Origin: Pareuzebyella sediminis
GTDB lineage: Bacteria > Bacteroidota > Bacteroidia > Flavobacteriales > Flavobacteriaceae
Direction of reading: 5' to 3'
Assembly: GCF_008367235.1 (NCBI RefSeq)
Contig: NZ_VTZS01000002.1
Span: 248,001-312,000, forward strand
DNA length: 64,000 bases
The notes under the pieces were generated by a model, which had not been told where the DNA came from, ran no database searches, and saw only the letters and a program-made list of their open reading frames with translations. The position numbers and the translations under genes are program-made. Of the stretch, positions 1 to 64,000 are shown piece by piece. The first letter of the stretch is position 1. Every line of letters starts with the position of its first letter.

Positions 1-328
1 TTTTATCAACTACAAAACTGTCGACCATAATATCGATAAACTACTTTCTGATGCCCAAAAGTTCAGTTACGAACACACTGCAAAGGCTGAAGCCATTTCA
101 GAACAGCCCTTTATCAACAATGAACATGAAGTGTACGGCATGTTATATGAGGTCAGTGGCGATGCTGCTTCCCAGGCACAATTCTATTTAACGGATAGCA
201 CAGAGCATTTCGTGACGGGCTCTCTGTATTTTCTCGCTAGGCCGAATTACGATTCAATCTATCCGGCAGCGGCCTATTTGAGGGAAGATATCCGCCGTAT
301 CATGGAAACTTTGCGCTGGAAAGATTAG
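1..328 (+). CDS. gldD: Gliding motility lipoprotein GldD (C-terminal part)
   Basis: The reading frame is open from base 2 and ends at the TAG at 326-328, so only the last 108 or so residues are in the window. The visible part contains AISEQPFINNEHEVYGMLYE, then AASQAQFYLTDS, GSLYF and a terminal LREDIRRIMETLRWKD, which I recognise as the conserved end of GldD. In flavobacteria GldD is a lipoprotein required for gliding and type IX secretion, and it usually follows gldE; the upstream genes lie outside the window. The identification rests on memory of the family pattern, not on a search. Confidence 0.85.
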   Translation, partial: FINYKTVDHNIDKLLSDAQKFSYEHTAKAEAISEQPFINNEHEVYGMLYEVSGDAASQAQFYLTDSTEHFVTGSLYFLARPNYDSIYPAAAYLREDIRRIMETLRWKD

Positions 329-335
329 AATGATT

Positions 336-362
336 TCACCAGGTTTTACTCGGTGATTTTTT
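336..362 (+). terminator. Possible weak terminator after gldD
   Basis: TCACC (336-340) and GGTGA (352-356) form a short stem directly followed by a run of six T. It lies 8 bases after the gldD stop. The stem is only five pairs, so the call is tentative. Confidence 0.45.
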
Positions 363-403
363 AAAAGAGCCCAAAAATGGGAGTTTCGTGGCCTATTAGT
401 CTT

Positions 404-823
404 CTAGTTTTCTTGCTCTAAGAGCTTCTTTGCTTTTTCTATACTCGAATTCACTTGTTGGCGTAACGTCAATACCTTTTCCTCTTCTTCATCTAACCAC
501 AGCTTTTTTTGATCTGTAAGTTCTTTTCCGTTCAAAACTTCATCAGGTGTAAATCGGTTGCCGAAGTTTTGCATCCAATCCATCATTGATTTATGGGCGG
601 CCTGTAATTCTATTCTCGCTTCCTTGTATTGCATTCCAAGTGCGGTACTGTCTTCTTTGCTACTAAGCTCACCCACCAGATTGCCCAATTCTGTCATTTT
701 GGGCATTACTTCGTCGTGAATGGCCAAAACTTCCTTCATTTTAGGAGAGTCCTTTTCTTCTTTACAAGAGGTGGTGGTGATGGCCAATATACCAAGGACA
801 AATAGTAAAATCTTGTTTTTCAT
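404..823 (-). CDS. Small lipoprotein, coiled-coil, unknown function
   Basis: A protein of 139 residues that begins MKNKILLFVLGILAITTTSC, a signal peptide with a lipobox Cys at position 20. The mature part is rich in Glu, Lys and Leu and is predicted by eye to be mostly helical or coiled-coil (KMKEVLAIHDEVMPKMTELG; then LDEEEEKVLTLRQQVNSS). Similar flavobacterial proteins are sometimes labelled viral A-type inclusion protein, a name that reflects only coiled-coil similarity. It is monocistronic, with its own promoter -7 element just upstream. Function is not known to me. Confidence 0.75.
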   Translation of the reverse strand: MKNKILLFVLGILAITTTSCKEEKDSPKMKEVLAIHDEVMPKMTELGNLVGELSSKEDSTALGMQYKEARIELQAAHKSMMDWMQNFGNRFTPDEVLNGKELTDQKKLWLDEEEEKVLTLRQQVNSSIEKAKKLLEQEN

Positions 824-837
824 TTCAGTAATTTTTG

Positions 838-845
838 CAAATATA
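838..845 (-). promoter_or_regulatory. Promoter -7 element of the lipoprotein gene
   Basis: Read on the minus strand the bases are TATATTTG, a perfect TAnnTTTG. The start codon of the lipoprotein is 15 bases further on. No clear TTG -33 box at the usual 17-23 base spacing was found. Confidence 0.6.
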
Positions 846-885
846 GGCCATTCCGCTCTTTCCGGGCAGAATGAACTTTTTTGGT

Positions 886-1905
886 TTACATGGAATATTG
901 AAGACCTAAGGTGAGGGCTTGCTTCCGTTTTAACTGTACGCCTTTGAGGCTCTGGTGTAAGGGGAAGCCATACTCTAGGCCGAACCTCAAGTTTTTAAAA
1001 ACCCCTGATGGGGCATAGATGTTAAAACCAAAACCTGAATTTAATAGCGTTCCACCTGAGTTTTCGGTATTGGCCGTTATAACCATCATAGGGTTCAAGT
1101 CGGGGTCTTCGCCGCTTATTCTACCAAGCCAAACTTGTTCGATTCTCGCGGAAATGCTGAACCAATCCGTAAGTTTCATTGCTGCCCAATTGGCAATACG
1201 AAACTGGTTTCCATAGGCATATTCCCTACTGTTTTTTCCAACTCGAATCGTACTTGAAAGCTGAGCACCATAGGAGAAAAGCTGTCCTTGAAGCAGATAG
1301 GTTAGTGCTTGGTCTATATCAAATGTCCCGCTTCCTAGCTGCATAGGATAAGGTAATACTGTTTCATAAGGAGCAGAGGCCTGGGTGACATCTTTTTCGT
1401 CGATACTTCCGATGGGTATTGAAAAACCGAAGCGACCGTGTATTACTTGATTGTTTTTGTTGAAAAATTTGTACAATCCTGAAATTTTGAGGTCTCCCAA
1501 GCCAGAACTTTTGGTGGTAAAGTTTCCTCCCATACGGGTCAAATGATCCATTTTCAAAGAGACCGCATTCAGCATAGCCATGAGGGTCAAACGATTACTT
1601 GGTGCGTACATCGCCCCAAGCATATGCATTTCCATGGGCATTTTGATGGGGGTTACCATATAATCGGCCAATACCTCGTCGGCCGAAGTATCGGAACTTC
1701 CTTCTTTTAGGTCGTCCATGTCCATTCTCATGTACCGATAGCTGAACATCCATTCTCCTTTGCCATGCATGTGATCGCCCATTACTGAAATCGGTGCGTG
1801 CCCGTCGGGTCTTCCTGCCGACCATGTAGTACTATTGTTGGATGTTTTTTGCGCGTATATTGATAATGTTGCCATAATAGTTAGGGCAGCTAGTCTTAGA
1901 TTCAT
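886..1905 (-). CDS. Met/His-rich outer-membrane barrel-like protein (putative metal-linked transporter)
   Basis: 339 residues with an N-terminal signal peptide ending near IYAQ. The mature N-terminus carries a cluster of His and Met (GRPDGHAPISVMGDHMHGKG, then YRYMRMDMDD), followed by alternating beta-strand sequence to the C-terminus, ending in an aromatic-rich strand. This pattern matches the family often annotated as a MetA-pathway-of-phenol-degradation-like transporter, found in Bacteroidota near copper and heavy-metal resistance genes. The His/Met segment suggests soft-metal binding. It probably forms an operon with the small membrane protein upstream (90 bases between them). The metal role is inference. 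Confidence 0.65.
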   Translation of the reverse strand: MNLRLAALTIMATLSIYAQKTSNNSTTWSAGRPDGHAPISVMGDHMHGKGEWMFSYRYMRMDMDDLKEGSSDTSADEVLADYMVTPIKMPMEMHMLGAMYAPSNRLTLMAMLNAVSLKMDHLTRMGGNFTTKSSGLGDLKISGLYKFFNKNNQVIHGRFGFSIPIGSIDEKDVTQASAPYETVLPYPMQLGSGTFDIDQALTYLLQGQLFSYGAQLSSTIRVGKNSREYAYGNQFRIANWAAMKLTDWFSISARIEQVWLGRISGEDPDLNPMMVITANTENSGGTLLNSGFGFNIYAPSGVFKNLRFGLEYGFPLHQSLKGVQLKRKQALTLGLQYSM

Positions 1906-1995
1906 TTTAATTAAAATTTAGAAAGTAAAAGATAGGTGGGCTTCTACCATTCCCAAAAGGAAGATAGTAACTGTAAAACAAGAACTAAGACTGAA

Positions 1996-2370
1996 TTATA
2001 GGCGGTCGGTAACTTCTATTGCTAAAAAGAAAATGGAACTGTTGCTATAGTTTTGAGGGACTATTTTTTCCGTAATGCGTTCTGCCGGGAACGGGAAGGA
2101 TACAAAAGTCACAAAACCAATTGGATATTCTTCCATGGCAATACGTGGCAAGTTTTGCTTTCTTTCTTCATTTTGCTCGATGATCTTTTGCATAAGATAG
2201 CACTTGCCATTACAGTTTAGTTCAGTGTTTTCTTTGTTTATGCAGAGGAATTCCGCGATATAATCCTTTTCAATAATGTACTCGAACAAAGGCAACACTG
2301 GCCGAGCCATTGCAAGCATGTAGAGCAATACAAAAAACAACGCCGATATCGATTTCACCTGCATATGCAT
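1996..2370 (-). CDS. Small Cys-containing membrane-anchored protein, probable copper-associated
   Basis: 124 residues. An N-terminal hydrophobic segment (about residues 8-28, ending at MARPVLPLFEY) is followed by a short motif with three Cys, CINKENTELNCNGKCYLMQK, then a polar region and a final hydrophobic strand. The motif CNGKCYL recurs in small Bacteroidota proteins that I associate with copper-responsive loci; I am not aware of an established function. It is upstream of, and co-directional with, the Met/His-rich barrel gene, which supports a shared metal role. Confidence 0.55.
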   Translation of the reverse strand: MHMQVKSISALFFVLLYMLAMARPVLPLFEYIIEKDYIAEFLCINKENTELNCNGKCYLMQKIIEQNEERKQNLPRIAMEEYPIGFVTFVSFPFPAERITEKIVPQNYSNSSIFFLAIEVTDRL

Positions 2371-2625
2371 TTTGCAAACTTACAATATGTTTGACCTATG
2401 GAGAGGAATGGAATTGAAAAAGGAAGCACCTATTATAAATTTTTCAAACCGATTAATAACCAATGTCGGATGGAACAAAGGCAACTTCCGATTTTAAACG
2501 ATAAAATTAATGGTCTCATGACTGGTGGGCCAGTTTGAACTACAACCTCGGGCTGAAATTTGTCTCTTTTTAAAAAACTAAGATGTCCTTCATCTTGTGT
2601 GAGACGTAAAGGGCTGTTTTTTAAG

Positions 2626-4695
2626 CTATTCGAAATCGGCCTCGGTAACACCTTCATTGACCTTGATTTCCTGAACGACGAAATCAAAACTTTGGGGACC
2701 TACAGTTTGGGTGATTAGAAAAGGGAATAATATTCCTGAAACCTCTTGATAATCAGCGTAATTTAATATGCTTGTCATTAACTGTCCGCCCATTTCCGTT
2801 GTCGTTGTTTCCTGAACTTTTAGTCCGGTTTCCACATCATAGAATGCATTTTTGTCTTCCGATAATTTTATTTTATAGGCTTTTTTGCCATTTATGGTTT
2901 CAATGCCTTCAATGGCCGTGTCAGCTTTTAACATGGAAACCTCGGGAAAAAGTATCGACTCTTCCCTCATTTTTTTCAATTCTTCAGGTCCCATGTCTTG
3001 GCGTTGACCTTGTAGAATCATATATCCAGTGTCATGATTAATGACCTGTTTGCTCATAGAATTGCCTGCGACTTTAATTTCTTGCATGAACTGGTCCTTA
3101 CCCGCTTTTTTCATTTCTAATTGCAGTTGCATACCTTGCATTTGCGCTTCGGCACTTAGCGCAAATGCCGATACACTTTTCAAGTTTTCCAATCCTCCAA
3201 TGGCATTAATATAATGTTGTAATACCTCTTCGGAGGTAATGTCTTCCGAAATGCCTGCCTCATAATTAGGCTTTGAGGTCGGTTCGGCATGGGTATCGTA
3301 ATACTTTATGGGCACCTTTTCTCCTACGAAAGTAACTTGCCCTAAGTTTTCAAGCACTTCGTTTCCCTTGCCCGTAACTACGATACGGGCTTTAGCAGGT
3401 GTAATATATTTACGGGCAGCACTTTGTACTTCTTCGATGGTAATTGCATTTAAGCGCTCTAAATAGGTTTTGTAGAAATCTTCGGGAAGGTTCTCCGTCT
3501 GAATATCCAATGCATATCTGGCAATGGTCGCTGGATCTTCGAGTGCCATGACAAAACTACCCGTATATTTTGCCTTGGTATTTTCCAGCTCACGTGCTGT
3601 AATTGGTTCTTCCCGTATCTTTTTCATTTCTTTTAGAATTTCGACTACAGCGCTGTCCGTTACGGCATTTCGTACACTGGCAGAGGCCCTAAATCTTGCC
3701 GGGGCGTATTTATCATTGCCTACGCGTGAATACGAACCATAAGTGTAGGCCTTGTCTTCCCTCAAATTAAGGAATAATCTGCCTTCGCCCCCACCTCCAA
3801 GAATTTCATTGGCAATTATGGCCGAAAGATAATCGGAGTCGTTCTTTTTGAGGTCTACAAGATTTTCAACGGTGATTTCAGACTGTACGGCATTGGGCAT
3901 ATCGACGAAATTAATTTGGGTGTACTGTACCTCCGAAGGTCTGCTAAACGTAAAAGAGGGAGGGGCCGCTTTTGTCCAAGGTGTGAAGAATTTCTCAACA
4001 AGTTTTTCCACTTCGTCATAATTCACATCTCCAATAATGACCAAGTAGGCATTTGCTGGAACGAAGTAGTTTTCATAAAACTTGGCGACGTCGGTCAATT
4101 GAATGTTATTTACGGTTTCTTGAGTAGTAAATTCCCCATAGGGGTGGTTCTTGGTATAGGCCAAGGCTAAACTCACTCTTTGTGCGATGGCGGAAACGTC
4201 TTTTTCTTGGGCCTTAAGACCGGTTAATAATTTTTGTTTTTCCTTTTCGAACTCTTCCTGAACGAAATTTGGGTGTATGGCGGCCTCGGCCAACAGCTCC
4301 AGAATACGGGAAAAATATTTGGAAAGACCGCTGGCAAAGGCACTTTGCGACCCAAAATTGATGCGGGCACCTAGAAAATCGACCTCTTCGTTAAATTCAT
4401 CTTTTGGAATGTTCTTCGACCCTTGCCCCAATAAACTTGCGGTTAGCATTGAAACGCCTGCTTTATCCCCCTCTAAAATGGGAGGATTATCAATAAGCAG
4501 TTGAATGGAAACCCTTGGTAGTTTGTGATTTTCAACAACAAGAACCTGAAGACCGTTCTTCATTTCAAAAGTCTTGGGGTCTTGTAAGTTGATTTCAGGA
4601 GCGGGCCCCGGTGCGGGCATCTTGCTACGGTCTACCTGTGCATAAGTGTGTACCGTTAGCACTGTTAATAAAAAGGTGAAATAAATTTTTTTCAT
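2626..4695 (-). CDS. M16-family peptidase homologue, non-catalytic subunit with extra C-terminal domain
   Basis: 689 residues with a signal peptide (MKKIYFTFLLTVLTVHTYAQ). Residues of about 40-450 are two M16 repeats (KNGLQVLVVENHKLPRVSIQ; later EILGGGGEGRLFLNLRE). The zinc motif HxxEH is absent: the aligned place reads GVSMLTASLLGQGS. It is therefore most likely the inactive partner of the M16 enzyme encoded 66 bases upstream. After the M16 part there are about 220 further residues (from ITSEEVLQHYINAIGGLENL on) that look like a LolA/outer-membrane lipoprotein-sorting type beta fold. The pair is predicted to act in the periplasm. Confidence 0.85.
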   Translation of the reverse strand: MKKIYFTFLLTVLTVHTYAQVDRSKMPAPGPAPEINLQDPKTFEMKNGLQVLVVENHKLPRVSIQLLIDNPPILEGDKAGVSMLTASLLGQGSKNIPKDEFNEEVDFLGARINFGSQSAFASGLSKYFSRILELLAEAAIHPNFVQEEFEKEKQKLLTGLKAQEKDVSAIAQRVSLALAYTKNHPYGEFTTQETVNNIQLTDVAKFYENYFVPANAYLVIIGDVNYDEVEKLVEKFFTPWTKAAPPSFTFSRPSEVQYTQINFVDMPNAVQSEITVENLVDLKKNDSDYLSAIIANEILGGGGEGRLFLNLREDKAYTYGSYSRVGNDKYAPARFRASASVRNAVTDSAVVEILKEMKKIREEPITARELENTKAKYTGSFVMALEDPATIARYALDIQTENLPEDFYKTYLERLNAITIEEVQSAARKYITPAKARIVVTGKGNEVLENLGQVTFVGEKVPIKYYDTHAEPTSKPNYEAGISEDITSEEVLQHYINAIGGLENLKSVSAFALSAEAQMQGMQLQLEMKKAGKDQFMQEIKVAGNSMSKQVINHDTGYMILQGQRQDMGPEELKKMREESILFPEVSMLKADTAIEGIETINGKKAYKIKLSEDKNAFYDVETGLKVQETTTTEMGGQLMTSILNYADYQEVSGILFPFLITQTVGPQSFDFVVQEIKVNEGVTEADFE

Positions 4696-4761
4696 CGGAT
4701 AGTTTTTGTCTTAGTAGCTTCTAAAAGTATTTCTTTGCCATTGTTGATCGGTCTCCATTTT

Positions 4762-6084
4762 CTAATTCGGGTCGACTTCTTCGGGTAGATATTCTATAAC
4801 TACACGTTGGTTTGGCTTTAGGTAGGTATTCGCCACCTCTTTGATTTCCTCTCGGGTAATGGCATTGTAAATCTCGATTTCTTTGTTGATCAGTCCAGTA
4901 TCGCCATAGAGGAGATAATAACGTGCAAGCGAATTGGCAATGCCTTCAATGCTTGAGTTTGCATTGACGAAACGGTTTTCGAACTTGTTTCGTAATTTTT
5001 GATGGTCTTTTTCAGAGATTAGGCTATCTCGAATCTTGGCTATTTCCTCTTCCATCTCGACGACTAGAGTATCTAATGGAGTATTTCCCACCGGTAAAGC
5101 ATACACCAAATACATGCCATAGTCTTCCTGGTCGATATTGAATGCCCCTACTTGAACGGCTTGCTTGAGATCGTCGACCATTTTTTTGTATAGTTTTGAA
5201 CTATTGCCATCACTGAGATAGGTTGAAATCATATCAAGAACATAGGCGTCCCTTTCTTTAAAACCCGGCGTGCGATAGGCGAGGATCGATGCCGGTATTT
5301 GAATGTTGGAATCATAGGCTTTGACATGCTTTTCTTGAGTTATTGGGTTTTCTTTCGGAAAGTTTCTGACCACGGTAGGCCCTTTGGGTATGGGACCAAA
5401 ATAATCTTGTATCAATTTTTTGGTCCCATCTATTTCGATATCACCGGCCACCACCAAAACGGCATTGTTAGGGCCATAATATTTTTTATTATAGGCAATA
5501 ACATCATCTAAGGTTGCGGCATCAAGATCTTCCATATATCCAATATTGGGATCTTTGTAAGGATGCCTTTCGAAAAGATGTTGACCCACGACCGGTATCA
5601 ATTGGCCATAGGGCCTATTGTCGTAGCTCAATCTCTTTTCCTCTTTAACCACTTCTTGCTGTGTATCGACTCCTTTCTGGTCTATTACTGGGTGTAGCAT
5701 ACGCTCCGATTCAAGCCAAAGACCGAGTTCAAGATTGTTCGAAGGAAATACCTCATAATAATAAGTGCGATCTTGGGTAGTATTGGCATTGTTCTGTCCT
5801 CCGTTCGACGATACGATTTCGAACCATTTGCCACGTTCGATATTTTTACTTCCCTCGAACAATAGATGCTCGAATAGATGTGCGAAACCGGTTCTTCCTT
5901 CCGTACGGTCTTTTCCTCCGACATGGTACATCACCGATGTGGTAACGACAGGAGCTGTTTTATCTTGATGCAGAATTACATGAAGGCCATTGCTAAGGTC
6001 GTACTCTTCAAAGCTTACCTCTTGGGCGACCAGTGTCAATGAGAGAAATGGTGATAGAACTATGAAAAGTAATTTGTTTCTCAT
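4762..6084 (-). CDS. M16-family zinc peptidase, catalytic subunit
   Basis: 440 residues from the ATG at 6084; a longer reading frame exists, but this start begins the signal peptide MRNKLLFIVLSPFLSLTLVA. The inverted zinc motif HLFEH is at residues 69-73, with the distal acidic region around QQEVVKEEKR. The fold continues with the typical YYGPNNAVLVVAGD and RTPGF elements. It is co-directional with the inactive M16 homologue downstream, the usual two-gene M16B arrangement in which active and inactive chains form a clamshell peptidase. It is probably periplasmic. Confidence 0.88.
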   Translation of the reverse strand: MRNKLLFIVLSPFLSLTLVAQEVSFEEYDLSNGLHVILHQDKTAPVVTTSVMYHVGGKDRTEGRTGFAHLFEHLLFEGSKNIERGKWFEIVSSNGGQNNANTTQDRTYYYEVFPSNNLELGLWLESERMLHPVIDQKGVDTQQEVVKEEKRLSYDNRPYGQLIPVVGQHLFERHPYKDPNIGYMEDLDAATLDDVIAYNKKYYGPNNAVLVVAGDIEIDGTKKLIQDYFGPIPKGPTVVRNFPKENPITQEKHVKAYDSNIQIPASILAYRTPGFKERDAYVLDMISTYLSDGNSSKLYKKMVDDLKQAVQVGAFNIDQEDYGMYLVYALPVGNTPLDTLVVEMEEEIAKIRDSLISEKDHQKLRNKFENRFVNANSSIEGIANSLARYYLLYGDTGLINKEIEIYNAITREEIKEVANTYLKPNQRVVIEYLPEEVDPN

Positions 6085-6253
6085 TTTAAAAGGGTTTAGT
6101 AACTTATTTGTTGCAACTTTAAGTTTTATCGTTATACGAATATAATTTTTTAAGGGGGACCCTTGCAATATACTCCTCTGTTTAACAAGATTTTTAGTTC
6201 ACGGTCTGTAAAATTTGCGTAAATTAAAGGAGTTAATATGAAACTTTAGGAAA

Positions 6254-6709
6254 ATGAAATTGTATGCACTACCTATCAGATTTGGAATTGCCACTAGTGG
6301 CTGCCTTATTGCCTATTTCTTGATTCTTTCTTTATTTAATTTGCACACCAATGTGTTTTATAGCCTGTTCAACGGTGTTATAACGGGTTTTGGCATTTAT
6401 GAGGCCATTAAATATTTTAAGTTGAGAAGTGGGGAGGGGTTTGATTATGGTAAAGGATTTACCGCCGGAGTCGTAACAGGTTTCGTAGCAACCCTTATTT
6501 TCACTCTATTTTTCGCACTTTACGCTACCGAGCTCGATACTGATTTTCTTGGAGAACTTTCTACGGTTTGGTTCAAGGATTATAAAAACTTTGAAGGTAT
6601 TGTTTTTTTTACTGTGGCTATTATGGGCTTTGCTACTTCCTTGGTTTTGACACTGTCTTTCATGCAGCTGTTCAAATCAAGCAATAATCTAAAAAGAAAA
6701 TCCGTTTAA
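6254..6709 (+). CDS. DUF4199-like four-helix membrane protein
   Basis: 151 residues with four hydrophobic segments (about 8-28, 35-52, 73-95 and 117-140). The pattern, including the segment GEGFDYGKGFTAGVVTGFVA between helices 2 and 3, matches DUF4199, a small inner-membrane family common in Bacteroidota with no known function. It stands alone between the divergent M16 genes and the rplU promoter. Confidence 0.65.
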   Translation: MKLYALPIRFGIATSGCLIAYFLILSLFNLHTNVFYSLFNGVITGFGIYEAIKYFKLRSGEGFDYGKGFTAGVVTGFVATLIFTLFFALYATELDTDFLGELSTVWFKDYKNFEGIVFFTVAIMGFATSLVLTLSFMQLFKSSNNLKRKSV

Positions 6710-6725
6710 AAACTCCCTTATTGAC

Positions 6726-6755
6726 TTGTACATTAATGATTAAGGCGTATATTTG
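6726..6755 (+). promoter_or_regulatory. Promoter of rplU-rpmA
   Basis: TTG at 6726-6728 and TATATTTG at 6748-6755 are separated by 19 bases, an exact Bacteroidota vegetative promoter (TTG, then TAnnTTTG). Transcription would start about 6762, leaving a leader of roughly 45 bases before rplU. Confidence 0.8.
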
Positions 6756-6805
6756 CATCCGCTTATTGAAAAGGTAAGCCATAAATTAACTAATTATACG
6801 CTATT

Positions 6806-7546
6806 ATGTATGCAATTGTAGAGATGGCAGGGCAGCAATTTAAAGTTGCAAAAGACCAAAAAGTGTATGTTCATCGTTTGCAGACAGAAGAAGGGAAAAA
6901 GGTAACTTTTGACAACGTACTTCTTTTGGCAGACGGTTCTAACATCACCATTGGCGCCCCGGCTATAGACGGTGCGGCGGTAGAGGCCAAAGTCGTTAAG
7001 CATTTTAAAGGTGACAAAGTAATCGTCTTTAAGAAGAAAAGACGTAAAGGGTACCGAAAGAAAAACGGTCATCGGCAATCATTGACCGAAATTGTGGTTG
7101 AAAGTATTGTTGCCAAAGGTGCCAAAAAGTCTGAAAAGAAGGAGGAGCCTAAGAAAAAAGAGGTGAAAGCCACAAAGGTGGAAACCAAAGGTAAAGATGC
7201 GACAGTTGACGTATCAGTGGCATCGAAACCTAAGGCGGAAAAAGCTGCTGCTCCTGCAAAGAGTACTTCCAAAAAAAGTAGCTCTAAGAAGGGAGACGAT
7301 TTGAAAAAGATAGAGGGCGTTGGTCCGAAAGCTGCTGAGGCCTTGGTTGCCGCAGGTATTGATTCGTTCGCAAAATTGGCCAAGGCCGATCCCGAAAAAA
7401 TTAAGGAACTTCTGTCTGAGGCAAGTTCTCGATTGGCCCATTTAGAGCCAGGTACATGGCCTGAACAAGCTCAATTGGCGGCTGATGGTAAATGGGACGA
7501 GCTTGAAAAGTTGCAAGACGACCTTGACGGCGGAATAAAGAAATAA
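6806..7546 (+). CDS. rplU: 50S ribosomal protein L21 with C-terminal helix-hairpin-helix-like extension
   Basis: Residues 1-103 or so are canonical L21 (MYAIVEMAGQQFKVAKDQKV; later KKRRKGYRKKNGHRQ). The protein is 246 residues, more than twice the usual length. After a Lys/Ala/Glu/Ser-rich linker (about 105-165) comes a compact domain starting DDLKKIEGVGPKAAEALVAA, which has the IEGVGPK hairpin of helix-hairpin-helix nucleic-acid-binding domains, then WPEQAQLAADGKWDELEKLQ. The extension is known to me from other Bacteroidota L21 proteins; its role is not established. It is followed by rpmA, the normal partner. Confidence 0.95.
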   Translation: MYAIVEMAGQQFKVAKDQKVYVHRLQTEEGKKVTFDNVLLLADGSNITIGAPAIDGAAVEAKVVKHFKGDKVIVFKKKRRKGYRKKNGHRQSLTEIVVESIVAKGAKKSEKKEEPKKKEVKATKVETKGKDATVDVSVASKPKAEKAAAPAKSTSKKSSSKKGDDLKKIEGVGPKAAEALVAAGIDSFAKLAKADPEKIKELLSEASSRLAHLEPGTWPEQAQLAADGKWDELEKLQDDLDGGIKK

Positions 7547-7612
7547 ACAGTAAAACGAGTCTGCCCTCTTCGGGAACCCGAAGCTATAGGGCAGTAATAA
7601 ATTCAAAATATC

Positions 7613-7873
7613 ATGGCACACAAAAAAGGTGTAGGTAGTTCGAAAAACGGAAGAGAATCGGAATCGAAACGTTTAGGCGTTAAGATTTTTGGCGGTCAGG
7701 CTGCTGTTGCCGGTAATATTATTGTAAGACAACGTGGCACCAAACACAATCCGGGTGAAAATGTGTATGCCGGAAAAGACCATACATTGCATGCTCGAAT
7801 TGACGGATTAGTTAAGTTCGAGAAAAAGGCAGGTGGAAAATCTTTTGTTTCGATTGAGCCTTTCGAAGCTTAA
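7613..7873 (+). CDS. rpmA: 50S ribosomal protein L27
   Basis: 86 residues of normal length, beginning [20 protein letters not shown] with the typical GVKx[17 protein letters not shown] and [11 protein letters not shown] motifs. It lies 66 bases after rplU in the same transcript and is followed by a strong terminator. L27 contacts the peptidyl transferase centre of the large subunit. Confidence 0.97.
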
Positions 7874-7904
7874 GCTTAAAAAGATATTCTACTTTTATCA
7901 TATT

Positions 7905-7936
7905 AAAGCCCTCTAAATAAATTTAGGAGGGCTTTT
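7905..7936 (+). terminator. Terminator of the rplU-rpmA operon
   Basis: AAAGCCCTC and GAGGGCTTT form a nine-pair stem, with complementary TAAAT/ATTTA bases in the loop region, and the descending arm runs into TTTT. It sits about 30 bases after the rpmA stop. Confidence 0.8.
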
Positions 7937-8098
7937 GCTTTTCAATATATCTAGCTTTTAACCTATTTGGCTTGGTTATCGTTATTTCCTTTTGACCGAG
8001 GTTTCCTGAGATTAATCGACTTATTGGTCAAAATATATGGCTTCTTACAAATAATTATTATCTTCATATGCTGCTTTTTCAAGTATAAAATTCAAAAA

Positions 8099-8278
8099 AT
8101 GGCGAAAATTGAAATAAAGGGTACACCTGAAAAATTGGAAAGGGTCTCCATATTTTTGAAAGCGAACAATATTCAGCATTCCATTGTAGACGATTTTGGA
8201 AACCATTCAAAAGAAGACTCTGACAAATATCGTGTACTTATGAGCAAGTACAATGCCTTGAGCACCAAAAAAGAATAG
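8099..8278 (+). CDS. Small hypothetical protein
   Basis: 59 residues from the ATG at 8099; a longer frame starts at 7967, but its extra N-terminus is non-conserved looking and hydrophobic. The protein reads MAKIEIKGTPEKLERVSIFL, then a segment containing HSIVDDFG and a Lys-rich end. It resembles a small alpha/beta protein. I do not recognise a family. It ends 9 bases before the tRNA gene. Confidence 0.5.
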   Translation: MAKIEIKGTPEKLERVSIFLKANNIQHSIVDDFGNHSKEDSDKYRVLMSKYNALSTKKE

Positions 8279-8287
8279 GCTATATAC

Positions 8288-8358
8288 GGCATCGTGGCTG
8301 AACGGCTAGGCAAGGTTCCGCAAGAACCTTTATAATGGTTCGAATCCATTCGATGCCT
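8288..8358 (+). tRNA. tRNA-Cys (anticodon GCA) with C at position 33
   Basis: A complete cloverleaf of 71 bases can be folded by hand: acceptor GGCATCG/CGATGCC, D arm with loop AACGGCTA, anticodon stem AGGTT/AACCT, variable loop TTAT, and T arm AATGG-TTCGAAT-CCATT. The anticodon loop is CCGCAAG, so the anticodon is GCA (8320-8322). The discriminator base is T (U73), the base favoured by cysteinyl-tRNA synthetase, which supports the assignment. Position 33 is C (8319), where nearly all elongator tRNAs have U. CCA is not encoded. Confidence 0.88.
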
Positions 8359-8409
8359 CATTACATAAACAATTACTGGGCTTTACCGTAAAAAAATAGG
8401 GTTATACTT

Positions 8410-8889
8410 ATGACCAAGCAACATAATAGCGGTCTCGATGCCGTTTTAGGTCTCTTGACGACTCCGAATATTGAATGGGAAACGATTTTATCCAATGTTA
8501 TCGACTATTTTGACTGTACCACTGGAACGCTGCATTTTCTCGATCAAAAAACGTCAATCTTAAAACTTCAAGCCCAAAAGGGAATTCCTGATTTTCTACT
8601 TCCGAAAGTATCTGAGATACCGATTGGAAAGGGTATGGCGGGGATAGCCGCAGAACGGCAAAAGCCTGTAGAAATGTGTAACCTTCAAACGGATAGTTCA
8701 GGTGTTGCCCGACCTGCGGCCAAAGAGACGAAAGTCGAGGGGTCGCTCGCTGCACCCATGATGCTTGAAGGAAAGCTGTATGGCACTTTGGGTGTAGCAA
8801 AACCGGTTCCTTACGATTTTACTAAGCAAGAGTTGGAAGATATTATGAGCATTGGAGAGGCCATAAGCAAACATTTGGCTGCAGGCTAA
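8410..8889 (+). CDS. GAF-domain protein
   Basis: 159 residues forming a single GAF domain: TTPNIEWETILSNVIDYFDC at the start, LHFLDQKTSILKLQAQKGIP in the centre, then IPIGKGMAGIAAERQKPV and LYGTLGVAKPVPYDFTKQE. No output domain is attached, so it could be a stand-alone small-molecule sensor. It has its own gene between the tRNA and a bidirectional terminator. Free-methionine sulfoxide reductases share this fold, but I do not see their characteristic Cys pattern. Confidence 0.75.
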   Translation: MTKQHNSGLDAVLGLLTTPNIEWETILSNVIDYFDCTTGTLHFLDQKTSILKLQAQKGIPDFLLPKVSEIPIGKGMAGIAAERQKPVEMCNLQTDSSGVARPAAKETKVEGSLAAPMMLEGKLYGTLGVAKPVPYDFTKQELEDIMSIGEAISKHLAAG

Positions 8890-8907
8890 TACCAGTAGCA
8901 TAAAAAA

Positions 8908-8940
8908 ATAAAAATCCCCGACTTGTTCGGGGATTTTTAT
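8908..8940. terminator. Bidirectional terminator between the GAF gene and ahcY
   Basis: A perfect 14-pair stem, ATAAAAATCCCCGA (8908-8921) and its complement (8927-8940), encloses a five-base loop. A and T runs on both sides make it functional in both directions, as fits the convergent genes. Confidence 0.9.
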
Positions 8941-8966
8941 TTGGGAGCATACATGTTTTAAATTTC

Positions 8967-10283
8967 CTAATATCTATAGTAATCCGGTTTAAAGGGCCCT
9001 TTGACTTCCACACCGATGTATTCCGCCTGATTTTCAGTAAGCTCAGTGAGTTCCGCGCCCAAACGTGAGAGATGTAGTGCCGCTACTTTTTCATCCAAGT
9101 GTTTGGGTAGTGTATACACTTCGTTCTTATAGTTGTCCCCATTTTTCCAAAGTTCGATTTGTGCCAGCGTTTGGTTAGTAAAAGAGTTGCTCATCACAAA
9201 ACTCGGGTGACCGGTGGCACAGCCTAAGTTGACCAAGCGTCCTTCTGCCAACACGATGATATCCTTGCCTTCAATTGTATATTTATCTACTTGAGGCTTA
9301 ATCTCGTCTTTGCTGGCCCCATAGTTGCCATTTAACCAAGCCATATCGATTTCGTTGTCAAAATGCCCGATATTACATACTATGGCTTTATCTTTCATAG
9401 CCTTGAAATGCTCGGCCCTGATGATGTCTTTGTTACCAGTGGAGGTAATTACAATATCTGCCTTGGAGACCACGGTTTCCAGTTTTTTGACCTCGAAGCC
9501 ATCCATGCATGCCTGTAGGGCACATATGGGGTCGATTTCTGTAACGGTAACTATAGCACCAGCGCCTTTGAAGGAGGCTGCGGTGCCCTTGCCTACATCT
9601 CCATACCCCGCCACTACTACACGTTTTCCGGCAAGCATAGTATCTGTTGCACGGCGGATAGCGTCTACTGCACTTTCACGACACCCATACTTGTTGTCGA
9701 ATTTTGATTTGGTCACTGAATCGTTCACATTGATAGCGGGCATTGGCAAAGTACCTTTTTTCATCCGATCATACAATCGATGCACACCGGTAGTGGTCTC
9801 TTCTGAAAGTCCTTTTACGTTCTTTGCCAACTCAGGGTACTGATCCAATACCATATTGGTCAAGTCTCCACCGTCGTCAAGAATCATGTTCAAGGGTTTA
9901 CGTGTCTCGCCAAAGAAAAGGGTCTGCTCGATACACCAATTGAACTCTTCCTCGCTCATGCCTTTCCAGGCATACACGGGAATTCCCGCAGCCGCTATCG
10001 CGGCGGCGGCATGATCTTGGGTAGAGAATATATTGCATGAACTCCATGTAACCTCCGCACCCAAGGCGACCAAGGTTTCGATAAGAACTGCCGTCTGTAT
10101 TGTCATATGAAGGCATCCGGCAATACGGGCACCTTTTAAGGGTTGCATTTTTCCATATTCATCCCGAAGTGACATTAGACCGGGCATTTCGGCCTCGGCA
10201 AGTTCGATTTCCTTTCGCCCCCAAGCCGCCAAGGAAATATCTTTTACTTTGTAGGGTATATAAGCAACTGTTTTGATGTCCAT
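8967..10283 (-). CDS. ahcY: Adenosylhomocysteinase
   Basis: 438 residues from the ATG at 10283 ([20 protein letters not shown]); an in-frame ATG 15 codons upstream is less likely because the family begins near this point. Diagnostic parts are [42 protein letters not shown], the NAD-binding [11 protein letters not shown], and the C-terminal FKPDYYRY. It hydrolyses S-adenosylhomocysteine to adenosine and homocysteine, recycling the product of methylation. It is transcribed alone. Confidence 0.97.
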
Positions 10284-10338
10284 TTCTTTTTTATTTTTTA
10301 CTTTCGTTATATAAGTAGAATTCTTCATTGAGTGCCTG

Positions 10339-10346
10339 CAAAGTTA
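10339..10346 (-). promoter_or_regulatory. Promoter -7 element of ahcY
   Basis: On the minus strand the bases are TAACTTTG, a perfect TAnnTTTG. It would start transcription near 10332, leaving a leader of about 50 bases to the chosen start codon. No clear TTG -33 box was seen. Confidence 0.6.
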
Positions 10347-10370
10347 CGAAAAACGAATGTATAGCATACC

Positions 10371-11027
10371 ATGCCTCTCTATAAGATAGTAACGGTCAAT
10401 TCATCTACGAAAGTTTATATTTGGAAAGTGGAAGAGACCGAAGGCGAACTTTATGAAGGTATTGCTTTAACTCCACATTGTCAAACCCGGATGTCAGCAA
10501 TGAAATCGGAGATGCATCGACGGGCTTTCTTGAGCATTCGGCATTTAATGGCAAAAGCGGGGTATGTAGATAGTGACCTTTTTTATGATCAGGCGGGTAA
10601 ACCCCACTTGAAGGATGGACATAGAATCTCCATAACCCATTCCCACAATTTTACAGGTATTATCGTAAGTGAGACTCATGAAGTGGGTATCGATGTCGAG
10701 ATGCAGCGAGAGAAGATTTTGCGCATCGCATACAAGTTTACGCCTATCGAGGAATATCGTACCATTGCCAATACCGATGCCCTAATTCGAAAACTGACCA
10801 TTGTTTGGGGTGCCAAAGAATCGTTATATAAGATCTATGCCGAAGCGGGGCTAAGCTTTTTACATCATATCAATGTGAAAGATTTTAGATTGGATGATAC
10901 AAGTACAACGGCCGAAATTCTATACCAAGGAGATTCATCGTTCTATGACATAGCGTTTTTTGAGTTCGAAGGCTTTACCTGTGTGTATGCCTTACAACAT
11001 TCAATGGCTATCAAAGGGAAGGCATAG
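10371..11027 (+). CDS. 4'-phosphopantetheinyl transferase superfamily protein
   Basis: 218 residues with the family signatures: HxxHS-like ISITHSHNFTGI, then EVGIDVEMQREKIL (GxDVE, Mg binding) and WGAKESLYKIYAEAGLSF (WxxKES). Such enzymes transfer the phosphopantetheine arm of CoA to carrier proteins. Length and the divergent position next to ahcY are as in other flavobacteria. Whether it acts on fatty acid ACP or on a secondary carrier cannot be told from sequence. Confidence 0.85.
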   Translation: MPLYKIVTVNSSTKVYIWKVEETEGELYEGIALTPHCQTRMSAMKSEMHRRAFLSIRHLMAKAGYVDSDLFYDQAGKPHLKDGHRISITHSHNFTGIIVSETHEVGIDVEMQREKILRIAYKFTPIEEYRTIANTDALIRKLTIVWGAKESLYKIYAEAGLSFLHHINVKDFRLDDTSTTAEILYQGDSSFYDIAFFEFEGFTCVYALQHSMAIKGKA

Positions 11028-11206
11028 GTGAGACTTCACTACTTCAAATTTATGCGTTTTTTTGTTGCGAGAAAGCTACTGACTTTGCAAAAAATAAGAA
11101 TCGATTTCATGTATTTTAAAATGATTTTATTTGATGGCCTCATCATTCCTAATAAGCTCAGAAACCTTGTCTTTGAACTAAAAAGTGAACACCGTTGATT
11201 TTACAA

Positions 11207-11854
11207 ATGATTGCTCTAGGAGAGGTTTTTGAATGGATCTTTGCCCAGTACGAAGGTACGCCGCTTCATCTGGTGGCACTTGAGCTAATAGGGGTGTTTT
11301 TTGGTTTCTTAAGTGTGTGGTATTCGAAACGTGAGAATATTTTGGTCTTCCCTACCGGAATCATTAGTACTGGTATTTTCGTTTATATTTTACTTGTATT
11401 CGGACTTTTAGGTGACATGATGATCAATGCCTATTACTTTGCCATGAGTGTGTACGGTTGGTGGGTATGGACAAGGAAGGTAGATAAGGAACATTTCATA
11501 CCCATAACCCGAACCGATTCAAGGGAAAAAAAATGGTCTGTAGCATTATTCTTGGGAACACTAGCCTTTGTGTGGTCGGTATACCTCATTTTTGACAAGT
11601 TCAATAATTGGACAGCCTATATCGATACTTTCACCACTGCTATTTTTTTTGTGGGGATGTGGCTTATGGCCAAAAAGAAACTCGAGAATTGGGTGTATTG
11701 GATCATCGGCGATGTCGTATCGGTCCCATTGTATCTGTATAAAGGCCTTATCTTTACCTCCTTACAATATTTTTTATTTACCATTATTGCCATCTATGGT
11801 TATCTCGCATGGAAGAAAAACTTGAACAAGAGCCCAGTGACGTTGTTAAAGTAG
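11207..11854 (+). CDS. pnuC: Nicotinamide riboside transporter PnuC
   Basis: 215 residues from the ATG at 11207; a TTG 12 bases upstream is an alternative. About seven membrane helices are visible. Family features are the aromatic cluster YYFAMSVYGWWVWTR and the segment NWVYWIIGDVVSVPLYLYKG. It brings nicotinamide riboside across the inner membrane. Its 3' end overlaps the next gene, a nicotinamide riboside kinase, by 46 bases, so uptake and phosphorylation are translationally linked. Confidence 0.9.
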   Translation: MIALGEVFEWIFAQYEGTPLHLVALELIGVFFGFLSVWYSKRENILVFPTGIISTGIFVYILLVFGLLGDMMINAYYFAMSVYGWWVWTRKVDKEHFIPITRTDSREKKWSVALFLGTLAFVWSVYLIFDKFNNWTAYIDTFTTAIFFVGMWLMAKKKLENWVYWIIGDVVSVPLYLYKGLIFTSLQYFLFTIIAIYGYLAWKKNLNKSPVTLLK

Positions 11855-12375
11855 TTTTATTCGGTCCCGAATCCACGGGCAAGACCACATTGTCACAGCA
11901 ATTGGCAGCACATTACCGTACGGTATGGGTTCCGGAGTATGCTCGGGAGTATCTTCAAAAAAAATGGAACGACCAGCGCACCACCTGTGAGCCCAAAGAT
12001 CTTTTGCCCATTGCTGAGGGGCAAATAAGTTCGGAAAACGAACTCACCAAGAAAGCTAATAATTTACTCATTTGTGATACGGACTTATTGGAGACTAAGG
12101 TATATTCAGAAGCGTATTATGTGGGTCATTGTGATCCATTGATAGAAAGGTACGCTTTAAAGAATTCATATGACCTGTACCTTTTGACCTATATCGACAT
12201 ACCTTGGGTAGGCGACGACCTTCGTGACAAGCCAGATGAACGGGAGCGTATGTTTGAATATTTCAGAAGTACCTTGGAAAAATATCATAGGAATTTTGTT
12301 ATATTGAAAGGGAATAAAAAAAAGCGGTTTACGACCGCTGTGAAGCATATTGATAAACTGTTATTTTGCAAATGA
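11809..12375 (+). CDS. nadR: NadR-like ATPase / nicotinamide riboside kinase
   Basis: 188 residues. The P-loop GPESTGKTTLSQQL is at about residues 19-32, followed by VPEYAREYL, AEGQISSEN and ICDTDLLETKVYSEAYY, all typical of the C-terminal kinase domain of NadR. The nucleotidyltransferase and repressor domains of enterobacterial NadR are absent. The enzyme phosphorylates nicotinamide riboside to NMN. The start overlaps pnuC by 46 bases; the true start could be slightly later. The stop overlaps the next start codon as ATGA. Confidence 0.88.
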   Translation: MEEKLEQEPSDVVKVVLFGPESTGKTTLSQQLAAHYRTVWVPEYAREYLQKKWNDQRTTCEPKDLLPIAEGQISSENELTKKANNLLICDTDLLETKVYSEAYYVGHCDPLIERYALKNSYDLYLLTYIDIPWVGDDLRDKPDERERMFEYFRSTLEKYHRNFVILKGNKKKRFTTAVKHIDKLLFCK

Positions 12376-13919
12376 TACTGACCGAAAAAGACTTGGAATT
12401 ACTCGCTGAAAAAGGAATATCTGAAAAAAAAGTAAATGCACAAATAGAAACCTTTAAGGAAGGTATACCTTTTGTTGAGCTTGAAAAAGCCGTTACTGTA
12501 GGTGAAGGGATTTCAAAATTTACTCCAGAGGAAGAGCAACAACTCATTCAAATTTTTGATACTTCGCAGAGTGAGTTATCGTTGCTGAAGTTTGTGCCCG
12601 CTTCCGGTGCCGCATCGAGAATGTTCAAAGACCTTTTCAACTTTTTGGAAGCCTATGATCCTTCTTCGGAAAGCCTCGAAGACTATATTGAAAGAACAGG
12701 TGATTCCGCGATAAAGAAGTTTTCTGAGGGACTGACTGCTTTTCCTTTCTATAAAAAGGTAGCAAAGAGAATCACTGGAAAGGCAGATTCAAAAGATGAA
12801 GAGGTATATCTTTTTGTTAAGGAAATGATGGATGAAAATGCCTTAAACTTTGGATTTTATCCCAAAGGACTTTTACCCTTCCACGACTATGGAAAATATG
12901 CTGCAACTCCTTTCGAGGAGCATTTGAAAGAAGCCTCGGTGTACGCTAAGACCGGAGACACCGCGAATTTACACTTTACCATTTCCGAGCAGCATGGCCA
13001 AATGTTCAACGAAGAGTTCTCAAACATTAAGGAACGAGTGTCCACAGATACCCATACCTCTTTTAAGGTAAGTTATTCCTATCAAAAATCCTCTACTGAT
13101 ACCATAGCGGTGGATATGAAGAACGAGCCTTTTAGAAACGAAGATGGTTCGATACTTTTTAGGCCTGGTGGGCATGGGGCACTCATTGAGAACCTCAATG
13201 ACCAGGATGCGCAAATCATTTTTATTAAGAATATAGATAATGTAACCGTACCCAGATTTGCCGATGAAGTTGCAAATAGCAAAAAAGTGCTGGCCGGGGT
13301 ATTGCTGAAAGTACAGGAAAAGGCTTTCGCATTTGCAAAACAATTAGACGAAGGTGGCCTTACGACAGATCACTTAAGACAAATTAAAGAATTCTTGGAG
13401 GATGAGCTGAATGTTCGTTTTTCTAAAAATTTCGTTGGTTTCAGTGTAGGAGAGCAAATCGAGATATTAAAAGACAAAATAAATAGGCCGATCCGTATTT
13501 GTGGGATGGTTAAAAATGAAGGCGAGCCTGGGGGAGGTCCATTTTGGATCAAAGATGGCAATGGCAATATTTCACTGCAGATTATAGAGTCTGCTCAGAT
13601 AGATATGAACGATAGGGCTCAGGCAGATATCCTTAAAAATGCCACTCATTTCAATCCCGTAGATTTGGTATGTGGAGTAAAGAACTATAAAGGTGAAAAG
13701 TATGACTTGATGGAATTTGTGGATACCAAACAAGGCTTCATTACCGGAAAGACGAAAGACGGAAAGGAATTAAAGGCTCTCGAACTGCCTGGCTTATGGA
13801 ACGGGGCCATGGCTTTTTGGAACACACTTTTTGTTGAAGTGCCCTCATCGACCTTCAATCCGGTCAAAACCGTAAATGACTTACTTAGACCTGCCCATCA
13901 AGTGACGTCTAGTAATTAA
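12372..13919 (+). CDS. DUF4301 family protein, nucleotidyltransferase-like
   Basis: 515 residues from the ATG at 12372, which overlaps the nadR stop as ATGA. The protein is a full-length DUF4301 member with no known function. I see LKFVPASGAASRMFKDLFNF (about residues 74-93), reminiscent of the GGxGTRM loop of sugar nucleotidyltransferases, and RPGGHGALIENLNDQDAQII followed by FIKNIDNVTVPRF (about 260-295), like the GGHG and KNIDN motifs of UDP-sugar pyrophosphorylases. A GT-A type nucleotidyltransferase role is therefore inferred. Its fixed coupling to pnuC-nadR suggests, but does not show, a link to pyridine nucleotides. Confidence 0.8.
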   Translation: MILTEKDLELLAEKGISEKKVNAQIETFKEGIPFVELEKAVTVGEGISKFTPEEEQQLIQIFDTSQSELSLLKFVPASGAASRMFKDLFNFLEAYDPSSESLEDYIERTGDSAIKKFSEGLTAFPFYKKVAKRITGKADSKDEEVYLFVKEMMDENALNFGFYPKGLLPFHDYGKYAATPFEEHLKEASVYAKTGDTANLHFTISEQHGQMFNEEFSNIKERVSTDTHTSFKVSYSYQKSSTDTIAVDMKNEPFRNEDGSILFRPGGHGALIENLNDQDAQIIFIKNIDNVTVPRFADEVANSKKVLAGVLLKVQEKAFAFAKQLDEGGLTTDHLRQIKEFLEDELNVRFSKNFVGFSVGEQIEILKDKINRPIRICGMVKNEGEPGGGPFWIKDGNGNISLQIIESAQIDMNDRAQADILKNATHFNPVDLVCGVKNYKGEKYDLMEFVDTKQGFITGKTKDGKELKALELPGLWNGAMAFWNTLFVEVPSSTFNPVKTVNDLLRPAHQVTSSN

Positions 13920-13974
13920 TAATGGTCTACTAACATAAGAATAGAACTCTTATAAGGCCGGTTGTGCGAAAAGT

Positions 13975-14014
13975 GTGTAACTTTTACACATAGACTACAG
14001 TTTTTTACACATAC
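13975..14014 (+). promoter_or_regulatory. Upstream element pair of the first PepSY-like gene
   Basis: Element A, 13975-13989, is a perfect inverted repeat GTGTAA-N3-TTACAC. Element B, 13996-14014, is TAC-N7-TACACATAC. Both recur in the same order before the two paralogues downstream. They lie about 150-190 bases before the start codon, like enhancer sites. Confidence 0.6.
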
Positions 14015-14097
14015 CTATACATTTTTCAGTAGCGCTTATATTGAATTAAATTACTGAAATTCAGGATATTATAATCAAATCATGCATTAATTCTTAC

Positions 14098-14113
14098 TTG
14101 GCATCATTTTCCC
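14098..14113 (+). promoter_or_regulatory. Shared core-promoter-like motif, first PepSY-like gene
   Basis: TTGGCATCATTTTC lies about 65 bases before the start codon. The same TTGGYAYYAT core precedes the second gene (15003) and the third (15799). None of the three has a good TAnnTTTG nearby. It may be a sigma-54-like -24/-12 pair with a poor -12, or a TTG box of a weak vegetative promoter. Confidence 0.4.
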
Positions 14114-14162
14114 ACTATAGTTAACGATTATCAAAACAAATAGTAATCTAAAATAAAGGAAA

Positions 14163-14489
14163 ATGAAAAATTTAATGTTTGCCGCAGTATTGTCTCTAGG
14201 AACAATGACTGCTTTTGCTCAAGAAGAAACAGCTATCGAAGAAACTGCTACAGAAGTTGTTGAAACGACTGAAGATGCTGCTGATCAAGTTCAAGATGGT
14301 TTTAACGAAGTTGCTGTTGAAGAAATTCCTGAGGCTATCACCGAGGCTTTAGAAGCAGCTCATCCAGGTGCTACAATTTCTAAAGCATACATGAACGAAG
14401 AAGCTCAATACAAATTGGAAGTTGCCAAAGAAGATGGTGAAACAGCTGAATTGTACGCTGATGCCGAAGGCAATTGGATTGATATGTAA
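14163..14489 (+). CDS. PepSY-like secreted protein, paralogue 1
   Basis: 108 residues: signal peptide MKNLMFAAVLSLGTMTAFAQ, an acidic Glu/Thr/Val-rich stretch (21-50), then a small domain with EIPEAITEALEAAHPGATIS, KAYMNEEAQYKLEVA and a terminal YADAEGNWIDM. This resembles the PepSY-like (DUF2874) beta-lactamase-inhibitor-like fold found in many exported Bacteroidota proteins. It is the first of three tandem copies (also at 15057 and 15863), each with its own upstream elements and terminator. Function is unknown; periplasmic or outer-membrane-facing location is inferred from the signal peptide. Confidence 0.8.
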   Translation: MKNLMFAAVLSLGTMTAFAQEETAIEETATEVVETTEDAADQVQDGFNEVAVEEIPEAITEALEAAHPGATISKAYMNEEAQYKLEVAKEDGETAELYADAEGNWIDM

Positions 14490-14524
14490 TTCTATTATGT
14501 GGCCGATTTGATTCGGCAACAAAT

Positions 14525-14560
14525 AACTCCGTCAAGCCTTGGGTTCGACGGAGTTTTTTT
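14525..14560 (+). terminator. Terminator of PepSY-like gene 1
   Basis: AACTCCGTC (14525-14533) and GACGGAGTT (14547-14555) form a perfect nine-pair stem followed by an uninterrupted T run. Confidence 0.92.
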
Positions 14561-14890
14561 ATGCCTAAACCCCTAGGGAAAACTATTTTGATAGCAGCTC
14601 TAACGATTTCCTAGGGTAAGTGTAACCGAAGATAGTCCGTGGTGTCTAATGTCTCCCATCATGTTGAGATACCATCGTACGATTCTTATTTCTTCTTAAG
14701 GAATTGCCGGCTGGCAAGTGCTATTGTGGGATACCAGTATCATATCGGTGGTCTTTGTCGCACGGTAGGGCCCCCTAAGATGTCTGTTACCAATAGGGGC
14801 GTTCAAATTTATGTTCTTGTAAAGAGTAATAAGTTAGGGTAACCCATAGCGGTGTAGGAGTGCCATCTTTAGCTTGATAGCGATGCAATT
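14561..14890. other. Intergenic stretch without visible gene
   Basis: About 330 bases between the terminator of copy 1 and the upstream element of copy 2. The only open frame (14639-14842) has no start context, no family features and an unlikely composition. I see nothing else in it. Confidence 0.5.
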
Positions 14891-14940
14891 CGTATATATT
14901 TTACACAATTTTGGAGTCCAACTACTCAAAATTACACAGT
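14891..14940 (+). promoter_or_regulatory. Upstream element pair of the second PepSY-like gene
   Basis: Element A, 14891-14905, reads GTATAT-N3-TTACAC (two mismatches to the perfect repeat before gene 1). Element B, 14922-14940, reads TACTCAAAATTACACAGTT. The distance to the start codon at 15057 is about 117-166 bases. A further half-site, GTGTAG, follows at 14947-14952. Confidence 0.55.
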
Positions 14941-15056
14941 TTTTTAAGTGTAGAATCGATTCAATTTATTGATAGACAATGCCTTATATTTTTTTTGATT
15001 GTTTGGTACTATTATTTCTTTACTTGATATAGTATAATATTAAAAATTTAGAAGTC

Positions 15057-15368
15057 ATGAAGAAAATATTTGTAACAGCAGTATTTGCTCTAGGTAGTTT
15101 GACAGCTTTTGCACAAGAGGAAGCCACATCGACCGTAGAAGAAAATGCAAGTGAGGCGATAGAGGCACAACAAGATGGTTTCGCCGAGGTATCTGCAGAG
15201 GAATTACCGGAAGCAGTTACTGCGGCCGTAGCTAAAAATTATCCAACAGCTTCTATTGATAAGGCTTATGTTAATGAAGATAAGCAATACAAACTGGAAG
15301 TTTCACTTGAAGACGGTACTTCTGGAACACTGTATGCAGACGAGAACGGTAACTGGATCGAAATGTAA
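15057..15368 (+). CDS. PepSY-like secreted protein, paralogue 2
   Basis: 103 residues. Signal peptide MKKIFVTAVFALGSLTAFAQ, an acidic Thr/Ser/Glu-rich segment, then the same C-terminal module as its neighbours (DGFAEVSAEELPEAVTAAVA; KAYVNEDKQYKLEVSLEDGT; YADENGNWIEM). The mature domain is the best conserved part; the acidic linker differs in length. The gene is flanked by its own promoter elements and terminator, so it is a separate transcript. Confidence 0.8.
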   Translation: MKKIFVTAVFALGSLTAFAQEEATSTVEENASEAIEAQQDGFAEVSAEELPEAVTAAVAKNYPTASIDKAYVNEDKQYKLEVSLEDGTSGTLYADENGNWIEM

Positions 15369-15408
15369 ATAACTTGAGTTATTTGTTTTGTATCAAGTTG
15401 GTTTGGTC

Positions 15409-15444
15409 AGAAAGGGGTTGTGTTTACACAGCCCCTTTCTTTTG
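15409..15444 (+). terminator. Terminator of PepSY-like gene 2
   Basis: AGAAAGGGG (15409-15417) pairs with CCCCTTTCT (15432-15440). The stem continues inward through TGTGT/ACACA, giving a long hairpin with a two-base loop, followed by TTTG. Confidence 0.85.
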
Positions 15445-15690
15445 TATGGAATTTTAAATAATAATACGATCTAGATTTTACTTTTATTTTGTGGGCAAAG
15501 GTCATAAGAACCAATTGAACTTTGACATAAAAAATGGTGCGGAGTTGTATTGGAGGATTTGAACTTGCGGTAAATAAATTTTGAACAGGCAGTAAAAGTA
15601 TCTTGACCAGATGATCATCCTAGTTGAATCGCTCCGTATTTTGGCTGTCCTCTCACCACACTAAATTGGTGACAAGGAGGTTTCGTAACT

Positions 15691-15738
15691 GTGAAAATTT
15701 TACACGGTTTGGGGAACTTTACTCGTATCTACACAGTT
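15691..15738 (+). promoter_or_regulatory. Upstream element pair of the third PepSY-like gene
   Basis: Element A, 15691-15705, reads GTGAAA-N3-TTACAC (one mismatch to the perfect repeat). Element B, 15720-15738, reads TACTCGTATCTACACAGTT, matching the copy before gene 2 at 14 of 19 positions. The spacing to the start codon is about 125-172 bases, nearly the same as for gene 2. Confidence 0.55.
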
Positions 15739-15862
15739 CATAAATAAGCATATATTTTTAAATATCTGAAAATCAAACACTTGAATAATCATGCGTTTTT
15801 GGTATTATATTTTCAATGTATCTAGGGAAATTAATTAATAATTAAATTAAAACCAGAACATC

Positions 15863-16168
15863 ATGAAAAAGTTATTTATCACAGCAGTTTTAGCATTAGG
15901 AAGTATGACAGCATTTGCTCAGGAAGAAGCAGCAACCGAAGCACAAGATACAGCAACTGAGGCTGTAGCTCAAGACGGCTTCAATGAAATCGCCGTTGAG
16001 GAAGTACCTGAAGCTATAACTACCATGATCGAGACCAATTATCCTGGCGCTACGATCAATAAAGCCCATAAAAACGAAGAGAATCATTACAAGGTTGAAG
16101 TTTCATTGGAAGATGGAACTACAGGAGCTCTTATCGTTGATGAAGAAGGTAATGCTATAGAGCAATAA
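15863..16168 (+). CDS. PepSY-like secreted protein, paralogue 3
   Basis: 101 residues with signal peptide MKKLFITAVLALGSMTAFAQ and the same module (DGFNEIAVEEVPEAITTMIE; YPGATINKAHKNEENHYKVE). It differs from the other two by replacing the aromatic end NWI with NAIEQ and by a shorter acidic linker. It is the last of the array, with its own terminator, and lies 188 bases before the sigma-54 activator gene. Confidence 0.8.
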   Translation: MKKLFITAVLALGSMTAFAQEEAATEAQDTATEAVAQDGFNEIAVEEVPEAITTMIETNYPGATINKAHKNEENHYKVEVSLEDGTTGALIVDEEGNAIEQ

Positions 16169-16216
16169 GCTATAAATAGATGTACTGAATCGGGACATAT
16201 ACCGAATTTGTATAAA

Positions 16217-16249
16217 AAAGGGAGCCGCTATTTAGCGGCTCCCTTTCTT
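16217..16249 (+). terminator. Terminator of PepSY-like gene 3
   Basis: AAAGGGAGCCGC (16217-16228) and GCGGCTCCCTTT (16235-16246) form a perfect 12-pair stem with a six-base loop and an A-rich 5' flank; the T tail is short (TTTCTTG). Confidence 0.88.
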
Positions 16250-16322
16250 GTGTTTAAGGCAGTCAGCTACTCTTTTAAGATAATTTTTAAGTAGAAACAG
16301 CTTTCTTGTGGTATTTTTACGT

Positions 16323-16337
16323 ATTACTTTTAGTAAT
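16323..16337 (+). promoter_or_regulatory. Palindrome upstream of the sigma-54 activator gene
   Basis: ATTACT-TTT-AGTAAT is a perfect 6-3-6 inverted repeat 20 bases before the start codon. It has the same half-site length and spacing as element A before the PepSY-like genes, but a different half-site sequence. It could be an autoregulatory site; this is inference. Confidence 0.35.
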
Positions 16338-16356
16338 GCAACGCTAGAACGCTTTT

Positions 16357-17727
16357 ATGCCCAACCTTTTAATAATTGAAGACGATTCTGCTTTTTGTCA
16401 AATGCTGCAGAAGTTTTTGACAAAACGCAATTATGAAGTAATGGCTAGTTTCTCAGCTTCCGACGCACAGGAGAAGTTTAAAAACAACCATTTTGATGTT
16501 ATACTGACTGATTTAAGATTGCCTGAATATGATGGCATTAAGCTATTGACCGACATAAAAACAGTTAGTCCGAAAACACAGGTTATTTTGATGACCGGCT
16601 ATGCGGAGGTAGGTTCCGCGGTGAATGCCATGAAAAAAGGAGCTTTCGATTATATATCAAAACCTTTTACCCCGGATGAAATTGTTATGATCATCGAAAA
16701 TGCATTGAAAGCCGAGGTTTCTTCACATTCCATTCAGAATGATAACAATACTACAAATCGTACCTCTCAGAAAGATACTAAAGCCGATAAAACGAACTCG
16801 GCCTATATTGTAAAGGGTACCAGCGAAGCATCCAAAAAGTTAGATGACTACATTAAGTTGGTGGCACCTACTGATATGTCCGTCTTGATCACAGGGGAAA
16901 GCGGTACTGGTAAAGAGGTGACTGCCAAGGCTATTCATGATAACAGTAAGCGTAAAGATTTCAATTTTATTGCGGTTGATTGTGGGGCCATACCGAAAGA
17001 ATTGGCGACCAGTGAGTTTTTCGGTCATATCAAAGGTAGTTTTACCGGGGCCGTTGAAGATAAGATGGGCAACTTTGAGGCTGCCGATAAGGGCACCTTA
17101 TTTTTGGATGAGGTCGGAAACCTGTCCTATGAGAATCAAATACAGTTGTTAAGGGCCCTTCAAGAGCGCAAGATAAAGCGCATCGGTAGCACAAAGGAAA
17201 TTACGGTCGATGTACGAATTATTACTGCTACCAATGAAGATTTAAACAAAGCTGTAGAAAATGGTACCTTTCGCGAAGACCTATATCATAGGTTAAATGA
17301 GTTTTCCGTACAAATTCCTTCCCTAGAAGATCGATTTGAAGATTTGATGCTCTTTGCAGAAAATTTTTTGGATAAAGCGAACACAAGCCTAGATAAAAAT
17401 ATACAAGGGTTTACCAACGAGGTATGGGAAGCTTTTCGTCAATACCATTGGCCGGGAAATCTAAGAGAGTTACAGAATGTGATCAAAAGAGCGGTATTGT
17501 TGACCACTGGCGAAGAGGTTGAAATTCAGGCCTTACCAAGAGAAGTACTTCAGTCACGGGAAAAAGAGTCGGTCGCAGATAATTTCTCCAAATCGGAGTT
17601 CGAAAAAGACCAAATCATCAAAGCCCTAAAAAAAACCAATTTCAACAAATCAAAAGCGGCAAAGTTGCTTCAGGTTACCCGAAAAACACTTTATAACAGA
17701 ATCAACCACTATAATTTAGACTTGTAG
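16357..17727 (+). CDS. NtrC-family sigma-54-dependent response regulator
   Basis: 456 residues in three parts: receiver domain with phospho-acceptor Asp52 (LTDLRLPEYDG), AAA+ domain with Walker A GESGTGKE (about 180-187), sigma-54 contact loop GSFTGA (GAFTGA variant) and Walker B GTLFLDEVGNL, then a Fis-type DNA-binding helix-turn-helix (FNKSKAAKLLQVTRKTLYNR). It activates transcription at sigma-54 promoters from upstream sites. The three PepSY-like genes just upstream carry enhancer-like elements and are candidate targets. Its 3' end overlaps the convergent histidine kinase gene by 26 bases. Confidence 0.93.
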   Translation: MPNLLIIEDDSAFCQMLQKFLTKRNYEVMASFSASDAQEKFKNNHFDVILTDLRLPEYDGIKLLTDIKTVSPKTQVILMTGYAEVGSAVNAMKKGAFDYISKPFTPDEIVMIIENALKAEVSSHSIQNDNNTTNRTSQKDTKADKTNSAYIVKGTSEASKKLDDYIKLVAPTDMSVLITGESGTGKEVTAKAIHDNSKRKDFNFIAVDCGAIPKELATSEFFGHIKGSFTGAVEDKMGNFEAADKGTLFLDEVGNLSYENQIQLLRALQERKIKRIGSTKEITVDVRIITATNEDLNKAVENGTFREDLYHRLNEFSVQIPSLEDRFEDLMLFAENFLDKANTSLDKNIQGFTNEVWEAFRQYHWPGNLRELQNVIKRAVLLTTGEEVEIQALPREVLQSREKESVADNFSKSEFEKDQIIKALKKTNFNKSKAAKLLQVTRKTLYNRINHYNLDL

Positions 17728-20182
17728 GCAAACGATTTTCCAATGCCGAAACGAGAGCTCGAACACTTTCCTTGAGCGCTTCCAAAGCCTTGACCAAATC
17801 ATCTGGACCTAACGATTGAGGTGTCGCGATTTCCATGCGCTCCAATATTTCAACACAAACACCGGTTTTCAATTGACGATACATAGGTAGCATTCGATGT
17901 GCTACCTCATTCATTTGTTTATAATCTTTGTGGGATATGGCATTTTCCAATAGTGCCATATTGGAGTGGGTGTCGGACAAAAATGTTTGCAAGACCTCAT
18001 GTATGGCTTCGTCGCTTTGTCCGAGAAATGAATAGATAATCTCAAGGCTGTATAGTGAAGATTCCGGATCTTTAATCTGTTGACCGGGTTCCTTGGCCCA
18101 GCCTTGGTCTGTAACGATACCCATCAATTTCAGCGTGGCTACGAGCTCCCCTTTTGAAAAAGGTTTCTGTAAAACTTGGGCAAAGCCCACACTGATATAG
18201 GCTTCTGGTCCAAGATCTCTACGCCCTGTCATCGCTACGATGGGTTGGTTTTTATAATGTTTATAATTACCCGACCGTAACTTCTTAAGCACTTCGAAAC
18301 CGGTCACCTGTGGCATCTGAATGTCGGTAAGGACGATGTCGTATGCCAAATGGGAATCTCTTTCTATGGACAGGAAATTGGTATAGGTATGCACCGTAAT
18401 ACCCATACTTTCGGCTAATTCCCTTAGCATGTGCAACAGCGCCGTATCGTCGTCAATAATCAACATTCTCAATTTAGAAACCATATAAGGTGATTCTTGC
18501 GCCTTATTTAACTGTATTTCAGTAACTTCTAGAGGCAATTGGAGTGTGAAAGTACTGCCTTCGCCTAACTTACTCTGGAGGCTTAGATTTCCTTGGAGAA
18601 GCTCCGCGAGCTTTCTTGAGATGGTAAGCCCAAGACCATACCCGCCGAACTTTTTATCGGTATCTCTATCGGCTTGGGTGAATTCCTTGAAAATTAGATG
18701 CTGTTTTTCTCTGGCGATCCCAATACCGGTATCCGATACCGCAATTTTGGCGTGAAAGGTTTTGCCCTTTGCCCGTTCGAACGAAGCCACAACTTTAATA
18801 GTACCTTCTTCGGTGAATTTGAATGCATTTCCAATAAGATTCGTCAAAATTTGCCGTATCCTGAAGGGGTCTCCCAAAACAGTTTGCTCGAATTCGGGAT
18901 CTACATCAAGTAGCAATTTTAAATTCTTATGGGCATTAAGTGCCTGAAGATTTTCAGCCGTTTCTTGAATGAGGTTTGCTGGTATAAAAGGAATGCGCTC
19001 GGTTTTTAACTTTCCTGCCTCTAATTTCGAGAAGTCGAGCAAATCGTTGACCAAGTTGCCTACATATTCTGAAGCAGACTTTACGTTTTTTATGTATCCC
19101 GATTGCTTCTTTGAGAGTTCCGTGCTCTCGAGAAGCTCTGAATAACCACTGATGGTATTCAAAGGAGTTCTTAAATCATGGCTTACCGTGGAAATCAATT
19201 GTTCGCGACTTTTTAAAAGAGATTCCGAGAATTTTTTCTCCTTTTCGAGTCTCATCCTATAGGTCTGTACTTTCCAGAAATCCCGGGTAATGAGAAAAGA
19301 AAAAAGTCCTACGATGGCAAAGCCCAAAAGGGCGGCCAGCCCTGCAATTCGTGTTGTTCTTCTCAGGGTTTCCCGCTTTTTGAGACTATTGTTATAACTA
19401 CTTGCCAGTACCTCTCTTTCGAAGGCTGCAATAATATTTTGTAGTTGCTGTGAAAGCTCGAGGTCGTTTCTATTCATCTCAATCTCTTTTTGCGCAAGCG
19501 ATCTTTGAGATCTGGAGTCTGCCAGTTGTGCCTTTCGCAACATTTCCTTAGAAACACTCAGAATTGAATCGACATAGTGCGCATTTTCGATGCCATCTGA
19601 ATTTTTAGGGGAATTGGCACTGAAGAGCGCTGCTACCTCACGGAGAGATTCTTGTACTTTGGGAGAGGCCTGACTATAATTCGGGAAAAGGTTTTCGGCG
19701 GAAAATTTTCCCATAGATTCTTCAATTTTCTCGAATTCTTTGAGTGCGCGTTCCAGAAAATTATCCGGATTATTTTGCAGTTTAAGCTTTCTTAATTCCC
19801 GGTTGTTTTCAAGCTTTTGGTCTAACAGTAGTCCTAAGCTATCCAATAGGCCTTTTTGCTCCGAGCCCGACATTAATCCCCTTAATGTATCGATTTCCAT
19901 TTGAATGGTATCGATTTTTAGGACGTAGGCATCATAATTTATCTGGCTTTCCCGCTGAAGTGCCAATTTCGAAAGGCTTTCGGCTTCGTAAATTTTGGTG
20001 AACAAAGTACTGGTCTTCAATAATTTCCTGTCATTGACATCTGCGGTTTCAGTAGAAACATAGGTTTTGATTTCGGTATAGACGAAATACCCTACCGCGG
20101 CTGCCAGAAAGGCTAAAATCATGTAACTGGCTATTATTTTGAGCGTGAACTTATTTTTAGACTGTGGTGATTCGTTTGTCAT
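17702..20182 (-). CDS. Hybrid sensor histidine kinase (HK-REC-Hpt)
   Basis: 826 residues from the ATG at 20182; an ATG nine bases upstream is also possible. A first membrane helix (about 13-33), a long helical periplasmic region and a second helix (about 272-294) lead to a DHp domain (VSHDLRTPLNTISGYSELL, His about 335), a HATPase with NLIGNAFKFTEEG, DTGIGIA and GGYGLGLTISRKL, a receiver domain (DIVLTDIQMPQVTG) and a C-terminal Hpt domain with His at NEVAHRMLPMY. The phosphorelay output is unknown. The convergent NtrC-type regulator is the obvious candidate partner but is not proven. Confidence 0.9.
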   Translation of the reverse strand: MTNESPQSKNKFTLKIIASYMILAFLAAAVGYFVYTEIKTYVSTETADVNDRKLLKTSTLFTKIYEAESLSKLALQRESQINYDAYVLKIDTIQMEIDTLRGLMSGSEQKGLLDSLGLLLDQKLENNRELRKLKLQNNPDNFLERALKEFEKIEESMGKFSAENLFPNYSQASPKVQESLREVAALFSANSPKNSDGIENAHYVDSILSVSKEMLRKAQLADSRSQRSLAQKEIEMNRNDLELSQQLQNIIAAFEREVLASSYNNSLKKRETLRRTTRIAGLAALLGFAIVGLFSFLITRDFWKVQTYRMRLEKEKKFSESLLKSREQLISTVSHDLRTPLNTISGYSELLESTELSKKQSGYIKNVKSASEYVGNLVNDLLDFSKLEAGKLKTERIPFIPANLIQETAENLQALNAHKNLKLLLDVDPEFEQTVLGDPFRIRQILTNLIGNAFKFTEEGTIKVVASFERAKGKTFHAKIAVSDTGIGIAREKQHLIFKEFTQADRDTDKKFGGYGLGLTISRKLAELLQGNLSLQSKLGEGSTFTLQLPLEVTEIQLNKAQESPYMVSKLRMLIIDDDTALLHMLRELAESMGITVHTYTNFLSIERDSHLAYDIVLTDIQMPQVTGFEVLKKLRSGNYKHYKNQPIVAMTGRRDLGPEAYISVGFAQVLQKPFSKGELVATLKLMGIVTDQGWAKEPGQQIKDPESSLYSLEIIYSFLGQSDEAIHEVLQTFLSDTHSNMALLENAISHKDYKQMNEVAHRMLPMYRQLKTGVCVEILERMEIATPQSLGPDDLVKALEALKESVRALVSALENRLPTSLNYSG

Positions 20183-20321
20183 AAGACCCATCTGAGGAAT
20201 ATCTATTACTAAAAATACGTATATAAAGACGATAGGGTTGATAACGAATCGTTAATTATTACCCTACGTTCAGGGGACCGCTTTTTTTGAAGTAGGATTA
20301 TGATATGTAAAATGCCGCACT

Positions 20322-20329
20322 TATCTTTG
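20322..20329 (+). promoter_or_regulatory. Promoter -7 element in front of the TPP riboswitch
   Basis: TATCTTTG is a perfect TAnnTTTG. It would start transcription about 20335, a few bases before the first conserved riboswitch bases. No TTG box at the usual spacing was seen. Confidence 0.6.
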
Positions 20330-20334
20330 TGGCA

Positions 20335-20490
20335 TCTCAAAGGGGTGCTTTTTGTTTTAAATACTCTTGGGCTTACATTTCTCATTCGATATTCCGAATT
20401 TGGAACACCAAGTGAATCTATTTAAAATTCAAAAGGCTGAGATTATACCCAATGAACCTGGGCGGGTAATGCCGCCAAGGGATCGCACCA
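20335..20490 (+). ncRNA. TPP (thiamin pyrophosphate) riboswitch
   Basis: The THI element core is plain: GGGGTGC at 20342-20348, then after a long variable P3 region GGCTGAGATTATACCC (20435-20450), AATGAACCTG, a P5 stem GGCGG/CCGCC around GTAATG, and AAGGGA. In the free RNA, AACACC (20404-20409) could pair with GGTGTT (20493-20498), and CCAAGT with ACTTGG (20499-20504), a possible switching helix; this is inference. The RNA precedes a TonB-dependent receptor gene, so the receptor is expected to be off when TPP is plentiful. Confidence 0.92.
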
Positions 20491-20642
20491 AAGGTGTTAC
20501 TTGGAATATCTATCGTCCTTAATTGGGCAAAAATCATTTTTAACTTAGAATAATGGCCCCTTTTATTCGTAAAATTTTTTTACGGATGATACCGCTCTAT
20601 TCAAAATTCAAATTCAGATGGCCCCCAAAGTTGGGCGATTAC

Positions 20643-22898
20643 ATGCAATCGGTCAAAAAAGACCAAAAAAAATACTTAAGGAATCTTTTAAACTATATTG
20701 TTTTTTTCTTTTTACTTTCGAACGGGCTGTTGGCCCAAAATCATGCGACGGAGGAAGACACTATTGAAGGAACAAAAGTTGTTCTTGATGAGGTACTGGT
20801 GCAAGCCGTACGGGTTACAAACGAGTCTCCTGTGACGTTCTCAAATTTGACCAAGGAAGAAATAGCCCCCCGCAACTTAGGGCAGGATATTCCCATATTA
20901 ATGAACTATTTACCATCAGTAGTCACCACATCGGATGCCGGGGCCGGCATCGGATATACCGGTATTCGGGTAAGGGGAAGCGATAATACCAGGGTGAATG
21001 TGACCATCAACGGTATTCCATACAACGACGCAGAGTCTCAAGGAACATTTTGGGTGAATATGCCTGATTTTGCATCTTCGACCCAAAGCCTACAATTGCA
21101 AAGGGGGGTAGGTACTTCGACCAATGGTGCGGCAGCTTTTGGGGCGAGTTTGAATCTGTTGACCGACGCCGTTTCAGAAGATGCCTATGCACAAATTTCC
21201 TCATCGGTCGGAAGTTTTAATACCCTGCGCAGCAATTTCAAGTTCAGTACGGGCCTCATTAACGATCATTTCGAATTTTCAGGACGATTGTCAAAAATAG
21301 ATTCTGACGGATATATAGACCGGGCTTCCTCGAGATTGAATTCCTATTTTTTACAAAGTGCTTATAAAGATGACAACACTTTGATAAAAGCCTTGCTCTT
21401 TGGAGGTCATGAGGTTACCTACCAAGCATGGTACGGTACTCCCAAGGCACGTTTGGAGAACGATACCGAGGGTATAGCACAGTTTATTATAGAAAACGGC
21501 CTTTCGGTAGAAGAGGCCGAAAATCTCAGAAATTCAGATCGTAGGTACAACTATTATACCTATGAGAACGAGGTGGACGATTATAAGCAAGATCACTTTC
21601 AACTGCACTGGAACGAGGGTTGGTCATCTAATTGGAGCACCAACATAGCCCTACATTATACGCATGGCCGTGGATTTTTTGAACAGTATCGTGAAGAAGA
21701 TGATTTTTCCACGTACGCTTTTGAACCCTTGATGGTGAACGGTGAAGAGGTCAACACCACGGATTTAATCCGACGTAGATGGCTCGTTAACGACTTTTAC
21801 GGAACGGTGTTTTCGGCAAATTACGAAAACGAAAAGGTCGACTTTATTTTCGGAGGCGGATGGAACAACTATGACGGTGCACATTATGGAGAGGTCATTT
21901 GGGCCCGCTTCGCATCAGATAGTGAAATTCGAGATAAGTATTACGACAACGATTCTAAAAAGACGGACTTAAACCTGTATGCCAAAATGAATTATGATCT
22001 GGATGGACAATGGAAGCTCTACGGAGATGTGCAATATCGTAAAGTGGGCTATTCGGCGAACGGGGAAGAAACGGGAATGGTAGATGATACGTTCAATTTT
22101 TTCAATCCCAAAGCAGGAGTTACATTTGATTTAAATCGGAATAATAACTTCTATTTTTCATATGCAAGGGCCAATCGTGAACCCAATAGAAACGACTATG
22201 AGAACGGGAGCCCCAAGCCCGAAAAGCTGAACGATTTTGAACTGGGCTGGCGATACGTTTCTCCAGATGTACAGATAAACACCAATGTATATTATATGAG
22301 ATATAAGGATCAATTGGTACTCACTGGTGAACTTAATGATGTCGGCGCACCGTTGCGGGCCAATGTCGGGGATAGTTACCGTTTGGGTCTCGAGGTCGAT
22401 GCGAAGATTGCGTTAGGAAAAAAGTTTGTACTCCAACCCAACGTCGCCATAAGCGATAACAGAAATCTCGATTTCTTTTTCCAACGTGATGGTATGCTCC
22501 AAGATTTAGGAAATACCAAAATCGCCTATTCACCAAGTGTCGTAGCGGGCAATCGAATAGCCTATGTTCCTAATGAGGATCTACAAGTGGCTTTTTTGAC
22601 CAAATATGTGGGCAAGCAATATATGGGTAATATCGATGCGTCGAGTTCTGTGTTGGACGGATACTCGCAGACCGATTTCAATGTACAGTATGCGATGGAT
22701 ACGCACGGTTTTGTAAAACAAATTGTGCTTTCGGGATTAGTAAATAATTTGTTCAATGCAGATATTGTCTCGAATGGCTATTTTTACACGTATGAAGATA
22801 CCTGGAGTAATCCTTCGCTAGTAACAACTATTGAAGGGGCCGGTTATTATCCTCAGGCAGGAATCCATTTTTTGTTGGGTGCTAGCGTACAATTTTAA
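20643..22898 (+). CDS. TonB-dependent receptor, probable thiamin or thiamin-precursor uptake
   Basis: 751 residues from the ATG at 20643, which begins a signal peptide ending near SNGLLAQ; a longer frame opens at 20553 but adds a non-signal-like stretch. After a TonB-box-like segment (VVLDEVLVQAVRV), the plug domain contains LPSVVTTSDAGAGIGYTGIR and VRGSDNTRVNVTINGIPYND, followed by a 22-strand barrel type sequence ending in a C-terminal aromatic strand (GIHFLLGASVQF). Function as a thiamin-class receptor is inferred from the TPP riboswitch in its leader. No thiamin biosynthesis gene is adjacent. Confidence 0.9.
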   Translation: MQSVKKDQKKYLRNLLNYIVFFFLLSNGLLAQNHATEEDTIEGTKVVLDEVLVQAVRVTNESPVTFSNLTKEEIAPRNLGQDIPILMNYLPSVVTTSDAGAGIGYTGIRVRGSDNTRVNVTINGIPYNDAESQGTFWVNMPDFASSTQSLQLQRGVGTSTNGAAAFGASLNLLTDAVSEDAYAQISSSVGSFNTLRSNFKFSTGLINDHFEFSGRLSKIDSDGYIDRASSRLNSYFLQSAYKDDNTLIKALLFGGHEVTYQAWYGTPKARLENDTEGIAQFIIENGLSVEEAENLRNSDRRYNYYTYENEVDDYKQDHFQLHWNEGWSSNWSTNIALHYTHGRGFFEQYREEDDFSTYAFEPLMVNGEEVNTTDLIRRRWLVNDFYGTVFSANYENEKVDFIFGGGWNNYDGAHYGEVIWARFASDSEIRDKYYDNDSKKTDLNLYAKMNYDLDGQWKLYGDVQYRKVGYSANGEETGMVDDTFNFFNPKAGVTFDLNRNNNFYFSYARANREPNRNDYENGSPKPEKLNDFELGWRYVSPDVQINTNVYYMRYKDQLVLTGELNDVGAPLRANVGDSYRLGLEVDAKIALGKKFVLQPNVAISDNRNLDFFFQRDGMLQDLGNTKIAYSPSVVAGNRIAYVPNEDLQVAFLTKYVGKQYMGNIDASSSVLDGYSQTDFNVQYAMDTHGFVKQIVLSGLVNNLFNADIVSNGYFYTYEDTWSNPSLVTTIEGAGYYPQAGIHFLLGASVQF

Positions 22899-22984
22899 AA
22901 TACTAACTTTATACGCCATTTGCGGCAAGTGTTGTGCTGGCATGAGTGCGCCAAAAACGTTGATAAGTATTGAAATTCATTCAT

Positions 22985-23971
22985 ATGGAGAAAAATAACC
23001 AAAAACCGATGCGCTGGGGCATTATTGGCTGTGGCGACGTTACCGAAGTTAAGAGTGGGCCGCCCTATCAAAAAACCGAGGGTTTTGAACTTACGGCCGT
23101 CATGCGGCGTAATAAAGATAAGGCGCAAGACTATGCACGACGCCACGGGGTGCCCAAGTATTATACCGATGCCGATGCGTTGATTGAAGATCCAGATATT
23201 GATGCGGTCTATATTGCGACGCCACCGGACAGCCATATGAGTTATGCCCTAAAGGTAGCGGCGGCTAAAAAACCATGCTGTGTAGAAAAACCGATGGCTC
23301 CGAGTTATGCCGAAGCTAAGGCGATTTTTGAAGCTTTTGATAAAGCCGATATACCTCTTTTCGTAGCGTACTATCGTCGTTCCCTTCCGCGATTTTGGAA
23401 GATACGGGAATGGCTTGAAAAGGGTGAGATCGGAAAAATTCGACATATTCGTTGGTTTTTGGGCAAGCCGCCAAATGATATTGATTCAAGTGGCAATTAT
23501 AACTGGAGAACCGATGCAAAAGTGGCCCCAGGTGGATATTTCGATGATTTGGCCAGTCATGGACTCGATCTCTTTGCCTACTTACTGGGTAATTTCGAGA
23601 AAGTCGACGGTATTTCCTTGAACCAACAGGGCCTGTATTCCGCAAAAGATGCCTTTACGGCAAGTTGGCTCCATAGCGGAGGCATCACAGGCACGGGCAC
23701 TTGGAATTTTGGGTGCCACCATCAGGAAGATAAAGTCGAAATATTCGGGAGTGAAGGCAAGATTGAATTTTCGATTTTTGAAGACCTTGAAGTTACCTTG
23801 AAGAATGGTAGTGGAGAGCAGAACCTGTTTATAGCTCATCCAAAGCATGTGCAAGAATTCCATGTCGAAAGCCTTAAAAAACACCTCTTGGATAACGAAG
23901 AGCACCCATCAACGGGTAAAACGGCATTACATACCAGTTGGGTGATGGATAGAATTCTAGGGGCTATTTAA
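22985..23971 (+). CDS. Gfo/Idh/MocA family oxidoreductase
   Basis: 328 residues from the ATG at 22985 (a TTG lies upstream). N-terminal Rossmann motif RWGIIGCGDV, then AVYIATPPDSHMSYALKVAA and the conserved EKPMAPSYAEA (EKP motif), and a C-terminal alpha/beta domain with GGYFDDLASHGLDLFAYLLG containing the usual catalytic His. It is a NAD(P)-dependent sugar or polyol dehydrogenase of unknown substrate. It follows the TonB receptor by 86 bases and might share its transcript. Confidence 0.88.
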   Translation: MEKNNQKPMRWGIIGCGDVTEVKSGPPYQKTEGFELTAVMRRNKDKAQDYARRHGVPKYYTDADALIEDPDIDAVYIATPPDSHMSYALKVAAAKKPCCVEKPMAPSYAEAKAIFEAFDKADIPLFVAYYRRSLPRFWKIREWLEKGEIGKIRHIRWFLGKPPNDIDSSGNYNWRTDAKVAPGGYFDDLASHGLDLFAYLLGNFEKVDGISLNQQGLYSAKDAFTASWLHSGGITGTGTWNFGCHHQEDKVEIFGSEGKIEFSIFEDLEVTLKNGSGEQNLFIAHPKHVQEFHVESLKKHLLDNEEHPSTGKTALHTSWVMDRILGAI

Positions 23972-24117
23972 TGCAATTTGGAGCTTTTTTTTGGTCTTTT
24001 TTCGGGCAGGGCCATCCTTTCATTGAACGGATGATAACCATATGATCGAAGCAATTCAGGTGCCTCAAATACCCGTTTATACCCTCCACCAAGTACAGTT
24101 CGACCTTTTAAATTCAT
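23968..24117 (-). CDS. Possible small protein of 49 residues
   Basis: An open frame from ATG at 24117 to TAA at 23968-23970 encodes MNLKGRTVLGGGYKRVFEAP and a Lys-rich end. Its codon use looks like that of a real gene. It follows the Rieske-like lipoprotein gene by 24 bases in the same direction and overlaps the end of the convergent oxidoreductase by four bases. I do not recognise a family; it could also be a remnant of a longer gene. Confidence 0.4.
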   Translation of the reverse strand: MNLKGRTVLGGGYKRVFEAPELLRSYGYHPFNERMALPEKRPKKSSKLH

Positions 24118-24141
24118 GTTTGAAAACTGCCCCGCCCTTTT

Positions 24142-24579
24142 TTAATTGGTAACTACAACAATAGTTCCATTTTGGGAAGCTCGATATTCGAGCAAATCAT
24201 AATACCGATTACCATCGTCTGGACGGTTCAGTAATTGACCCGTAAAAAGACTGTATTCATAATCCTCACAAGAACAAGTTACCGTTTGCCCGTTGAGAGT
24301 CATTGTAGAACAATCGTTGGGGATATGGTTAGGACAACTGGCTTCAAAGGCCCGATACTGATCAAAATTTGATTTTATAACGAAAGCGCCACGAATGCCA
24401 ACACTGGGATTGTCTATATAAACGGCGTTCCCGAGATTGGTCAAGGGACTGTAAAGCGGTAAATTGAGGTTGATATCAAATCGAAATCCGATTTCCTGTA
24501 GAAACGGGTTTCGATCCCCACGACTGTTATCGCAGGAGATAAAAACAAGGAACAAGCAGAAACTTAGAACACGGAGCAT
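24142..24579 (-). CDS. Rieske-like lipoprotein
   Basis: 145 residues from the ATG at 24579, which starts a lipoprotein signal peptide (MLRVLSFCLFLVFISC, Cys 16). The C-terminal half has CPNHIPNDCSTM, then VTCSCEDYEYSLFTGQ, spacing that recalls a Rieske-type fold, though the cluster-binding CxH pairs are altered (CPNH is present; the second pair reads C-S-C-E). Similar flavobacterial lipoproteins are annotated only as hypothetical or Rieske-like. Whether it binds an iron-sulfur cluster is doubtful. Confidence 0.65.
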   Translation of the reverse strand: MLRVLSFCLFLVFISCDNSRGDRNPFLQEIGFRFDINLNLPLYSPLTNLGNAVYIDNPSVGIRGAFVIKSNFDQYRAFEASCPNHIPNDCSTMTLNGQTVTCSCEDYEYSLFTGQLLNRPDDGNRYYDLLEYRASQNGTIVVVTN

Positions 24580-24629
24580 AGAACCCTTCGCATTTAGATG
24601 ATGCCCGACAAAATTGAACAAAAAATATG

Positions 24630-24637
24630 TATATTTG
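24630..24637 (+). promoter_or_regulatory. Promoter -7 element of greA
   Basis: TATATTTG matches TAnnTTTG exactly. It lies inside the long open frame upstream of greA, which argues that the true start codon is downstream (24705 or 24714). Confidence 0.6.
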
Positions 24638-24713
24638 CGTTAAATCCTCTCTAAAAAGCCGTATTTATTTTGGTCTTTGTAGAGGATTTTCCTATTTATT
24701 AAACATGGAAGTT

Positions 24714-25190
24714 ATGAGTAAAGTATCATATTACACGGCTGAAGGATTAAAAAAGTTAAGGGACGAACTAAATCATTTAAAAGATGTGGAGCGACCTAAA
24801 GCTTCCCAAGCCATAGCTGAGGCCAGAGATAAGGGCGATTTGTCTGAAAACGCGGAGTACGATGCCGCTAAAGAAGCCCAAGGCCTATTGGAGATGAAAA
24901 TATCAAAAATGGAAGAGACCCTTGCCAACGCACGGCTTATTGACGAATCTCAATTAGATACTTCAAAAGTCTTGGTTTTATCGACAGTGAAGCTGAAGAA
25001 CCAGAATAATGGTATGGAAGTAAAGTATACTTTGGTCGCCGAAAGTGAAGCAAATTTGAAAGCGGGTAAAATTTCGGTGAGCTCGCCGATAGGTAAAGGA
25101 CTTCTTGGAAAAAAAGTAGGTGACACGGCCGAAATCACCGTGCCCAATGGAACCTTGAAATTCGATATTCTTGAAATAACAAGAAACTAG
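24714..25190 (+). CDS. greA: Transcription elongation factor GreA
   Basis: 158 residues from the ATG at 24714 (MSKVSYYTAEGLKKLRDELN); an ATG nine bases earlier is an alternative. The N-terminal coiled coil carries the tip DKGDLSENAEYDAAKE with its acidic pair, and the C-terminal globular FKBP-like domain ends GTLKFDILEI. It stimulates RNA cleavage by stalled RNA polymerase. It is followed by the HIT gene on the same strand. Confidence 0.96.
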   Translation: MSKVSYYTAEGLKKLRDELNHLKDVERPKASQAIAEARDKGDLSENAEYDAAKEAQGLLEMKISKMEETLANARLIDESQLDTSKVLVLSTVKLKNQNNGMEVKYTLVAESEANLKAGKISVSSPIGKGLLGKKVGDTAEITVPNGTLKFDILEITRN

Positions 25191-25262
25191 TGCGGTATCC
25201 CTTAATGGCTTAACATGTTGTTGGACCTTACACTGTAAAAGTATAACCTGATTTTGGTAGCT

Positions 25263-25655
25263 ATGGCAAGTATCTTTACGAAAATAATAAATGGTGACCT
25301 TCCCTGCTACAAAATAGCGGAAGACGACAGGTTCTTTGCTTTCTTGGATATCAATCCGAACGCAAAGGGGCATACTTTATGCGTTCCAAAGAAAGAGGTC
25401 GATAAGATTACGGATTTGGACGAGGCGACCTATATGGGCCTGATGGCCTTTTCCCGAAAAATCGCTTTGGCATTAGAATCGACTTTAGATTGTAAAAGGG
25501 TCGGCTTGACCGTTATAGGTTTAGAGGTACCCCACGTACATGTACACCTCATTCCTTTGAACAGTATGAAGGAGGCCACTTTTCAACATAAGGCCGCGTT
25601 CACAGAAGCCGAATTTGAGTCGACCGCAAAGGCGATTAGGGCTAAAATTGCGTAG
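25263..25655 (+). CDS. HIT family nucleotide-binding protein
   Basis: 130 residues from the ATG at 25263: MASIFTKIINGDLPCYKIAE, GHTLCVPKKEVD and the histidine triad VPHVHVHLIP. HIT proteins are nucleoside phosphoramidate or dinucleoside polyphosphate hydrolases. It sits 72 bases after greA, the usual arrangement in flavobacteria. The 3' end overlaps the convergent zinc-ribbon gene by 14 bases. Confidence 0.92.
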   Translation: MASIFTKIINGDLPCYKIAEDDRFFAFLDINPNAKGHTLCVPKKEVDKITDLDEATYMGLMAFSRKIALALESTLDCKRVGLTVIGLEVPHVHVHLIPLNSMKEATFQHKAAFTEAEFESTAKAIRAKIA

Positions 25656-25998
25656 TACTTTGTAGTGCGATGTAAACTCCCACGGCTACTACGGCAACAA
25701 GTACCAATACCAGTATCCAGAACAATGAAGTGAATTTTAAGGAGCCCCTTTTAGGGGTAGCCATCTTTTGGTAGTATTTGAAACTTCGTTCGATATCATC
25801 GGTCCAGCTTACAGGATAGATAGTCGTACCACATCTGTTGCATACCATTTTGTGCGTAATTTCGTTGGTGGTTTTATGAAACAGTTTGCCGTATCGGTGT
25901 TTTTGATAAAAGGAAAGCTTCAAACCTTGGTTAAAACATTCAGGGCAATTGTTAGTTAGTTCGGTCTCCTTCAAGACCTCCAGTTTTTCTTTTGCCAT
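25642..25998 (-). CDS. Zinc-ribbon membrane protein, unknown function
   Basis: 118 residues: two Cys pairs (NCPECFNQG and VCNRCGTTIYP) form a zinc ribbon, and a single C-terminal membrane helix (about 94-112) anchors the protein. The segment between contains RSFKYYQKMATPKRG. I know it as a conserved flavobacterial family without assigned function. Confidence 0.7.
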   Translation of the reverse strand: MAKEKLEVLKETELTNNCPECFNQGLKLSFYQKHRYGKLFHKTTNEITHKMVCNRCGTTIYPVSWTDDIERSFKYYQKMATPKRGSLKFTSLFWILVLVLVAVVAVGVYIALQSTTQF

Positions 25999-26067
25999 TT
26001 TTGTCGAATATAGTATCGTTGCATCGGTAATGTAAGAAATGTAATGTAAAATAGGTAATATTCAACT

Positions 26068-27222
26068 TTAAACTTGATCTAAGACCTTCAAAGATACCTG
26101 CATTATCGTACCGTTTTTGTTCGATGAGAGCACTTTTATTTTACCGTTGTGGTATTCTTCAACAATACGTTTTACGAGTGAAAGGCCCAAACCCCATCCT
26201 CTTTTTTTTGAGGTGAAACCTGGACTGAAAATCGTTTGGAAATCGCTTTTTGGTATACCGTGGCCCGAATCGGAGACCTGAATATGCACATATTTACCAT
26301 CAGATAATATAGAGATACCGATATTGCCCTTTCCTTTCATCGCATCTATTCCATTTTTAACCAAGTTTTCTATGGTCCAGTGATATAACGAATGATTTAA
26401 TAAGACCATCGTGCTTGTTGCCTTTGATTCGAAATCAAAGTGAATAAGTTTTGAACTTCTTACCTTGAGGTATTCAAAGGCTTCCTTGGTTTCAGAAACA
26501 ATGTCATGCCGCTCCAGAACGGGTGAGGAACCAATTTTTGAGAACCTTTCCGTAATGGTTTCCAAACGTGAAATATCCTTTTCGATTTCGCGGGTAATTT
26601 CCGGATTAATGCTTTCGGTCTTTAAAAGTTCGTTCCATCCCAACAATGAAGAAAGGGGGGTGCCTATCTGATGGGCGGTTTCTTTGGCCATACCTGCCCA
26701 TAGCTTGTTTTGTTCCGAGGCTTTGTTGGTTTTAAAGAAGAAAAAAAGAACCGCCCCGAAAAGAAAAATAATCAATAATAAGGCTATCGGATAGTATTTC
26801 AGTTTGTTCAAGACCTCTGAATTGCCGTAATAAAGTGTGGCGAGATGCTCTCCCTGTTGGTCGATTGAAATGGGGGTGTTCTCGTTTTGAAACTTTTTTA
26901 TTTTGCGTTGAATATAGAGCGAGTCCTCGACCTTGGCACTTGACATGTTGTTGGTTCTCACCGAACCGTCTTTATTGACCAAGATCATAGGGGTCGAGGT
27001 ATTGTTCTGAAAAACCTTAAGGTGTAGATTGCCCAGATCGGTATCTTCCGATGATTGCTGAAATTCGGATTGGGCCGTCGCCCAAATCTCCATCTTTAAT
27101 CGCTCTTCTTCCTTGAATTTCCTGAAAAAACTATTGGTATTCCACAAAATTAGGCTCACGATAACGAACGAAGCTATCAGCAATATGAGATTTGAAGTTT
27201 TTCTTTTCGGATTGAAATCCAT
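26068..27222 (-). CDS. Membrane-bound sensor histidine kinase
   Basis: 384 residues. Two membrane helices (about 11-29 and 142-164) flank a periplasmic sensor of about 110 residues. The kinase core has the H box KETAHQIGTPLSSLLGWNEL, the N box ENLVKNGIDAMKGKG, and G boxes VSDSGHGIP and RGWGLGLSLVKRIV. No HAMP domain or receiver is visible, and no response regulator gene is adjacent. Confidence 0.88.
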   Translation of the reverse strand: MDFNPKRKTSNLILLIASFVIVSLILWNTNSFFRKFKEEERLKMEIWATAQSEFQQSSEDTDLGNLHLKVFQNNTSTPMILVNKDGSVRTNNMSSAKVEDSLYIQRKIKKFQNENTPISIDQQGEHLATLYYGNSEVLNKLKYYPIALLLIIFLFGAVLFFFFKTNKASEQNKLWAGMAKETAHQIGTPLSSLLGWNELLKTESINPEITREIEKDISRLETITERFSKIGSSPVLERHDIVSETKEAFEYLKVRSSKLIHFDFESKATSTMVLLNHSLYHWTIENLVKNGIDAMKGKGNIGISILSDGKYVHIQVSDSGHGIPKSDFQTIFSPGFTSKKRGWGLGLSLVKRIVEEYHNGKIKVLSSNKNGTIMQVSLKVLDQV

Positions 27223-27514
27223 CCAGTATATATACTTTATAGCCTTTTAAGCTGCCTTACGACAACCTGATGACGGTCTCTTATCAAAGATAACGCAAAA
27301 GGCACGAAATTGGTACGTGCTATAAGTGGCAAACATCTATTAAGAATCATGAATTCACTATCTTTAAATACGCTTGGGAAAACGATCTCGCGCAACCCTG
27401 TCGCCTAAAGAAATCGCCAGTATAATTTGACTTTTAGCAGAACAAGGCGAAGGAATACTTGAACAGAATAAGGTGCTTTCTGTTGGGAAGGTATTACGAG
27501 TTAAATCTAATTAA

Positions 27515-28339
27515 ATGAAACGGATACAATTATTCGAGTTTGAAGATTTCAGTTGGTTTCCTAGCGGTTTGCGCAACGGCATGACCAATCTCATTGCGGT
27601 ACTGCACCGAATGATGGGCATAAGTGAAGTATTGGCCGATTGTATCGGAGAAGTGCTTCAGGAACAACAGGTATCTAGAATCGTTGACCTTGGCTCGGGC
27701 TCGGGTGGGCCCATGCCCGAGGTGCTAAAAATAATCCATGAAAAAAAAGAATTGGAAAATGTGGAATTGCTGTTGACTGATCTTTATCCAAATCCGCAGG
27801 CCATTAAAAAATTCGATCGAAGTGAAGGGGATAAAATATCTTATAGCGAATCACCTGTCAATGCCAAGGACTTGAAAAACGCACCAGACGGACTTTTGAC
27901 CATGATTAATAGTTTTCATCATATGCGCCCAAAGGAGGCTCGTGAAATATTGGCTTCGGCCACTGAAAGGGGCCAGTCAATCTTGATTTACGAAATGGTT
28001 GAAAATAAAATGCCCTTATTTCTATGGTGGTTATTGTTGCCCCTTAGTTTAACAATATTGATCATTATGGTGTTCTTCATGACTCCTTTTGTAAAACCCT
28101 TGACATGGCGCCAGATATTTTTTACATATCTACTACCGGTTATCCCGATATGTTATGCGTGGGATGGGCAGGCTTCTATGCCCAGAATTTATGCATTAAA
28201 AGACATCGATCTGTTACTGGAAGGGCTGCCAACTGACAAGTATGTTTGGGAGCAGGGTTATCCCTTGAAGAAAAATGGGAAAAAACTTGGAACCTATTTA
28301 AAAGGGACACCACTGAAGCAGAATTTTTCAGGGTCTTAA
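27515..28339 (+). CDS. Class I methyltransferase-like protein with membrane segments
   Basis: 274 residues. The SAM-binding motif IVDLGSGSGGPMPEVL is at about residues 66-81, followed by LLLTDLYPNP and INSFHHMRP. About residues 165-220 contain two strongly hydrophobic stretches (PLFLWWLLLPLSLTILIIM; IFFTYLLPVIPICYA), unusual for this fold, suggesting membrane association. The substrate is unknown. The 290 bases upstream hold no recognisable gene. Confidence 0.7.
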   Translation: MKRIQLFEFEDFSWFPSGLRNGMTNLIAVLHRMMGISEVLADCIGEVLQEQQVSRIVDLGSGSGGPMPEVLKIIHEKKELENVELLLTDLYPNPQAIKKFDRSEGDKISYSESPVNAKDLKNAPDGLLTMINSFHHMRPKEAREILASATERGQSILIYEMVENKMPLFLWWLLLPLSLTILIIMVFFMTPFVKPLTWRQIFFTYLLPVIPICYAWDGQASMPRIYALKDIDLLLEGLPTDKYVWEQGYPLKKNGKKLGTYLKGTPLKQNFSGS

Positions 28340-28497
28340 CCTATTTAGAGACCGTTTTTATGGAAGAAACGAAAATCATCGGCGGTTCATAACCTCCCAA
28401 TATCCTTGATAACTTTTTTGGTTTTTTTAGGTTGATTATGTGATTAGCCCTATTTTTATGAACTTGATAATATAAAGAACAGCGAATATTTTAAGAC

Positions 28498-28875
28498 ATG
28501 GAAGTACAGGGAAAGATTAAAATGATTGGAGAGACCCAGACCTTTGGGAATAATGGATTTAGAAAGAGAGAAGTAGTGGTTACTACCGAAGAGCAATACC
28601 CCCAGCACTTGGCTATCGAGTTCGTACAAGATAAGACGGACTTGTTGAACAATTACCAGGTAGGGCAGAACGTGAAGATCAGTATCAATCTCCGCGGACG
28701 TGAATGGACAAATCCACAAGGTGAGGTCAAATACTTTAATTCGATACAAGGGTGGCGAATAGAAGACTTACAGCCTGAATCAAGTACGGACGGTATGCCG
28801 CCTGTACCACCCGTAGAAGCGTTTGAACCCGCAGATAATTTGAATGAGGAAGACCATGATGACCTTCCTTTTTAA
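28498..28875 (+). CDS. DUF3127 family protein
   Basis: 125 residues: MEVQGKIKMIGETQTFGNNG, EEQYPQHLAIEFVQDKTDLL, NYQVGQNVKISINLRGREWT and WRIEDLQ, ending in an acidic tail. The beta-rich core resembles an OB fold, and the acidic C-terminus ending DDLPF is like that of single-strand DNA-binding proteins. It is a common Bacteroidota family, and a role in nucleic-acid binding is an inference from this architecture. Confidence 0.85.
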   Translation: MEVQGKIKMIGETQTFGNNGFRKREVVVTTEEQYPQHLAIEFVQDKTDLLNNYQVGQNVKISINLRGREWTNPQGEVKYFNSIQGWRIEDLQPESSTDGMPPVPPVEAFEPADNLNEEDHDDLPF

Positions 28876-28944
28876 GGTACCCTTTTACCCGTAGCTTTTT
28901 AGTCAGGATTAATAAAGCGAAAGGGCACTTTGTAAAAATACCGA

Positions 28945-28977
28945 CCTATTGGGTTTTCGAATCCGATAGGTTTTTTG
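28945..28977 (+). terminator. Terminator of the DUF3127 gene
   Basis: ACCTATTGG (28945-28953) pairs with CCGATAGGT (28964-28972) with one T-G wobble, followed by six T. It ends 23 bases before the next gene. Confidence 0.8.
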
Positions 28978-28999
28978 TTTTTTTACTACTTTTCAAATA

Positions 29000-30376
29000 A
29001 TGATGTTAGCAGATAAAATAGAGAACGTTTTTAGAAAGTATCTGCCATCGCCTTTTGCCATTGCCATATTATTAACGCTTCTTACTATGGTTTTGGCTTT
29101 GGTGTTCACCGCAAATACAACCGACAATAACCATTTTGTAACCATATTGACCTACTGGGAAAGCGGTATTTGGAACAATGACCTGTTGGTTTTTGCGTAT
29201 CAAATGATGTTGATATTGGTGCTCGGCCATATATTGGTGTTGAGCAAACCGATCGAATTGCTTATTTTGAAATTGGTTCAAAGTGTTAAAAATGGGGCAG
29301 GAGCGGCTTTATTGGTAGCGTTTTCAACCATGTTGGTAGCTTTTTTTAACTGGGGCCTTGGCCTCATTTTTGGAGCCTTGTTAGCTCGAAAGGTAGGGGA
29401 ATATGCCCAAGAGCAGAATATACCGATAAATTATCCCCTTATAGGTGCGTGCGGATATTTAGGGCTTATGGTATGGCATGGGGGCATAAGTGGTTCGGCC
29501 CCGTTAAAAGTCTCCGAGTCGGGCCACGTTAAAAGCTTGATGCGAGATGTGATCAAACAGGATGCCCTCGAATCTTTGCCCAATACCATTTCCACGGCCG
29601 AAACCGTTTTCAGTAGTTCTAATCTAATAGTCTTTATACTTGTAATCGGAGTGCTTTCCTTTTTGGCCTTTCAGTTGGGGAAGCGTACCAAATCAACGTA
29701 TACACGATTGTCAACCTATACATTTGTAGCACCATCGAAAGGTCCGCTCAAGGGGGCGGAGCGGCTAGATCGTTCTCTGTGGTTTGCCTTGGGTTTCGGT
29801 GTTTTGATATTGGGTGCGTTTGTAACACAATATTCAACGCTTTTCAAAACCTTGACAATAACCCCGAATATGCTTAATCTCTTTATGTTTGCCCTCGCAC
29901 TTATTATGCATGGTAATATTCGGAGGTTCTTAAGTGCCCTTCAAGAGGCGATAGGGGATACAGCAGGTATTTTGATTCAGTTTCCCTTGTATTTCGGTAT
30001 TATGGGGATTATGGTGAATAGTGGCATGATCGATACCATTTCCAGCTTTTTCGTCTCGATTTCGACCCAGACAACCTTACCAATCTATACATTTTTCAGT
30101 GCAGGTATTATAAATATCTTTATTCCTAGTGGAGGCGGTCAATGGGCAGTACAGGGGCCTTTGATCTTGAATTCGGCCTTGCAGTTGAATGTTCCTCTCG
30201 GTAAGGCGGTAATAGCGTTGGCTTATGGAGATCAGGTTACCAATATGTTACAGCCTTTTTGGGCATTACCACTTTTGGGTATTACAAAACTGAAGGCGAA
30301 AGAGATTTTACCTTATTCCCTTATCTTTATGATCGCCGGGTCACTGATCTATATTAGTGGCCTCGTCTTGTCTTAG
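29000..30376 (+). CDS. Short-chain fatty acid transporter, AtoE family
   Basis: 458 residues with about twelve membrane helices. Family marks are NWGLGLIFGALLARKVGEYA, GLMVWHGGISGSAPLKVSES and FIPSGGGQWAVQGPLI. AtoE-type carriers take up short-chain fatty acids such as butyrate or acetoacetate. No acetoacetate metabolic gene is adjacent, so the substrate remains open. Confidence 0.9.
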   Translation: MMLADKIENVFRKYLPSPFAIAILLTLLTMVLALVFTANTTDNNHFVTILTYWESGIWNNDLLVFAYQMMLILVLGHILVLSKPIELLILKLVQSVKNGAGAALLVAFSTMLVAFFNWGLGLIFGALLARKVGEYAQEQNIPINYPLIGACGYLGLMVWHGGISGSAPLKVSESGHVKSLMRDVIKQDALESLPNTISTAETVFSSSNLIVFILVIGVLSFLAFQLGKRTKSTYTRLSTYTFVAPSKGPLKGAERLDRSLWFALGFGVLILGAFVTQYSTLFKTLTITPNMLNLFMFALALIMHGNIRRFLSALQEAIGDTAGILIQFPLYFGIMGIMVNSGMIDTISSFFVSISTQTTLPIYTFFSAGIINIFIPSGGGQWAVQGPLILNSALQLNVPLGKAVIALAYGDQVTNMLQPFWALPLLGITKLKAKEILPYSLIFMIAGSLIYISGLVLS

Positions 30377-30549
30377 TGGATGTACTCATTGATCGGTCCT
30401 TTCAGGAACAATAGGTTTATGATGTTCTTGAAGGGAAGGGCTTCACCCAAGATGAGTTGGAATAGTTTCCTAAGATTTGGTATTTTGAATTTAAATTTGA
30501 TCGGAATGTCAAACCATTCTTCAAACCAAACCGTTTTTTTAATAGGTGA
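30376..30549 (+). pseudogene. Possible gene relic with two in-frame TAG codons
   Basis: Starting at 30376, one frame reads like protein over 57 codons apart from TAG at 30412-30414 and 30463-30465: VYDVLEGKGFTQDELE between the stops and FPKIWYFEFKFDRNVKPFF after the second. Both stops would be one base change from AAG or CAG. It overlaps the start of aat. I cannot name the parent family, and chance is not excluded. Confidence 0.3.
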
Positions 30550-31177
30550 ATCCCTAGAATTTCCTCCGGTTACAAGAGCAAATCCCGAAGGTCTTTTGGC
30601 CGTAGGTGGTGACCTTTCCGCCGAAAGGCTTTTACTGGCCTATCAAAATGGAATTTTCCCCTGGTTCAATAACGACTCCTTGATTCTCTGGTGGAGTCCT
30701 CCTATGAGAATGGTGCTATATCCAAAGAAAGTGAAGATTTCAAAAAGTATGCTCAAAGTAATTAGAAATGAACGCTTCGCACTGACTAAAAATGTTTGTT
30801 TTGAACAGGTGATACGTGCCTGTTCTATAATTAAAAGAACCGGGCAAGAAGGAACTTGGATTACCGAGGGCATGAAAAACGCCTATTTGAAATTGCATCA
30901 ACTTGGGTGGGCCAAATCTTATGAGGTTTGGGAAGGCGAGACCTTGGTCGGTGGTTTGTACGGGTTTGATTTGGGGCATGTTTTCTGCGGCGAGAGTATG
31001 TTCAGTACCGTTAGCAATGCTTCAAAATTTGCTTTCATCAAGTTGGCTCAAGAACTTGAAAGAAGACAATATGCTATCATTGATTGTCAATTGCATACCC
31101 CTCATTTAGCAAGTTTAGGGGCTGAAGAAATACCGCGGGGTGAATTTATGGATATATTAAAGGCTCAAAAAGAGTGA
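30506..31177 (+). CDS. aat: Leucyl/phenylalanyl-tRNA-protein transferase
   Basis: 223 residues from the ATG at 30506; a longer open frame to 30380 has no family similarity. Diagnostic segments are EFPPVTRANPEGLLAVGGDL, NGIFPWFNNDSLILWWSPPM, GTWITEGMKNAY and GLYGFDLGHVFCGESMFS. The enzyme adds Leu or Phe to N-terminal Lys or Arg of proteins, marking them for Clp degradation by the N-end rule. Confidence 0.95.
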   Translation: MSNHSSNQTVFLIGESLEFPPVTRANPEGLLAVGGDLSAERLLLAYQNGIFPWFNNDSLILWWSPPMRMVLYPKKVKISKSMLKVIRNERFALTKNVCFEQVIRACSIIKRTGQEGTWITEGMKNAYLKLHQLGWAKSYEVWEGETLVGGLYGFDLGHVFCGESMFSTVSNASKFAFIKLAQELERRQYAIIDCQLHTPHLASLGAEEIPRGEFMDILKAQKE

Positions 31178-31489
31178 AGTAAGTCGTCTTCTTCCATAAT
31201 TCTCAGTTTATTTTTCATGTCATTTCTAAAACCTTTCTGAAACGATCTTGTTTCCACAAAGAGAAAGTTTGGGCGAGACTGATTTGAAGCTTTAAAAAAT
31301 GTGGGATATGAAGGGTTTTCTCTGAAAGTTTGAACTTTTATAGAGGGAGCTGCGTCGCCAGACTTTGACGCAAAGCGAATACTGATGCACCATATCAGAG
31401 TCTCAGTAAAGGTCGGAGAAAAGTATAGGTAAAGTGTACGTTGTTCCTACGAAGAAATATTGAAATACAGCACAATAAGAATACTGGTC
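31178..31489. other. Intergenic stretch without visible gene
   Basis: 312 bases between the convergent aat and secreted-protein genes. I find no convincing open frame, hairpin with T tail, or repeat. Confidence 0.5.
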
Positions 31490-32074
31490 CTAATAGAGAA
31501 CATGATCGTAATTTGGGGGTAAAGATTTTCTGATTTTCACGAAGCCACCTTGCGCGTCAAAGAGAATGTCGTACTGGCCATAATTTTTGGCTTTCTTGCC
31601 CGATATTATTAGCTTATAGAGGAGACTCGGAAGAAGAAGATTTTGAAAAGCATTTTTTAAGGTCGTCTCTATATCATTTTTGTCTGCGGAATAGTATTGT
31701 TGAATTTTGCGTATACGGTATTTTCTAAAACTCAAGGATAGGTATTCAATTATTTTGGAGAAGGAATCATTAGGGATGTCGACTGACCTTATTTCAATTT
31801 CAACACCTTCTAAATTATTCTTATTATCGAATGCGACACTATATTTTAATCGATCTTTCTTAAAATGTATTTCATACCTTGAGTTGGTACCATCAATCTC
31901 CCTATAATATCGTATTCGACGCGCATTTTCAAGCCTATCATCGAGATGGGTCAAGGCCTTTTCAGGAAACTGTGATTTTTTGATACGGTATTCCCGTTCG
32001 TAATGGTTTTGAGCGTGACCAAAAAGGACGGCAAATAAAGACAGGATTATAGTGGAAATTAATGGTGGTCTCAT
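31490..32074 (-). CDS. Secreted hypothetical protein
   Basis: 194 residues with a signal peptide (MRPPLISTIILSLFAVLFGHA, cleavage before QN). The rest is basic and polar with alternating strands (YEIHFKKDRLKYSVAFDNK; VEIEIRSVDI), compatible with a PepSY- or lipocalin-like beta fold, but I do not recognise a family. It is 37 bases downstream of tag on the same strand. Confidence 0.6.
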   Translation of the reverse strand: MRPPLISTIILSLFAVLFGHAQNHYEREYRIKKSQFPEKALTHLDDRLENARRIRYYREIDGTNSRYEIHFKKDRLKYSVAFDNKNNLEGVEIEIRSVDIPNDSFSKIIEYLSLSFRKYRIRKIQQYYSADKNDIETTLKNAFQNLLLPSLLYKLIISGKKAKNYGQYDILFDAQGGFVKIRKSLPPNYDHVLY

Positions 32075-32111
32075 AGATCGGATGGGTAGCTTGTTATTTC
32101 AACGTAGATTG

Positions 32112-32675
32112 CTACACTTCATTGTATCTAAAGCAATTGATTTCATGATCGTTCACCATTCCTGTGGCCTGCATATGGGCATATACTACTGTAGAACCGA
32201 CAAACTTGAATCCCCTTTTCTTCAAATCTTTACTAATAAGATCAGAAAGAGGGGTATTGGCCGGTGCATTTCGGTAATTCTTATGGCTATTTTTAATCGG
32301 CTTATGGTTTACAAACCCCCAAATATACCTGCTGAAACTTCCGAACTCGTCTTGTACCTTCATGAAGGCTTGGGCATTGGTCACAGTAGCTTTGACTTTT
32401 AGCTTGTTTCTGATAATACCTTCGTTCTGTAATAGCTCTTCTAGCTTTTCTTGGCTATAGTCTGCTATTTTTTGGTAGTCGAATCCGTCAAAGGCTTTTC
32501 TGAAATTTTCTCTTTTTCGAAGAATGGTAATCCAGCTGAGTCCGGCCTGAAAAGTTTCTAGTACCAAAAATTCGAACAGCGTGTCGTCATCTTTTACTGG
32601 AACTCCCCATTCGAAATCGTGATATGCTTCATAGAGTTCATCGCCTTCGCACCAACCACAACGATATTTTTTCAT
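32112..32675 (-). CDS. tag: DNA-3-methyladenine glycosylase I
   Basis: 187 residues of normal length. MKKYRCGWCEGDELYEAYHD carries the N-terminal zinc-binding Cys, followed by EWGVPVKDDDTLFEFLVLET, the helix-hairpin region FQAGLSWITILRKRENFRKA, and the C-terminal zinc His/Cys in HMQATGMVNDHEINCFRY. It removes 3-methyladenine from alkylated DNA. It is transcribed in front of the secreted hypothetical gene. Confidence 0.95.
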   Translation of the reverse strand: MKKYRCGWCEGDELYEAYHDFEWGVPVKDDDTLFEFLVLETFQAGLSWITILRKRENFRKAFDGFDYQKIADYSQEKLEELLQNEGIIRNKLKVKATVTNAQAFMKVQDEFGSFSRYIWGFVNHKPIKNSHKNYRNAPANTPLSDLISKDLKKRGFKFVGSTVVYAHMQATGMVNDHEINCFRYNEV

Positions 32676-32834
32676 GGGTTATTTTTCAATAAAGATAGGC
32701 GATTTAGTAAAGTTAGGATATCTGGTATTTTTTTAACCACTATTTTATAAATTCCTATCGGAATGGGTTTCACCGGTTTTGCCCAATGGTATACTGGAGC
32801 TGCCATAAATTATAGGTGAATCATAAATCGATAA

Positions 32835-32862
32835 GGCACAGCTCCCAAAAGGAAACTGTGCC
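32835..32862 (-). terminator. Hairpin downstream of the small secreted gene
   Basis: GGCACAG (32835-32841) and CTGTGCC (32856-32862) form a perfect seven-pair stem with a few more pairs inside. It lies 28 bases after the stop of the gene at 32891. Its T tail on the minus strand is poor, so efficiency is uncertain. Confidence 0.5.
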
Positions 32863-32890
32863 AAGAAAATCAACTAAATCAAGTTTTAAA

Positions 32891-33277
32891 TCATTTGGCC
32901 AACGAATCGAGCCTCTTTTTTTCCGGCATTATGAGTTCACCTTTGACCAAGGCCTTTTCGAGATTGGCCTCTACTGTAGGATAGAACCTAAAAAAGTTAA
33001 TACCGTCCTCTCGCTTTAAGGTTACCTTGGTCGTCCCGTCTTTTTTTGTAGCTACTGCCTCGACTATCAAGCTCTCGTTAAACAAGGCCTTGAAATTTGC
33101 CGTAGCTCCGCGCTTCATAATTATATTCCTTCTTGGAAAGTCGACATGTTGATAGTGCTGCCCTTCTGGTGAACCCAACACGATACGGTCACCTTTTGCG
33201 ACCAAATCTTCAGAATTTTGGGCATTTGATAGTCCCGTGAATAAAAGTAGAGTTGTTATTATTGTCAATTTTTTCAT
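32891..33277 (-). CDS. Secreted hypothetical protein, divergent from the TetR operon
   Basis: 128 residues with signal peptide MKKLTIITTLLLFTGLSNA. The mature part contains GDRIVLGSPEGQHYQHVDFP, RRNIIMKRGATANFK and a C-terminal helix. I do not recognise the family. It starts about 100 bases from the large operator of the TetR operon and could share its regulation; this is inference. Confidence 0.6.
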   Translation of the reverse strand: MKKLTIITTLLLFTGLSNAQNSEDLVAKGDRIVLGSPEGQHYQHVDFPRRNIIMKRGATANFKALFNESLIVEAVATKKDGTTKVTLKREDGINFFRFYPTVEANLEKALVKGELIMPEKKRLDSLAK

Positions 33278-33377
33278 GGTAAAAATGTTTATTAGATAAT
33301 ATAATCTGTCTTTTTTGCGAATATATCAAATTGCTTAAAAATGATTGTATGACGTCTGTTAAATATTAGTTAAACTA

Positions 33378-33431
33378 TCACATATTAATAGTATTACTAT
33401 TAGATTTGAGAGTAATATTATTAATATGTGA
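33378..33431 (+). promoter_or_regulatory. Large palindromic operator with the promoter in its centre
   Basis: The left arm 33378-33398 and the right arm 33411-33431 are inverted repeats matching at 20 of 21 positions (arm TCACATATTAATAGTATTAC and one more base). The 12-base spacer contains TAGATTTG at 33401-33408, a perfect TAnnTTTG promoter element. The TetR start codon follows five bases after the right arm. A dimeric repressor on the arms would cover the promoter. Confidence 0.75.
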
Positions 33432-33435
33432 AATA

Positions 33436-34125
33436 ATGGACTCTCTATTACAATCGATTACAATTAATATAAATGACAATATTTATTTGAAAGATCCAGA
33501 ATCGTCGGATTTAGGGAAGCGTATCATTCAAGAAAGTATATTAATGATTGACAAGATGGGCTTTGAGCGATTCACCTTCAAAAAACTAGCTATCCAAATT
33601 AGTTCCACAGAAAGCTCGGTCTACCGTTATTTTGAAAGTAAGCACAAATTATTACTGTATTTGACTTCATGGTATTGGGGTTGGTTAGAGTATCGCCTGG
33701 TTTTTGCCACCCACAGTATGGAGGATATAAAACAGAAACTGACCAAAGCCATTGAAATGGTAACCAGGGCAACAGCTGAGGATTCCAATTTTTCACATAT
33801 CAATGAAGTACTGTTGAATAAAATCGTAATCAATGAATTTTCCAAATCTTATTTGACCCAAGAGGTCGATATGGAGAACAAGAATGGGTACTTTGCAATC
33901 TATAAAAGATTGGTGAGCCGACTGGGTAAAATGATTCAAGATTTCGAACCCGCGTACGCTTATCCTTTTAGCTTGGCCAGTACGATTTTAGAAGGGTCGA
34001 TGCATCAGCACTTTTTAAAAGAGCATTTTCCTTCTTTGACCGACTGCAACGATAAAACGACTCCGACACAATTTTTGACTGACCTAGTATTGAATACACT
34101 TAACCGGAATACAACACATGACTGA
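33436..34125 (+). CDS. TetR-family transcriptional regulator
   Basis: 229 residues from the ATG at 33436; the frame also has a TTG inside the operator, which is unlikely to be used. The N-terminal helix-turn-helix is seen in GFERFTFKKLAIQISSTESS followed by VYRYFESKHKLLLYL (about residues 40-75). The C-terminal ligand domain is divergent. It is the first gene of an operon with an ABC protein, a HlyD-like adaptor and a TolC-like channel (8, 8 and 4 base overlaps), so it is most likely the local repressor acting at the palindrome. Confidence 0.88.
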   Translation: MDSLLQSITININDNIYLKDPESSDLGKRIIQESILMIDKMGFERFTFKKLAIQISSTESSVYRYFESKHKLLLYLTSWYWGWLEYRLVFATHSMEDIKQKLTKAIEMVTRATAEDSNFSHINEVLLNKIVINEFSKSYLTQEVDMENKNGYFAIYKRLVSRLGKMIQDFEPAYAYPFSLASTILEGSMHQHFLKEHFPSLTDCNDKTTPTQFLTDLVLNTLNRNTTHD

Positions 34126-35800
34126 AAAAATAATGAGTTCTTGGCAACGCTTGTTGGGCTTGCTAAAACTAGACCGAAAAGATGTTTTTCAAATTTTTTA
34201 CTATGCCGTATTTGCAGGGTTGGTCAACTTATCACTGCCATTGGGCATACAGGCCATTATAAATCTTATACAAGGCGCTCAGGTATCCACTTCATGGATT
34301 GTTCTTGTGGTTTTGGTAACCTTAGGAGTGGCTTTCGTTGGAGCTCTTCAACTGATGCAAATCAGAATTATTGAGAACATGCAACAGAAAATATTTACAC
34401 GTTCTTCCTTTGAGTTTTCATATCGGTTTCCGAAAATCAAAATGGGAGAGCTGCGAAACTATTATCCACCCGAACTTGCCAATCGATTTTTTGACACATT
34501 GACTGTTCAAAAATCGCTATCAAAAATTTTGATAGATTTTCCGGCAGCTTTTCTACAAATAATATTTGGGCTTTTACTGTTGTCGTTCTATCATCCATTT
34601 TTTATCATTTATGGTCTTTTACTGTTGTTGCTCATCTATATAGTTTTCAAGTTTACGGCACAAAGAGGATTGGATACCAGTCTAGAGGAATCAAAATATA
34701 AGTATAGGGTGGCGCACTGGTTACAGGAAGTGGCGAGATGCATTGTTAGCTTCAAACTATCTGGGAAAACCTCACACGCGGTTGATAAGAACGATATATT
34801 GGTAGTTGATTATCTAAAGGCGCGCGAAGGACATTTCAGGGTACTGGTGTTGCAGTTCATACAAATGATCGGTTTCAAGGTACTGGTTACCGCTGGGTTA
34901 TTACTAATCGGAGGGCTTTTGGTTTTAAACCAACAAATGAATATAGGCCAGTTTGTGGCGGCTGAAATTATCATTTTATTGGTTATTACATCGGTCGAAA
35001 AAATGATTTTGGGCCTGGAGACCTTCTACGACTTATTGACCTCTTTGGAAAAATTGGGACAAGTGGTCGACAAAGAGCTTGAATCCCAAGAAGGAGAGAA
35101 GCCTTTTAAGAAAGATGAAATTTTCACGGTAGAAATAGCCGAAGTTTCATATGAGATGGTGCGTGAAGAGAGCAAAATTATCGATAATGTTTCATTGACC
35201 ATTTCACCAGGTTCGAGCATTTTGATACACGGCCCCATAGGTGCGGGAAAATCGACCTTATTGAAACTTATTACGGGGATTTTAGAACCTACAACGGGAA
35301 ATATATTCATAAATAAAGTTCCTTTGAAAAATCTGAACCTTAATTATTACCGATCTTTTCTAGGGCAATCGTTGAGCGAAGAATCGCCCTTTGAGGGCAG
35401 TATTCTGAATAATATTACCCTTGGGGATACAACCATTGGTGTCGAACAGGTATACTGGGCCCTCGAAAAGACAAAACTCATTGACTTTGTCAAACGACAA
35501 CCTAAAGGATTGAAGACCATGTTATATCCGGAAGGAAAAAATATACCCTTTACGGTGGCCAAAAAGATAGTGCTGGCCAGAAGTATTGTGAGAAAGCCGA
35601 AACTATTGGTCTTAAAAGACCCCTTGGATCAATTGCATCAAGATGAAATGGATGAAATTATGCGGTTTTTGTCCGATAGTTCGAATGGCTGGGCACTAGT
35701 CATTGTCAGTGAAAACCTAAAGTGGATGTCGTATTGCAAAAGAATAATTGCAATGGAAAAAGGCAGGATAATCAACGAAAAAATGAACGGCGATGCTTAA
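34118..35800 (+). CDS. ABC exporter (membrane plus ATPase half) with degenerate ATPase motifs
   Basis: 560 residues. Residues 20-310 form a six-helix ABC exporter domain without an N-terminal peptidase. In the ATPase part the Walker A GPIGAGKST (about 372-380) and Q-loop (FLGQSL) are intact. The signature LSGGQ is replaced by IPFTVAKK (about 475-482), the Walker B end LDEP reads LKDP (about 501-504), and the H-loop His is missing (VIVSENLKWM). The Asp and Glu needed for hydrolysis are thus altered. It overlaps TetR and HlyD genes by 8 bases each. It resembles type I secretion/efflux ABC proteins; the cargo is unknown. The start may be 34133. Confidence 0.85.
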   Translation: MTEKIMSSWQRLLGLLKLDRKDVFQIFYYAVFAGLVNLSLPLGIQAIINLIQGAQVSTSWIVLVVLVTLGVAFVGALQLMQIRIIENMQQKIFTRSSFEFSYRFPKIKMGELRNYYPPELANRFFDTLTVQKSLSKILIDFPAAFLQIIFGLLLLSFYHPFFIIYGLLLLLLIYIVFKFTAQRGLDTSLEESKYKYRVAHWLQEVARCIVSFKLSGKTSHAVDKNDILVVDYLKAREGHFRVLVLQFIQMIGFKVLVTAGLLLIGGLLVLNQQMNIGQFVAAEIIILLVITSVEKMILGLETFYDLLTSLEKLGQVVDKELESQEGEKPFKKDEIFTVEIAEVSYEMVREESKIIDNVSLTISPGSSILIHGPIGAGKSTLLKLITGILEPTTGNIFINKVPLKNLNLNYYRSFLGQSLSEESPFEGSILNNITLGDTTIGVEQVYWALEKTKLIDFVKRQPKGLKTMLYPEGKNIPFTVAKKIVLARSIVRKPKLLVLKDPLDQLHQDEMDEIMRFLSDSSNGWALVIVSENLKWMSYCKRIIAMEKGRIINEKMNGDA

Positions 35801-37145
35801 CATATCTCCAAATAAATTAAGCCAAAAAGTCGATTTGAGCCATTTCAATTCCTCCAAAATAGTTTTTGGCAAGAAGCATTTTAAGCAATTCAACCGTTTT
35901 CTTTTGGCCTTTGCCATATCGTGTTTTTTGATTTTGTTCCTGCCCTGGACACAAACCGTGTCAGGCGTAGGATATCTGACGACACTGACACCTGGGCAGA
36001 GACCACAAACGGTTCAGTCGCCCATTCCGGGAAGAATATCGGAATGGTATGTGCGTGAAGGCGATTATGTGGAAAAAGGAGATACTATTCTCCATATCTC
36101 AGAAATAAAGAATGAATACTTTGATCCTGACTTGGTTTCACGTACCGGAAAACAGTTGAAGGCCAAAGAGATGTCGGTAGCCTCTTATAAAGAAAAGATT
36201 ACGGCACTAGAAAGCCAAATCAATGCTCTAGATAATGAAAGGTCTTTAAAACTTGAGCAAGCGAGTAATAAATTGTTGCAATCCAAGTTGAAAGTAAAGA
36301 GTGATAGTATTGATTTTGAGGCAGCAAAAACCAATTTGGGGATTGCCCAAAAACAATATGAGCGAACCTTGCAACTCCAAACAGAAGGGCTGAAGGCCAT
36401 CACCGATGTTGAAGCCAAACGCCTCAAATTGCAGGAGACCCAAGCTAAACTCATTTCTCAAGAAAACAAACTTTTGGCGAGCAAGAACGAAGTGGTCAAT
36501 GCAGCCGTAGAAATCAATCGTGTGAAGGCTGAATACATAGATAAGATTTCGAAGGCCCGCAGCGATAGGTTTACGGCGCAATCAAATCAATTTGATTCCG
36601 AAGCGCAAGTGACCAAGCTGGAAAACGAGTATACCAACTACTCCATAAGAAATGACTTCTACTACGTGAGGGCCCCACAAAGTGGCTACATCAACAAAGC
36701 TATTAAGACCGGTTTAGGGGAAACCTTTAAGGAGGGAGAAGCTTTGGTAGGTATTATGCCTGCTGATTACGAAATGGCTGTGGAGACCTTTGTTTCGCCC
36801 ATAGATATGCCCTTGTTGCATATTGGAGACCGCATTCGTATTCAGTTCGATGGTTGGCCGGCGATTGTCTTTAGCGGTTGGCCGAATGTTTCCTACGGGA
36901 CCTACGGGGGTAAAGTAGTTGCTATTGATACCTTTATAAGCCCTAATGGAAAATACCGGGTTTTGGTCGCTCCCGATGAAAACGATTATAGTTGGCCCGA
37001 GGCTCTTAGGGTAGGTTCAGGGGCATCTACACTTGCCTTATTAAATGACGTGCCGATTTGGTTCGAGTTGTGGCGTCAGCTCAATGGATTCCCGCCTAAT
37101 TACTATCAACCTCAAAATGCAACGGCCAAGGCCGAAACGAAATGA
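35793..37145 (+). CDS. HlyD-like membrane fusion protein
   Basis: 450 residues. A membrane helix (about 37-55, FLLAFAISCFLILFLPW) is followed by a lipoyl-like half (VQSPIPGRISEWYVREGDYV, EKGDTILHI), a long coiled coil (about 110-280), the second lipoyl half (YYVRAPQSGYINKAI) and a beta-barrel domain (GDRIRIQFDGWPAIVFSGWP). It bridges the ABC protein to the outer-membrane channel encoded next, whose start overlaps its stop as ATGA. Confidence 0.9.
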   Translation: MLNISPNKLSQKVDLSHFNSSKIVFGKKHFKQFNRFLLAFAISCFLILFLPWTQTVSGVGYLTTLTPGQRPQTVQSPIPGRISEWYVREGDYVEKGDTILHISEIKNEYFDPDLVSRTGKQLKAKEMSVASYKEKITALESQINALDNERSLKLEQASNKLLQSKLKVKSDSIDFEAAKTNLGIAQKQYERTLQLQTEGLKAITDVEAKRLKLQETQAKLISQENKLLASKNEVVNAAVEINRVKAEYIDKISKARSDRFTAQSNQFDSEAQVTKLENEYTNYSIRNDFYYVRAPQSGYINKAIKTGLGETFKEGEALVGIMPADYEMAVETFVSPIDMPLLHIGDRIRIQFDGWPAIVFSGWPNVSYGTYGGKVVAIDTFISPNGKYRVLVAPDENDYSWPEALRVGSGASTLALLNDVPIWFELWRQLNGFPPNYYQPQNATAKAETK

Positions 37146-38545
37146 GTATGCGAAAATATCATTTCATTTTCATACTGTTGTTCAGTATAACGGTACACGC
37201 CCAGCAAGATTCCTTGGTGTTGGACTTCAAGGAATTCTTGGGGTATGTTAAAAAGTATCACCCGATTGCAAAACAGGCCCAATTGGCCATTCCTATAGGG
37301 CAGGCCAACCTTCTGAAAGCAAGAGGTGCCTTCGACCCAAAGCTAGAAGTAGATTATCAAAACAAAAAATTTAAGGGAACGGAGTATTACGACCGGCTCA
37401 ACACTACGTTCAAAATACCGACATATTTTGGCATTGCTATCAAAGGGAACTATCAGCAGAATCAAGGGCAATATTTAAATACTGATGAGACCCTCCCAGA
37501 CAATGGTCTCTATAGTGCAGGGATAGCGATGTCACTCGGACAGGGTTTTTGGGCCAATGAGCGCATGGCTACCCTAAAAAGGGCGAAACTTTTCAGGGAA
37601 CAATCAAAGGTAGATCAAGACTTATTGGTCAACCAAGTACTTTATGAGGCTTCTATTGCTTATTTCGATTGGCTAAAAGCCTATAACCAAAGCCTTGTTT
37701 TTAGGGAATTCAGGGAGAATGCCTATATAAGGTTTTTGGGGGTCAAACAACGCGCCTCACTAGGTGATATTGCCGCTATTGACACCCTGGAGGCCCAAAT
37801 TGCCGTACAGAATCGAATGCTGGGGTTACAGGAAGCCGAGTTGGAGCTGCAGAAAAAAACGCTTGAATTGTCAAATTTTCTTTGGATAGAGAACTTTCCC
37901 GTGGAATTACGGCAAGATGTGCTGCCCAATATGAATTTAGGTGAAGAAGTGGATGTTGCCTTGGAAATATTAGGAAAGCCGCTCAGCGAGTTTTCCATTG
38001 AAAACCATCCTAAGCTGCGCTCGATGAATTATAAAGTAGAAGGCTTGGTCATCGAGAAACGCTTAAAAGCGAACAAACTGCTTCCGAAATTAGATGTAGA
38101 ATACAACCTGTTGACCGAAACCCCCGAATTGATTAATTCGCTGAATCCCGACTATTATAAAGGCATGGTGAGCTTCAGTTTTCCATTATTCCTTAGGAAA
38201 GAAAGGGGCGATTTGAAACTCGCTAAATTTAAGCTACAAGATGCGGAATTTGAGCGTGACAACGCTCAAGTCGAAATAAAAAACAAAATACTGGCGGTTT
38301 ATCGTGAGCTTGATGCCTACTTCGAACAAAGTGAACTGGTCGGAGAGGTGGTTGATAATTATACCACGCTTTTAAATGCCGAAGAACGTAAATTCAGTTT
38401 CGGTGAAAGTTCACTTTTTCTTATCAACACAAGGGAGAGTAAACTGATTGAGGCCCAATTAAAGCAGACCGAACTACAAAATAAATACTTTACGGCGAAG
38501 GCAAAACTGTTCAAAAGTTTGGCCATTAACCCCGACTTACCTTAG
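37142..38545 (+). CDS. TolC-family outer-membrane efflux protein
   Basis: 467 residues with signal peptide ending near TVHAQ. Two long helical repeats typical of TolC are seen (LRSMNYKVEGLVIEKRLKAN; FSFGESSLFLINTRESKLIE, the conserved end motif of the second repeat). It is the outer-membrane duct of the operon's tripartite exporter and completes it, so no outside TolC is needed. Confidence 0.88.
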   Translation: MSMRKYHFIFILLFSITVHAQQDSLVLDFKEFLGYVKKYHPIAKQAQLAIPIGQANLLKARGAFDPKLEVDYQNKKFKGTEYYDRLNTTFKIPTYFGIAIKGNYQQNQGQYLNTDETLPDNGLYSAGIAMSLGQGFWANERMATLKRAKLFREQSKVDQDLLVNQVLYEASIAYFDWLKAYNQSLVFREFRENAYIRFLGVKQRASLGDIAAIDTLEAQIAVQNRMLGLQEAELELQKKTLELSNFLWIENFPVELRQDVLPNMNLGEEVDVALEILGKPLSEFSIENHPKLRSMNYKVEGLVIEKRLKANKLLPKLDVEYNLLTETPELINSLNPDYYKGMVSFSFPLFLRKERGDLKLAKFKLQDAEFERDNAQVEIKNKILAVYRELDAYFEQSELVGEVVDNYTTLLNAEERKFSFGESSLFLINTRESKLIEAQLKQTELQNKYFTAKAKLFKSLAINPDLP

Positions 38546-38609
38546 TTATAATCAATGTTAGTTTTAAACTTGTTTTACGACGAATTTCTTTCATGGAAAA
38601 TTAAAACAA

Positions 38610-39239
38610 ATGACCCCGATTAAAATAAAGCACCTGACTAGAAAGAAAAGTCTAGTTGAAAGGGCCATTGAAGATGGCATATCCTATGTCGAATTCCGAA
38701 AGCTTGTAGGGAAACTCGTAAATTTAAATTCAAATACAGGTCTTGAAAAGAATGAGGCATTGGCCAATTATACCATGCTTAATGAAAAGCGAATGGCCCG
38801 ATGGGACAAAACATTTAAGGTTCCAGAGTCGGTTCAGCAACAGTTGCTTCACTACGATAGGGAGATAACGTGGTTGGTCATTACGGAAAGTTGGTGTGGC
38901 GACGCCTCTCCGAGTTTGCCAATTATGAACAAATTAGCCGAATTGGCCCCGGGCCTAACATTGAAGATTGTACAGAGGGATGAACATCCTGAACTAATGG
39001 ATGCATTTTTGACCCAGGGTACGAGGTCGATTCCTAAATTGATAATGATAGATTCTAAAAACCTCCAAGTGCTGGGCGAGTGGGGTCCTAGGCCTGCACC
39101 CGCTACCAAGATGGTGCAAGATTATAAAAACGAAAACGGAAAACTGACTGCGGCATTTCGCGAATCCTTACAAGTTTGGTACAATAAAGACAAAGGACAA
39201 CGTATTGTGAAAGAACTCATCGAGTTGATCACCGACTAA
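38610..39239 (+). CDS. Thioredoxin-fold protein with single Cys
   Basis: 209 residues, no signal peptide. The central segment LVITESWCGDASPSLPIMNK is a thioredoxin active site with the second Cys replaced by Ser (CxxxS spacing), followed by GTRSIPKLIMID with the cis-Pro. It belongs to a family of cytosolic thioredoxin-like proteins in flavobacteria. A single Cys excludes normal disulfide exchange; its partner is unknown. It is convergent with the TonB-like gene (13 bases between stops). Confidence 0.8.
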   Translation: MTPIKIKHLTRKKSLVERAIEDGISYVEFRKLVGKLVNLNSNTGLEKNEALANYTMLNEKRMARWDKTFKVPESVQQQLLHYDREITWLVITESWCGDASPSLPIMNKLAELAPGLTLKIVQRDEHPELMDAFLTQGTRSIPKLIMIDSKNLQVLGEWGPRPAPATKMVQDYKNENGKLTAAFRESLQVWYNKDKGQRIVKELIELITD

Positions 39240-39252
39240 AACAATTGCATAT

Positions 39253-39981
39253 TTACCGTGCCTTGCCTTGAAAAATATAGGTTATCGTACCCTTTTGAGT
39301 CGCTTTCGAAGAAGAGCTGAATTTGGCTTTTAGGGCATAAGCGATGGCATTGTCTACCAAACAACCGTTGGAAGTATCCGAACTTTTAGCATTAAAATCA
39401 GCATCGATTACGCTTCCGGCAGAATTCACCTCGATATTGACGACTACCTTACCTCCTTCGATACAGGTATAGATAGGTGGGGGAAGCCGGTAACTGTTAC
39501 GGTCGACTAAGGAAAAAGATACCGAAGTACGCCTTTTTGCAAGATTATTTGTGAACTCTTGTTTTTGGGCCTCTTTTTCACCCAATTTTTGTTTGGCTTC
39601 TTCGCGTTTTCTTTTTAATTCTTTTACACGTTCTGCATATTCCGAATCGGATAGACCATCAGGTGTATCGCTTAGCGCTGAAGATTCATGCTCGGCCATG
39701 ATTTCTTCCAAGGTCTTCAAAGGCTCTGGGTTACCATAACTTGGTTTGGCCGTTTCGTTATAAGCCATATGGCTTTTTATGGGATCGGATGCTGCCAGTT
39801 GTTCTTCAAGCTCTTCCTTCTCTTCCAAAAGTTCTTCGATATCTTCCTCGAGGACCATTTCGACCACATATTCGTCATCATTGTCAGCACCACCCAAGTG
39901 AATATTGTATAGGCTCAATATCACGATAGCCATCGAGAAGACGGTAATTAATAATGATAGTTGTTGTCTGTTCAGGTTCAT
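39253..39981 (-). CDS. TonB-like energy transducer domain protein
   Basis: 242 residues: one N-terminal membrane helix (about 8-27), a long acidic and coiled-coil periplasmic spacer (Glu-rich 40-60 and KELKRKREEAKQKLGEKEAQ), and a C-terminal TonB-like domain (GGKVVVNIEVNSAGSVIDAD; GTITYIFQGKAR). Two Cys (in PIYTCIEGG and SNGCLVDN) may form a disulfide. No ExbB/ExbD is nearby. It precedes the truB-uppP group but in the same direction, downstream of truB. Confidence 0.75.
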   Translation of the reverse strand: MNLNRQQLSLLITVFSMAIVILSLYNIHLGGADNDDEYVVEMVLEEDIEELLEEKEELEEQLAASDPIKSHMAYNETAKPSYGNPEPLKTLEEIMAEHESSALSDTPDGLSDSEYAERVKELKRKREEAKQKLGEKEAQKQEFTNNLAKRRTSVSFSLVDRNSYRLPPPIYTCIEGGKVVVNIEVNSAGSVIDADFNAKSSDTSNGCLVDNAIAYALKAKFSSSSKATQKGTITYIFQGKAR

Positions 39982-40053
39982 CTTAGTGCTATAACCCTAA
40001 TTTTGGAAAAATATTTTAATTTTTCGGCAAACGGAAACTTTTGGATCCTATTC

Positions 40054-40767
40054 TTAATTATTAATGGATTTTCCGAGCAAATGCTCTTCAAAACTGACGG
40101 GCCCAAGAGCATTATCTACGTGATAACTCCCTATTTTGGTTCTTCGAAGCTGAGATAAATGGGCTCCACTCTTTAATAATACCCCCAAATCGTGTGCCAA
40201 AGATCTAATGTAGGTCCCTTTACTGCAAACTATCCTGAATTCGATTACAGGAAGTGCGATGCGGGTAACGTCAAAGCTAGATACAGTCACGGTTCTTGTT
40301 TTTACATCAACAGTTCTTCCCTCGCGGGCATATTCATACAGACGTTTTCCATCTTTTTTAAGGGCGGAAAAAATGGGGGGGCGCTGTTCTATTTTTCCAA
40401 CCAGCTTTGAAGTTGCTTCTAGCACAAGCGCTTTGGTAATATGCGCAGTAGGGAAGATTTGGTCGATTTTAGTCTCCAGATCGTACGAGGGTGTGGTACC
40501 TCCCACCGTTATGGTTCCGATATACTCTTTCTCTTGACCTTGAAGTTCGTTGATCTTTTTGGTGAATTTTCCTGTACAAACGATTAAAAGTCCAGAAGCA
40601 AGAGGGTCTAGGGTGCCTGCATGTCCTATTTTTATTTTCTTTACATCGAATTTCTTCCGAATCACCCATTTCAGTTTGTTTACTGCTTGAAATGAAGACC
40701 AGCCTAAAGGTTTATCGATGAGCAAAAGCTGTCCGCTAAGAAAATCTTCCTTGGTACGAATATCCAT
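40054..40767 (-). CDS. truB: tRNA pseudouridine(55) synthase TruB
   Basis: 237 residues: LLIDKPLGWSSFQAVNKLKW, GHAGTLDPLASGLL with the catalytic Asp, and CSKGTYIRSLAHDLG. The enzyme makes pseudouridine 55 in the T loop of tRNAs. The gene lies 42 bases downstream of uppP in the conserved group ftsX-DUF3098-uppP-truB. It is slightly shorter than E. coli TruB because it lacks the C-terminal PUA-like part. Confidence 0.95.
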   Translation of the reverse strand: MDIRTKEDFLSGQLLLIDKPLGWSSFQAVNKLKWVIRKKFDVKKIKIGHAGTLDPLASGLLIVCTGKFTKKINELQGQEKEYIGTITVGGTTPSYDLETKIDQIFPTAHITKALVLEATSKLVGKIEQRPPIFSALKKDGKRLYEYAREGRTVDVKTRTVTVSSFDVTRIALPVIEFRIVCSKGTYIRSLAHDLGVLLKSGAHLSQLRRTKIGSYHVDNALGPVSFEEHLLGKSINN

Positions 40768-40809
40768 AAAACGAGCTATTTCATGAGAATTGTTAGGGTT
40801 TGGGCCTTT

Positions 40810-41604
40810 TTAGACCCAAAAGCCATAGGCAATGGCAATAAGACCTACAATGAGGCAGTAGATTGCAAAATAGGAAAGTTTGCTTTGTTTGACAAGTCGA
40901 ATCATCCATGTACATGCCGCCAGTCCTGAAACAAAGGCTGCGGTAAATCCGACAATCATGGCCATGTTATTCTCGGAATGTGCATTGAGCTCCCCTGAAA
41001 GCAGGTTTTTTCCGATTTTTCCGAGGATCAACGGTACGACCATCAAAAAAGAGAATCGGGCCGCTTTGTTCTTATCGACCCCAAGGAGTACCGATGTCGA
41101 AATAGTCGCTCCACTTCTCGATATACCGGGAAGCATGGCAATAGCTTGTGAAACACCTATTACAAAGGCATTGTTATAGCTTACTATTTTTTCAGTGTCT
41201 TTCGCTCTATCCGCAAAATACAGTAGTACCGCGGTTATGAGAAGCATCAGGCCAATGAATTGAACATTTCCCCCAAAAAAGGCCTCTAATTGTTGCTCAA
41301 AGAAAAGACCGATCAACGCGGCAGGTAGCATCGAGATGACGATTTTTAGCGAAAATTGGGTTTCTTCGTTCCATTTGAACTGAAAAAGACCCTTTAAAAT
41401 TTCCCATACGTCTTTACGAAAGACTACAAGGGTACTTAAGGCGGTGGCAAAATGTAAAACAATCGTGAACAGTAGACTTTCTCCAGCAACCAATTGATCT
41501 CCCAAAATAGCCTTTCCCAATTCTAAGTGCCCACTTGATGAAACGGGTAAGAATTCGGTCAGTCCTTGTATTATCCCTAAAATAATGGCGTCGAGTGTGT
41601 CCAA
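40810..41604 (-). CDS. uppP: Undecaprenyl-diphosphate phosphatase
   Basis: 264 residues with about eight membrane helices. Motifs are QGLTEFLPVSSSGHLELGKA (catalytic region) and ISRSGATISTSVLLGVDKNK, both characteristic of UppP/BacA. It regenerates undecaprenyl phosphate for peptidoglycan synthesis and confers bacitracin resistance when abundant. It starts one base after the DUF3098 stop. Confidence 0.95.
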   Translation of the reverse strand: MDTLDAIILGIIQGLTEFLPVSSSGHLELGKAILGDQLVAGESLLFTIVLHFATALSTLVVFRKDVWEILKGLFQFKWNEETQFSLKIVISMLPAALIGLFFEQQLEAFFGGNVQFIGLMLLITAVLLYFADRAKDTEKIVSYNNAFVIGVSQAIAMLPGISRSGATISTSVLLGVDKNKAARFSFLMVVPLILGKIGKNLLSGELNAHSENNMAMIVGFTAAFVSGLAACTWMIRLVKQSKLSYFAIYCLIVGLIAIAYGFWV

Positions 41605-41605
41605 A

Positions 41606-41863
41606 TTATTTTTTCTTACTGCCCAGGTTTAACAAAATGGCATAGATTTCTATACCGAGACCTAGAAGTACGAGAGTAGGGGCTAAGCGTATTCTTCTGA
41701 AACTGTAGATGTCTTCGTTAAAAACGGTAGGGTCGTTACTTCCGCCCCCTGCCATAAGAAGGAAGCCTAGAGCAATACAAGCGATTCCCAAAAACATGAA
41801 GACATAGTTCTTCTTTTGGAAAATGAACTCTTTTTTTAGTGTTTGTCCGTTCTTTTTTTTCAT
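41606..41863 (-). CDS. DUF3098 family small membrane protein
   Basis: 85 residues with two membrane helices (about 17-36 and 56-77) joined by a polar loop with GGGSNDPTVFNEDIYSFRRI. DUF3098 proteins sit between ftsX and uppP in many Bacteroidota; the function is unknown, but context suggests cell envelope or division. Confidence 0.85.
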   Translation of the reverse strand: MKKKNGQTLKKEFIFQKKNYVFMFLGIACIALGFLLMAGGGSNDPTVFNEDIYSFRRIRLAPTLVLLGLGIEIYAILLNLGSKKK

Positions 41864-42197
41864 GCCGTAAATTTAACGAAGATCTGTTGAAAATATTCTA
41901 TAGTAAACAAGTTTAAACTTTTATTAACCCAATCAAGGCTTTCAAATACAAATGCTATTTTTAATATCATTTTTTGAGAAGGTGAAAAAGCACTAATTAA
42001 AGGGGCACTATTTTATCCCTTTGATTGATTAGAATGTGACCCTTGAACTCATCCCTTAAAAGAATTATCATACGTTGCACCTGTATAACAGTTGAAATTT
42101 CAAAAGTACTTAAAAGGTTTATTTTTTTGGATAAAATGTATTCCAACGCGGTGAGCAATGGATCTTGAGTTCTGGTGGTCTTTGGCGGAAAAAACAA
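41864..42197 (-). other. Gap between ftsX and DUF3098, with a doubtful 66-codon frame
   Basis: 334 bases where flavobacteria often have the two genes close together. An open frame at 41997-42197 on the minus strand begins right after the ftsX stop (first residues MFFPPKTTRTQDPLLTALEY). I recognise no family, and its composition is not persuasive. No terminator is seen. Confidence 0.3.
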
Positions 42198-43076
42198 TCA
42201 ATAATACAACTGATCGGTTCTCAGGTTCAAAAAGCGCTGTGTCGCAAAAAAAGTACTTACAAGCGAAATAAGGATACCCAATACAAAAATTCCCCCGAAC
42301 AAAATACCCAGTACTTGAATATCGTCAAAAAGCAAAAGTTCGGGAAAGGTTTTATCAATGTAGAACATGGCTCCTCCCAAGGCCAAAATTGAGAGTAGGG
42401 CACCTAACATTCCTAATTTTACGTTCGTCCAGATGAAAGGTCTTCGAATAAAGGTTTTAGTGGCCCCCACCATCTGCATGGTCTTAATGATAAAACGTTT
42501 TGAATAGATCGACAAACGGATGGAGCTGTTGATCAATAGCACAGCAACAAAGGTGAAAACGCCACTGACCACCAATACCCAAAAACCAATTCTTTTAACA
42601 TTTTCCGTGAGTAGGCCCACTAGGGGTTTGTCATAACTTACTTCTTCCACAAATGACTTTGCGGTTAGGTTTTTTGAAATTTCCTCAATTTTGTCAGGTG
42701 TTACAAAATCGGCGCGTAATTGTAGGTCGATAGAATTTTTCAAAGGATTATACCCTAAAAAGTCGAGAAAGTCCTCTCCAATCTCCTCGCTGTGCTGTTT
42801 GGCTGCCTCTTCTTTCGAAACATAGATGACCGATTTGGCATGTTCGGTCTGAAGCAGGCTCTTCTGTAGCTGGTCGACCTCAGAATCTTTGGCTTCGTCT
42901 TTCAAAAATACCGAGATGGTAATCTGCTCTTTAAAATGGTCCGCGAGCTTTTTTGTGTTTAAGACCAAAAGACCCAAGCCTCCGAGTAAAAATAGTACCA
43001 AGGCGATACTCAACACCACCGAAAAATACGATGATATCAATTTCTGTTTTTGGTACTGTTCGAAAGACTTGCCCAT
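42198..43076 (-). CDS. ftsX: Cell division protein FtsX (ABC permease-like)
   Basis: 292 residues: cytoplasmic N-terminus, first membrane helix (about 21-43), a large extracellular loop with ITISVFLKDEAKDSEVDQLQ and VEEVSYDKPLV, then three helices at the C-terminus. FtsX with FtsE controls peptidoglycan hydrolases at the division site. ftsE is not in this window, as is usual in Bacteroidota. It is divergent from leuS. Confidence 0.92.
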   Translation of the reverse strand: MGKSFEQYQKQKLISSYFSVVLSIALVLFLLGGLGLLVLNTKKLADHFKEQITISVFLKDEAKDSEVDQLQKSLLQTEHAKSVIYVSKEEAAKQHSEEIGEDFLDFLGYNPLKNSIDLQLRADFVTPDKIEEISKNLTAKSFVEEVSYDKPLVGLLTENVKRIGFWVLVVSGVFTFVAVLLINSSIRLSIYSKRFIIKTMQMVGATKTFIRRPFIWTNVKLGMLGALLSILALGGAMFYIDKTFPELLLFDDIQVLGILFGGIFVLGILISLVSTFFATQRFLNLRTDQLYY

Positions 43077-43122
43077 ATTTGTGTATACGGGCGTAAATTT
43101 AGGAAAGTAAATTGAATAAACT

Positions 43123-43130
43123 TATTTTTG
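43123..43130 (+). promoter_or_regulatory. Promoter -7 element of leuS
   Basis: TATTTTTG matches TAnnTTTG. It lies 26 bases before the leuS start codon. A -33 TTG at normal spacing is not seen. Confidence 0.5.
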
Positions 43131-43156
43131 CCCGACATTGAAAAGAACCTGGGCAC

Positions 43157-46036
43157 ATGCATTACGATTTTAGGAAAATAGAGAAAAAATGGCAAAACTA
43201 TTGGGCCGATAATCAAACCTTTAAAGCAATCTCTCCAGAGACCGGATTGAAAGATGAAGGGCAAAAACCAAAGTTTTACGTGCTCGATATGTTTCCTTAC
43301 CCTTCGGGTGCGGGGTTGCATGTAGGGCATCCGTTGGGATATATCGCCAGTGATATCTATGCAAGGTATAAGAGACATAAAGGGTTCAATGTATTGCACC
43401 CAATGGGCTACGATTCTTTCGGTCTCCCGGCGGAACAATATGCGATTCAAACAGGACAGCATCCGGCCATAACCACTGAACAGAATATCAAAACGTATAG
43501 ACGCCAGTTAGACCAAATTGGTTTTTCCTTTGACTGGAGTCGTGAAATTCGTACCTCAGATCCTTCCTATTACAAATGGACCCAATGGATTTTTATTCAA
43601 TTGTTCAATTCGTGGTACAATAAGACTGCCGATAAGGCCGAGGATATTTCTGTGCTCATTTCGATTTTCGAGAACAAAGGCAATACTTCTGTAAATGCGG
43701 CTTGTGATGAAGATACACCGAGTTTTACGGAAAACGATTGGAACGGTTTTTCCAAAGTCCGAAAGCAAGAAATACTATTAAAATACCGATTGACGTATTT
43801 GGCCGATACGGAGGTAAATTGGTGTCCGGCACTAGGTACCGTACTTGCCAACGACGAAATTGTCAACGGCGTATCGGAACGTGGAGGGCATCCTGTCATC
43901 AGGAAAAAGATGACCCAATGGAGCATGCGTATAACGGCCTATGCCCAGCGGCTTCTTGACGGACTCGAAAAAATCGATTGGCCACAGCCTTTAAAGGATG
44001 CGCAAAAGAATTGGATCGGCCGGTCTAAGGGGGCAAGTGTTACCTTCAAGGTTCAAGGGGGCAGTAGTGATTCAAAAGATCAGGTGAAAGAGGATCGGGA
44101 AAATGAAATAGAGGTTTTTACCACGCGGCCCGACACGATTTTCGGTGTCAGTTTTATGACCTTGGCCCCAGAGCATGAACTGGTTCCAAAAATTACTTCG
44201 GCGGCTCAGAAAGATGAAGTCGACGCCTATATCGAGACTACCGCAAAACGTTCCGAGCGAGATCGAATGGCCGACGTAAAGACCATTTCCGGGGTATTCA
44301 CCGGTGCCTATGCCGAACACCCGTTTACCAAAGCGTCCATTCCGATTTGGATCGGAGATTATGTATTGGCGGGCTATGGTACAGGCGCGGTCATGTCAGT
44401 GCCCTGTGGGGATCAACGTGACTATGATTTTGCCAAACATTTTAATATCCCTATTCCCAATATTTTTGAAGGGGTCGATATTTCCGAAGTAGCCTTTGCC
44501 GATAAGGAGCGTACCATCATCACCAATTCTGAATTTCTGAATGGTCTACGCTATAAGGAAGCTACAACAAAGGTCATTGCCGAATTGGAACGTATAGGTA
44601 GCGGCAAAGGGAAGATCAACTACCGCTTGCGCGATGCCGTTTTTAGCCGTCAACGATACTGGGGAGAACCGTTTCCAGTATATTATGATGCAGAAGGCAT
44701 GCCCCAAATGATCGATGAGGCCCATTTGCCCATAAAGCTGCCCGAAGTCGAAAAGTACTTGCCTACTGAAACAGGGGAACCTCCTTTGGGCAATGCCACA
44801 CATTGGGCCTGGGATAACGAGGCCCATGAAGTCGTCTCCAACGACTTGATCGATAACAAAACGGTTTTTCCGTTGGAACTAAATACGATGCCAGGTTGGG
44901 CGGGAAGCTCCCAGTATTTTAATCGTTACATGGACCCCCATAATGACGAGGCCATTTTTTCGCGGGAAGCCATCGACTATTGGCAAGATGTAGACCTTTA
45001 TATCGGAGGTAGTGAGCATGCTACAGGGCACCTTTTGTACAGTCGTTTTTGGCAAAAGTTTATGTTCGACAGGGGTTGGGTGCCCAAAGACGAATATGCC
45101 AAAAAGCTGATCAATCAGGGGATGATTACGGGCACTTCGGCGATCGTTTACAGAATTAGCGGTACCGATAAATATGTAAGTTTAGGTTTGAAAGATGATT
45201 ATGAGGTGGAAGAGCTTCGAATTGATGTTAATTTGATAAATAGTGCAGATGAATTGAATGTTGCTTCCCTACGAAAGTGGCAGCCTCAATTTGCCAATGC
45301 TAAATTTGTTCTGGAGGGTGGTAAATATATAGTTGGACGTGAAGTTGAAAAAATGTCCAAAAGATGGCACAATGTAGTTAACCCCGATGCCATTTGTGAA
45401 GAATACGGGGCCGATTCGCTGCGTCTGTACGAAATGTTCTTGGGGCCCTTGGAGCAGTCCAAACCATGGAATACAGCGGGTATTACGGGTGTCCACTCCT
45501 TCTTAAAGAAACTGTGGAAGCTCTATCATTCAGGTGAAGATCAGAATTTTGAGGTTTCCAATGCGGCCCCTTCGAAAGACGCGTTGAAAACGTTGCATAA
45601 GACGATCAAAAAGGTGGCCGAGGATATCGAAAACTTTAGTTTTAATACCTCAGTGTCGACCTTTATGATCTGTGTGAACGAGTTGACCTCCCAGAAATGT
45701 ACAAGTAGGGCCATTTTAGAGGCTTTGGCGGTTTTGGTATCACCCTATGCGCCTCACATTGCCGAAGAACTGTGGCAAAAACTAGGGCACGGTGACTCGA
45801 TTTCCACAGCGCCCTTTCCGACGTTCGAGGAGAAGTACGTGGCCGAAAGTAGCAAGGAGTACCCGATTTCTTTCAACGGTAAAACCCGTTTTACGCTTGA
45901 GCTTCCCTTAGATATGGATAAGGAAGAAATCGAAGCAGCGGTCATGGCACATGATAAGACCCAGCATCACTTGCAGGGTAGAAACCCTAAAAAAGTTATT
46001 GTGGTCCCTGGTAGGATCGTCAATATTGTAGGATAG
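43157..46036 (+). CDS. leuS: Leucyl-tRNA synthetase
   Basis: 959 residues. HIGH motif in YPSGAGLHVGHPLGYI, editing domain with VFTTRPDTIFGVS and GTGAVMSVPCGDQRDYDFAK, and KMSKR in VGREVEKMSKRWHNVVNPD. It is about 100 residues longer than the E. coli enzyme because of two Bacteroidota-typical insertions (around DISVLISIFENKGNTSVNAA and around DVNLINSADELNV). The family usually has KMSKS; Arg at the last position is a tolerated variant. It attaches leucine to tRNA-Leu. Confidence 0.97.
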   Translation: MHYDFRKIEKKWQNYWADNQTFKAISPETGLKDEGQKPKFYVLDMFPYPSGAGLHVGHPLGYIASDIYARYKRHKGFNVLHPMGYDSFGLPAEQYAIQTGQHPAITTEQNIKTYRRQLDQIGFSFDWSREIRTSDPSYYKWTQWIFIQLFNSWYNKTADKAEDISVLISIFENKGNTSVNAACDEDTPSFTENDWNGFSKVRKQEILLKYRLTYLADTEVNWCPALGTVLANDEIVNGVSERGGHPVIRKKMTQWSMRITAYAQRLLDGLEKIDWPQPLKDAQKNWIGRSKGASVTFKVQGGSSDSKDQVKEDRENEIEVFTTRPDTIFGVSFMTLAPEHELVPKITSAAQKDEVDAYIETTAKRSERDRMADVKTISGVFTGAYAEHPFTKASIPIWIGDYVLAGYGTGAVMSVPCGDQRDYDFAKHFNIPIPNIFEGVDISEVAFADKERTIITNSEFLNGLRYKEATTKVIAELERIGSGKGKINYRLRDAVFSRQRYWGEPFPVYYDAEGMPQMIDEAHLPIKLPEVEKYLPTETGEPPLGNATHWAWDNEAHEVVSNDLIDNKTVFPLELNTMPGWAGSSQYFNRYMDPHNDEAIFSREAIDYWQDVDLYIGGSEHATGHLLYSRFWQKFMFDRGWVPKDEYAKKLINQGMITGTSAIVYRISGTDKYVSLGLKDDYEVEELRIDVNLINSADELNVASLRKWQPQFANAKFVLEGGKYIVGREVEKMSKRWHNVVNPDAICEEYGADSLRLYEMFLGPLEQSKPWNTAGITGVHSFLKKLWKLYHSGEDQNFEVSNAAPSKDALKTLHKTIKKVAEDIENFSFNTSVSTFMICVNELTSQKCTSRAILEALAVLVSPYAPHIAEELWQKLGHGDSISTAPFPTFEEKYVAESSKEYPISFNGKTRFTLELPLDMDKEEIEAAVMAHDKTQHHLQGRNPKKVIVVPGRIVNIVG

Positions 46037-46304
46037 CTTGAGGTGGTAACCTGAAAGAGGTTGATTGTTTGATATAGGCATTTAGCGATTGTTGTAGACC
46101 TTGGTGATGGACAAATGGGTATCACTTTTAATAGATAAAAGACATTTTGGCAGTGATTTTCAAATTTACTTAGGCAAATCCATTTACTTTAGCCGTGGCT
46201 AGGTTTTTGCTCTATTCTTATCGAATTGCCTTTGGCATTCCAAAATTTAAAGTAGCCTAAAGGTGATTTTGATTATATTTAAATAACTAAAAAATAGAAA
46301 CGTC

Positions 46305-47000
46305 ATGATGGGATATTATATATTGATAGGTGCGATTGCGCTGGTAAGTTGGCTAGTTAGCAGTAAACTAAAAAGCAAGTTCAAGCATTATTCAAAAGTA
46401 CATTTGCGCAATGGAATGAGCGGTGCAGAAATTGCCGAGAAAATGTTGGCAGACCATGGTATTCGAGACGTAAAGGTAGTCTCTACGCCAGGAATGCTGA
46501 GCGACCACTATAATCCTAAAAATAAAACGGTCAATTTAAGTGAAGGAGTATATAATCAACGGAATGCCTCGGCAGCAGCCGTTGCCGCACACGAATGTGG
46601 TCATGCGGTACAACATGCCCAGGCTTACGAATGGTTGACCATGCGGTCAAAGCTAGTGCCTGTAGTCAGTGTTACCTCGGGTCTTTCGATGTGGGTCGTA
46701 TTTGGCGGACTTATGTTGGGAGCCGCGGCTGGCGTAGGGCTTGGTTATTGGGTAGCCGTAGCTGGTCTGGTCATGATGGGCTTAGCGACCTTGTTCAGTT
46801 TTATTACCTTGCCCGTAGAATACGACGCGAGTAATAGGGCCTTGGCTTGGTTAAAGGCTAAAAATATGGTTACCCCAGAAGAATATAAGGGTTCGGAAGA
46901 TGCCTTGAAATGGGCCGCTCGCACCTATTTGGTAGCGGCCATCGGCTCATTGGCAACCTTGGTATATTGGGGGCTACAAGTTTTTGGTGGTAGGGACTAA
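46305..47000 (+). CDS. YugP-like zinc metallopeptidase
   Basis: 231 residues. An N-terminal membrane helix is followed by VHLRNGMSGAEIAEKMLADH, a zinc motif HECGH in VAAHECGHAVQHAQAYEW, and two or three membrane helices around 120-170 and 205-225. This is the membrane zinc peptidase family PF04298. The substrate is unknown. The 268 bases upstream hold no gene. Start is ATGATG, so one codon of uncertainty. Confidence 0.9.
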   Translation: MMGYYILIGAIALVSWLVSSKLKSKFKHYSKVHLRNGMSGAEIAEKMLADHGIRDVKVVSTPGMLSDHYNPKNKTVNLSEGVYNQRNASAAAVAAHECGHAVQHAQAYEWLTMRSKLVPVVSVTSGLSMWVVFGGLMLGAAAGVGLGYWVAVAGLVMMGLATLFSFITLPVEYDASNRALAWLKAKNMVTPEEYKGSEDALKWAARTYLVAAIGSLATLVYWGLQVFGGRD

Positions 47001-47020
47001 AGCTTTGTGGAATGAAAGTG

Positions 47021-47054
47021 AAAACCCGTTCGATTTACACGAGCGGGTTTTTTT
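47021..47054 (+). terminator. Terminator of the YugP-like gene
   Basis: AACCCGTTCG (47023-47032) pairs with CGAGCGGGTT (47040-47049) with one wobble, followed by a T run. Confidence 0.88.
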
Positions 47055-47102
47055 ATACTTGGTAATACGAAATTAAAAAGGCAAAGCCCTATTTTTATAG
47101 GA

Positions 47103-47732
47103 ATGGGAGAAACAAGAAATTACGGAATGAAATACATGTTATATGCTTTTTGCCTTTGGTTAAGTATACCCCTTAATGCTCAAAATACTGCAACATTGAA
47201 AGTGGACTATGGAGTTGAAGATCCTTCCCTGCGGCAGATTATGGATTTTGAGAATATAAGTGTGCATCGCGTGGAACTCAATGGAGATAACCTCGTCGAT
47301 AAAAATTATGTACTGACTTTGGAGGAATATACAAAAGGTCGCCTAAAGGGGAGCACGTTGTTATTCGATAGTTCGGAAGCGAATGCTTTTAAAATAAAGC
47401 GAAATAGCCTGTCTTTTACGGTTATTTCGAAAATCACTGAACGCAATGAGTTTAAAATCGAGCTTTATTTCAATGGTTTTCGCTCGAAGAAATCCTATTT
47501 TGATCTAAAAATTACCGATTATGCCTATGCCTTGAAGGATTTTTTGGGCGCACAACAGGAAATCGATGTTCCCCTTGATGGATTTAGCATCTTGGCCCTT
47601 ATTACCCCTACGGTACATGCTGATGGTTCAACTTCCTACTGTGAGGTGGCCCAGTCGAACGTGGCTCCTGAAGCGTTAGGTGAGGAATATCAAATGCCCC
47701 AGAACTTTTTGCTAAAGATGAAAATAGAGTGA
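47103..47732 (+). CDS. Secreted hypothetical protein
   Basis: 209 residues; the signal peptide begins at the second ATG (47127: MKYMLYAFCLWLSIPLNAQ), so the true start may be there. The mature protein is rich in beta strands (NEFKIELYFNGFRSKKSYFD) and ends in LLKMKIE. I do not recognise a family. It is an isolated gene facing the convergent Lrp gene. Confidence 0.6.
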   Translation: MGETRNYGMKYMLYAFCLWLSIPLNAQNTATLKVDYGVEDPSLRQIMDFENISVHRVELNGDNLVDKNYVLTLEEYTKGRLKGSTLLFDSSEANAFKIKRNSLSFTVISKITERNEFKIELYFNGFRSKKSYFDLKITDYAYALKDFLGAQQEIDVPLDGFSILALITPTVHADGSTSYCEVAQSNVAPEALGEEYQMPQNFLLKMKIE

Positions 47733-47764
47733 TCGGATGAAGTACCTGCCTCGTTGGTGGGGGG

Positions 47765-48235
47765 CTAAATGGTGATCTGGCGGTCAATTTGCTGCGCCAA
47801 CGAAATAAAGGTTTCGGTTCTTGAGACGCCTTCGATTTGCTGAATGTCTTTGTTGAGTACGTGCATTAAATGTTCGTTATTTTTACATAGAACCTTGATC
47901 AAGATTGACCAATTGCCTGTTGTGTAATGGCATTCGAGTACTTCCGGAATTTTTTCGAGTTGTTTCACGGCAGCAGGGTTACTCATGGCCTTGTCCAAAT
48001 AGATGCCAATATAAGCCATGGTCGTGTAGCCCATGGCTTTAGGGTTGACTATGAATTTTGAACCTGCTAAAAGGCCTGAAGATTCCAGTTTTCGCAAGCG
48101 TTGGTGTATAGCCGCTCCTGAAATACCGATGTTACGGGCAATTTCGAGAATGGGTTTTCTTGCATCGGCCATTAAAAATCTGAGAATCTTTTTGTCGATA
48201 CCATCAATTTTAACCTTTTCGTTATCCGATTTCAT
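47765..48235 (-). CDS. Lrp/AsnC-family transcriptional regulator
   Basis: 156 residues from the ATG at 48235 (MKSDNEKVKIDGIDKKILRF). The helix-turn-helix is in ILEIARNIGISGAAIHQRLR, and the RAM ligand domain follows (LECHYTTGNWSILIKVLCKN; VSRTETFISL). It lies 107 bases downstream of the saccharopine dehydrogenase gene on the same strand, a common pairing that suggests control of amino acid catabolism. Confidence 0.92.
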   Translation of the reverse strand: MKSDNEKVKIDGIDKKILRFLMADARKPILEIARNIGISGAAIHQRLRKLESSGLLAGSKFIVNPKAMGYTTMAYIGIYLDKAMSNPAAVKQLEKIPEVLECHYTTGNWSILIKVLCKNNEHLMHVLNKDIQQIEGVSRTETFISLAQQIDRQITI

Positions 48236-48342
48236 CTTTCTTGTTTCAAATTGATGGTAAAAGTACGGATTTGACTGAAATTTTACTTTAGTAACCATCC
48301 CAAAAAGGGTTCATTACGGAATAAAAGGTTCTGATGTTAGAG

Positions 48343-49716
48343 TTAACCAACGGTAGAATCTGGATTATACCCCAGATAGGGTACGTTGTGTTCCTGAAAG
48401 CTGATACCATATTTTTTAAGTTCGGCCAGGATAGGATCGTACACTTCTTTTCTGATTGGAATCTGTACCCCCGGCGTGACGATTTTTCCGTTCAAGATAG
48501 CCAACGTAGCCATCGCGACAGGTAGACCTACCGTCTTGGCCATGGCGGTATGCATTCTGTTTTCACCTATTACGACAGTATTGGCATCGATTTGTTTCTT
48601 TATGCCGTTTAGTTCATATCCGAATTTATGGTACATGACAATCATGTCTTTATCAGAAGGCCCTAGGGTCCAATTATCTTCCAGGATTTTTTGAAGCATT
48701 TGAGCAGGCGTAGCATTTTTTAGTGCTATTTTTTTTGTACTATCGAAAAGGTTGAGTTCCAATAACTTTTCCCACATGATGTCATCTTGGTCTATTTTAA
48801 GATAGTGGCGTAATTTTAGTTCGACTGAATCTGTAGGGGAATAGGGCAAAAAAAGATTTACGAATTCTCTATATGACATACCTTCGGAGTTCTCGATGGT
48901 ATAGCTATCATCGGTCATGCCGAGCTGTACAAACATGTTCCAAGCCTTCGAAAAACCAACCCTACGCATGGTGCCACGATATAGGGTAAGCACATCTTGA
49001 AGGCCATAAGCTTCGCGATAGTTCAGTGAATCGCGGTTAGCGTACCCCTCGAATCTTCCGAAACCTTCAATGTCGAAAAATTCGGTACGCCGAAATAAAC
49101 GATGATAGGGGATGTATTTATAAGTGCCTTCTTGAATAAATTTGGCCGCTCCACCTTGACCGGCAAGCACCACATTTCGGGGGTTCCAAGTAAACTTGTA
49201 GTTCCAGAGGTTGTTGTCGCATTCAGGGGCCACCAATCCGCCCGTGAAAGATTCGAACAATAACATTTTACCTCCTTCTTCTCGTATACGGTCAATAATC
49301 TGCATGGCACTCATGTGATCGATTCCCGGGTCAAGGCCTATCTCATTCATGAATACCAATCCTTTTTCTTTTACTTTTTCGTCAAGGGATTTAAGCTCTT
49401 CGCTTACGTAAGATGCGGTCACAAAGTGTTTTCGGAAATCGATACAGTCATGGGCAATTTCGATGTGGAGTTTGGCGGGAAGCATCGAGATTACGATATC
49501 GTGGGATTGTACGTGTTCCCTTCGACTTTTAATATTCAAGATATCGAGCTGTGCTACGGTACAGGCAGTATGATTTTTGACACCCTCAGGAATATGGCCG
49601 ATATCAATATCGGCGATGGTCAAAAGAAGGTTTTCCGAAAGTGCTTTTTTTAAAAAATAATCGAGCAGGTATGATGTTGATTTTCCCGCTCCCACAATAA
49701 GTATCTTACGGGGCAT
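48343..49716 (-). CDS. Saccharopine dehydrogenase-like protein
   Basis: 457 residues. N-terminal Rossmann motif PRKILIVGAGKSTSYLLDYF, then HDIVISMLPAKLHIEIAHDC and NEIGLDPGIDHMSAM, typical of saccharopine dehydrogenase C/LYS9-like enzymes, which split saccharopine to glutamate and aminoadipate semialdehyde in lysine breakdown. No partner lysine-ketoglutarate reductase is in the window. It precedes the Lrp regulator. Confidence 0.88.
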   Translation of the reverse strand: MPRKILIVGAGKSTSYLLDYFLKKALSENLLLTIADIDIGHIPEGVKNHTACTVAQLDILNIKSRREHVQSHDIVISMLPAKLHIEIAHDCIDFRKHFVTASYVSEELKSLDEKVKEKGLVFMNEIGLDPGIDHMSAMQIIDRIREEGGKMLLFESFTGGLVAPECDNNLWNYKFTWNPRNVVLAGQGGAAKFIQEGTYKYIPYHRLFRRTEFFDIEGFGRFEGYANRDSLNYREAYGLQDVLTLYRGTMRRVGFSKAWNMFVQLGMTDDSYTIENSEGMSYREFVNLFLPYSPTDSVELKLRHYLKIDQDDIMWEKLLELNLFDSTKKIALKNATPAQMLQKILEDNWTLGPSDKDMIVMYHKFGYELNGIKKQIDANTVVIGENRMHTAMAKTVGLPVAMATLAILNGKIVTPGVQIPIRKEVYDPILAELKKYGISFQEHNVPYLGYNPDSTVG

Positions 49717-49817
49717 TTAGTTTCGTACTTTTATCGAATTCAAAATCAGTGGGTATTTTGTATTTTAATACTAAGATATCGATTGTTGTATCCATAAAAA
49801 AATACGAAGTTTAAGTT

Positions 49818-50204
49818 ATGAACAAAACAATTATGCTTGTCGGGATTATTCTTGGTGGGCTGGCCGTAGTTTTGGGCGCCTTTGGTGCTCATGGACTTAA
49901 AACCTTAGTAGGACCAGAGGCCATTGAAACCTTCGATACTGGCGTAAAATATCAAATGTATCACGCGCTTCTTTTTTTGATACTGGGAACAATGAAACAA
50001 TTGCCCGAGTCACAGAAAAAGCTAGTTTTTTTCTTACTTGCTTTAGGAGTGGTTTTGTTTTCGTTCTCCATCTATTTACTGGCATTGAACGGTCTTTTCG
50101 AATATGATTTCAAGCGTATTGGCCTAATAACCCCAGTGGGAGGAACCCTAATGATTTTTGGATGGTGTGTGTTCGGATATCGGAGTTATAAGTATTATGG
50201 GTAA
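49818..50204 (+). CDS. DUF423 family membrane protein
   Basis: 128 residues with four membrane helices. Diagnostic parts are GGLAVVLGAFGAHGLKTL, TGVKYQMYHALLFLILG and LITPVGGTLMIFGW. It is a widespread small membrane protein of unknown function. It stands alone, divergent from the saccharopine dehydrogenase gene. Confidence 0.9.
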   Translation: MNKTIMLVGIILGGLAVVLGAFGAHGLKTLVGPEAIETFDTGVKYQMYHALLFLILGTMKQLPESQKKLVFFLLALGVVLFSFSIYLLALNGLFEYDFKRIGLITPVGGTLMIFGWCVFGYRSYKYYG

Positions 50205-50438
50205 ATAGGTGTATTGAAGTGCATTCCAAGTGCCCACGCATTCGATCTACGGCTATGGATTTCAATTAATAATTCTTAGGATGATATACTCAATGTCGGA
50301 TATGGAAGTATCTTTTTAGATTATCGGGCCATGACTAAATTTTATAAAGGAAGACTGACCTACATGATGTTCGTGTAACGCAGTGAATCGCCAAACAACG
50401 GCCTATCTCCTTCGTAATTAGTATATAGACGCTTGTCT

Positions 50439-51188
50439 TTATTTCTTATTGACCGTGGTGATGTATTTCTGAAGTGCCATGGTCATTGAGGGTGTTTCAG
50501 GTGTAGGAGCCTTGATGTCAATACGAAGGCCAGCTTCCGTAGCCGCATTTATCGTTGAATTCCCAAAAACCGCTATTCGTGTGTCGTTCTGTTCAAAATC
50601 AGGAAAATTGTGTAATAGCGATTCTATGCCAGAAGGACTGAAAAACACCAATATATCATAATATACATCCCTCAAGTCAGAAAGGTCACTGATTACGGTC
50701 TTGTAGAAGATACCTCTCTTCCAATCGATACCTACCTCGTTGAGTATTTCGGGAATGATTTCTTTTAATGCATCGGAAGATGGCAAAAGAAATTTCTCGT
50801 TTTTATATTTTTTGAATAAGGGCACCAATTCTTGGAAATTACGTTTGCCTACATAAATTTTTCGTTTACGATAGACCACATATTTTTGCAAATAATAGGC
50901 GACTGCTTCAGATTGACAGAAGTACTTCATCGAATCGGGCACCTTAAAGCGCATCTCTTCGGCAATGCGGAAAAAATGGTCGACGGCATTTCTGCTCGTC
51001 AATATAATTGCCGTAAAGTTCTTTAGATCTATTTTTTGTTGACGTACGTCTTTTGCATTCACCCCCTCGACATGAATAAAAGGCCTGAAATCGACCTTGA
51101 CCTTCTCTTTGTCGATAAGCTTCGAGTAAGGGGAGTTTTCCATTTTCGGTTCTGGCTGAGAGACCAAAATCGTTTTTACTTTCATCAT
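50439..51188 (-). CDS. hemD: Uroporphyrinogen-III synthase
   Basis: 249 residues with the weakly conserved HemD two-domain fold: ILVSQPEPKMENSPYSKL, FTAIILTSRNAVDHFFRIAE, YDILVFFSPSGIESLLHNFP and RIAVFGNSTINAATEAGL. It closes hydroxymethylbilane to uroporphyrinogen III in haem synthesis. It is the last gene of the GT39-DUF4271-hemD run (7 base gap), an arrangement typical of flavobacteria. Confidence 0.9.
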   Translation of the reverse strand: MMKVKTILVSQPEPKMENSPYSKLIDKEKVKVDFRPFIHVEGVNAKDVRQQKIDLKNFTAIILTSRNAVDHFFRIAEEMRFKVPDSMKYFCQSEAVAYYLQKYVVYRKRKIYVGKRNFQELVPLFKKYKNEKFLLPSSDALKEIIPEILNEVGIDWKRGIFYKTVISDLSDLRDVYYDILVFFSPSGIESLLHNFPDFEQNDTRIAVFGNSTINAATEAGLRIDIKAPTPETPSMTMALQKYITTVNKK

Positions 51189-51194
51189 ATAAAC

Positions 51195-51851
51195 CTATTG
51201 TTTAAGATAACTGCCAATGATAATGAACGGAGAGATTTCAAGAGCGCAAAGGTACAAAATAAAATAGAAAAAGTAGTTGGTAATGAATTTTTGATGATTC
51301 CTTAGCATTGTGATCCAACCAGCTACGTTAATTAGGAGAATAAGAAAAATAGCTATGAAAACAACAGGTTTTGGGTCCTTCAGTACATAGGCCAATAACA
51401 TATTTGCAATAAACATGATGATGCCGCTATAATTGAGATAGGATAATTTTTTAAAGATAAGCTGACTTATAATCTTACTGGACCCAAAGATGAAACCATT
51501 GGCCAGTTGTACCGCGATTTTTAAAATCACAAAAATCGTTATACATCCCAATAGTACGGGATACATCAAAGGATAAGGGTTTACTTCGGTCGAAAAAAGG
51601 ACATCTCTTGCAAAAAAAACGAAGAGTGCGAAATTAATAATTTGAAAGATGGTGAAAAAGATGTGGAACCAATTGAACAACTTTTCCTTTTTGTTGTACA
51701 TGAAAATATACTTGTTGTTGAATGGAAGAATAATAAAATTCATGAACCTACCATAGAATAAACCTTTTGCAAGTACCAAAAATAGTAGGCTAAGGAGTAA
51801 GACTATAGTTATCCAATCTGAGGTCTGTGCGGTTCTAAGAATTGGCTCCAT
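51195..51851 (-). CDS. DUF4271 family membrane protein
   Basis: 218 residues with about six membrane helices (for example TIVLLLSLLFLVLAKGLFYG and FITNYFFYFILYLCALEISP). DUF4271 is a Bacteroidota family next to hemD with no known function. The start codon overlaps the GT39 stop by one base. Confidence 0.85.
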   Translation of the reverse strand: MEPILRTAQTSDWITIVLLLSLLFLVLAKGLFYGRFMNFIILPFNNKYIFMYNKKEKLFNWFHIFFTIFQIINFALFVFFARDVLFSTEVNPYPLMYPVLLGCITIFVILKIAVQLANGFIFGSSKIISQLIFKKLSYLNYSGIIMFIANMLLAYVLKDPKPVVFIAIFLILLINVAGWITMLRNHQKFITNYFFYFILYLCALEISPFIIIGSYLKQ

Positions 51852-53512
51852 TACTTAATACTTGTAGTTTTTCCGTTGATTCCATAGCGCAATCCATTTT
51901 CTGAAATACCTATTCTGATGAAATTGGGGTCATGCATTTGAGGTTTTGGAAGCTTGAACGTAAAAGCGACCGTGTCGTTTGGCGGAAGCTTTGAGGTGTT
52001 TGGATTCACAGGTTTTGGATTAATACGCCACCTTTCCTTTTTCGATTTATTCTCCGTCATGAACGACACATTGAATCGTAGTTTGTCAAGAGGTATCGAA
52101 TACTCATACGGATTATAGACCTTAAACGTATTTTCTTTTCCAATTTTCACGGATTCTGGGGATGCAATTATGGTTTTTAACTTTCTATAAGGTTCAAAAT
52201 CATCAATATATTTTCCGTAATACATAGTGCTATCGCTTTTGGGCAGGATTAAATCTGCATCAGCAGCGCTTTTTGAAATATAAAGTATTTTTTTGTGGCG
52301 GACCCTTTCTTCAGACCCATCTATGGAATATTGGTTTCTTCGATAATGATCATTATTCAGCGAGAAGGTGGGCACCCCCGTGTAGAACTCGTACATCGGG
52401 GCGTTGCGATATGAATTTTCAAAAACGACAGGGGTATCACCAATCTTCAAGTGAAGATCTTTTACCCATTCCTTATTGCCGTGTGTTTCGTAGAAGATAG
52501 GAGAAATAGGCTCATATACCAAGCCTATTCTAAGGTATAGAATAATGAAGATATTGATTAGACCCATGCGAAAAATCCATTTTCTTACAGTCTCGTCCTG
52601 CATCATAAAACGAAAGGTGATAATCGCCAAAGGAATAGAAATAGCAATAATCCACTGGGTTTGTATACGGCGGTTAAAGCTTGAAATAAAAAAGAAAATA
52701 ATTATTCCGTAAGTGAGATAGGTCAATGCTTTCGTAAATTGATCTGGTTTTCTTGTTTTGAGTAACGACCAATAGATCCAAGGACAGGTAAAACCAAAGA
52801 TAGCTACAAGATTCACGAAGAAGCCCAAAGTATACTTCGTAAAGTTATATGGATCGTTGGGGCGTTCGAAAAGGTGATAGTTTACCGTCACAAAGTCGTT
52901 TTGATACAGCCAAATGAAATGGGGTGTGTAGCAGAGAAGTGCTACGATTACTGATAGCCAAGCATATTTGTTGGTGACTAACCTGAGGTTTGATATGAGC
53001 ACAAACAGAATTACCAACACCGCATGGTATTTGCTGTACATTAGTGCGGCCATTACTAAACCTAGTAAAACGGCCCAAAGAGCTGTCGAGTGTTGTAAAA
53101 AGTGTTTGTAGACCCATAAGAAAAGAGCCGTAAAAAATAGTAAGGGCGTGTCGGGCAACGTAAAAAAACCGTAAGCATTGAACAATGCCATGGAAAACAC
53201 CAGTACAAAGAAATGAACGATGTACTTCTTTTTTTGTGGATTGTCGATCGTTAGCCAAATAAAGAGAAGCGCACCAACTGAAAGGATGCAACTTACCAGC
53301 CGAACCCCAAGTTCCCCATTGAATAAAAGCGTTCCTAGTTTCACCATCAATGCGACCATTGGGGGGTGGTCGAAATATCCCCAGGCCAAATTTTGGGCGT
53401 AGTACCAATAATAGGCCTCATCAAAAATCAAGGGTGTGCAATAGGATTGTACCACGTTCACCAAGAAAACCAAGCCTAGTAGCACTAAAAATTTTCGAGG
53501 TAGTCCGGGCAT
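51851..53512 (-). CDS. Glycosyltransferase family 39-like membrane protein
   Basis: 553 residues from the ATG at 53512 (MPGLPRKFLVLLGLVFLV); an upstream open stretch lacks membrane character and coincides with the divergent promoter region. The first loop has TPLIFDEAYYWYYAQNLAWG and YFDHPPMVAL, the DE-motif of dolichyl-phosphate-mannose mannosyltransferase/ArnT-like enzymes, followed by about ten membrane helices and a C-terminal periplasmic domain of about 180 residues with beta sequence. It likely transfers a polyprenyl-linked sugar; the divergent gene encodes a matching donor synthase. Confidence 0.88.
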   Translation of the reverse strand: MPGLPRKFLVLLGLVFLVNVVQSYCTPLIFDEAYYWYYAQNLAWGYFDHPPMVALMVKLGTLLFNGELGVRLVSCILSVGALLFIWLTIDNPQKKKYIVHFFVLVFSMALFNAYGFFTLPDTPLLFFTALFLWVYKHFLQHSTALWAVLLGLVMAALMYSKYHAVLVILFVLISNLRLVTNKYAWLSVIVALLCYTPHFIWLYQNDFVTVNYHLFERPNDPYNFTKYTLGFFVNLVAIFGFTCPWIYWSLLKTRKPDQFTKALTYLTYGIIIFFFISSFNRRIQTQWIIAISIPLAIITFRFMMQDETVRKWIFRMGLINIFIILYLRIGLVYEPISPIFYETHGNKEWVKDLHLKIGDTPVVFENSYRNAPMYEFYTGVPTFSLNNDHYRRNQYSIDGSEERVRHKKILYISKSAADADLILPKSDSTMYYGKYIDDFEPYRKLKTIIASPESVKIGKENTFKVYNPYEYSIPLDKLRFNVSFMTENKSKKERWRINPKPVNPNTSKLPPNDTVAFTFKLPKPQMHDPNFIRIGISENGLRYGINGKTTSIK

Positions 53513-53653
53513 AATGGTAGATGAAAACGAATCTGCAGGAAAAGTTTTATTAGAGTTTGTTTTAACAACGTTCAAAATTACAAATTCTGATATGCTAATA
53601 TTTAAAAATTTCACAATAAAAGGTCTCCCATTTTCAAGCAATCATTAAAATAC

Positions 53654-53661
53654 TATTTTTG
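53654..53661 (+). promoter_or_regulatory. Promoter -7 element of the mannosyltransferase gene
   Basis: TATTTTTG matches TAnnTTTG, 19 bases before the start codon. No clear -33 box. Confidence 0.5.
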
Positions 53662-53680
53662 CCCAAACCGAAACAAGTAG

Positions 53681-54409
53681 ATGTCAGACAGTTTAGTCAT
53701 CATACCTACCTACAATGAAATTGAGAATATCGAGGCCATATTGAAGGCCGTTTTTTCATTGAACAAGAATTTTCATGTGTTGGTGGTCGACGATAATTCA
53801 CCGGACGGTACTTCTGAAAAGGTGACGGCCATGCAAAATGACTTTCCCAATACACTTTTTTTGGAGACGAGAACAGAAAAGTCAGGGTTGGGAACTGCTT
53901 ATATTCATGGTTTTAAATGGGCCATAGCAAGAAAGTATGAGTATATTTTTGAAATGGATGCCGATTTCTCGCACAATCCCGAAGATTTGTTAAGGTTATA
54001 TAGAGCATGTGCGAATGGTGCCGATGTAGTAGTGGGTTCTCGATATAAAAAGGGGGTCAATGTAGTGAATTGGCCATTGTATCGAGTTTTACTTTCGTAT
54101 GGGGCATCGTTTTACGTGAAAATTATTACGGGAATGCGCATCCATGATCCTACGGCCGGTTTTGTATGTTACAGACGTCATGTGTTGGAGAATATCAATT
54201 TAGATTCCGTACGCTTTATAGGGTATGCCTTTCAGATTGAAATGAAATTCCGGGCCTACCTAAAAAATTATACCATAGAAGAGGTTTCCATTATCTTTAG
54301 GGATCGGGTAAAGGGGAAGTCAAAGATGAGTTCCTCAATCATCAATGAGGCGGTGGTAGGGGTCTTTTTGATGAAGATGAGAAGTTTGTTTCAAAAAAGT
54401 GGGTTTTAA
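53681..54409 (+). CDS. Polyprenol monophosphomannose synthase (GT2 family)
   Basis: 242 residues: IIPTYNEIENIEAILKAVFS, VVDDNSPDGTSEKV (DDNSPDGT, nucleotide-sugar site), EMDADFSHNP (DxD-type) and GSRYKKGVNVVNWP. It transfers mannose or another sugar from GDP/UDP to polyprenyl phosphate on the inner face of the membrane. The adjacent GT39 protein would use such donors. It is followed by dihydroorotase after two bases. Confidence 0.93.
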   Translation: MSDSLVIIPTYNEIENIEAILKAVFSLNKNFHVLVVDDNSPDGTSEKVTAMQNDFPNTLFLETRTEKSGLGTAYIHGFKWAIARKYEYIFEMDADFSHNPEDLLRLYRACANGADVVVGSRYKKGVNVVNWPLYRVLLSYGASFYVKIITGMRIHDPTAGFVCYRRHVLENINLDSVRFIGYAFQIEMKFRAYLKNYTIEEVSIIFRDRVKGKSKMSSSIINEAVVGVFLMKMRSLFQKSGF

Positions 54410-54411
54410 AC

Positions 54412-55746
54412 ATGGGAAAAATACTTCTTAAAAATGCGAGGGTAGTCAACGAGAACAAAATTTTCGAAAGTGACCTTTTGATCGACGGCCCTTTAATTTC
54501 TAGAATCGAAACCGATATTTCCGATGATCGGGCCGAGGTAATCGATGTTAAGGGAAAATACCTTCTGCCCGGTGTTATTGACGACCAAGTTCATTTTCGC
54601 GAACCTGGCCTTACCCATAAAGGTGATATTGCTTCCGAGAGCAGGGCCGCCGTCGCAGGTGGCATCACTTCTTTTATGGAGCAGCCAAATACTATTCCGC
54701 AGACCACGACGATTGAAAAGCTTGAAAAAAAGTTCGATATCGCCGCGAAAACTTCGTTTGCCAATTATTCTTTTCTTTTTGGGGGTACCAATGATAATTT
54801 AGAGGAATTAAAGCGTTTGGACAGGAAGGCCTGTTCTGGAGTAAAGCTCTTTTTGGGATCTTCAACGGGCAATATGTTGGTCGATGACGAAGCGGTCATT
54901 GAAGCAATTTTCAGGAATACCGAAATGGTAATATCAGTGCATTGTGAAGACGAACATACCATACGCGAAAATTTAGAGAGGTACAAAGCACAATATGGCG
55001 ACGATATTCCTATAAAATACCATCCTCGAATTCGCAGTGAGGAGGCCTGTTACCTCTCTTCCTCAAAAGCTATAGGGCTGGCGAAAAAAACGGGCGCACG
55101 TTTACATGTTTTTCACCTTTCTACGGCGAAGGAGACCGACTTGTTCAGAAACGATATTCCTTTGGAAGATAAAAAGATTACCGCTGAGGTCTGTATCCAT
55201 CATTTGTGGTTTTCAGAGGTCGACTACGACAGCAAGGGTACGCTGATCAAATGGAATCCGGCGGTCAAGAAAGCTTCCGATCGTGAGGGCTTATGGAAAG
55301 CTTTGCTCGATGATCGATTGGATGTCATTGCCACCGATCACGCTCCCCACCTGTTCCAAGAGAAAGACGACGTATATACAAAAGCGCCTTCTGGCGGGCC
55401 TTTGGTTCAGCATGCGCTTCCGGCCATGATGGAGAAATATCACGAGGGCATCCTCCCCTTGGAAAAGTTGGTCGAAAAAATGTGCCATAATCCCGCAAAA
55501 CTTTTTCAGGTTGAGAAAAGAGGGTATGTACGAGAGGGTTATTTTGCGGATTTAGTCATTATTAGTCCAAACGACCCCTGGCAGGTGTCAAAAGGTAATA
55601 TTGCGTATAAATGTGGATGGTCACCTTTTGAAGGTAGCGTTTTTCGCTCTAAAGTAACGCACACTTTCGTCAATGGTCATTTGGCCTACCAAAATGGTGA
55701 AATTTCATCGTTTCGAAATGGGCAAAGACTCACTTTCGACAGATGA
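54412..55746 (+). CDS. pyrC: Dihydroorotase
   Basis: 444 residues. GVIDDQVHFREPGLTHKGDI holds the metal site; the usual HxH reads QxH, as in the Bacteroidota clade of this enzyme (I recall the same in Porphyromonas). The bridging Lys region is GVKLFLGSSTGNM, with later metal and substrate parts HCEDEH, FHLSTAKE and ATDHAPH. It closes carbamoyl aspartate to dihydroorotate in pyrimidine synthesis. It starts two bases after the preceding gene and precedes a DUF4296 lipoprotein. Confidence 0.94.
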   Translation: MGKILLKNARVVNENKIFESDLLIDGPLISRIETDISDDRAEVIDVKGKYLLPGVIDDQVHFREPGLTHKGDIASESRAAVAGGITSFMEQPNTIPQTTTIEKLEKKFDIAAKTSFANYSFLFGGTNDNLEELKRLDRKACSGVKLFLGSSTGNMLVDDEAVIEAIFRNTEMVISVHCEDEHTIRENLERYKAQYGDDIPIKYHPRIRSEEACYLSSSKAIGLAKKTGARLHVFHLSTAKETDLFRNDIPLEDKKITAEVCIHHLWFSEVDYDSKGTLIKWNPAVKKASDREGLWKALLDDRLDVIATDHAPHLFQEKDDVYTKAPSGGPLVQHALPAMMEKYHEGILPLEKLVEKMCHNPAKLFQVEKRGYVREGYFADLVIISPNDPWQVSKGNIAYKCGWSPFEGSVFRSKVTHTFVNGHLAYQNGEISSFRNGQRLTFDR

Positions 55747-55782
55747 AAAAATGTAGAAAGCCATACTAATTAATCATAGAGG

Positions 55783-56238
55783 ATGCCTTTAGTCAAGAAA
55801 TATCTGTCTTTGAAAAATAGTTTCAGTTTCGTACTGATTGCTTTTTTCATGTCCTGCAATGAGCAACTTATGGAAAAACCCGACCGGCTTATCCCTCGCG
55901 ACAAAATGGTATCGGTGCTAAAAGATCTGGCACTGGTCAATGCGGCCAAAACTACAAATATTACCCGGTTGCGTGAGAAGAACTTAGACCCAATGGTCTA
56001 CGTGTTCGAAAAATACGATATTGATAGTGTTCAATTTGTCGAAAGCGATCGCTATTATGCGTCATTGCCCGTAGAGTACGAAAAAATTTATCAAGAGGTA
56101 GAAGCGGAAATCCAGAAAGATATCGACGTGTTAAAAGAGGCAGAAGCCCGGCAGGATAGTTTAGAGCGATTAGAATATGAGGCAAGGCAGGCCGAGAGAA
56201 AAGCAGCAAATCAAGCCGCTACGGATTCTCTTCCTTGA
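55783..56238 (+). CDS. DUF4296 lipoprotein
   Basis: 151 residues with lipoprotein signal (SFSFVLIAFFMSC, Cys 25). DUF4296 features: KPDRLIPRDKMVSVLKDLAL, YVFEKYDIDSVQFVESDRYY, and an acidic, Ala/Glu/Arg-rich C-terminal coil. It is a flavobacterial lipoprotein of unknown function and usually follows dihydroorotase. The 3' end overlaps the convergent SDR gene by 20 bases. Confidence 0.88.
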   Translation: MPLVKKYLSLKNSFSFVLIAFFMSCNEQLMEKPDRLIPRDKMVSVLKDLALVNAAKTTNITRLREKNLDPMVYVFEKYDIDSVQFVESDRYYASLPVEYEKIYQEVEAEIQKDIDVLKEAEARQDSLERLEYEARQAERKAANQAATDSLP

Positions 56239-57226
56239 ATTGGGCACAACTAAAGCGGATTGGCCCGTCAAGCGGGGTAAACTCAAAACCTAAATCTCTT
56301 TTGGTCTTTTGGGTGTCATATATTTCCCTGTTTTTTAAAGAGCGTATAGCGTTCTTGGTAATTCTTCTTCCACTTTTAAAAATCAGGTTTCCGAGCCAAT
56401 CGAACCAACGGCCGATTTCCAATTGCCAGAATTTTAATTCCTTTGTAGGGGGAGTGATTTCGAAAACCTTACATATTTCGCCCAATATCTTTTTGTAAGT
56501 CCAATTTTCGCCCACTGCGATATAGCGTTCATTCTTAATGTCTGATTCCATCAGGGCTATCATCAAACGCACCACATCGTTTACAGCTACAAATCCTGTA
56601 CCTCCCGGAGGGTGATATCGATGTCCTTTTTTGGCAATTGAAAAGAGCTCGCCGCTTCCCGAATCCCAGAAACCAGGCCCTATGATTACACCCGGATTTA
56701 CCATGACCACCTCAAGACCTTCCTGAGAGCCTCGCCATACTTCCATTTCTGCGGCCTGTTTGGTAAGACCGTAGACGTTGGCCTCATGGGGCGTCCAAGG
56801 GTTCTCTTCGTTCGTTTTGGCTCCATCCATGCTTTTTCCGATAGCCCCCACGGTACTGGCATAGCATAGTTTTTCTATGGAATGGGTAATGCACAGATTG
56901 ACGATATTGGCCGTGCCCTCTGTATTTATTTTTTGAAGCTTTTTGTAGTTCGCCGGGTCGAAAGAAATAAGTGCGGCCGCATGATAGACATGGGTGACGC
57001 CCCTAAAGGCCTTTTCCAATGCTGGAATATCATTGATATCGGTCTCTACCCAATCGATTTTTTTAAACAGATAGGGTGCATTTTCCCGATAGTAACCGAA
57101 TACTTTTTCGACCCTTTTAAGATCGCTCTCCTTTCTATGGATGGCCCGAACCGACGGGTAATTTTCAACCAATTGCAATAAAAGGTGGCTGCCTAGCAAG
57201 CCCGTACCTCCCGTAATAAGAATCAT
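56219..57226 (-). CDS. Extended SDR (NAD-dependent epimerase/dehydratase family)
   Basis: 335 residues. N-terminal NAD motif MILITGGTGLLGSHLLLQLV, Ser in YASTVGAIG, catalytic YxxxK in EANVYGLTKQAAEM and NPGVIIGPGFW. The class is extended SDR, like dihydroflavonol reductase/epimerase proteins. The substrate cannot be told. It is divergent from tyrS. Confidence 0.88.
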   Translation of the reverse strand: MILITGGTGLLGSHLLLQLVENYPSVRAIHRKESDLKRVEKVFGYYRENAPYLFKKIDWVETDINDIPALEKAFRGVTHVYHAAALISFDPANYKKLQKINTEGTANIVNLCITHSIEKLCYASTVGAIGKSMDGAKTNEENPWTPHEANVYGLTKQAAEMEVWRGSQEGLEVVMVNPGVIIGPGFWDSGSGELFSIAKKGHRYHPPGGTGFVAVNDVVRLMIALMESDIKNERYIAVGENWTYKKILGEICKVFEITPPTKELKFWQLEIGRWFDWLGNLIFKSGRRITKNAIRSLKNREIYDTQKTKRDLGFEFTPLDGPIRFSCAQFKEENP

Positions 57227-57293
57227 AGTTCAAATTTAAAGAATCGTTTTGGATAAATTCCCCTCTTATGCTCGGGAGACTCCGATTTACTTT

Positions 57294-57301
57294 TATCTTT
57301 G
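57294..57301 (+). promoter_or_regulatory. Promoter -7 element of tyrS
   Basis: TATCTTTG is a perfect TAnnTTTG. It lies inside the long open frame upstream of tyrS, which supports the start codon at 57328. Confidence 0.6.
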
Positions 57302-57327
57302 CTCGATATATTTACAAGAGACGATAT

Positions 57328-58623
57328 ATGGTTACAAATTTTGTGGATGAATTGAAATGGAGAGGCATGTTGCACGATGTCATGCCTGGAACGGAAGATC
57401 ATCTTGCCAGTGCTATGCAAAGTGCATATTTGGGAATCGATCCCACGGCCGATTCCCTTCATATAGGTCATTTGGTAGGCGTAATGATGCTACGGCACTT
57501 TCAATTGGCCGGTCACAAACCCTATGCATTAATCGGCGGTGCTACAGGAATGATAGGTGACCCTTCTGGTAAATCTGCAGAACGTAATCTTTTGGATGAG
57601 CCTACTTTACGGCATAACCAAAAGGCTCTGAAGGAGCAACTTTCTCGATTTTTAGATTTCGATAGTGCTTTGGAAAATGCGGCAGTTTTGGTGAACAATT
57701 ACGATTGGATGAAGGATTTCTCTTTTCTCGATTTCATCCGCGATGTTGGCAAGCATATTACGGTAAATTATATGATGGCCAAGGATTCGGTAAAGAAGCG
57801 ACTGTCGGCCGAAGCCAAAGAAGGCATGTCTTTTACCGAATTCACCTATCAACTTGTACAGGGCTATGATTTTCTTTATCTCTACCAAAAGTATCATTGT
57901 ACCCTGCAAATGGGGGGTAGCGATCAATGGGGAAATATTACTACAGGAACCGAACTTATCCGCCGAATAGGCAATGGTAAGGGATATGCCCTGACTTGTC
58001 CTTTAATAACCAAAGCGGATGGCACAAAATTCGGAAAGACCGAAAGTGGAAATGTGTGGTTGGATTCCGAACGAACATCCCCTTATCGTTTTTATCAATA
58101 TTGGCTCAATACTTCTGATGAAGACGCGGAGAAATATATCAAGATATTCACTTTTCTTTCCAAGGAAGAAATAGAAAATCTAGTGGAGGAACATCAAAAA
58201 GCACCTCATTTAAGAGCCTTGCAAAAACGCCTTGCCGAAGATATCACTACCATGGTACATTCGGAGGAAGAGTTAGTTAATGCACAAAAGGCCAGCGACA
58301 TCCTTTTTGGTAAATCGACTTCCGAGGATTTAAAAAAATTAGATGAGAAGACCTTTCTAGATGTTTTTGATGGAGTTCCCCAAGCCAGCATGACCAAAAC
58401 GGAATTTGAAAACGGATTGGATATGATCGGGGCGCTTGCTGACAAAACCGGGTTTTTGAGTTCCAATAGTGAAGCAAGACGCGAGTTGAAACAGAATTCT
58501 ATTTCGGTGAACAAAGAAAAGGTTGGGCAAGGCTATACTATTACAGCTTCTGATTTAATCAACGATAAATACGTGCTACTGCAACGAGGGAAAAAGAAAT
58601 ATTTTGTGCTCGTAGTCGATTGA
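57328..58623 (+). CDS. tyrS: Tyrosyl-tRNA synthetase
   Basis: 431 residues from the ATG at 57328 ([20 protein letters not shown]). HIGH motif in [20 protein letters not shown], tyrosine-binding [25 protein letters not shown]-like [13 protein letters not shown], and a C-terminal S4-like RNA-binding domain ending KKYFVLVVD. The promoter -7 element 27 bases upstream supports this start. Confidence 0.96.
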
Positions 58624-58701
58624 TCGATAATGTGTATCTAGCTCAATAAATTAGCGATACCTGCGTTACCAAAGAAGAACGCTTTACAATCCAGATAGAT
58701 T

Positions 58702-59232
58702 ATGCGTGTTTTTTTGATCTTGCTTTTCTTTGGTTTTGTCACCTTAGGTTGCGATAAGATTGACGATCTTACCAAATTCAATATGGAGTATGCGACCGAG
58801 GTCACAATTCCATCGTCCACAGGAATCGATTTACCGTTTGACCTGTTCACTCCCGAAATGGAGACCAATTCAGAATCACAATTCGAGGTGAACGATACCC
58901 GAAAAGATCTTATCGAACAGATTAAGCTTACCGAGTTACTCTTAACGATCACTTCACCGTCAAATGCCGATTTCAGTTTTTTGGAGTCCATTGATATCTA
59001 TATTTCGGCCGAGGGACTAGATGAGATAAAAATCGCTTCGGAAGCAAGTGTCGACCCCGATACCGGAAATACTTTAGATGTAGATGTAATCGATATTGAT
59101 ATTAAGGAATATATCAAAAAAGACAAGTTCAACCTCCGTTTGAATACGGTTACCGACGAGGTAATGAGCACGGATCATAAGATAGAAGTACATTCTATAT
59201 TTTTTGTGGATGCCAAGATTTTGGGGATATAA
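58702..59232 (+). CDS. Lipoprotein, unknown function
   Basis: 176 residues with lipobox (MRVFLILLFFGFVTLGC, Cys 17). The mature part has beta-rich sequence with EVTIPSSTGIDLPFDLFTPE and LTELLLTITSPSNADFSFLE. I do not recognise a family. It is followed by a second, broken lipoprotein gene. Confidence 0.65.
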   Translation: MRVFLILLFFGFVTLGCDKIDDLTKFNMEYATEVTIPSSTGIDLPFDLFTPEMETNSESQFEVNDTRKDLIEQIKLTELLLTITSPSNADFSFLESIDIYISAEGLDEIKIASEASVDPDTGNTLDVDVIDIDIKEYIKKDKFNLRLNTVTDEVMSTDHKIEVHSIFFVDAKILGI

Positions 59233-59329
59233 CCCATATCGCTTGAGCTGGCCAATGACCATCCGGGATAAAATAGCATCGCGTTATGCACAACCTTTTT
59301 CGTTTCGGCTATCTTGATGGAAAACGGGT

Positions 59330-59754
59330 ATGAAGTCAATTGCACCGGTATTCGTTGCTTTTCTCTGCTTTTTTGGTTCTCTAGGTTGCTCGAAAGAGGA
59401 TAGTGGGCATAACTATGGGAACTAATTGTTGGAACTTGGCATAGAAGTGTCGATTACGCGGACCAAGACCAGTCACGAACGGTCGAATGGACTTTTAAGG
59501 ACGATGGAACCATGGAAATCGTTTTTATGAAGTTCCAAAGAAGTACCGGTGATTTTCTAGGATATAGTTATGTAAGCATTGGCGAATATTCTCTTGCCGA
59601 TACCCATATTTCGATTTATAATGTAACTACCTTCTCCCACAGTTTTGATGGAGCCGAATGGATTGAGGATGCCGAATACCTATCGGATAAGGAGTCTTTT
59701 TTTCAAATAGAAGGCAAGGACCTTCAATCGAATAAAGAATTGGACGTTGATTAG
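59330..59754 (+). pseudogene. Frameshifted lipocalin-like lipoprotein gene
   Basis: ATG at 59330 begins a lipoprotein signal peptide (MKSIAPVFVAFLCFFGSLGC) but stops at TAA 59423-59425 after 31 codons. In another frame the protein continues immediately with LIVGTWHRSVDYADQDQSRT and TFKDDGTMEIVFMKF to a stop at 59754, a lipocalin-like beta pattern. Restoring one A (gggaaacta for gggaacta near 59421) would join the frames. It is either a recent pseudogene, a phase-variable run, or a sequencing error. Confidence 0.7.
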
Positions 59755-59911
59755 ATTTTTTGTGATGATACATTTGACTGTGTTGGGTCTGAGACGTTGA
59801 CAAGACGCTAAAAACGGGTCCGCAGACCCTATCCGGAGTTATCCTTACCTATCGATTTCTCTTTTATCGGTCATATGCTACATAGAACATGGGAAATAGT
59901 ATTGGATTTTC

Positions 59912-60898
59912 TCAAAGCATCATTAAATTACAGCCCCGAACATCGGAATGATCAAAACGGCCCAGTACTTCAAAGCCGCCATTGACGTTGACTTTTCCTA
60001 AATCTTGGGTGGCGATAAAGGAACAGGAATGCCGATTGGCCAAATCTATAATGTTAAGTCCTCCTGTTTTACCGATGGGTTGATAGCTTAGGGGATCTTG
60101 AGTGCTACGTATTTTGACATTCATCCATGGCGGGGTCTCAAAAACACCATTGCCTTTTGAGTAGGCTTGTGAAAGCAATTCGGTCATACCATATTCGGAA
60201 TGAATTCGGTCGATCCCAAACCCTTTCTTTAGACGGTCATGAAGTTCTTCGCGAATAAGTTCCTTTCTGCGCCCTTTCATGCCACCGGTCTCCATCACTA
60301 TGGTGTGGCGAAGTTGTAGTGGGTATTGCTCGACCATATCCAAGAGGGCAAAGGAGACCCCGATCAATAGTGTTTTCGTTCCACTGTGCTCGAGCTTTTC
60401 CAGTTTGTCCCGCAATTCTGCCATATTATTGAGATAGAAACCGCTTTGTGGATGACCGCTTTTTACGATCAAGTCTTGGACCATATATACCAAGGAAGAA
60501 CCTTCCCTTTCGAGATAGGAGGGCAAAAGAGCAAGTACACAGTAGTTCTTTATGGCGCCATAGAAGTATTGAAATCCTTTGCTATAGCTTTTTTTATAAA
60601 ATTCCAGGTCCTGAACAAAATGCTTACTGGTTTGACTTCCGGTAGTTCCGCTACTACTGAATACGATAACGCTCCGCTCTTTCCCTGAAATGATTTTGTG
60701 GGTCTTAAAAAATGAAATAGGTAGAAAGGGAATATCATCGACCTGTTGCACTGAACCTGCATTCTTTTTCAAATAATCACAAAATTGGCGGTAGGTTGTA
60801 TTCCATTTATATTGATAGTTAAATGTTTCCAAGGCTCTGGCCTCAAAATCCGTTTGCGAAGTAATATTAAATATAGACTCAAAGGCCATTGAACTCAA
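59912..60898 (-). CDS. LuxE-like acyl-protein synthetase/acyl transferase
   Basis: 328 residues. The adenylate-forming loop is VFSSSGTTGSQTSKHFV, with later GTKTLLIGVSFALLDMVEQY, METGGMKGRRKELIREEL and SEYGMTELLSQAYS (conserved Tyr/Gly-Met-Thr-Glu motif of the ANL family). It is a LuxE/PaaK-type family found widely in Bacteroidota as an enzyme of unknown substrate. Start is MSSM or three codons later. Confidence 0.85.
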   Translation of the reverse strand: MSSMAFESIFNITSQTDFEARALETFNYQYKWNTTYRQFCDYLKKNAGSVQQVDDIPFLPISFFKTHKIISGKERSVIVFSSSGTTGSQTSKHFVQDLEFYKKSYSKGFQYFYGAIKNYCVLALLPSYLEREGSSLVYMVQDLIVKSGHPQSGFYLNNMAELRDKLEKLEHSGTKTLLIGVSFALLDMVEQYPLQLRHTIVMETGGMKGRRKELIREELHDRLKKGFGIDRIHSEYGMTELLSQAYSKGNGVFETPPWMNVKIRSTQDPLSYQPIGKTGGLNIIDLANRHSCSFIATQDLGKVNVNGGFEVLGRFDHSDVRGCNLMML

Positions 60899-61051
60899 TT
60901 TAAGACTTTAAAAATAATCATATCACTTACGTTGAAAGTAAAGAAAGGTGATAAAGACCCATTTGGAAGAAAAAAAATTGACTTCTTGACAATTTCGGGG
61001 AAGTCTTTTAACATAAGACAACGCAAACCGTTAATTTTTACTAAATAACAG

Positions 61052-61100
61052 GTGCATTTGCCTGTAATTCTTGGTAATGCACTTATTACCTGTACCTTTA
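61052..61100 (+). promoter_or_regulatory. Promoter and nested inverted repeats before the FKBP gene
   Basis: TTG at 61071-61073 and TACCTTTA at 61093-61100 are separated by 19 bases, a near-consensus promoter. Two perfect inverted repeats overlap it: GTGCATT/AATGCAC (61052-61058, 61076-61082) and GGTAAT/ATTACC (61073-61078, 61085-61090). They may be operator half-sites. Confidence 0.5.
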
Positions 61101-61152
61101 CGAAAATAGCTTCGAACAAAAGAAGCTTAATTTTTAAAACTAAATTTACATT

Positions 61153-61584
61153 ATGAGTCAAGTAAAGAATAATGATACGGTAAAGGTACATTACACGGGG
61201 AAGCTAAACGACGGACAAGTATTCGATAGTTCGCTGGAACGTGGGGAACCCTTACAATTCACCATGGGAAAGGGTCAACTTATTCCAGGCTTCGAAAAAG
61301 GACTTCTTGATATGAAGGTAAAAGAGAAGAAAACGATAACCATACCTAAAAAAGAGGCTTATGGAGAACCAAAAGGAGAGTTGATCCAAGAGGTGCCTAA
61401 AGAGCAGTTGCCTGCAGACCTAGAACCCAAGGTCGGTATGGGACTCGTATCACAGACTCAGAGCGGGCAAGAAATTAATTTGATCGTAAAAGAAGTGAAT
61501 GAAGACACTATCGTAGTTGATGGTAACCATCCTTTAGCTGGTAAAGACTTGGTCTTTGACCTGGAAGTGGTCGAGATTCTTTAG
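61153..61584 (+). CDS. FKBP-type peptidyl-prolyl isomerase, SlyD-like
   Basis: 143 residues: KNNDTVKVHYTGKLNDGQVF, FTMGKGQLIPGFEKGLLDMK, KEAYGEPKGELIQEVPKEQL with the inserted IF domain, and NHPLAGKDLVFDLEV. The order is that of SlyD-type FKBPs, which are chaperone/isomerases, but it lacks the His-rich metal-binding tail of E. coli SlyD. It has no signal peptide, so it is cytosolic. Confidence 0.93.
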   Translation: MSQVKNNDTVKVHYTGKLNDGQVFDSSLERGEPLQFTMGKGQLIPGFEKGLLDMKVKEKKTITIPKKEAYGEPKGELIQEVPKEQLPADLEPKVGMGLVSQTQSGQEINLIVKEVNEDTIVVDGNHPLAGKDLVFDLEVVEIL

Positions 61585-61612
61585 TCAGAATATACTATAA
61601 TTTATACCGGTA

Positions 61613-61643
61613 AAAGTCCTTCTCTAAAAGAAGGGCTTTTTTT
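61613..61643. terminator. Terminator between the FKBP gene and the sorting-domain gene
   Basis: AAAGTCCTTCT (61613-61623) and AGAAGGGCTTT (61629-61639) form an 11-pair stem with one wobble and a five-base loop, followed by a T run. The A-rich 5' flank would serve the opposite strand, as fits the convergent genes. Confidence 0.88.
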
Positions 61644-61965
61644 ATTTAATTACCAGTTTTCGGGTAATGGTTCTCTGGTTTTCGGAGATTTGCAAAACAT
61701 ATACTCCTGGCGACAATCTTGAGATGTTTAAATGCGAAGTTTCGATTTGATCTCTAAGTACCACTTCACCAAATACATCATAGACGAGAATTGTCTTGAT
61801 ATCATTATCTTTTGTTATCACCTGCACCACATCGCCGAACGCTGGATTGGGATACAACTTAAAATCCGCTATTTCCTCATTTTTTTGATTCTGAAGGGTT
61901 TGGGGCTCTTGGGCATAGAGCATAGTAGAGAATACAATGAACAGTGCAAAGTAGATAGGTCGCAT
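61642..61965 (-). CDS. Sorting-domain-only secreted mini-protein (T9SS type A), copy 1
   Basis: 107 residues: signal peptide MRPIYFALFIVFSTMLYAQ, a short polar linker, then a type A C-terminal domain of type IX secretion (FKLYPNPAFGDVVQVITK; ILVYDVFGEVVLRD; GVYVLQISENQRTITRKLVI). No other domain is present, so it would carry only its own secretion signal. A second such gene follows at 62238. Confidence 0.85.
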   Translation of the reverse strand: MRPIYFALFIVFSTMLYAQEPQTLQNQKNEEIADFKLYPNPAFGDVVQVITKDNDIKTILVYDVFGEVVLRDQIETSHLNISRLSPGVYVLQISENQRTITRKLVIK

Positions 61966-62237
61966 AAGTATTGATTTGGGATCAACAGTATAAAAGTAAC
62001 TACTCCATCCAATTTCAAGACGAAATTGTTGTGAAATTCGACAAATTGTACGTGTACGGAAAGGGCCAGACCGTTCATCGGTAAATTTGGCTATTGGGCG
62101 ACCATAGAAATCGGTGATTTTCAGAGTGTAATGGCAATAGAGGCGAAAACAAACCTAGTTGCCCTGGTTAAAATTTTTAGACCTAAGAATCTAGGGTGAT
62201 CTACTCGTTGCTGAGATTTAGAGAAGCGAAAACAGTA

Positions 62238-62546
62238 CTACTTTATAATAAGTTTTCGGGTGGCCACTTTGTTGTTCTGATAGACCCGAAGTACATATAC
62301 CCCAGCATCCAGATTGTTTAAAAACAATTCAACTCCGTTGAGTTTAGTGTCCAACACTTGGGTACCCAAAACATCGTAGATAGCTATTTGTTTGGGCGAA
62401 TTATCCATGGTACGAATAAAGACTTTACCTTCCGTAACGGGATTTGGATATAGTTTGAACCCCTCGATATCCCCGTTGTTTCGGGCATCTTGCCCAAACG
62501 CAAAAGAAACGGTCAAAAAGGCTACAATGAGGTAAAAGTGCTTCAT
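62238..62546 (-). CDS. Sorting-domain-only secreted mini-protein (T9SS type A), copy 2
   Basis: 102 residues: signal peptide MKHFYLIVAFLTVSFAFGQ and a type A sorting domain (FKLYPNPVTEGKVFIRTMDN; IAIYDVLGTQVLDTKLNG; GVYVLRVYQNNKVATRKLII). It parallels copy 1 in layout but differs in sequence, so both are old. Between the two are 272 bases with no visible gene. Confidence 0.87.
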   Translation of the reverse strand: MKHFYLIVAFLTVSFAFGQDARNNGDIEGFKLYPNPVTEGKVFIRTMDNSPKQIAIYDVLGTQVLDTKLNGVELFLNNLDAGVYVLRVYQNNKVATRKLIIK

Positions 62547-62573
62547 GTAATAGTGTTAGCAAAAAATATACCA

Positions 62574-62581
62574 CAAATATA
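62574..62581 (-). promoter_or_regulatory. Promoter -7 element of sorting-domain gene copy 2
   Basis: On the minus strand the bases read TATATTTG, with a TTG 23 bases upstream (62605-62607). The start codon is 27 bases further down. Confidence 0.6.
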
Positions 62582-62644
62582 CGAAATCTTCGTTTTCATC
62601 GTTGCAACGATTGTACATATGGACTGAAAAAAAGGTTAAAATAC

Positions 62645-62672
62645 AAAAAGCCCGGCATAAGCCGGACTTTTT
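62645..62672 (-). terminator. Terminator of the parallel beta-helix gene
   Basis: AAAAAGCCCGGC (62645-62656) and GCCGGACTTTTT (62661-62672) pair with one mismatch around a four-base loop; on the minus strand the hairpin ends in TTTTT, 28 bases after the stop codon. Confidence 0.85.
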
Positions 62673-62699
62673 AAAAGGTGAAAAGGTTTTTAATGAGGT

Positions 62700-64000
62700 T
62701 TAATTCACTCCAACGGTCCATCCTGCGCCCCATGTGGCAACATCGGTTGGAATGCCGTTTCCAACACCGGTGATAAAGTCGCCCTCCACTGGAGTTGTTG
62801 CTCCAGTTCCGGCATCACTGTTGAAAGTTGTCGTAATATCATTGAATGTTACATCCACGGCGTTCGAGATGTCGTTTATAATGGCGTCAACAGTTAGCGG
62901 ATCGTCAATATCGAAGGCCTCATCAAACCCTTCTAGATAAAGATTGTTAAAAACAGCTTCCGTACCCCTTCGAAGTCGAATCGCTTCAGCCCCCTGCGCC
63001 GATCCGATACCTATTGCGGTAAAATTGTTCAATGTCGGACTTGAATAAGGGGTGGCTGAATTGTCATCTTCGTTGCCATCGGCTTCGATGACCTTATCAG
63101 AATCAGCACTTGTCTGTACGTACACATCGGTCAACGTTCCTCTCCAACCTTCGGTCCAGTCTACAGAATCGTCTTGGGCGTTGGTTATCACTATATTCGT
63201 GCCACTTACCGTTCCACCAAAAAACTCCACGCCGTCATCAGCTCCCTCATTGACCTGAATATATTCTAAGGTGGTACCCGAACCTACTGCATAAAAGGAG
63301 ATACCGTTGAATTCAGATTCTGAATTTATGGCCGCTCCAGTATACTCCAAGACCATATAACTCAGGGTGCCTGAGTCATCGGCATCTTCGGTACCACCGT
63401 AAGTGAAGTTTCCGACTTCTGATGTCGCGGTACTGCCAGAGTTGATAGTGGCATTGCCGAGTATGACCAGACCGCCCCAATCACCCGCTGCGGGTGTATT
63501 TGCGTTTGAAGTCATCACAATAGGATTGGCCGCAGTGCCTTGAGCTTCTATAGTGGCCCCTTGAAGAATGGCAATATAAACATCCGTTCCACCGGCGTTG
63601 GCCCTTATTTCGGTTCCTGCAGGAATGGTCAATGTAGTCCCTGACTGCATCACCAAAGCACCTGAAAGCGTATAGGTGGTGCCGGCATTTAATGTGATAT
63701 TCGAAGAACCATCGCCCAAATCGGTAAGCTCGGCAGATGATGTGGCCGGTTCGGAAAGTGTAGACCAGCCGCTGGACCAAGTTGAAACATCGGTACCCGT
63801 ACCGTTGGAAATGCCAGTAAAAAGATCAGCTTCGGTAGCCTCGGTTGAATTGCTGCCCATATCGCTGACCAATCTTTTGGTAACATCTATAAAAGTAATA
63901 TCGGATACGGATGTCGCATCGTTCAAAATATGGTCGATGGTGGTCGGGTCGTCAACATTAAAACCTTCTTCAAAACCTTCCAGCAAAACATTTATAAAGG
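62700..64000 (-). CDS. Right-handed parallel beta-helix repeat protein, partial (N-terminal part beyond window)
   Basis: At least 433 residues, open at the right edge; the frame continues to base 64000. The sequence consists of short coils such as GTTLTIPAGTEIRANAGGTD, AAGDWGGLVILGNATINSGS and DDGVEFFGGTVSGTNIVITN, typical of a beta-helix. Two near-copies of one segment are visible: LEGFEEGFNVDDPTTIDHIL with SWSSGW-like end near the edge and LEGFDEAFDIDDPLTVDAII with WGAGWTVGVN at the C-terminus, so the protein has at least two large repeats. No sorting domain follows. It is probably an exported or surface protein; function is unknown. Confidence 0.85.
   Translation of the reverse strand, partial: FINVLLEGFEEGFNVDDPTTIDHILNDATSVSDITFIDVTKRLVSDMGSNSTEATEADLFTGISNGTGTDVSTWSSGWSTLSEPATSSAELTDLGDGSSNITLNAGTTYTLSGALVMQSGTTLTIPAGTEIRANAGGTDVYIAILQGATIEAQGTAANPIVMTSNANTPAAGDWGGLVILGNATINSGSTATSEVGNFTYGGTEDADDSGTLSYMVLEYTGAAINSESEFNGISFYAVGSGTTLEYIQVNEGADDGVEFFGGTVSGTNIVITNAQDDSVDWTEGWRGTLTDVYVQTSADSDKVIEADGNEDDNSATPYSSPTLNNFTAIGIGSAQGAEAIRLRRGTEAVFNNLYLEGFDEAFDIDDPLTVDAIINDISNAVDVTFNDITTTFNSDAGTGATTPVEGDFITGVGNGIPTDVATWGAGWTVGVN

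Follow-up and report, generated by a model that had tools for sequence, protein, structure and literature searches.

Each of three tandem PepSY-like genes in Pareuzebyella sediminis follows a conserved four-part upstream module ending in a sigma-54-like promoter

INTRODUCTION

In Vibrio cholerae, the DbfQRS system places the gene for a small secreted PepSY protein, DbfQ, beside genes for a response regulator and a histidine kinase; some species carry two such PepSY genes, and DbfQ is proposed to exert periplasmic feedback on the kinase DbfS (available text of PMC12714742). The portion of that article that was searched names Proteobacteria, Terrabacteria, and Fusobacteria in connection with PepSY/two-component modules, and the string "Bacteroid-" is absent from it. 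For the ZraP-ZraSR system of Salmonella and E. coli, a reference title in PMC4987338 calls ZraP a repressor of ZraSR. BT0922 and BT0923 are adjoining PepSY-like genes whose regulation is reported to be iron responsive (excerpt of PMC10434189).

Here, we analyzed a 64,000-nucleotide stretch of the P. sediminis genome (contig NZ_VTZS01000002.1, positions 248,001 to 312,000), referred to as the window. As in DbfQRS, PepSY genes (here three), a regulator gene, and a kinase gene lie in order, with the PepSY genes within four genes of the kinase and regulator. As in ZraP-ZraSR, a sigma-54 response regulator is encoded beside a gene for a small periplasmic protein, which we propose it controls (compared with the part of PMC4987338 available), and as with BT0922 and BT0923, the PepSY-like genes are neighbors (excerpt of PMC10434189).

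RESULTS

Three forward-strand genes encode PepSY-like proteins of 108, 103, and 101 amino acids (14163 to 14489, 15057 to 15368, and 15863 to 16168), whose secretion signals were judged by eye. The PepSY assignment is based on PF11396 (PepSY_like) scores together with a fold match. The scores (17.1, 23.8, and 24.6 bits; E values of 0.0071, 5.6e-5, and 3.2e-5) are all below the curated Pfam gathering cutoff of 28.3 bits, and PF11396 was the sole PepSY model matched by proteins 2 and 3. A fold search with the predicted domain gave BT0923/DUF2874-type structures as best matches (PDB 3db7, 3due, 3elg, and 4dsd; probability of 0.96 to 0.99), with best E values of 0.05 to 0.13, none at 0.001, and about 60 columns aligned of chains of 126 to 127 residues; this model-based match supports kinship with PepSY_like. 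The other two copies show 56 and 63% protein identity to copy 1. The first-pass annotation had given each gene its own terminator, and terminator-like repeats indeed lie 3′ of all three: an imperfect inverted repeat with a T run after gene 1 (14512 to 14568, forward strand; read by eye and absent from the terminator-scan list) and scan-detected forward-strand hairpins after genes 2 and 3 (15409 to 15440 and 16217 to 16246).

The proposed activator is a sigma-54 response regulator (16357 to 17727, forward strand) of NtrC-type architecture, with a receiver, a sigma-54 AAA+ domain whose GAFTGA loop reads GSFTGA, and a Fis-type helix-turn-helix (HTH). Among 66 orthologs, the loop is 98 to 100% identical per position, and mean identity is 87% in the recognition helix versus 65% in the receiver. 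The regulator scored 380.2 bits with the ZraR equivalog model, versus an NCBIfam curated cutoff of 760 bits, and was also below cutoff for the AtoC, NtrC, and PEP-CTERM models. Its proposed partner, a hybrid sensor kinase (17702 to 20191, reverse strand; HisKA, HATPase_c, and receiver domains, with a weak Hpt match at an E value of 0.078), is encoded by a convergent gene whose end overlaps that of the regulator gene. This convergent kinase gene follows the regulator gene in 67 of 67 loci where the regulator is at least 54% identical, and PepSY genes (1 to 5 copies, counting a weak copy at L070) precede the regulator gene in 62 of the 67. Where regulator identity was 43 to 47%, 0 of 12 loci had a PepSY hit. 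The genome has one copy of RpoN and 13 PF00158 matches, with five strong sigma-54 activators.

Each PepSY gene is preceded, in fixed order, by four elements: A, a dyad (TGTGTAA-N3-TTACACA); B, a direct repeat (TACACA-N4-TACACA); D, a 25-bp dyad resembling two back-to-back IHF sites; and P, a sigma-54-like -24/-12 promoter. All lie on the forward strand. Upstream of gene 1 are A1 (TGTGTAACTTTTACACA, 13974 to 13990), a proposed response regulator site; B1 (TACACATACCTATACA, 14006 to 14021, in corrected register); the IHF-like D1 (TAAATTACTGAAATTCAGGATATTA, 14047 to 14071); and P1 (TTGGCATCATTTTCCC, 14098 to 14113). Gene 2 follows A2 (CGTATATATTTTACACA, 14891 to 14907), B2 (TACTCAAAATTACACA, 14923 to 14938), D2 (CAATTTATTGATAGACAATGCCTTA, 14962 to 14986), and P2 (TTGGTACTATTATTTC, 15003 to 15018), and gene 3 follows A3 (TGTGAAAATTTTACACG, 15690 to 15706), B3 (TACTCGTATCTACACA, 15720 to 15735), D3 (TAAATATCTGAAAATCAAACACTTG, 15759 to 15783, with the exact IHF consensus AATCAAACACTTG inside), and P3 (TTGGTATTATATTTTC, 15799 to 15814).

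The first-pass annotation had described A and B. Its shorter form of A stands before every copy (13975 to 13989, 14892 to 14906, and 15691 to 15705, with 12/12, 10/12, and 11/12 matches). Its TAC-N7-TACACA strings for B are present as well, but the copy 1 string, beginning at 13996, is 10 bp out of register with the true equivalent at 14006 to 14021. Both elements are thus real, yet they make up half of a larger control region, of which P, D, and the adjoining regulator gene had been overlooked. The same misregistration accounts for the reported A-B spacings of 6, 16, and 14 bases, taken earlier as differing by one helical turn: three half-sites stand 10 bp apart in copy 1, that variation is an artifact, and it was discarded once B1 was reregistered, the center-to-center spacings being a near-constant 31.5, 31.5, and 29.5 bp. 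The additional half-site-like sequence in copy 1 is TACAGT at 13996. With a subset-trained model, the best stand-alone B near copy 1 fell at 14001; the composite model picked 14006.

Element A alone gave 5 matches in the window at ≤2 mismatches, against a shuffle mean of 2.37; 11 of 100 shuffles reached 5, and because this count is within chance, A was rejected as a stand-alone signal. A genome-wide search for A, as suggested in the first-pass annotation, added only two matches at ≤1 mismatch, both in what looks by eye like coding sequence. Scores for B by itself are equaled or exceeded at other places in the window (best at 4645), so B is not specific on its own. What carries the signal is where the elements lie and how they combine. 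When the window and nearer loci were left out of training, a composite A+B+P model scored the three copies at 47.1, 46.4, and 45.3 bits, with the next best match on either strand at 8.1. Across the 4.9-Mb genome, three matches had E values of 1e-13 to 1e-16 and were the only ones under 0.05; the next was at 0.08.

We then compared upstream regions across relatives (114 PepSY hits, less 2 with <200 bp upstream and 3 located 3′ of the regulator, leaving 109). De novo motif finding in these regions recovered A, B, and P. Absence of the elements from orthologous loci had been named at the outset as grounds for dropping the idea; instead, A and P were both present in 97 of the 109 orthologous or paralogous regions. 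Several of the 12 regions lacking A or P are further tandem copies. A strict set of 91 regions was defined by posteriors of >0.9 for A and P and an A-P distance of 95 to 135 bp, and model R1 used 40 of 81 eligible regions, hand-chosen for spread. In cross-validation with 28 held-out loci, the composite reached at least 14 bits at 56 of 63 PepSY genes and nowhere else in 474,841 bases.

The three copies are paralogs, as expected if the elements were inert leftovers of a recent tandem duplication, alike only through recent copying. This account is highly improbable: in a 40-sequence cross-genus alignment, all 17 invariant columns fall inside A, B, D, or P, the module also occurs at single-copy PepSY loci, and it stands before unrelated efflux adaptor genes (see below). 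Tandem copies in other genera have their own versions of the module, largely grouping by copy (short proteins, weak support). The earlier view of an enhancer-type region duplicated along with the genes holds up, given the upstream conservation, the sigma-54-like promoter at its end, the adjoining sigma-54 activator, and the modules of the individual tandem copies.

Among 199 genomes, the element was found in 53, the regulator in 59, and both in 46 (Fisher P value of 9e-26, uncorrected for phylogeny). All 43 genomes with the element at an E value of <5e-5 have the regulator. The 7 genomes with the element and no regulator at 1e-140 have weak element matches (7e-5 to 8e-4); one of them, G180, encodes a small protein with a weak PepSY match (composite, 29.0), next to which a different sigma-54 regulator and a kinase are encoded. 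The other stretches from these genomes (L165 to L169, L171, and L172) had no PepSY gene, and the composite matched in L169 only, at 14.6. Conversely, the element was absent at ≤0.001 from 13 of the 59 regulator genomes; a looser scan found something in 12 of these 13 and >20 bits in only 10, with non-PepSY stretches reaching 14.6. Two Flavobacterium loci (L075 and L077) keep the regulator and kinase but lack a PepSY gene within the stretch, and their genomes have no element at ≤0.01. In G109, G142, G199, and G202, a PepSY gene was present, but neither the regulator nor the element was found at the thresholds used; G023, G112, and G221 have both regulator and element and no PepSY hit at 1e-6, the G112 element lying at an efflux adaptor. 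The element is retained at PepSY genes distant from the regulator in G030, G207, G103 (two genes), and G117, and in G073 one distant element precedes a PepSY gene and another a decayed stretch.

In four genomes the element precedes an RND efflux adaptor gene (scan of 30 loci from 31 matches). Three composites scored 58.8 (L186), 59.2 (L192), and 33.6 bits (L187), with B poor in the latter two, whereas the best of 600 random 480-nucleotide stretches of the window reached 2.2. The fourth (L191, genome G117) was missed by the composite scan and detected by a model match (E value of 1.6e-5; TGGCAC-N5-TTGAC). Adaptor loci with the element account for 4 of 10 at ≥42% identity and 0 of 20 at ≤38%; with the element not found at 6 of the 10 closest orthologs, we rejected efflux adaptors as a general target.

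At P, the -24 box has the invariant GG (each G at 0.99 in the promoter model), and the -12 box keeps a correctly spaced C (0.89). Position -13 lacks the canonical G: GC occurs in 1 of 91 regions and TC or CC in 78. Because promoter candidates before groES in the same bacterial order mostly have this G (32 of 48), P differs from an ordinary sigma-54 box, and because its -12 box lacks the usual G, we call it sigma-54-like and regard sigma-54 use as unproven. Bacteroidetes promoters have a -7 box, TAnnTTTG. This box had no fixed place upstream (best offset, 8 of 91), and sigma-70-type promoters were rejected, matches being at chance (9 versus a shuffle mean of 9.0).

The noncanonical -12 box, and B being a direct repeat, would also fit a scheme in which A and B are sites of an unlinked factor acting at a sigma-54-independent promoter, the neighboring regulator controlling something else. 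Direct-repeat sites are typical of OmpR-type, not NtrC-type, regulators. We consider such a scheme improbable in view of the regulator's presence in every genome with a strong element, the strong conservation of its recognition helix, and the lack of a chance-exceeding sigma-70 or fixed -7 signal.

Element D was found in 89 of the 91 strict regions at fixed distances. The IHF consensus is WATCARxxxxTTR (PMC3897727, in the part available). On the forward strand, D matches it exactly in copy 3, with one mismatch in copy 1, and with two in copy 2; the 91 spacers hold 22 forward and 33 reverse exact matches, against shuffle means of 1.28 and 1.24 and 2 in a reversed control. Unlike the asymmetric IHF consensus, D forms a near-perfect dyad, and this symmetry, with the constant distances, could instead indicate an operator bound by another regulator acting as a dimer, the promoter integrating two inputs. 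We judge this rather unlikely, since both halves of D resemble the IHF consensus and D sits between enhancer and promoter, where IHF can act at sigma-54 promoters (available text of PMC3897727 and PMC7057263).

The center of A lies 103 to 118 bp upstream of the GG of P, inside the 80- to 150-bp range taken for enhancers. A difference of about one turn does occur between D and P (41, 31, and 30 bp in copies 1 to 3), and relatives fall into classes of 30.4 or 41.3 bp for D to P and 75.0 or 86.2 bp for A to D; the best single period for the A-P distance is 12.2 bp. In a spacing-class tree built from 84 columns for 91 rows, 9 of the 87 inner branches are starred; the tree requires 10 class changes, though the starred branches force only 2 to 3 per class, which leaves the count of independent shifts uncertain.

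DISCUSSION

Sequence comparison establishes the four elements, their order and spacing, gene linkage, co-occurrence, and specificity. From these we infer, at a probability of about 0.8, a regulator-driven sigma-54-type switch with bending at D, kinase input, and PepSY feedback as the best explanation. Each PepSY gene would be driven by its own P, which the regulator would switch on from upstream by binding at dyad A and at B's phased half-sites, while an HU/IHF-family protein bending D would fold the enhancer back onto polymerase. The hybrid kinase would phosphorylate the regulator upon an envelope condition, and the secreted PepSY proteins would act in the periplasm, probably as negative feedback onto the kinase, as for DbfQ-DbfS and ZraP-ZraSR. 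Counting against this explanation, B has the form of a direct repeat, whereas a Fis-type dimer would be expected to bind a dyad.

More tentatively, and at less than even odds, flavobacteria may have a sigma-54 enhancer architecture distinct from that of enterobacteria. In this view, a single activator would be served by a dyad together with a phased direct repeat, bending would occur at a symmetric IHF-like site, and the -12 box would lack its G; the combination would define a dedicated promoter class that no other regulator reads. Spacers would have changed by whole 11-bp turns in each of two separate intervals, and some lineages would have added an RND efflux operon, an extension that points to envelope stress. 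If so, the 11-bp steps are a natural record of looping constraints on enhancer-polymerase contacts.

We found no description of the targets of this conserved flavobacterial two-component system in the open-access literature searched, and the locus offers a concrete, testable regulator-target pair. The four elements and their natural one-turn spacing variants make direct tests of enhancer looping possible outside Proteobacteria. The lack of G at -13 stands out as a specific anomaly in how sigma-54 promoters are recognized, and scans with the canonical consensus would tend to overlook such promoters. That PepSY proteins are linked to a two-component system, and in some genomes to an efflux pump as well, suggests an envelope stress circuit parallel to DbfQRS and ZraPSR.

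The module is a variant of known PepSY/two-component modules. Whereas dbfQ is predicted to be cotranscribed with dbfRS (available text of PMC12714742), each PepSY gene here has its own sigma-54-type promoter and enhancer, relatives carry 1 to 5 copies, and a hybrid kinase is encoded convergently. ZraP is not a PepSY protein but a chaperone that binds zinc, and zraP lies divergent from zraSR, with ZraR required for both (PMC4987338, in part), while the composite scan of the window gave no match at the regulator gene. The NtrC site is TGCACC(A/T)4TGGTGCA, and A resembles such an enhancer in being a 17-bp dyad (6-5-6) about 100 to 120 bp ahead of a -24/-12-like promoter, an IHF-like site lying in the interval (PMC4987338, in part). 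It departs from NtrC enhancers in its half-site, TACACA, in the direct repeat B three turns downstream, in the symmetric D, and in the noncanonical -12 box.

Four conserved elements before the PepSY-like genes

Three secreted PepSY-like proteins (108, 103, and 101 aa) are encoded on the plus strand at 14163-16168, proteins 2 and 3 being 56% and 63% identical to protein 1. Each matches PF11396 (Pfam) below its cut-off. A structure of protein 3, predicted from a 37-sequence alignment including protein 3 itself, had a mean pLDDT of 73 and a confident mature domain of one helix and four strands. Its top PDB matches (3db7, 3due, 4dsd, and 3elg; probability, 0.96 to 0.99; E, 0.05 to 0.13) are DUF2874/PepSY-like periplasmic proteins of Bacteroides; no match in this fold search reached an E of 0.001.

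The first-pass annotation placed a dyad (A) and a second element (B) before each gene. Element A was recovered in all three copies in a scan of the window, where as a lone motif its count is within chance. B is a direct repeat of TACACA half-sites; equivalent pairs were found in the other copies, while the register assigned in copy 1 was 10 bp off. Half-site-like strings in copy 1 stand at 13996, 14006, and 14016, in 10-bp steps, and the pair equivalent to B of the other copies is 14006-14021. Expectation-maximization was run de novo from 40 random seeds on a set of 109 upstream regions that included copies 1 to 3 (the 15 best runs are presented) and converged on A, B, and TGGcAt.ATtTTttC. The last, P, resembles a sigma-54 −24/−12 promoter and in the window lies 52 to 63 bp (GG to ATG) before the gene. 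Among 91 regions, half-sites with ≤1 mismatch peaked at +3 (86), +23/24 (62), and +33/34 (71) relative to the A center, positions predicted to share one helix face. A and B centers are 31.5, 31.5, and 29.5 bp apart in copies 1 to 3, and 29.5 to 31.5 bp apart in 83 of the 89 regions having A, B, and P.

An alignment of 40 regions exposed a fourth conserved block, and expectation-maximization on the A-P spacer from random seeds yielded D, a 25-bp dyad with a posterior of >0.5 in 89 of 91 regions. Every one of the 17 invariant alignment columns, like each of the 9 nearly invariant ones, falls inside A, B, D, or P. Both halves of D conform to the E. coli IHF consensus, WATCARxxxxTTR, as given in an excerpt of PMC3897727. 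Exact matches occurred in 22 of 91 A-P spacers in the forward and 33 in the reverse orientation; shuffles averaged 1.28 and 1.24 (maximum, 4), and a reversed control gave 2.

Spacing between elements differs by about one helical turn

The D-P distance was 30.4 ± 0.65 bp (34 regions; copies 2 and 3) or 41.3 ± 0.56 bp (55 regions; copy 1); wherever D was placed with confidence (89 regions), distances of 33 to 39 bp were absent. The A-D distance was 75.0 ± 1.1 bp (76 regions) or 86.2 ± 0.55 bp (12 regions), with one region at 65 bp. Two different intervals thus change in steps of 10.9 (D-P) and 11.2 (A-D) bp. Parsimony on the protein tree required at least 10 changes of spacing class, although this tree is poorly resolved and its well-supported branches force fewer. 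From the empty interval and the whole-turn classes, whole-turn changes appear to be tolerated and half-turn changes not, the regions being related rather than independent events. Such tolerance is predicted by a looped enhancer-polymerase contact.

The −12 box of P

Canonical sigma-54 promoters end in TTGC (TGGCACN5-7TTGCT; PMC12316311, excerpt), whereas at −13/−12 P has TC or CC in 78 of 91 regions and GC in 1. This departure is the weak point in reading P as a sigma-54 promoter. As a control, we took groES, one of the genes that PMC9723704 places after sigma-54-type (SM4) promoters in Flavobacterium psychrophilum, with upstream DNA from 30 of 31 genomes searched, the window's own included. 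A TGGYA candidate lay ≤260 bp before groES in 29 of 30 Flavobacteriales genomes; a reversed control string did so in 6. With doubtful candidates counted in, −13 was G in 32 of 48 (GC, 15; GA, 10; GT, 5; GG, 2); the candidate closest to groES in the window's genome is TGGCATAATTTCTGCC. Since groES candidates mostly carry the G, its absence is more likely a trait of the PepSY promoters than of these bacteria. We read P as having a specialized −12 box; alternatively, P could be used in another way.

The groES candidates (L221 to L250) often have the form TGGCAY-N7-GC or GA. A TGGCATTTTTT string stands ~40 bp further upstream of many of them, and in the window's genome it looks like a terminator hairpin end.

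Specificity of the module

A composite score for A, B, and P gave 93 matches, all preceding PepSY genes, and none elsewhere in 1,367,790 bases; training and test regions were the same, so the positives are circular. In a held-out test, the training set was 48 regions belonging to 38 more distant loci, and the window plus 27 nearer loci were scanned; the composite found 56 of 63 PepSY genes at ≥14 bits and no other place at that score in 474,841 bases (both strands). The window's copies scored 45 to 47 bits; the next place scored 8.1. A sequence-only covariance model that included these copies, searched over the 4.9-Mb genome, returned them at E values of 1.5e-16, 3.8e-14, and 1.6e-13, followed by matches at 0.08 and worse. 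We call a match to this model an element.

The module and the adjoining regulator tend to occur together

The gene immediately after the PepSY cluster, at 16357-17727 and likewise on the plus strand, encodes a response regulator (receiver, sigma-54 AAA+ domain, and Fis-type HTH); 3′ of it, convergent and overlapping, is a hybrid histidine kinase gene. The regulator reached none of the equivalog cut-offs among 25 NCBIfam models listed and is therefore not ZraR, AtoC, or NtrC as such. The best 80 regulator loci among the matches listed comprised 67 with a regulator at least 54% identical (one, L059, with an apparently broken reading frame), 12 at 43 to 47%, and one cut by a contig end (L098). 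The kinase gene is convergent 3′ of the regulator in all 67 closer loci (~1.1 kb away in L056), and 1 to 5 PepSY genes lie 5′ in 62; in two of the other five (L040 and L043), the regulator is near a contig end. None of the 12 loci at 43 to 47% had a PepSY match. Flavobacterium loci L075 and L077 keep regulator and kinase with the PepSY gene absent there, and their genomes had no element at E ≤0.01. A DUF4301 gene (12366-13919) lies 5′ of the PepSY cluster in the window, and 53 of the 67 relatives' loci also have one.

Among 199 family genomes, the regulator (E, 1e-140) and PepSY (E, 1e-6) each occurred in 59, both in 55, and the element (E, 0.001) in 53, 46 of them with the regulator. Fisher tests of co-occurrence, which treat the genomes as unrelated, gave extreme values. 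In the seven genomes with an element and no regulator, the matches were all weak (E of 7e-5 or worse); below 5e-5, all 43 element genomes had the regulator. Thirteen regulator genomes lacked an element at 0.001, 12 with PepSY genes near the regulator. A looser scan of these 12 gave composites of 13.5 to 37.9 bits before every cluster, 10 of them >20 bits; two were no better than the 14.6 bits of non-PepSY stretches, and two stand >330 bp before the gene.

In G180, a composite element occurs with a small protein of weak PepSY match and no Pfam match, whose gene adjoins those for a kinase, an Na+/H+ antiporter, and a sigma-54 response regulator other than the one described above (L216, 6880-11197, minus strand).

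Elements far from the regulator

G030, G207, G103 (two, 91 and 714 kb away), and G117 have additional elements before PepSY genes, at a long distance from the regulator or on a separate contig. Contig 5 of G073 carries the regulator, and contig 1 carries two elements, of which one precedes a PepSY gene and the other a decayed stretch ending in a terminator-like sequence that by eye resembles the one after copy 2. At L156 (~1130-1680, minus strand), the stretch after a full A-B-P composite of 60.8 bits has no PepSY reading frame as long as 60 aa; here a PepSY gene has apparently decayed while its control region stayed intact.

At loci L217 to L220, elements also precede an RND-efflux membrane-fusion protein gene in G140 (E, 2e-5), G117 (1.6e-5), and G112 (2.8e-5), as does a 33.6-bit composite in G218, with B poor in G218 and G112. 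Judged from translations, permease and TolC-like outer-membrane channel genes follow the adaptor gene in G218. All four genomes have the regulator; in scans of the 10 closest adaptor orthologs, no element was found at 6. Together, the distant PepSY and efflux-adaptor elements suggest that the regulator may act in trans, with an envelope or efflux role.

Proposed circuit and comparison with known systems

In the explanation we favor, each PepSY gene would have its own sigma-54-type P, activated by the adjoining regulator from A/B, and a DNA-bending HU/IHF-family protein at D would fold the enhancer back onto polymerase. An envelope signal would pass through the kinase and regulator to the PepSY proteins, which, by analogy, are proposed to feed back on the kinase. 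We put the probability of this explanation as a whole at roughly 0.8, slightly reduced by the weakness of the looser scan in the 13 regulator genomes short of an element.

Our searches of an open-access library listed no description of the module. A sigma-54 enhancer and PepSY beside a two-component system are of known kinds; new to us are their combination, B as a direct repeat, the symmetry of D, and the alteration of the −12 box. As in the sigma-54 layout described in excerpts of PMC7057263 and PMC4987338, a putative activator dyad lies 103 to 118 bp upstream of the −24 box here, and an IHF-like site stands between dyad and promoter. Functional parallels are ZraP-ZraSR (PMC4987338, excerpt) and DbfQRS, a pathway activated by outer-membrane damage, in which, according to PMC12714742, a small PepSY protein binds the kinase sensory domain and shifts the kinase towards phosphatase activity.
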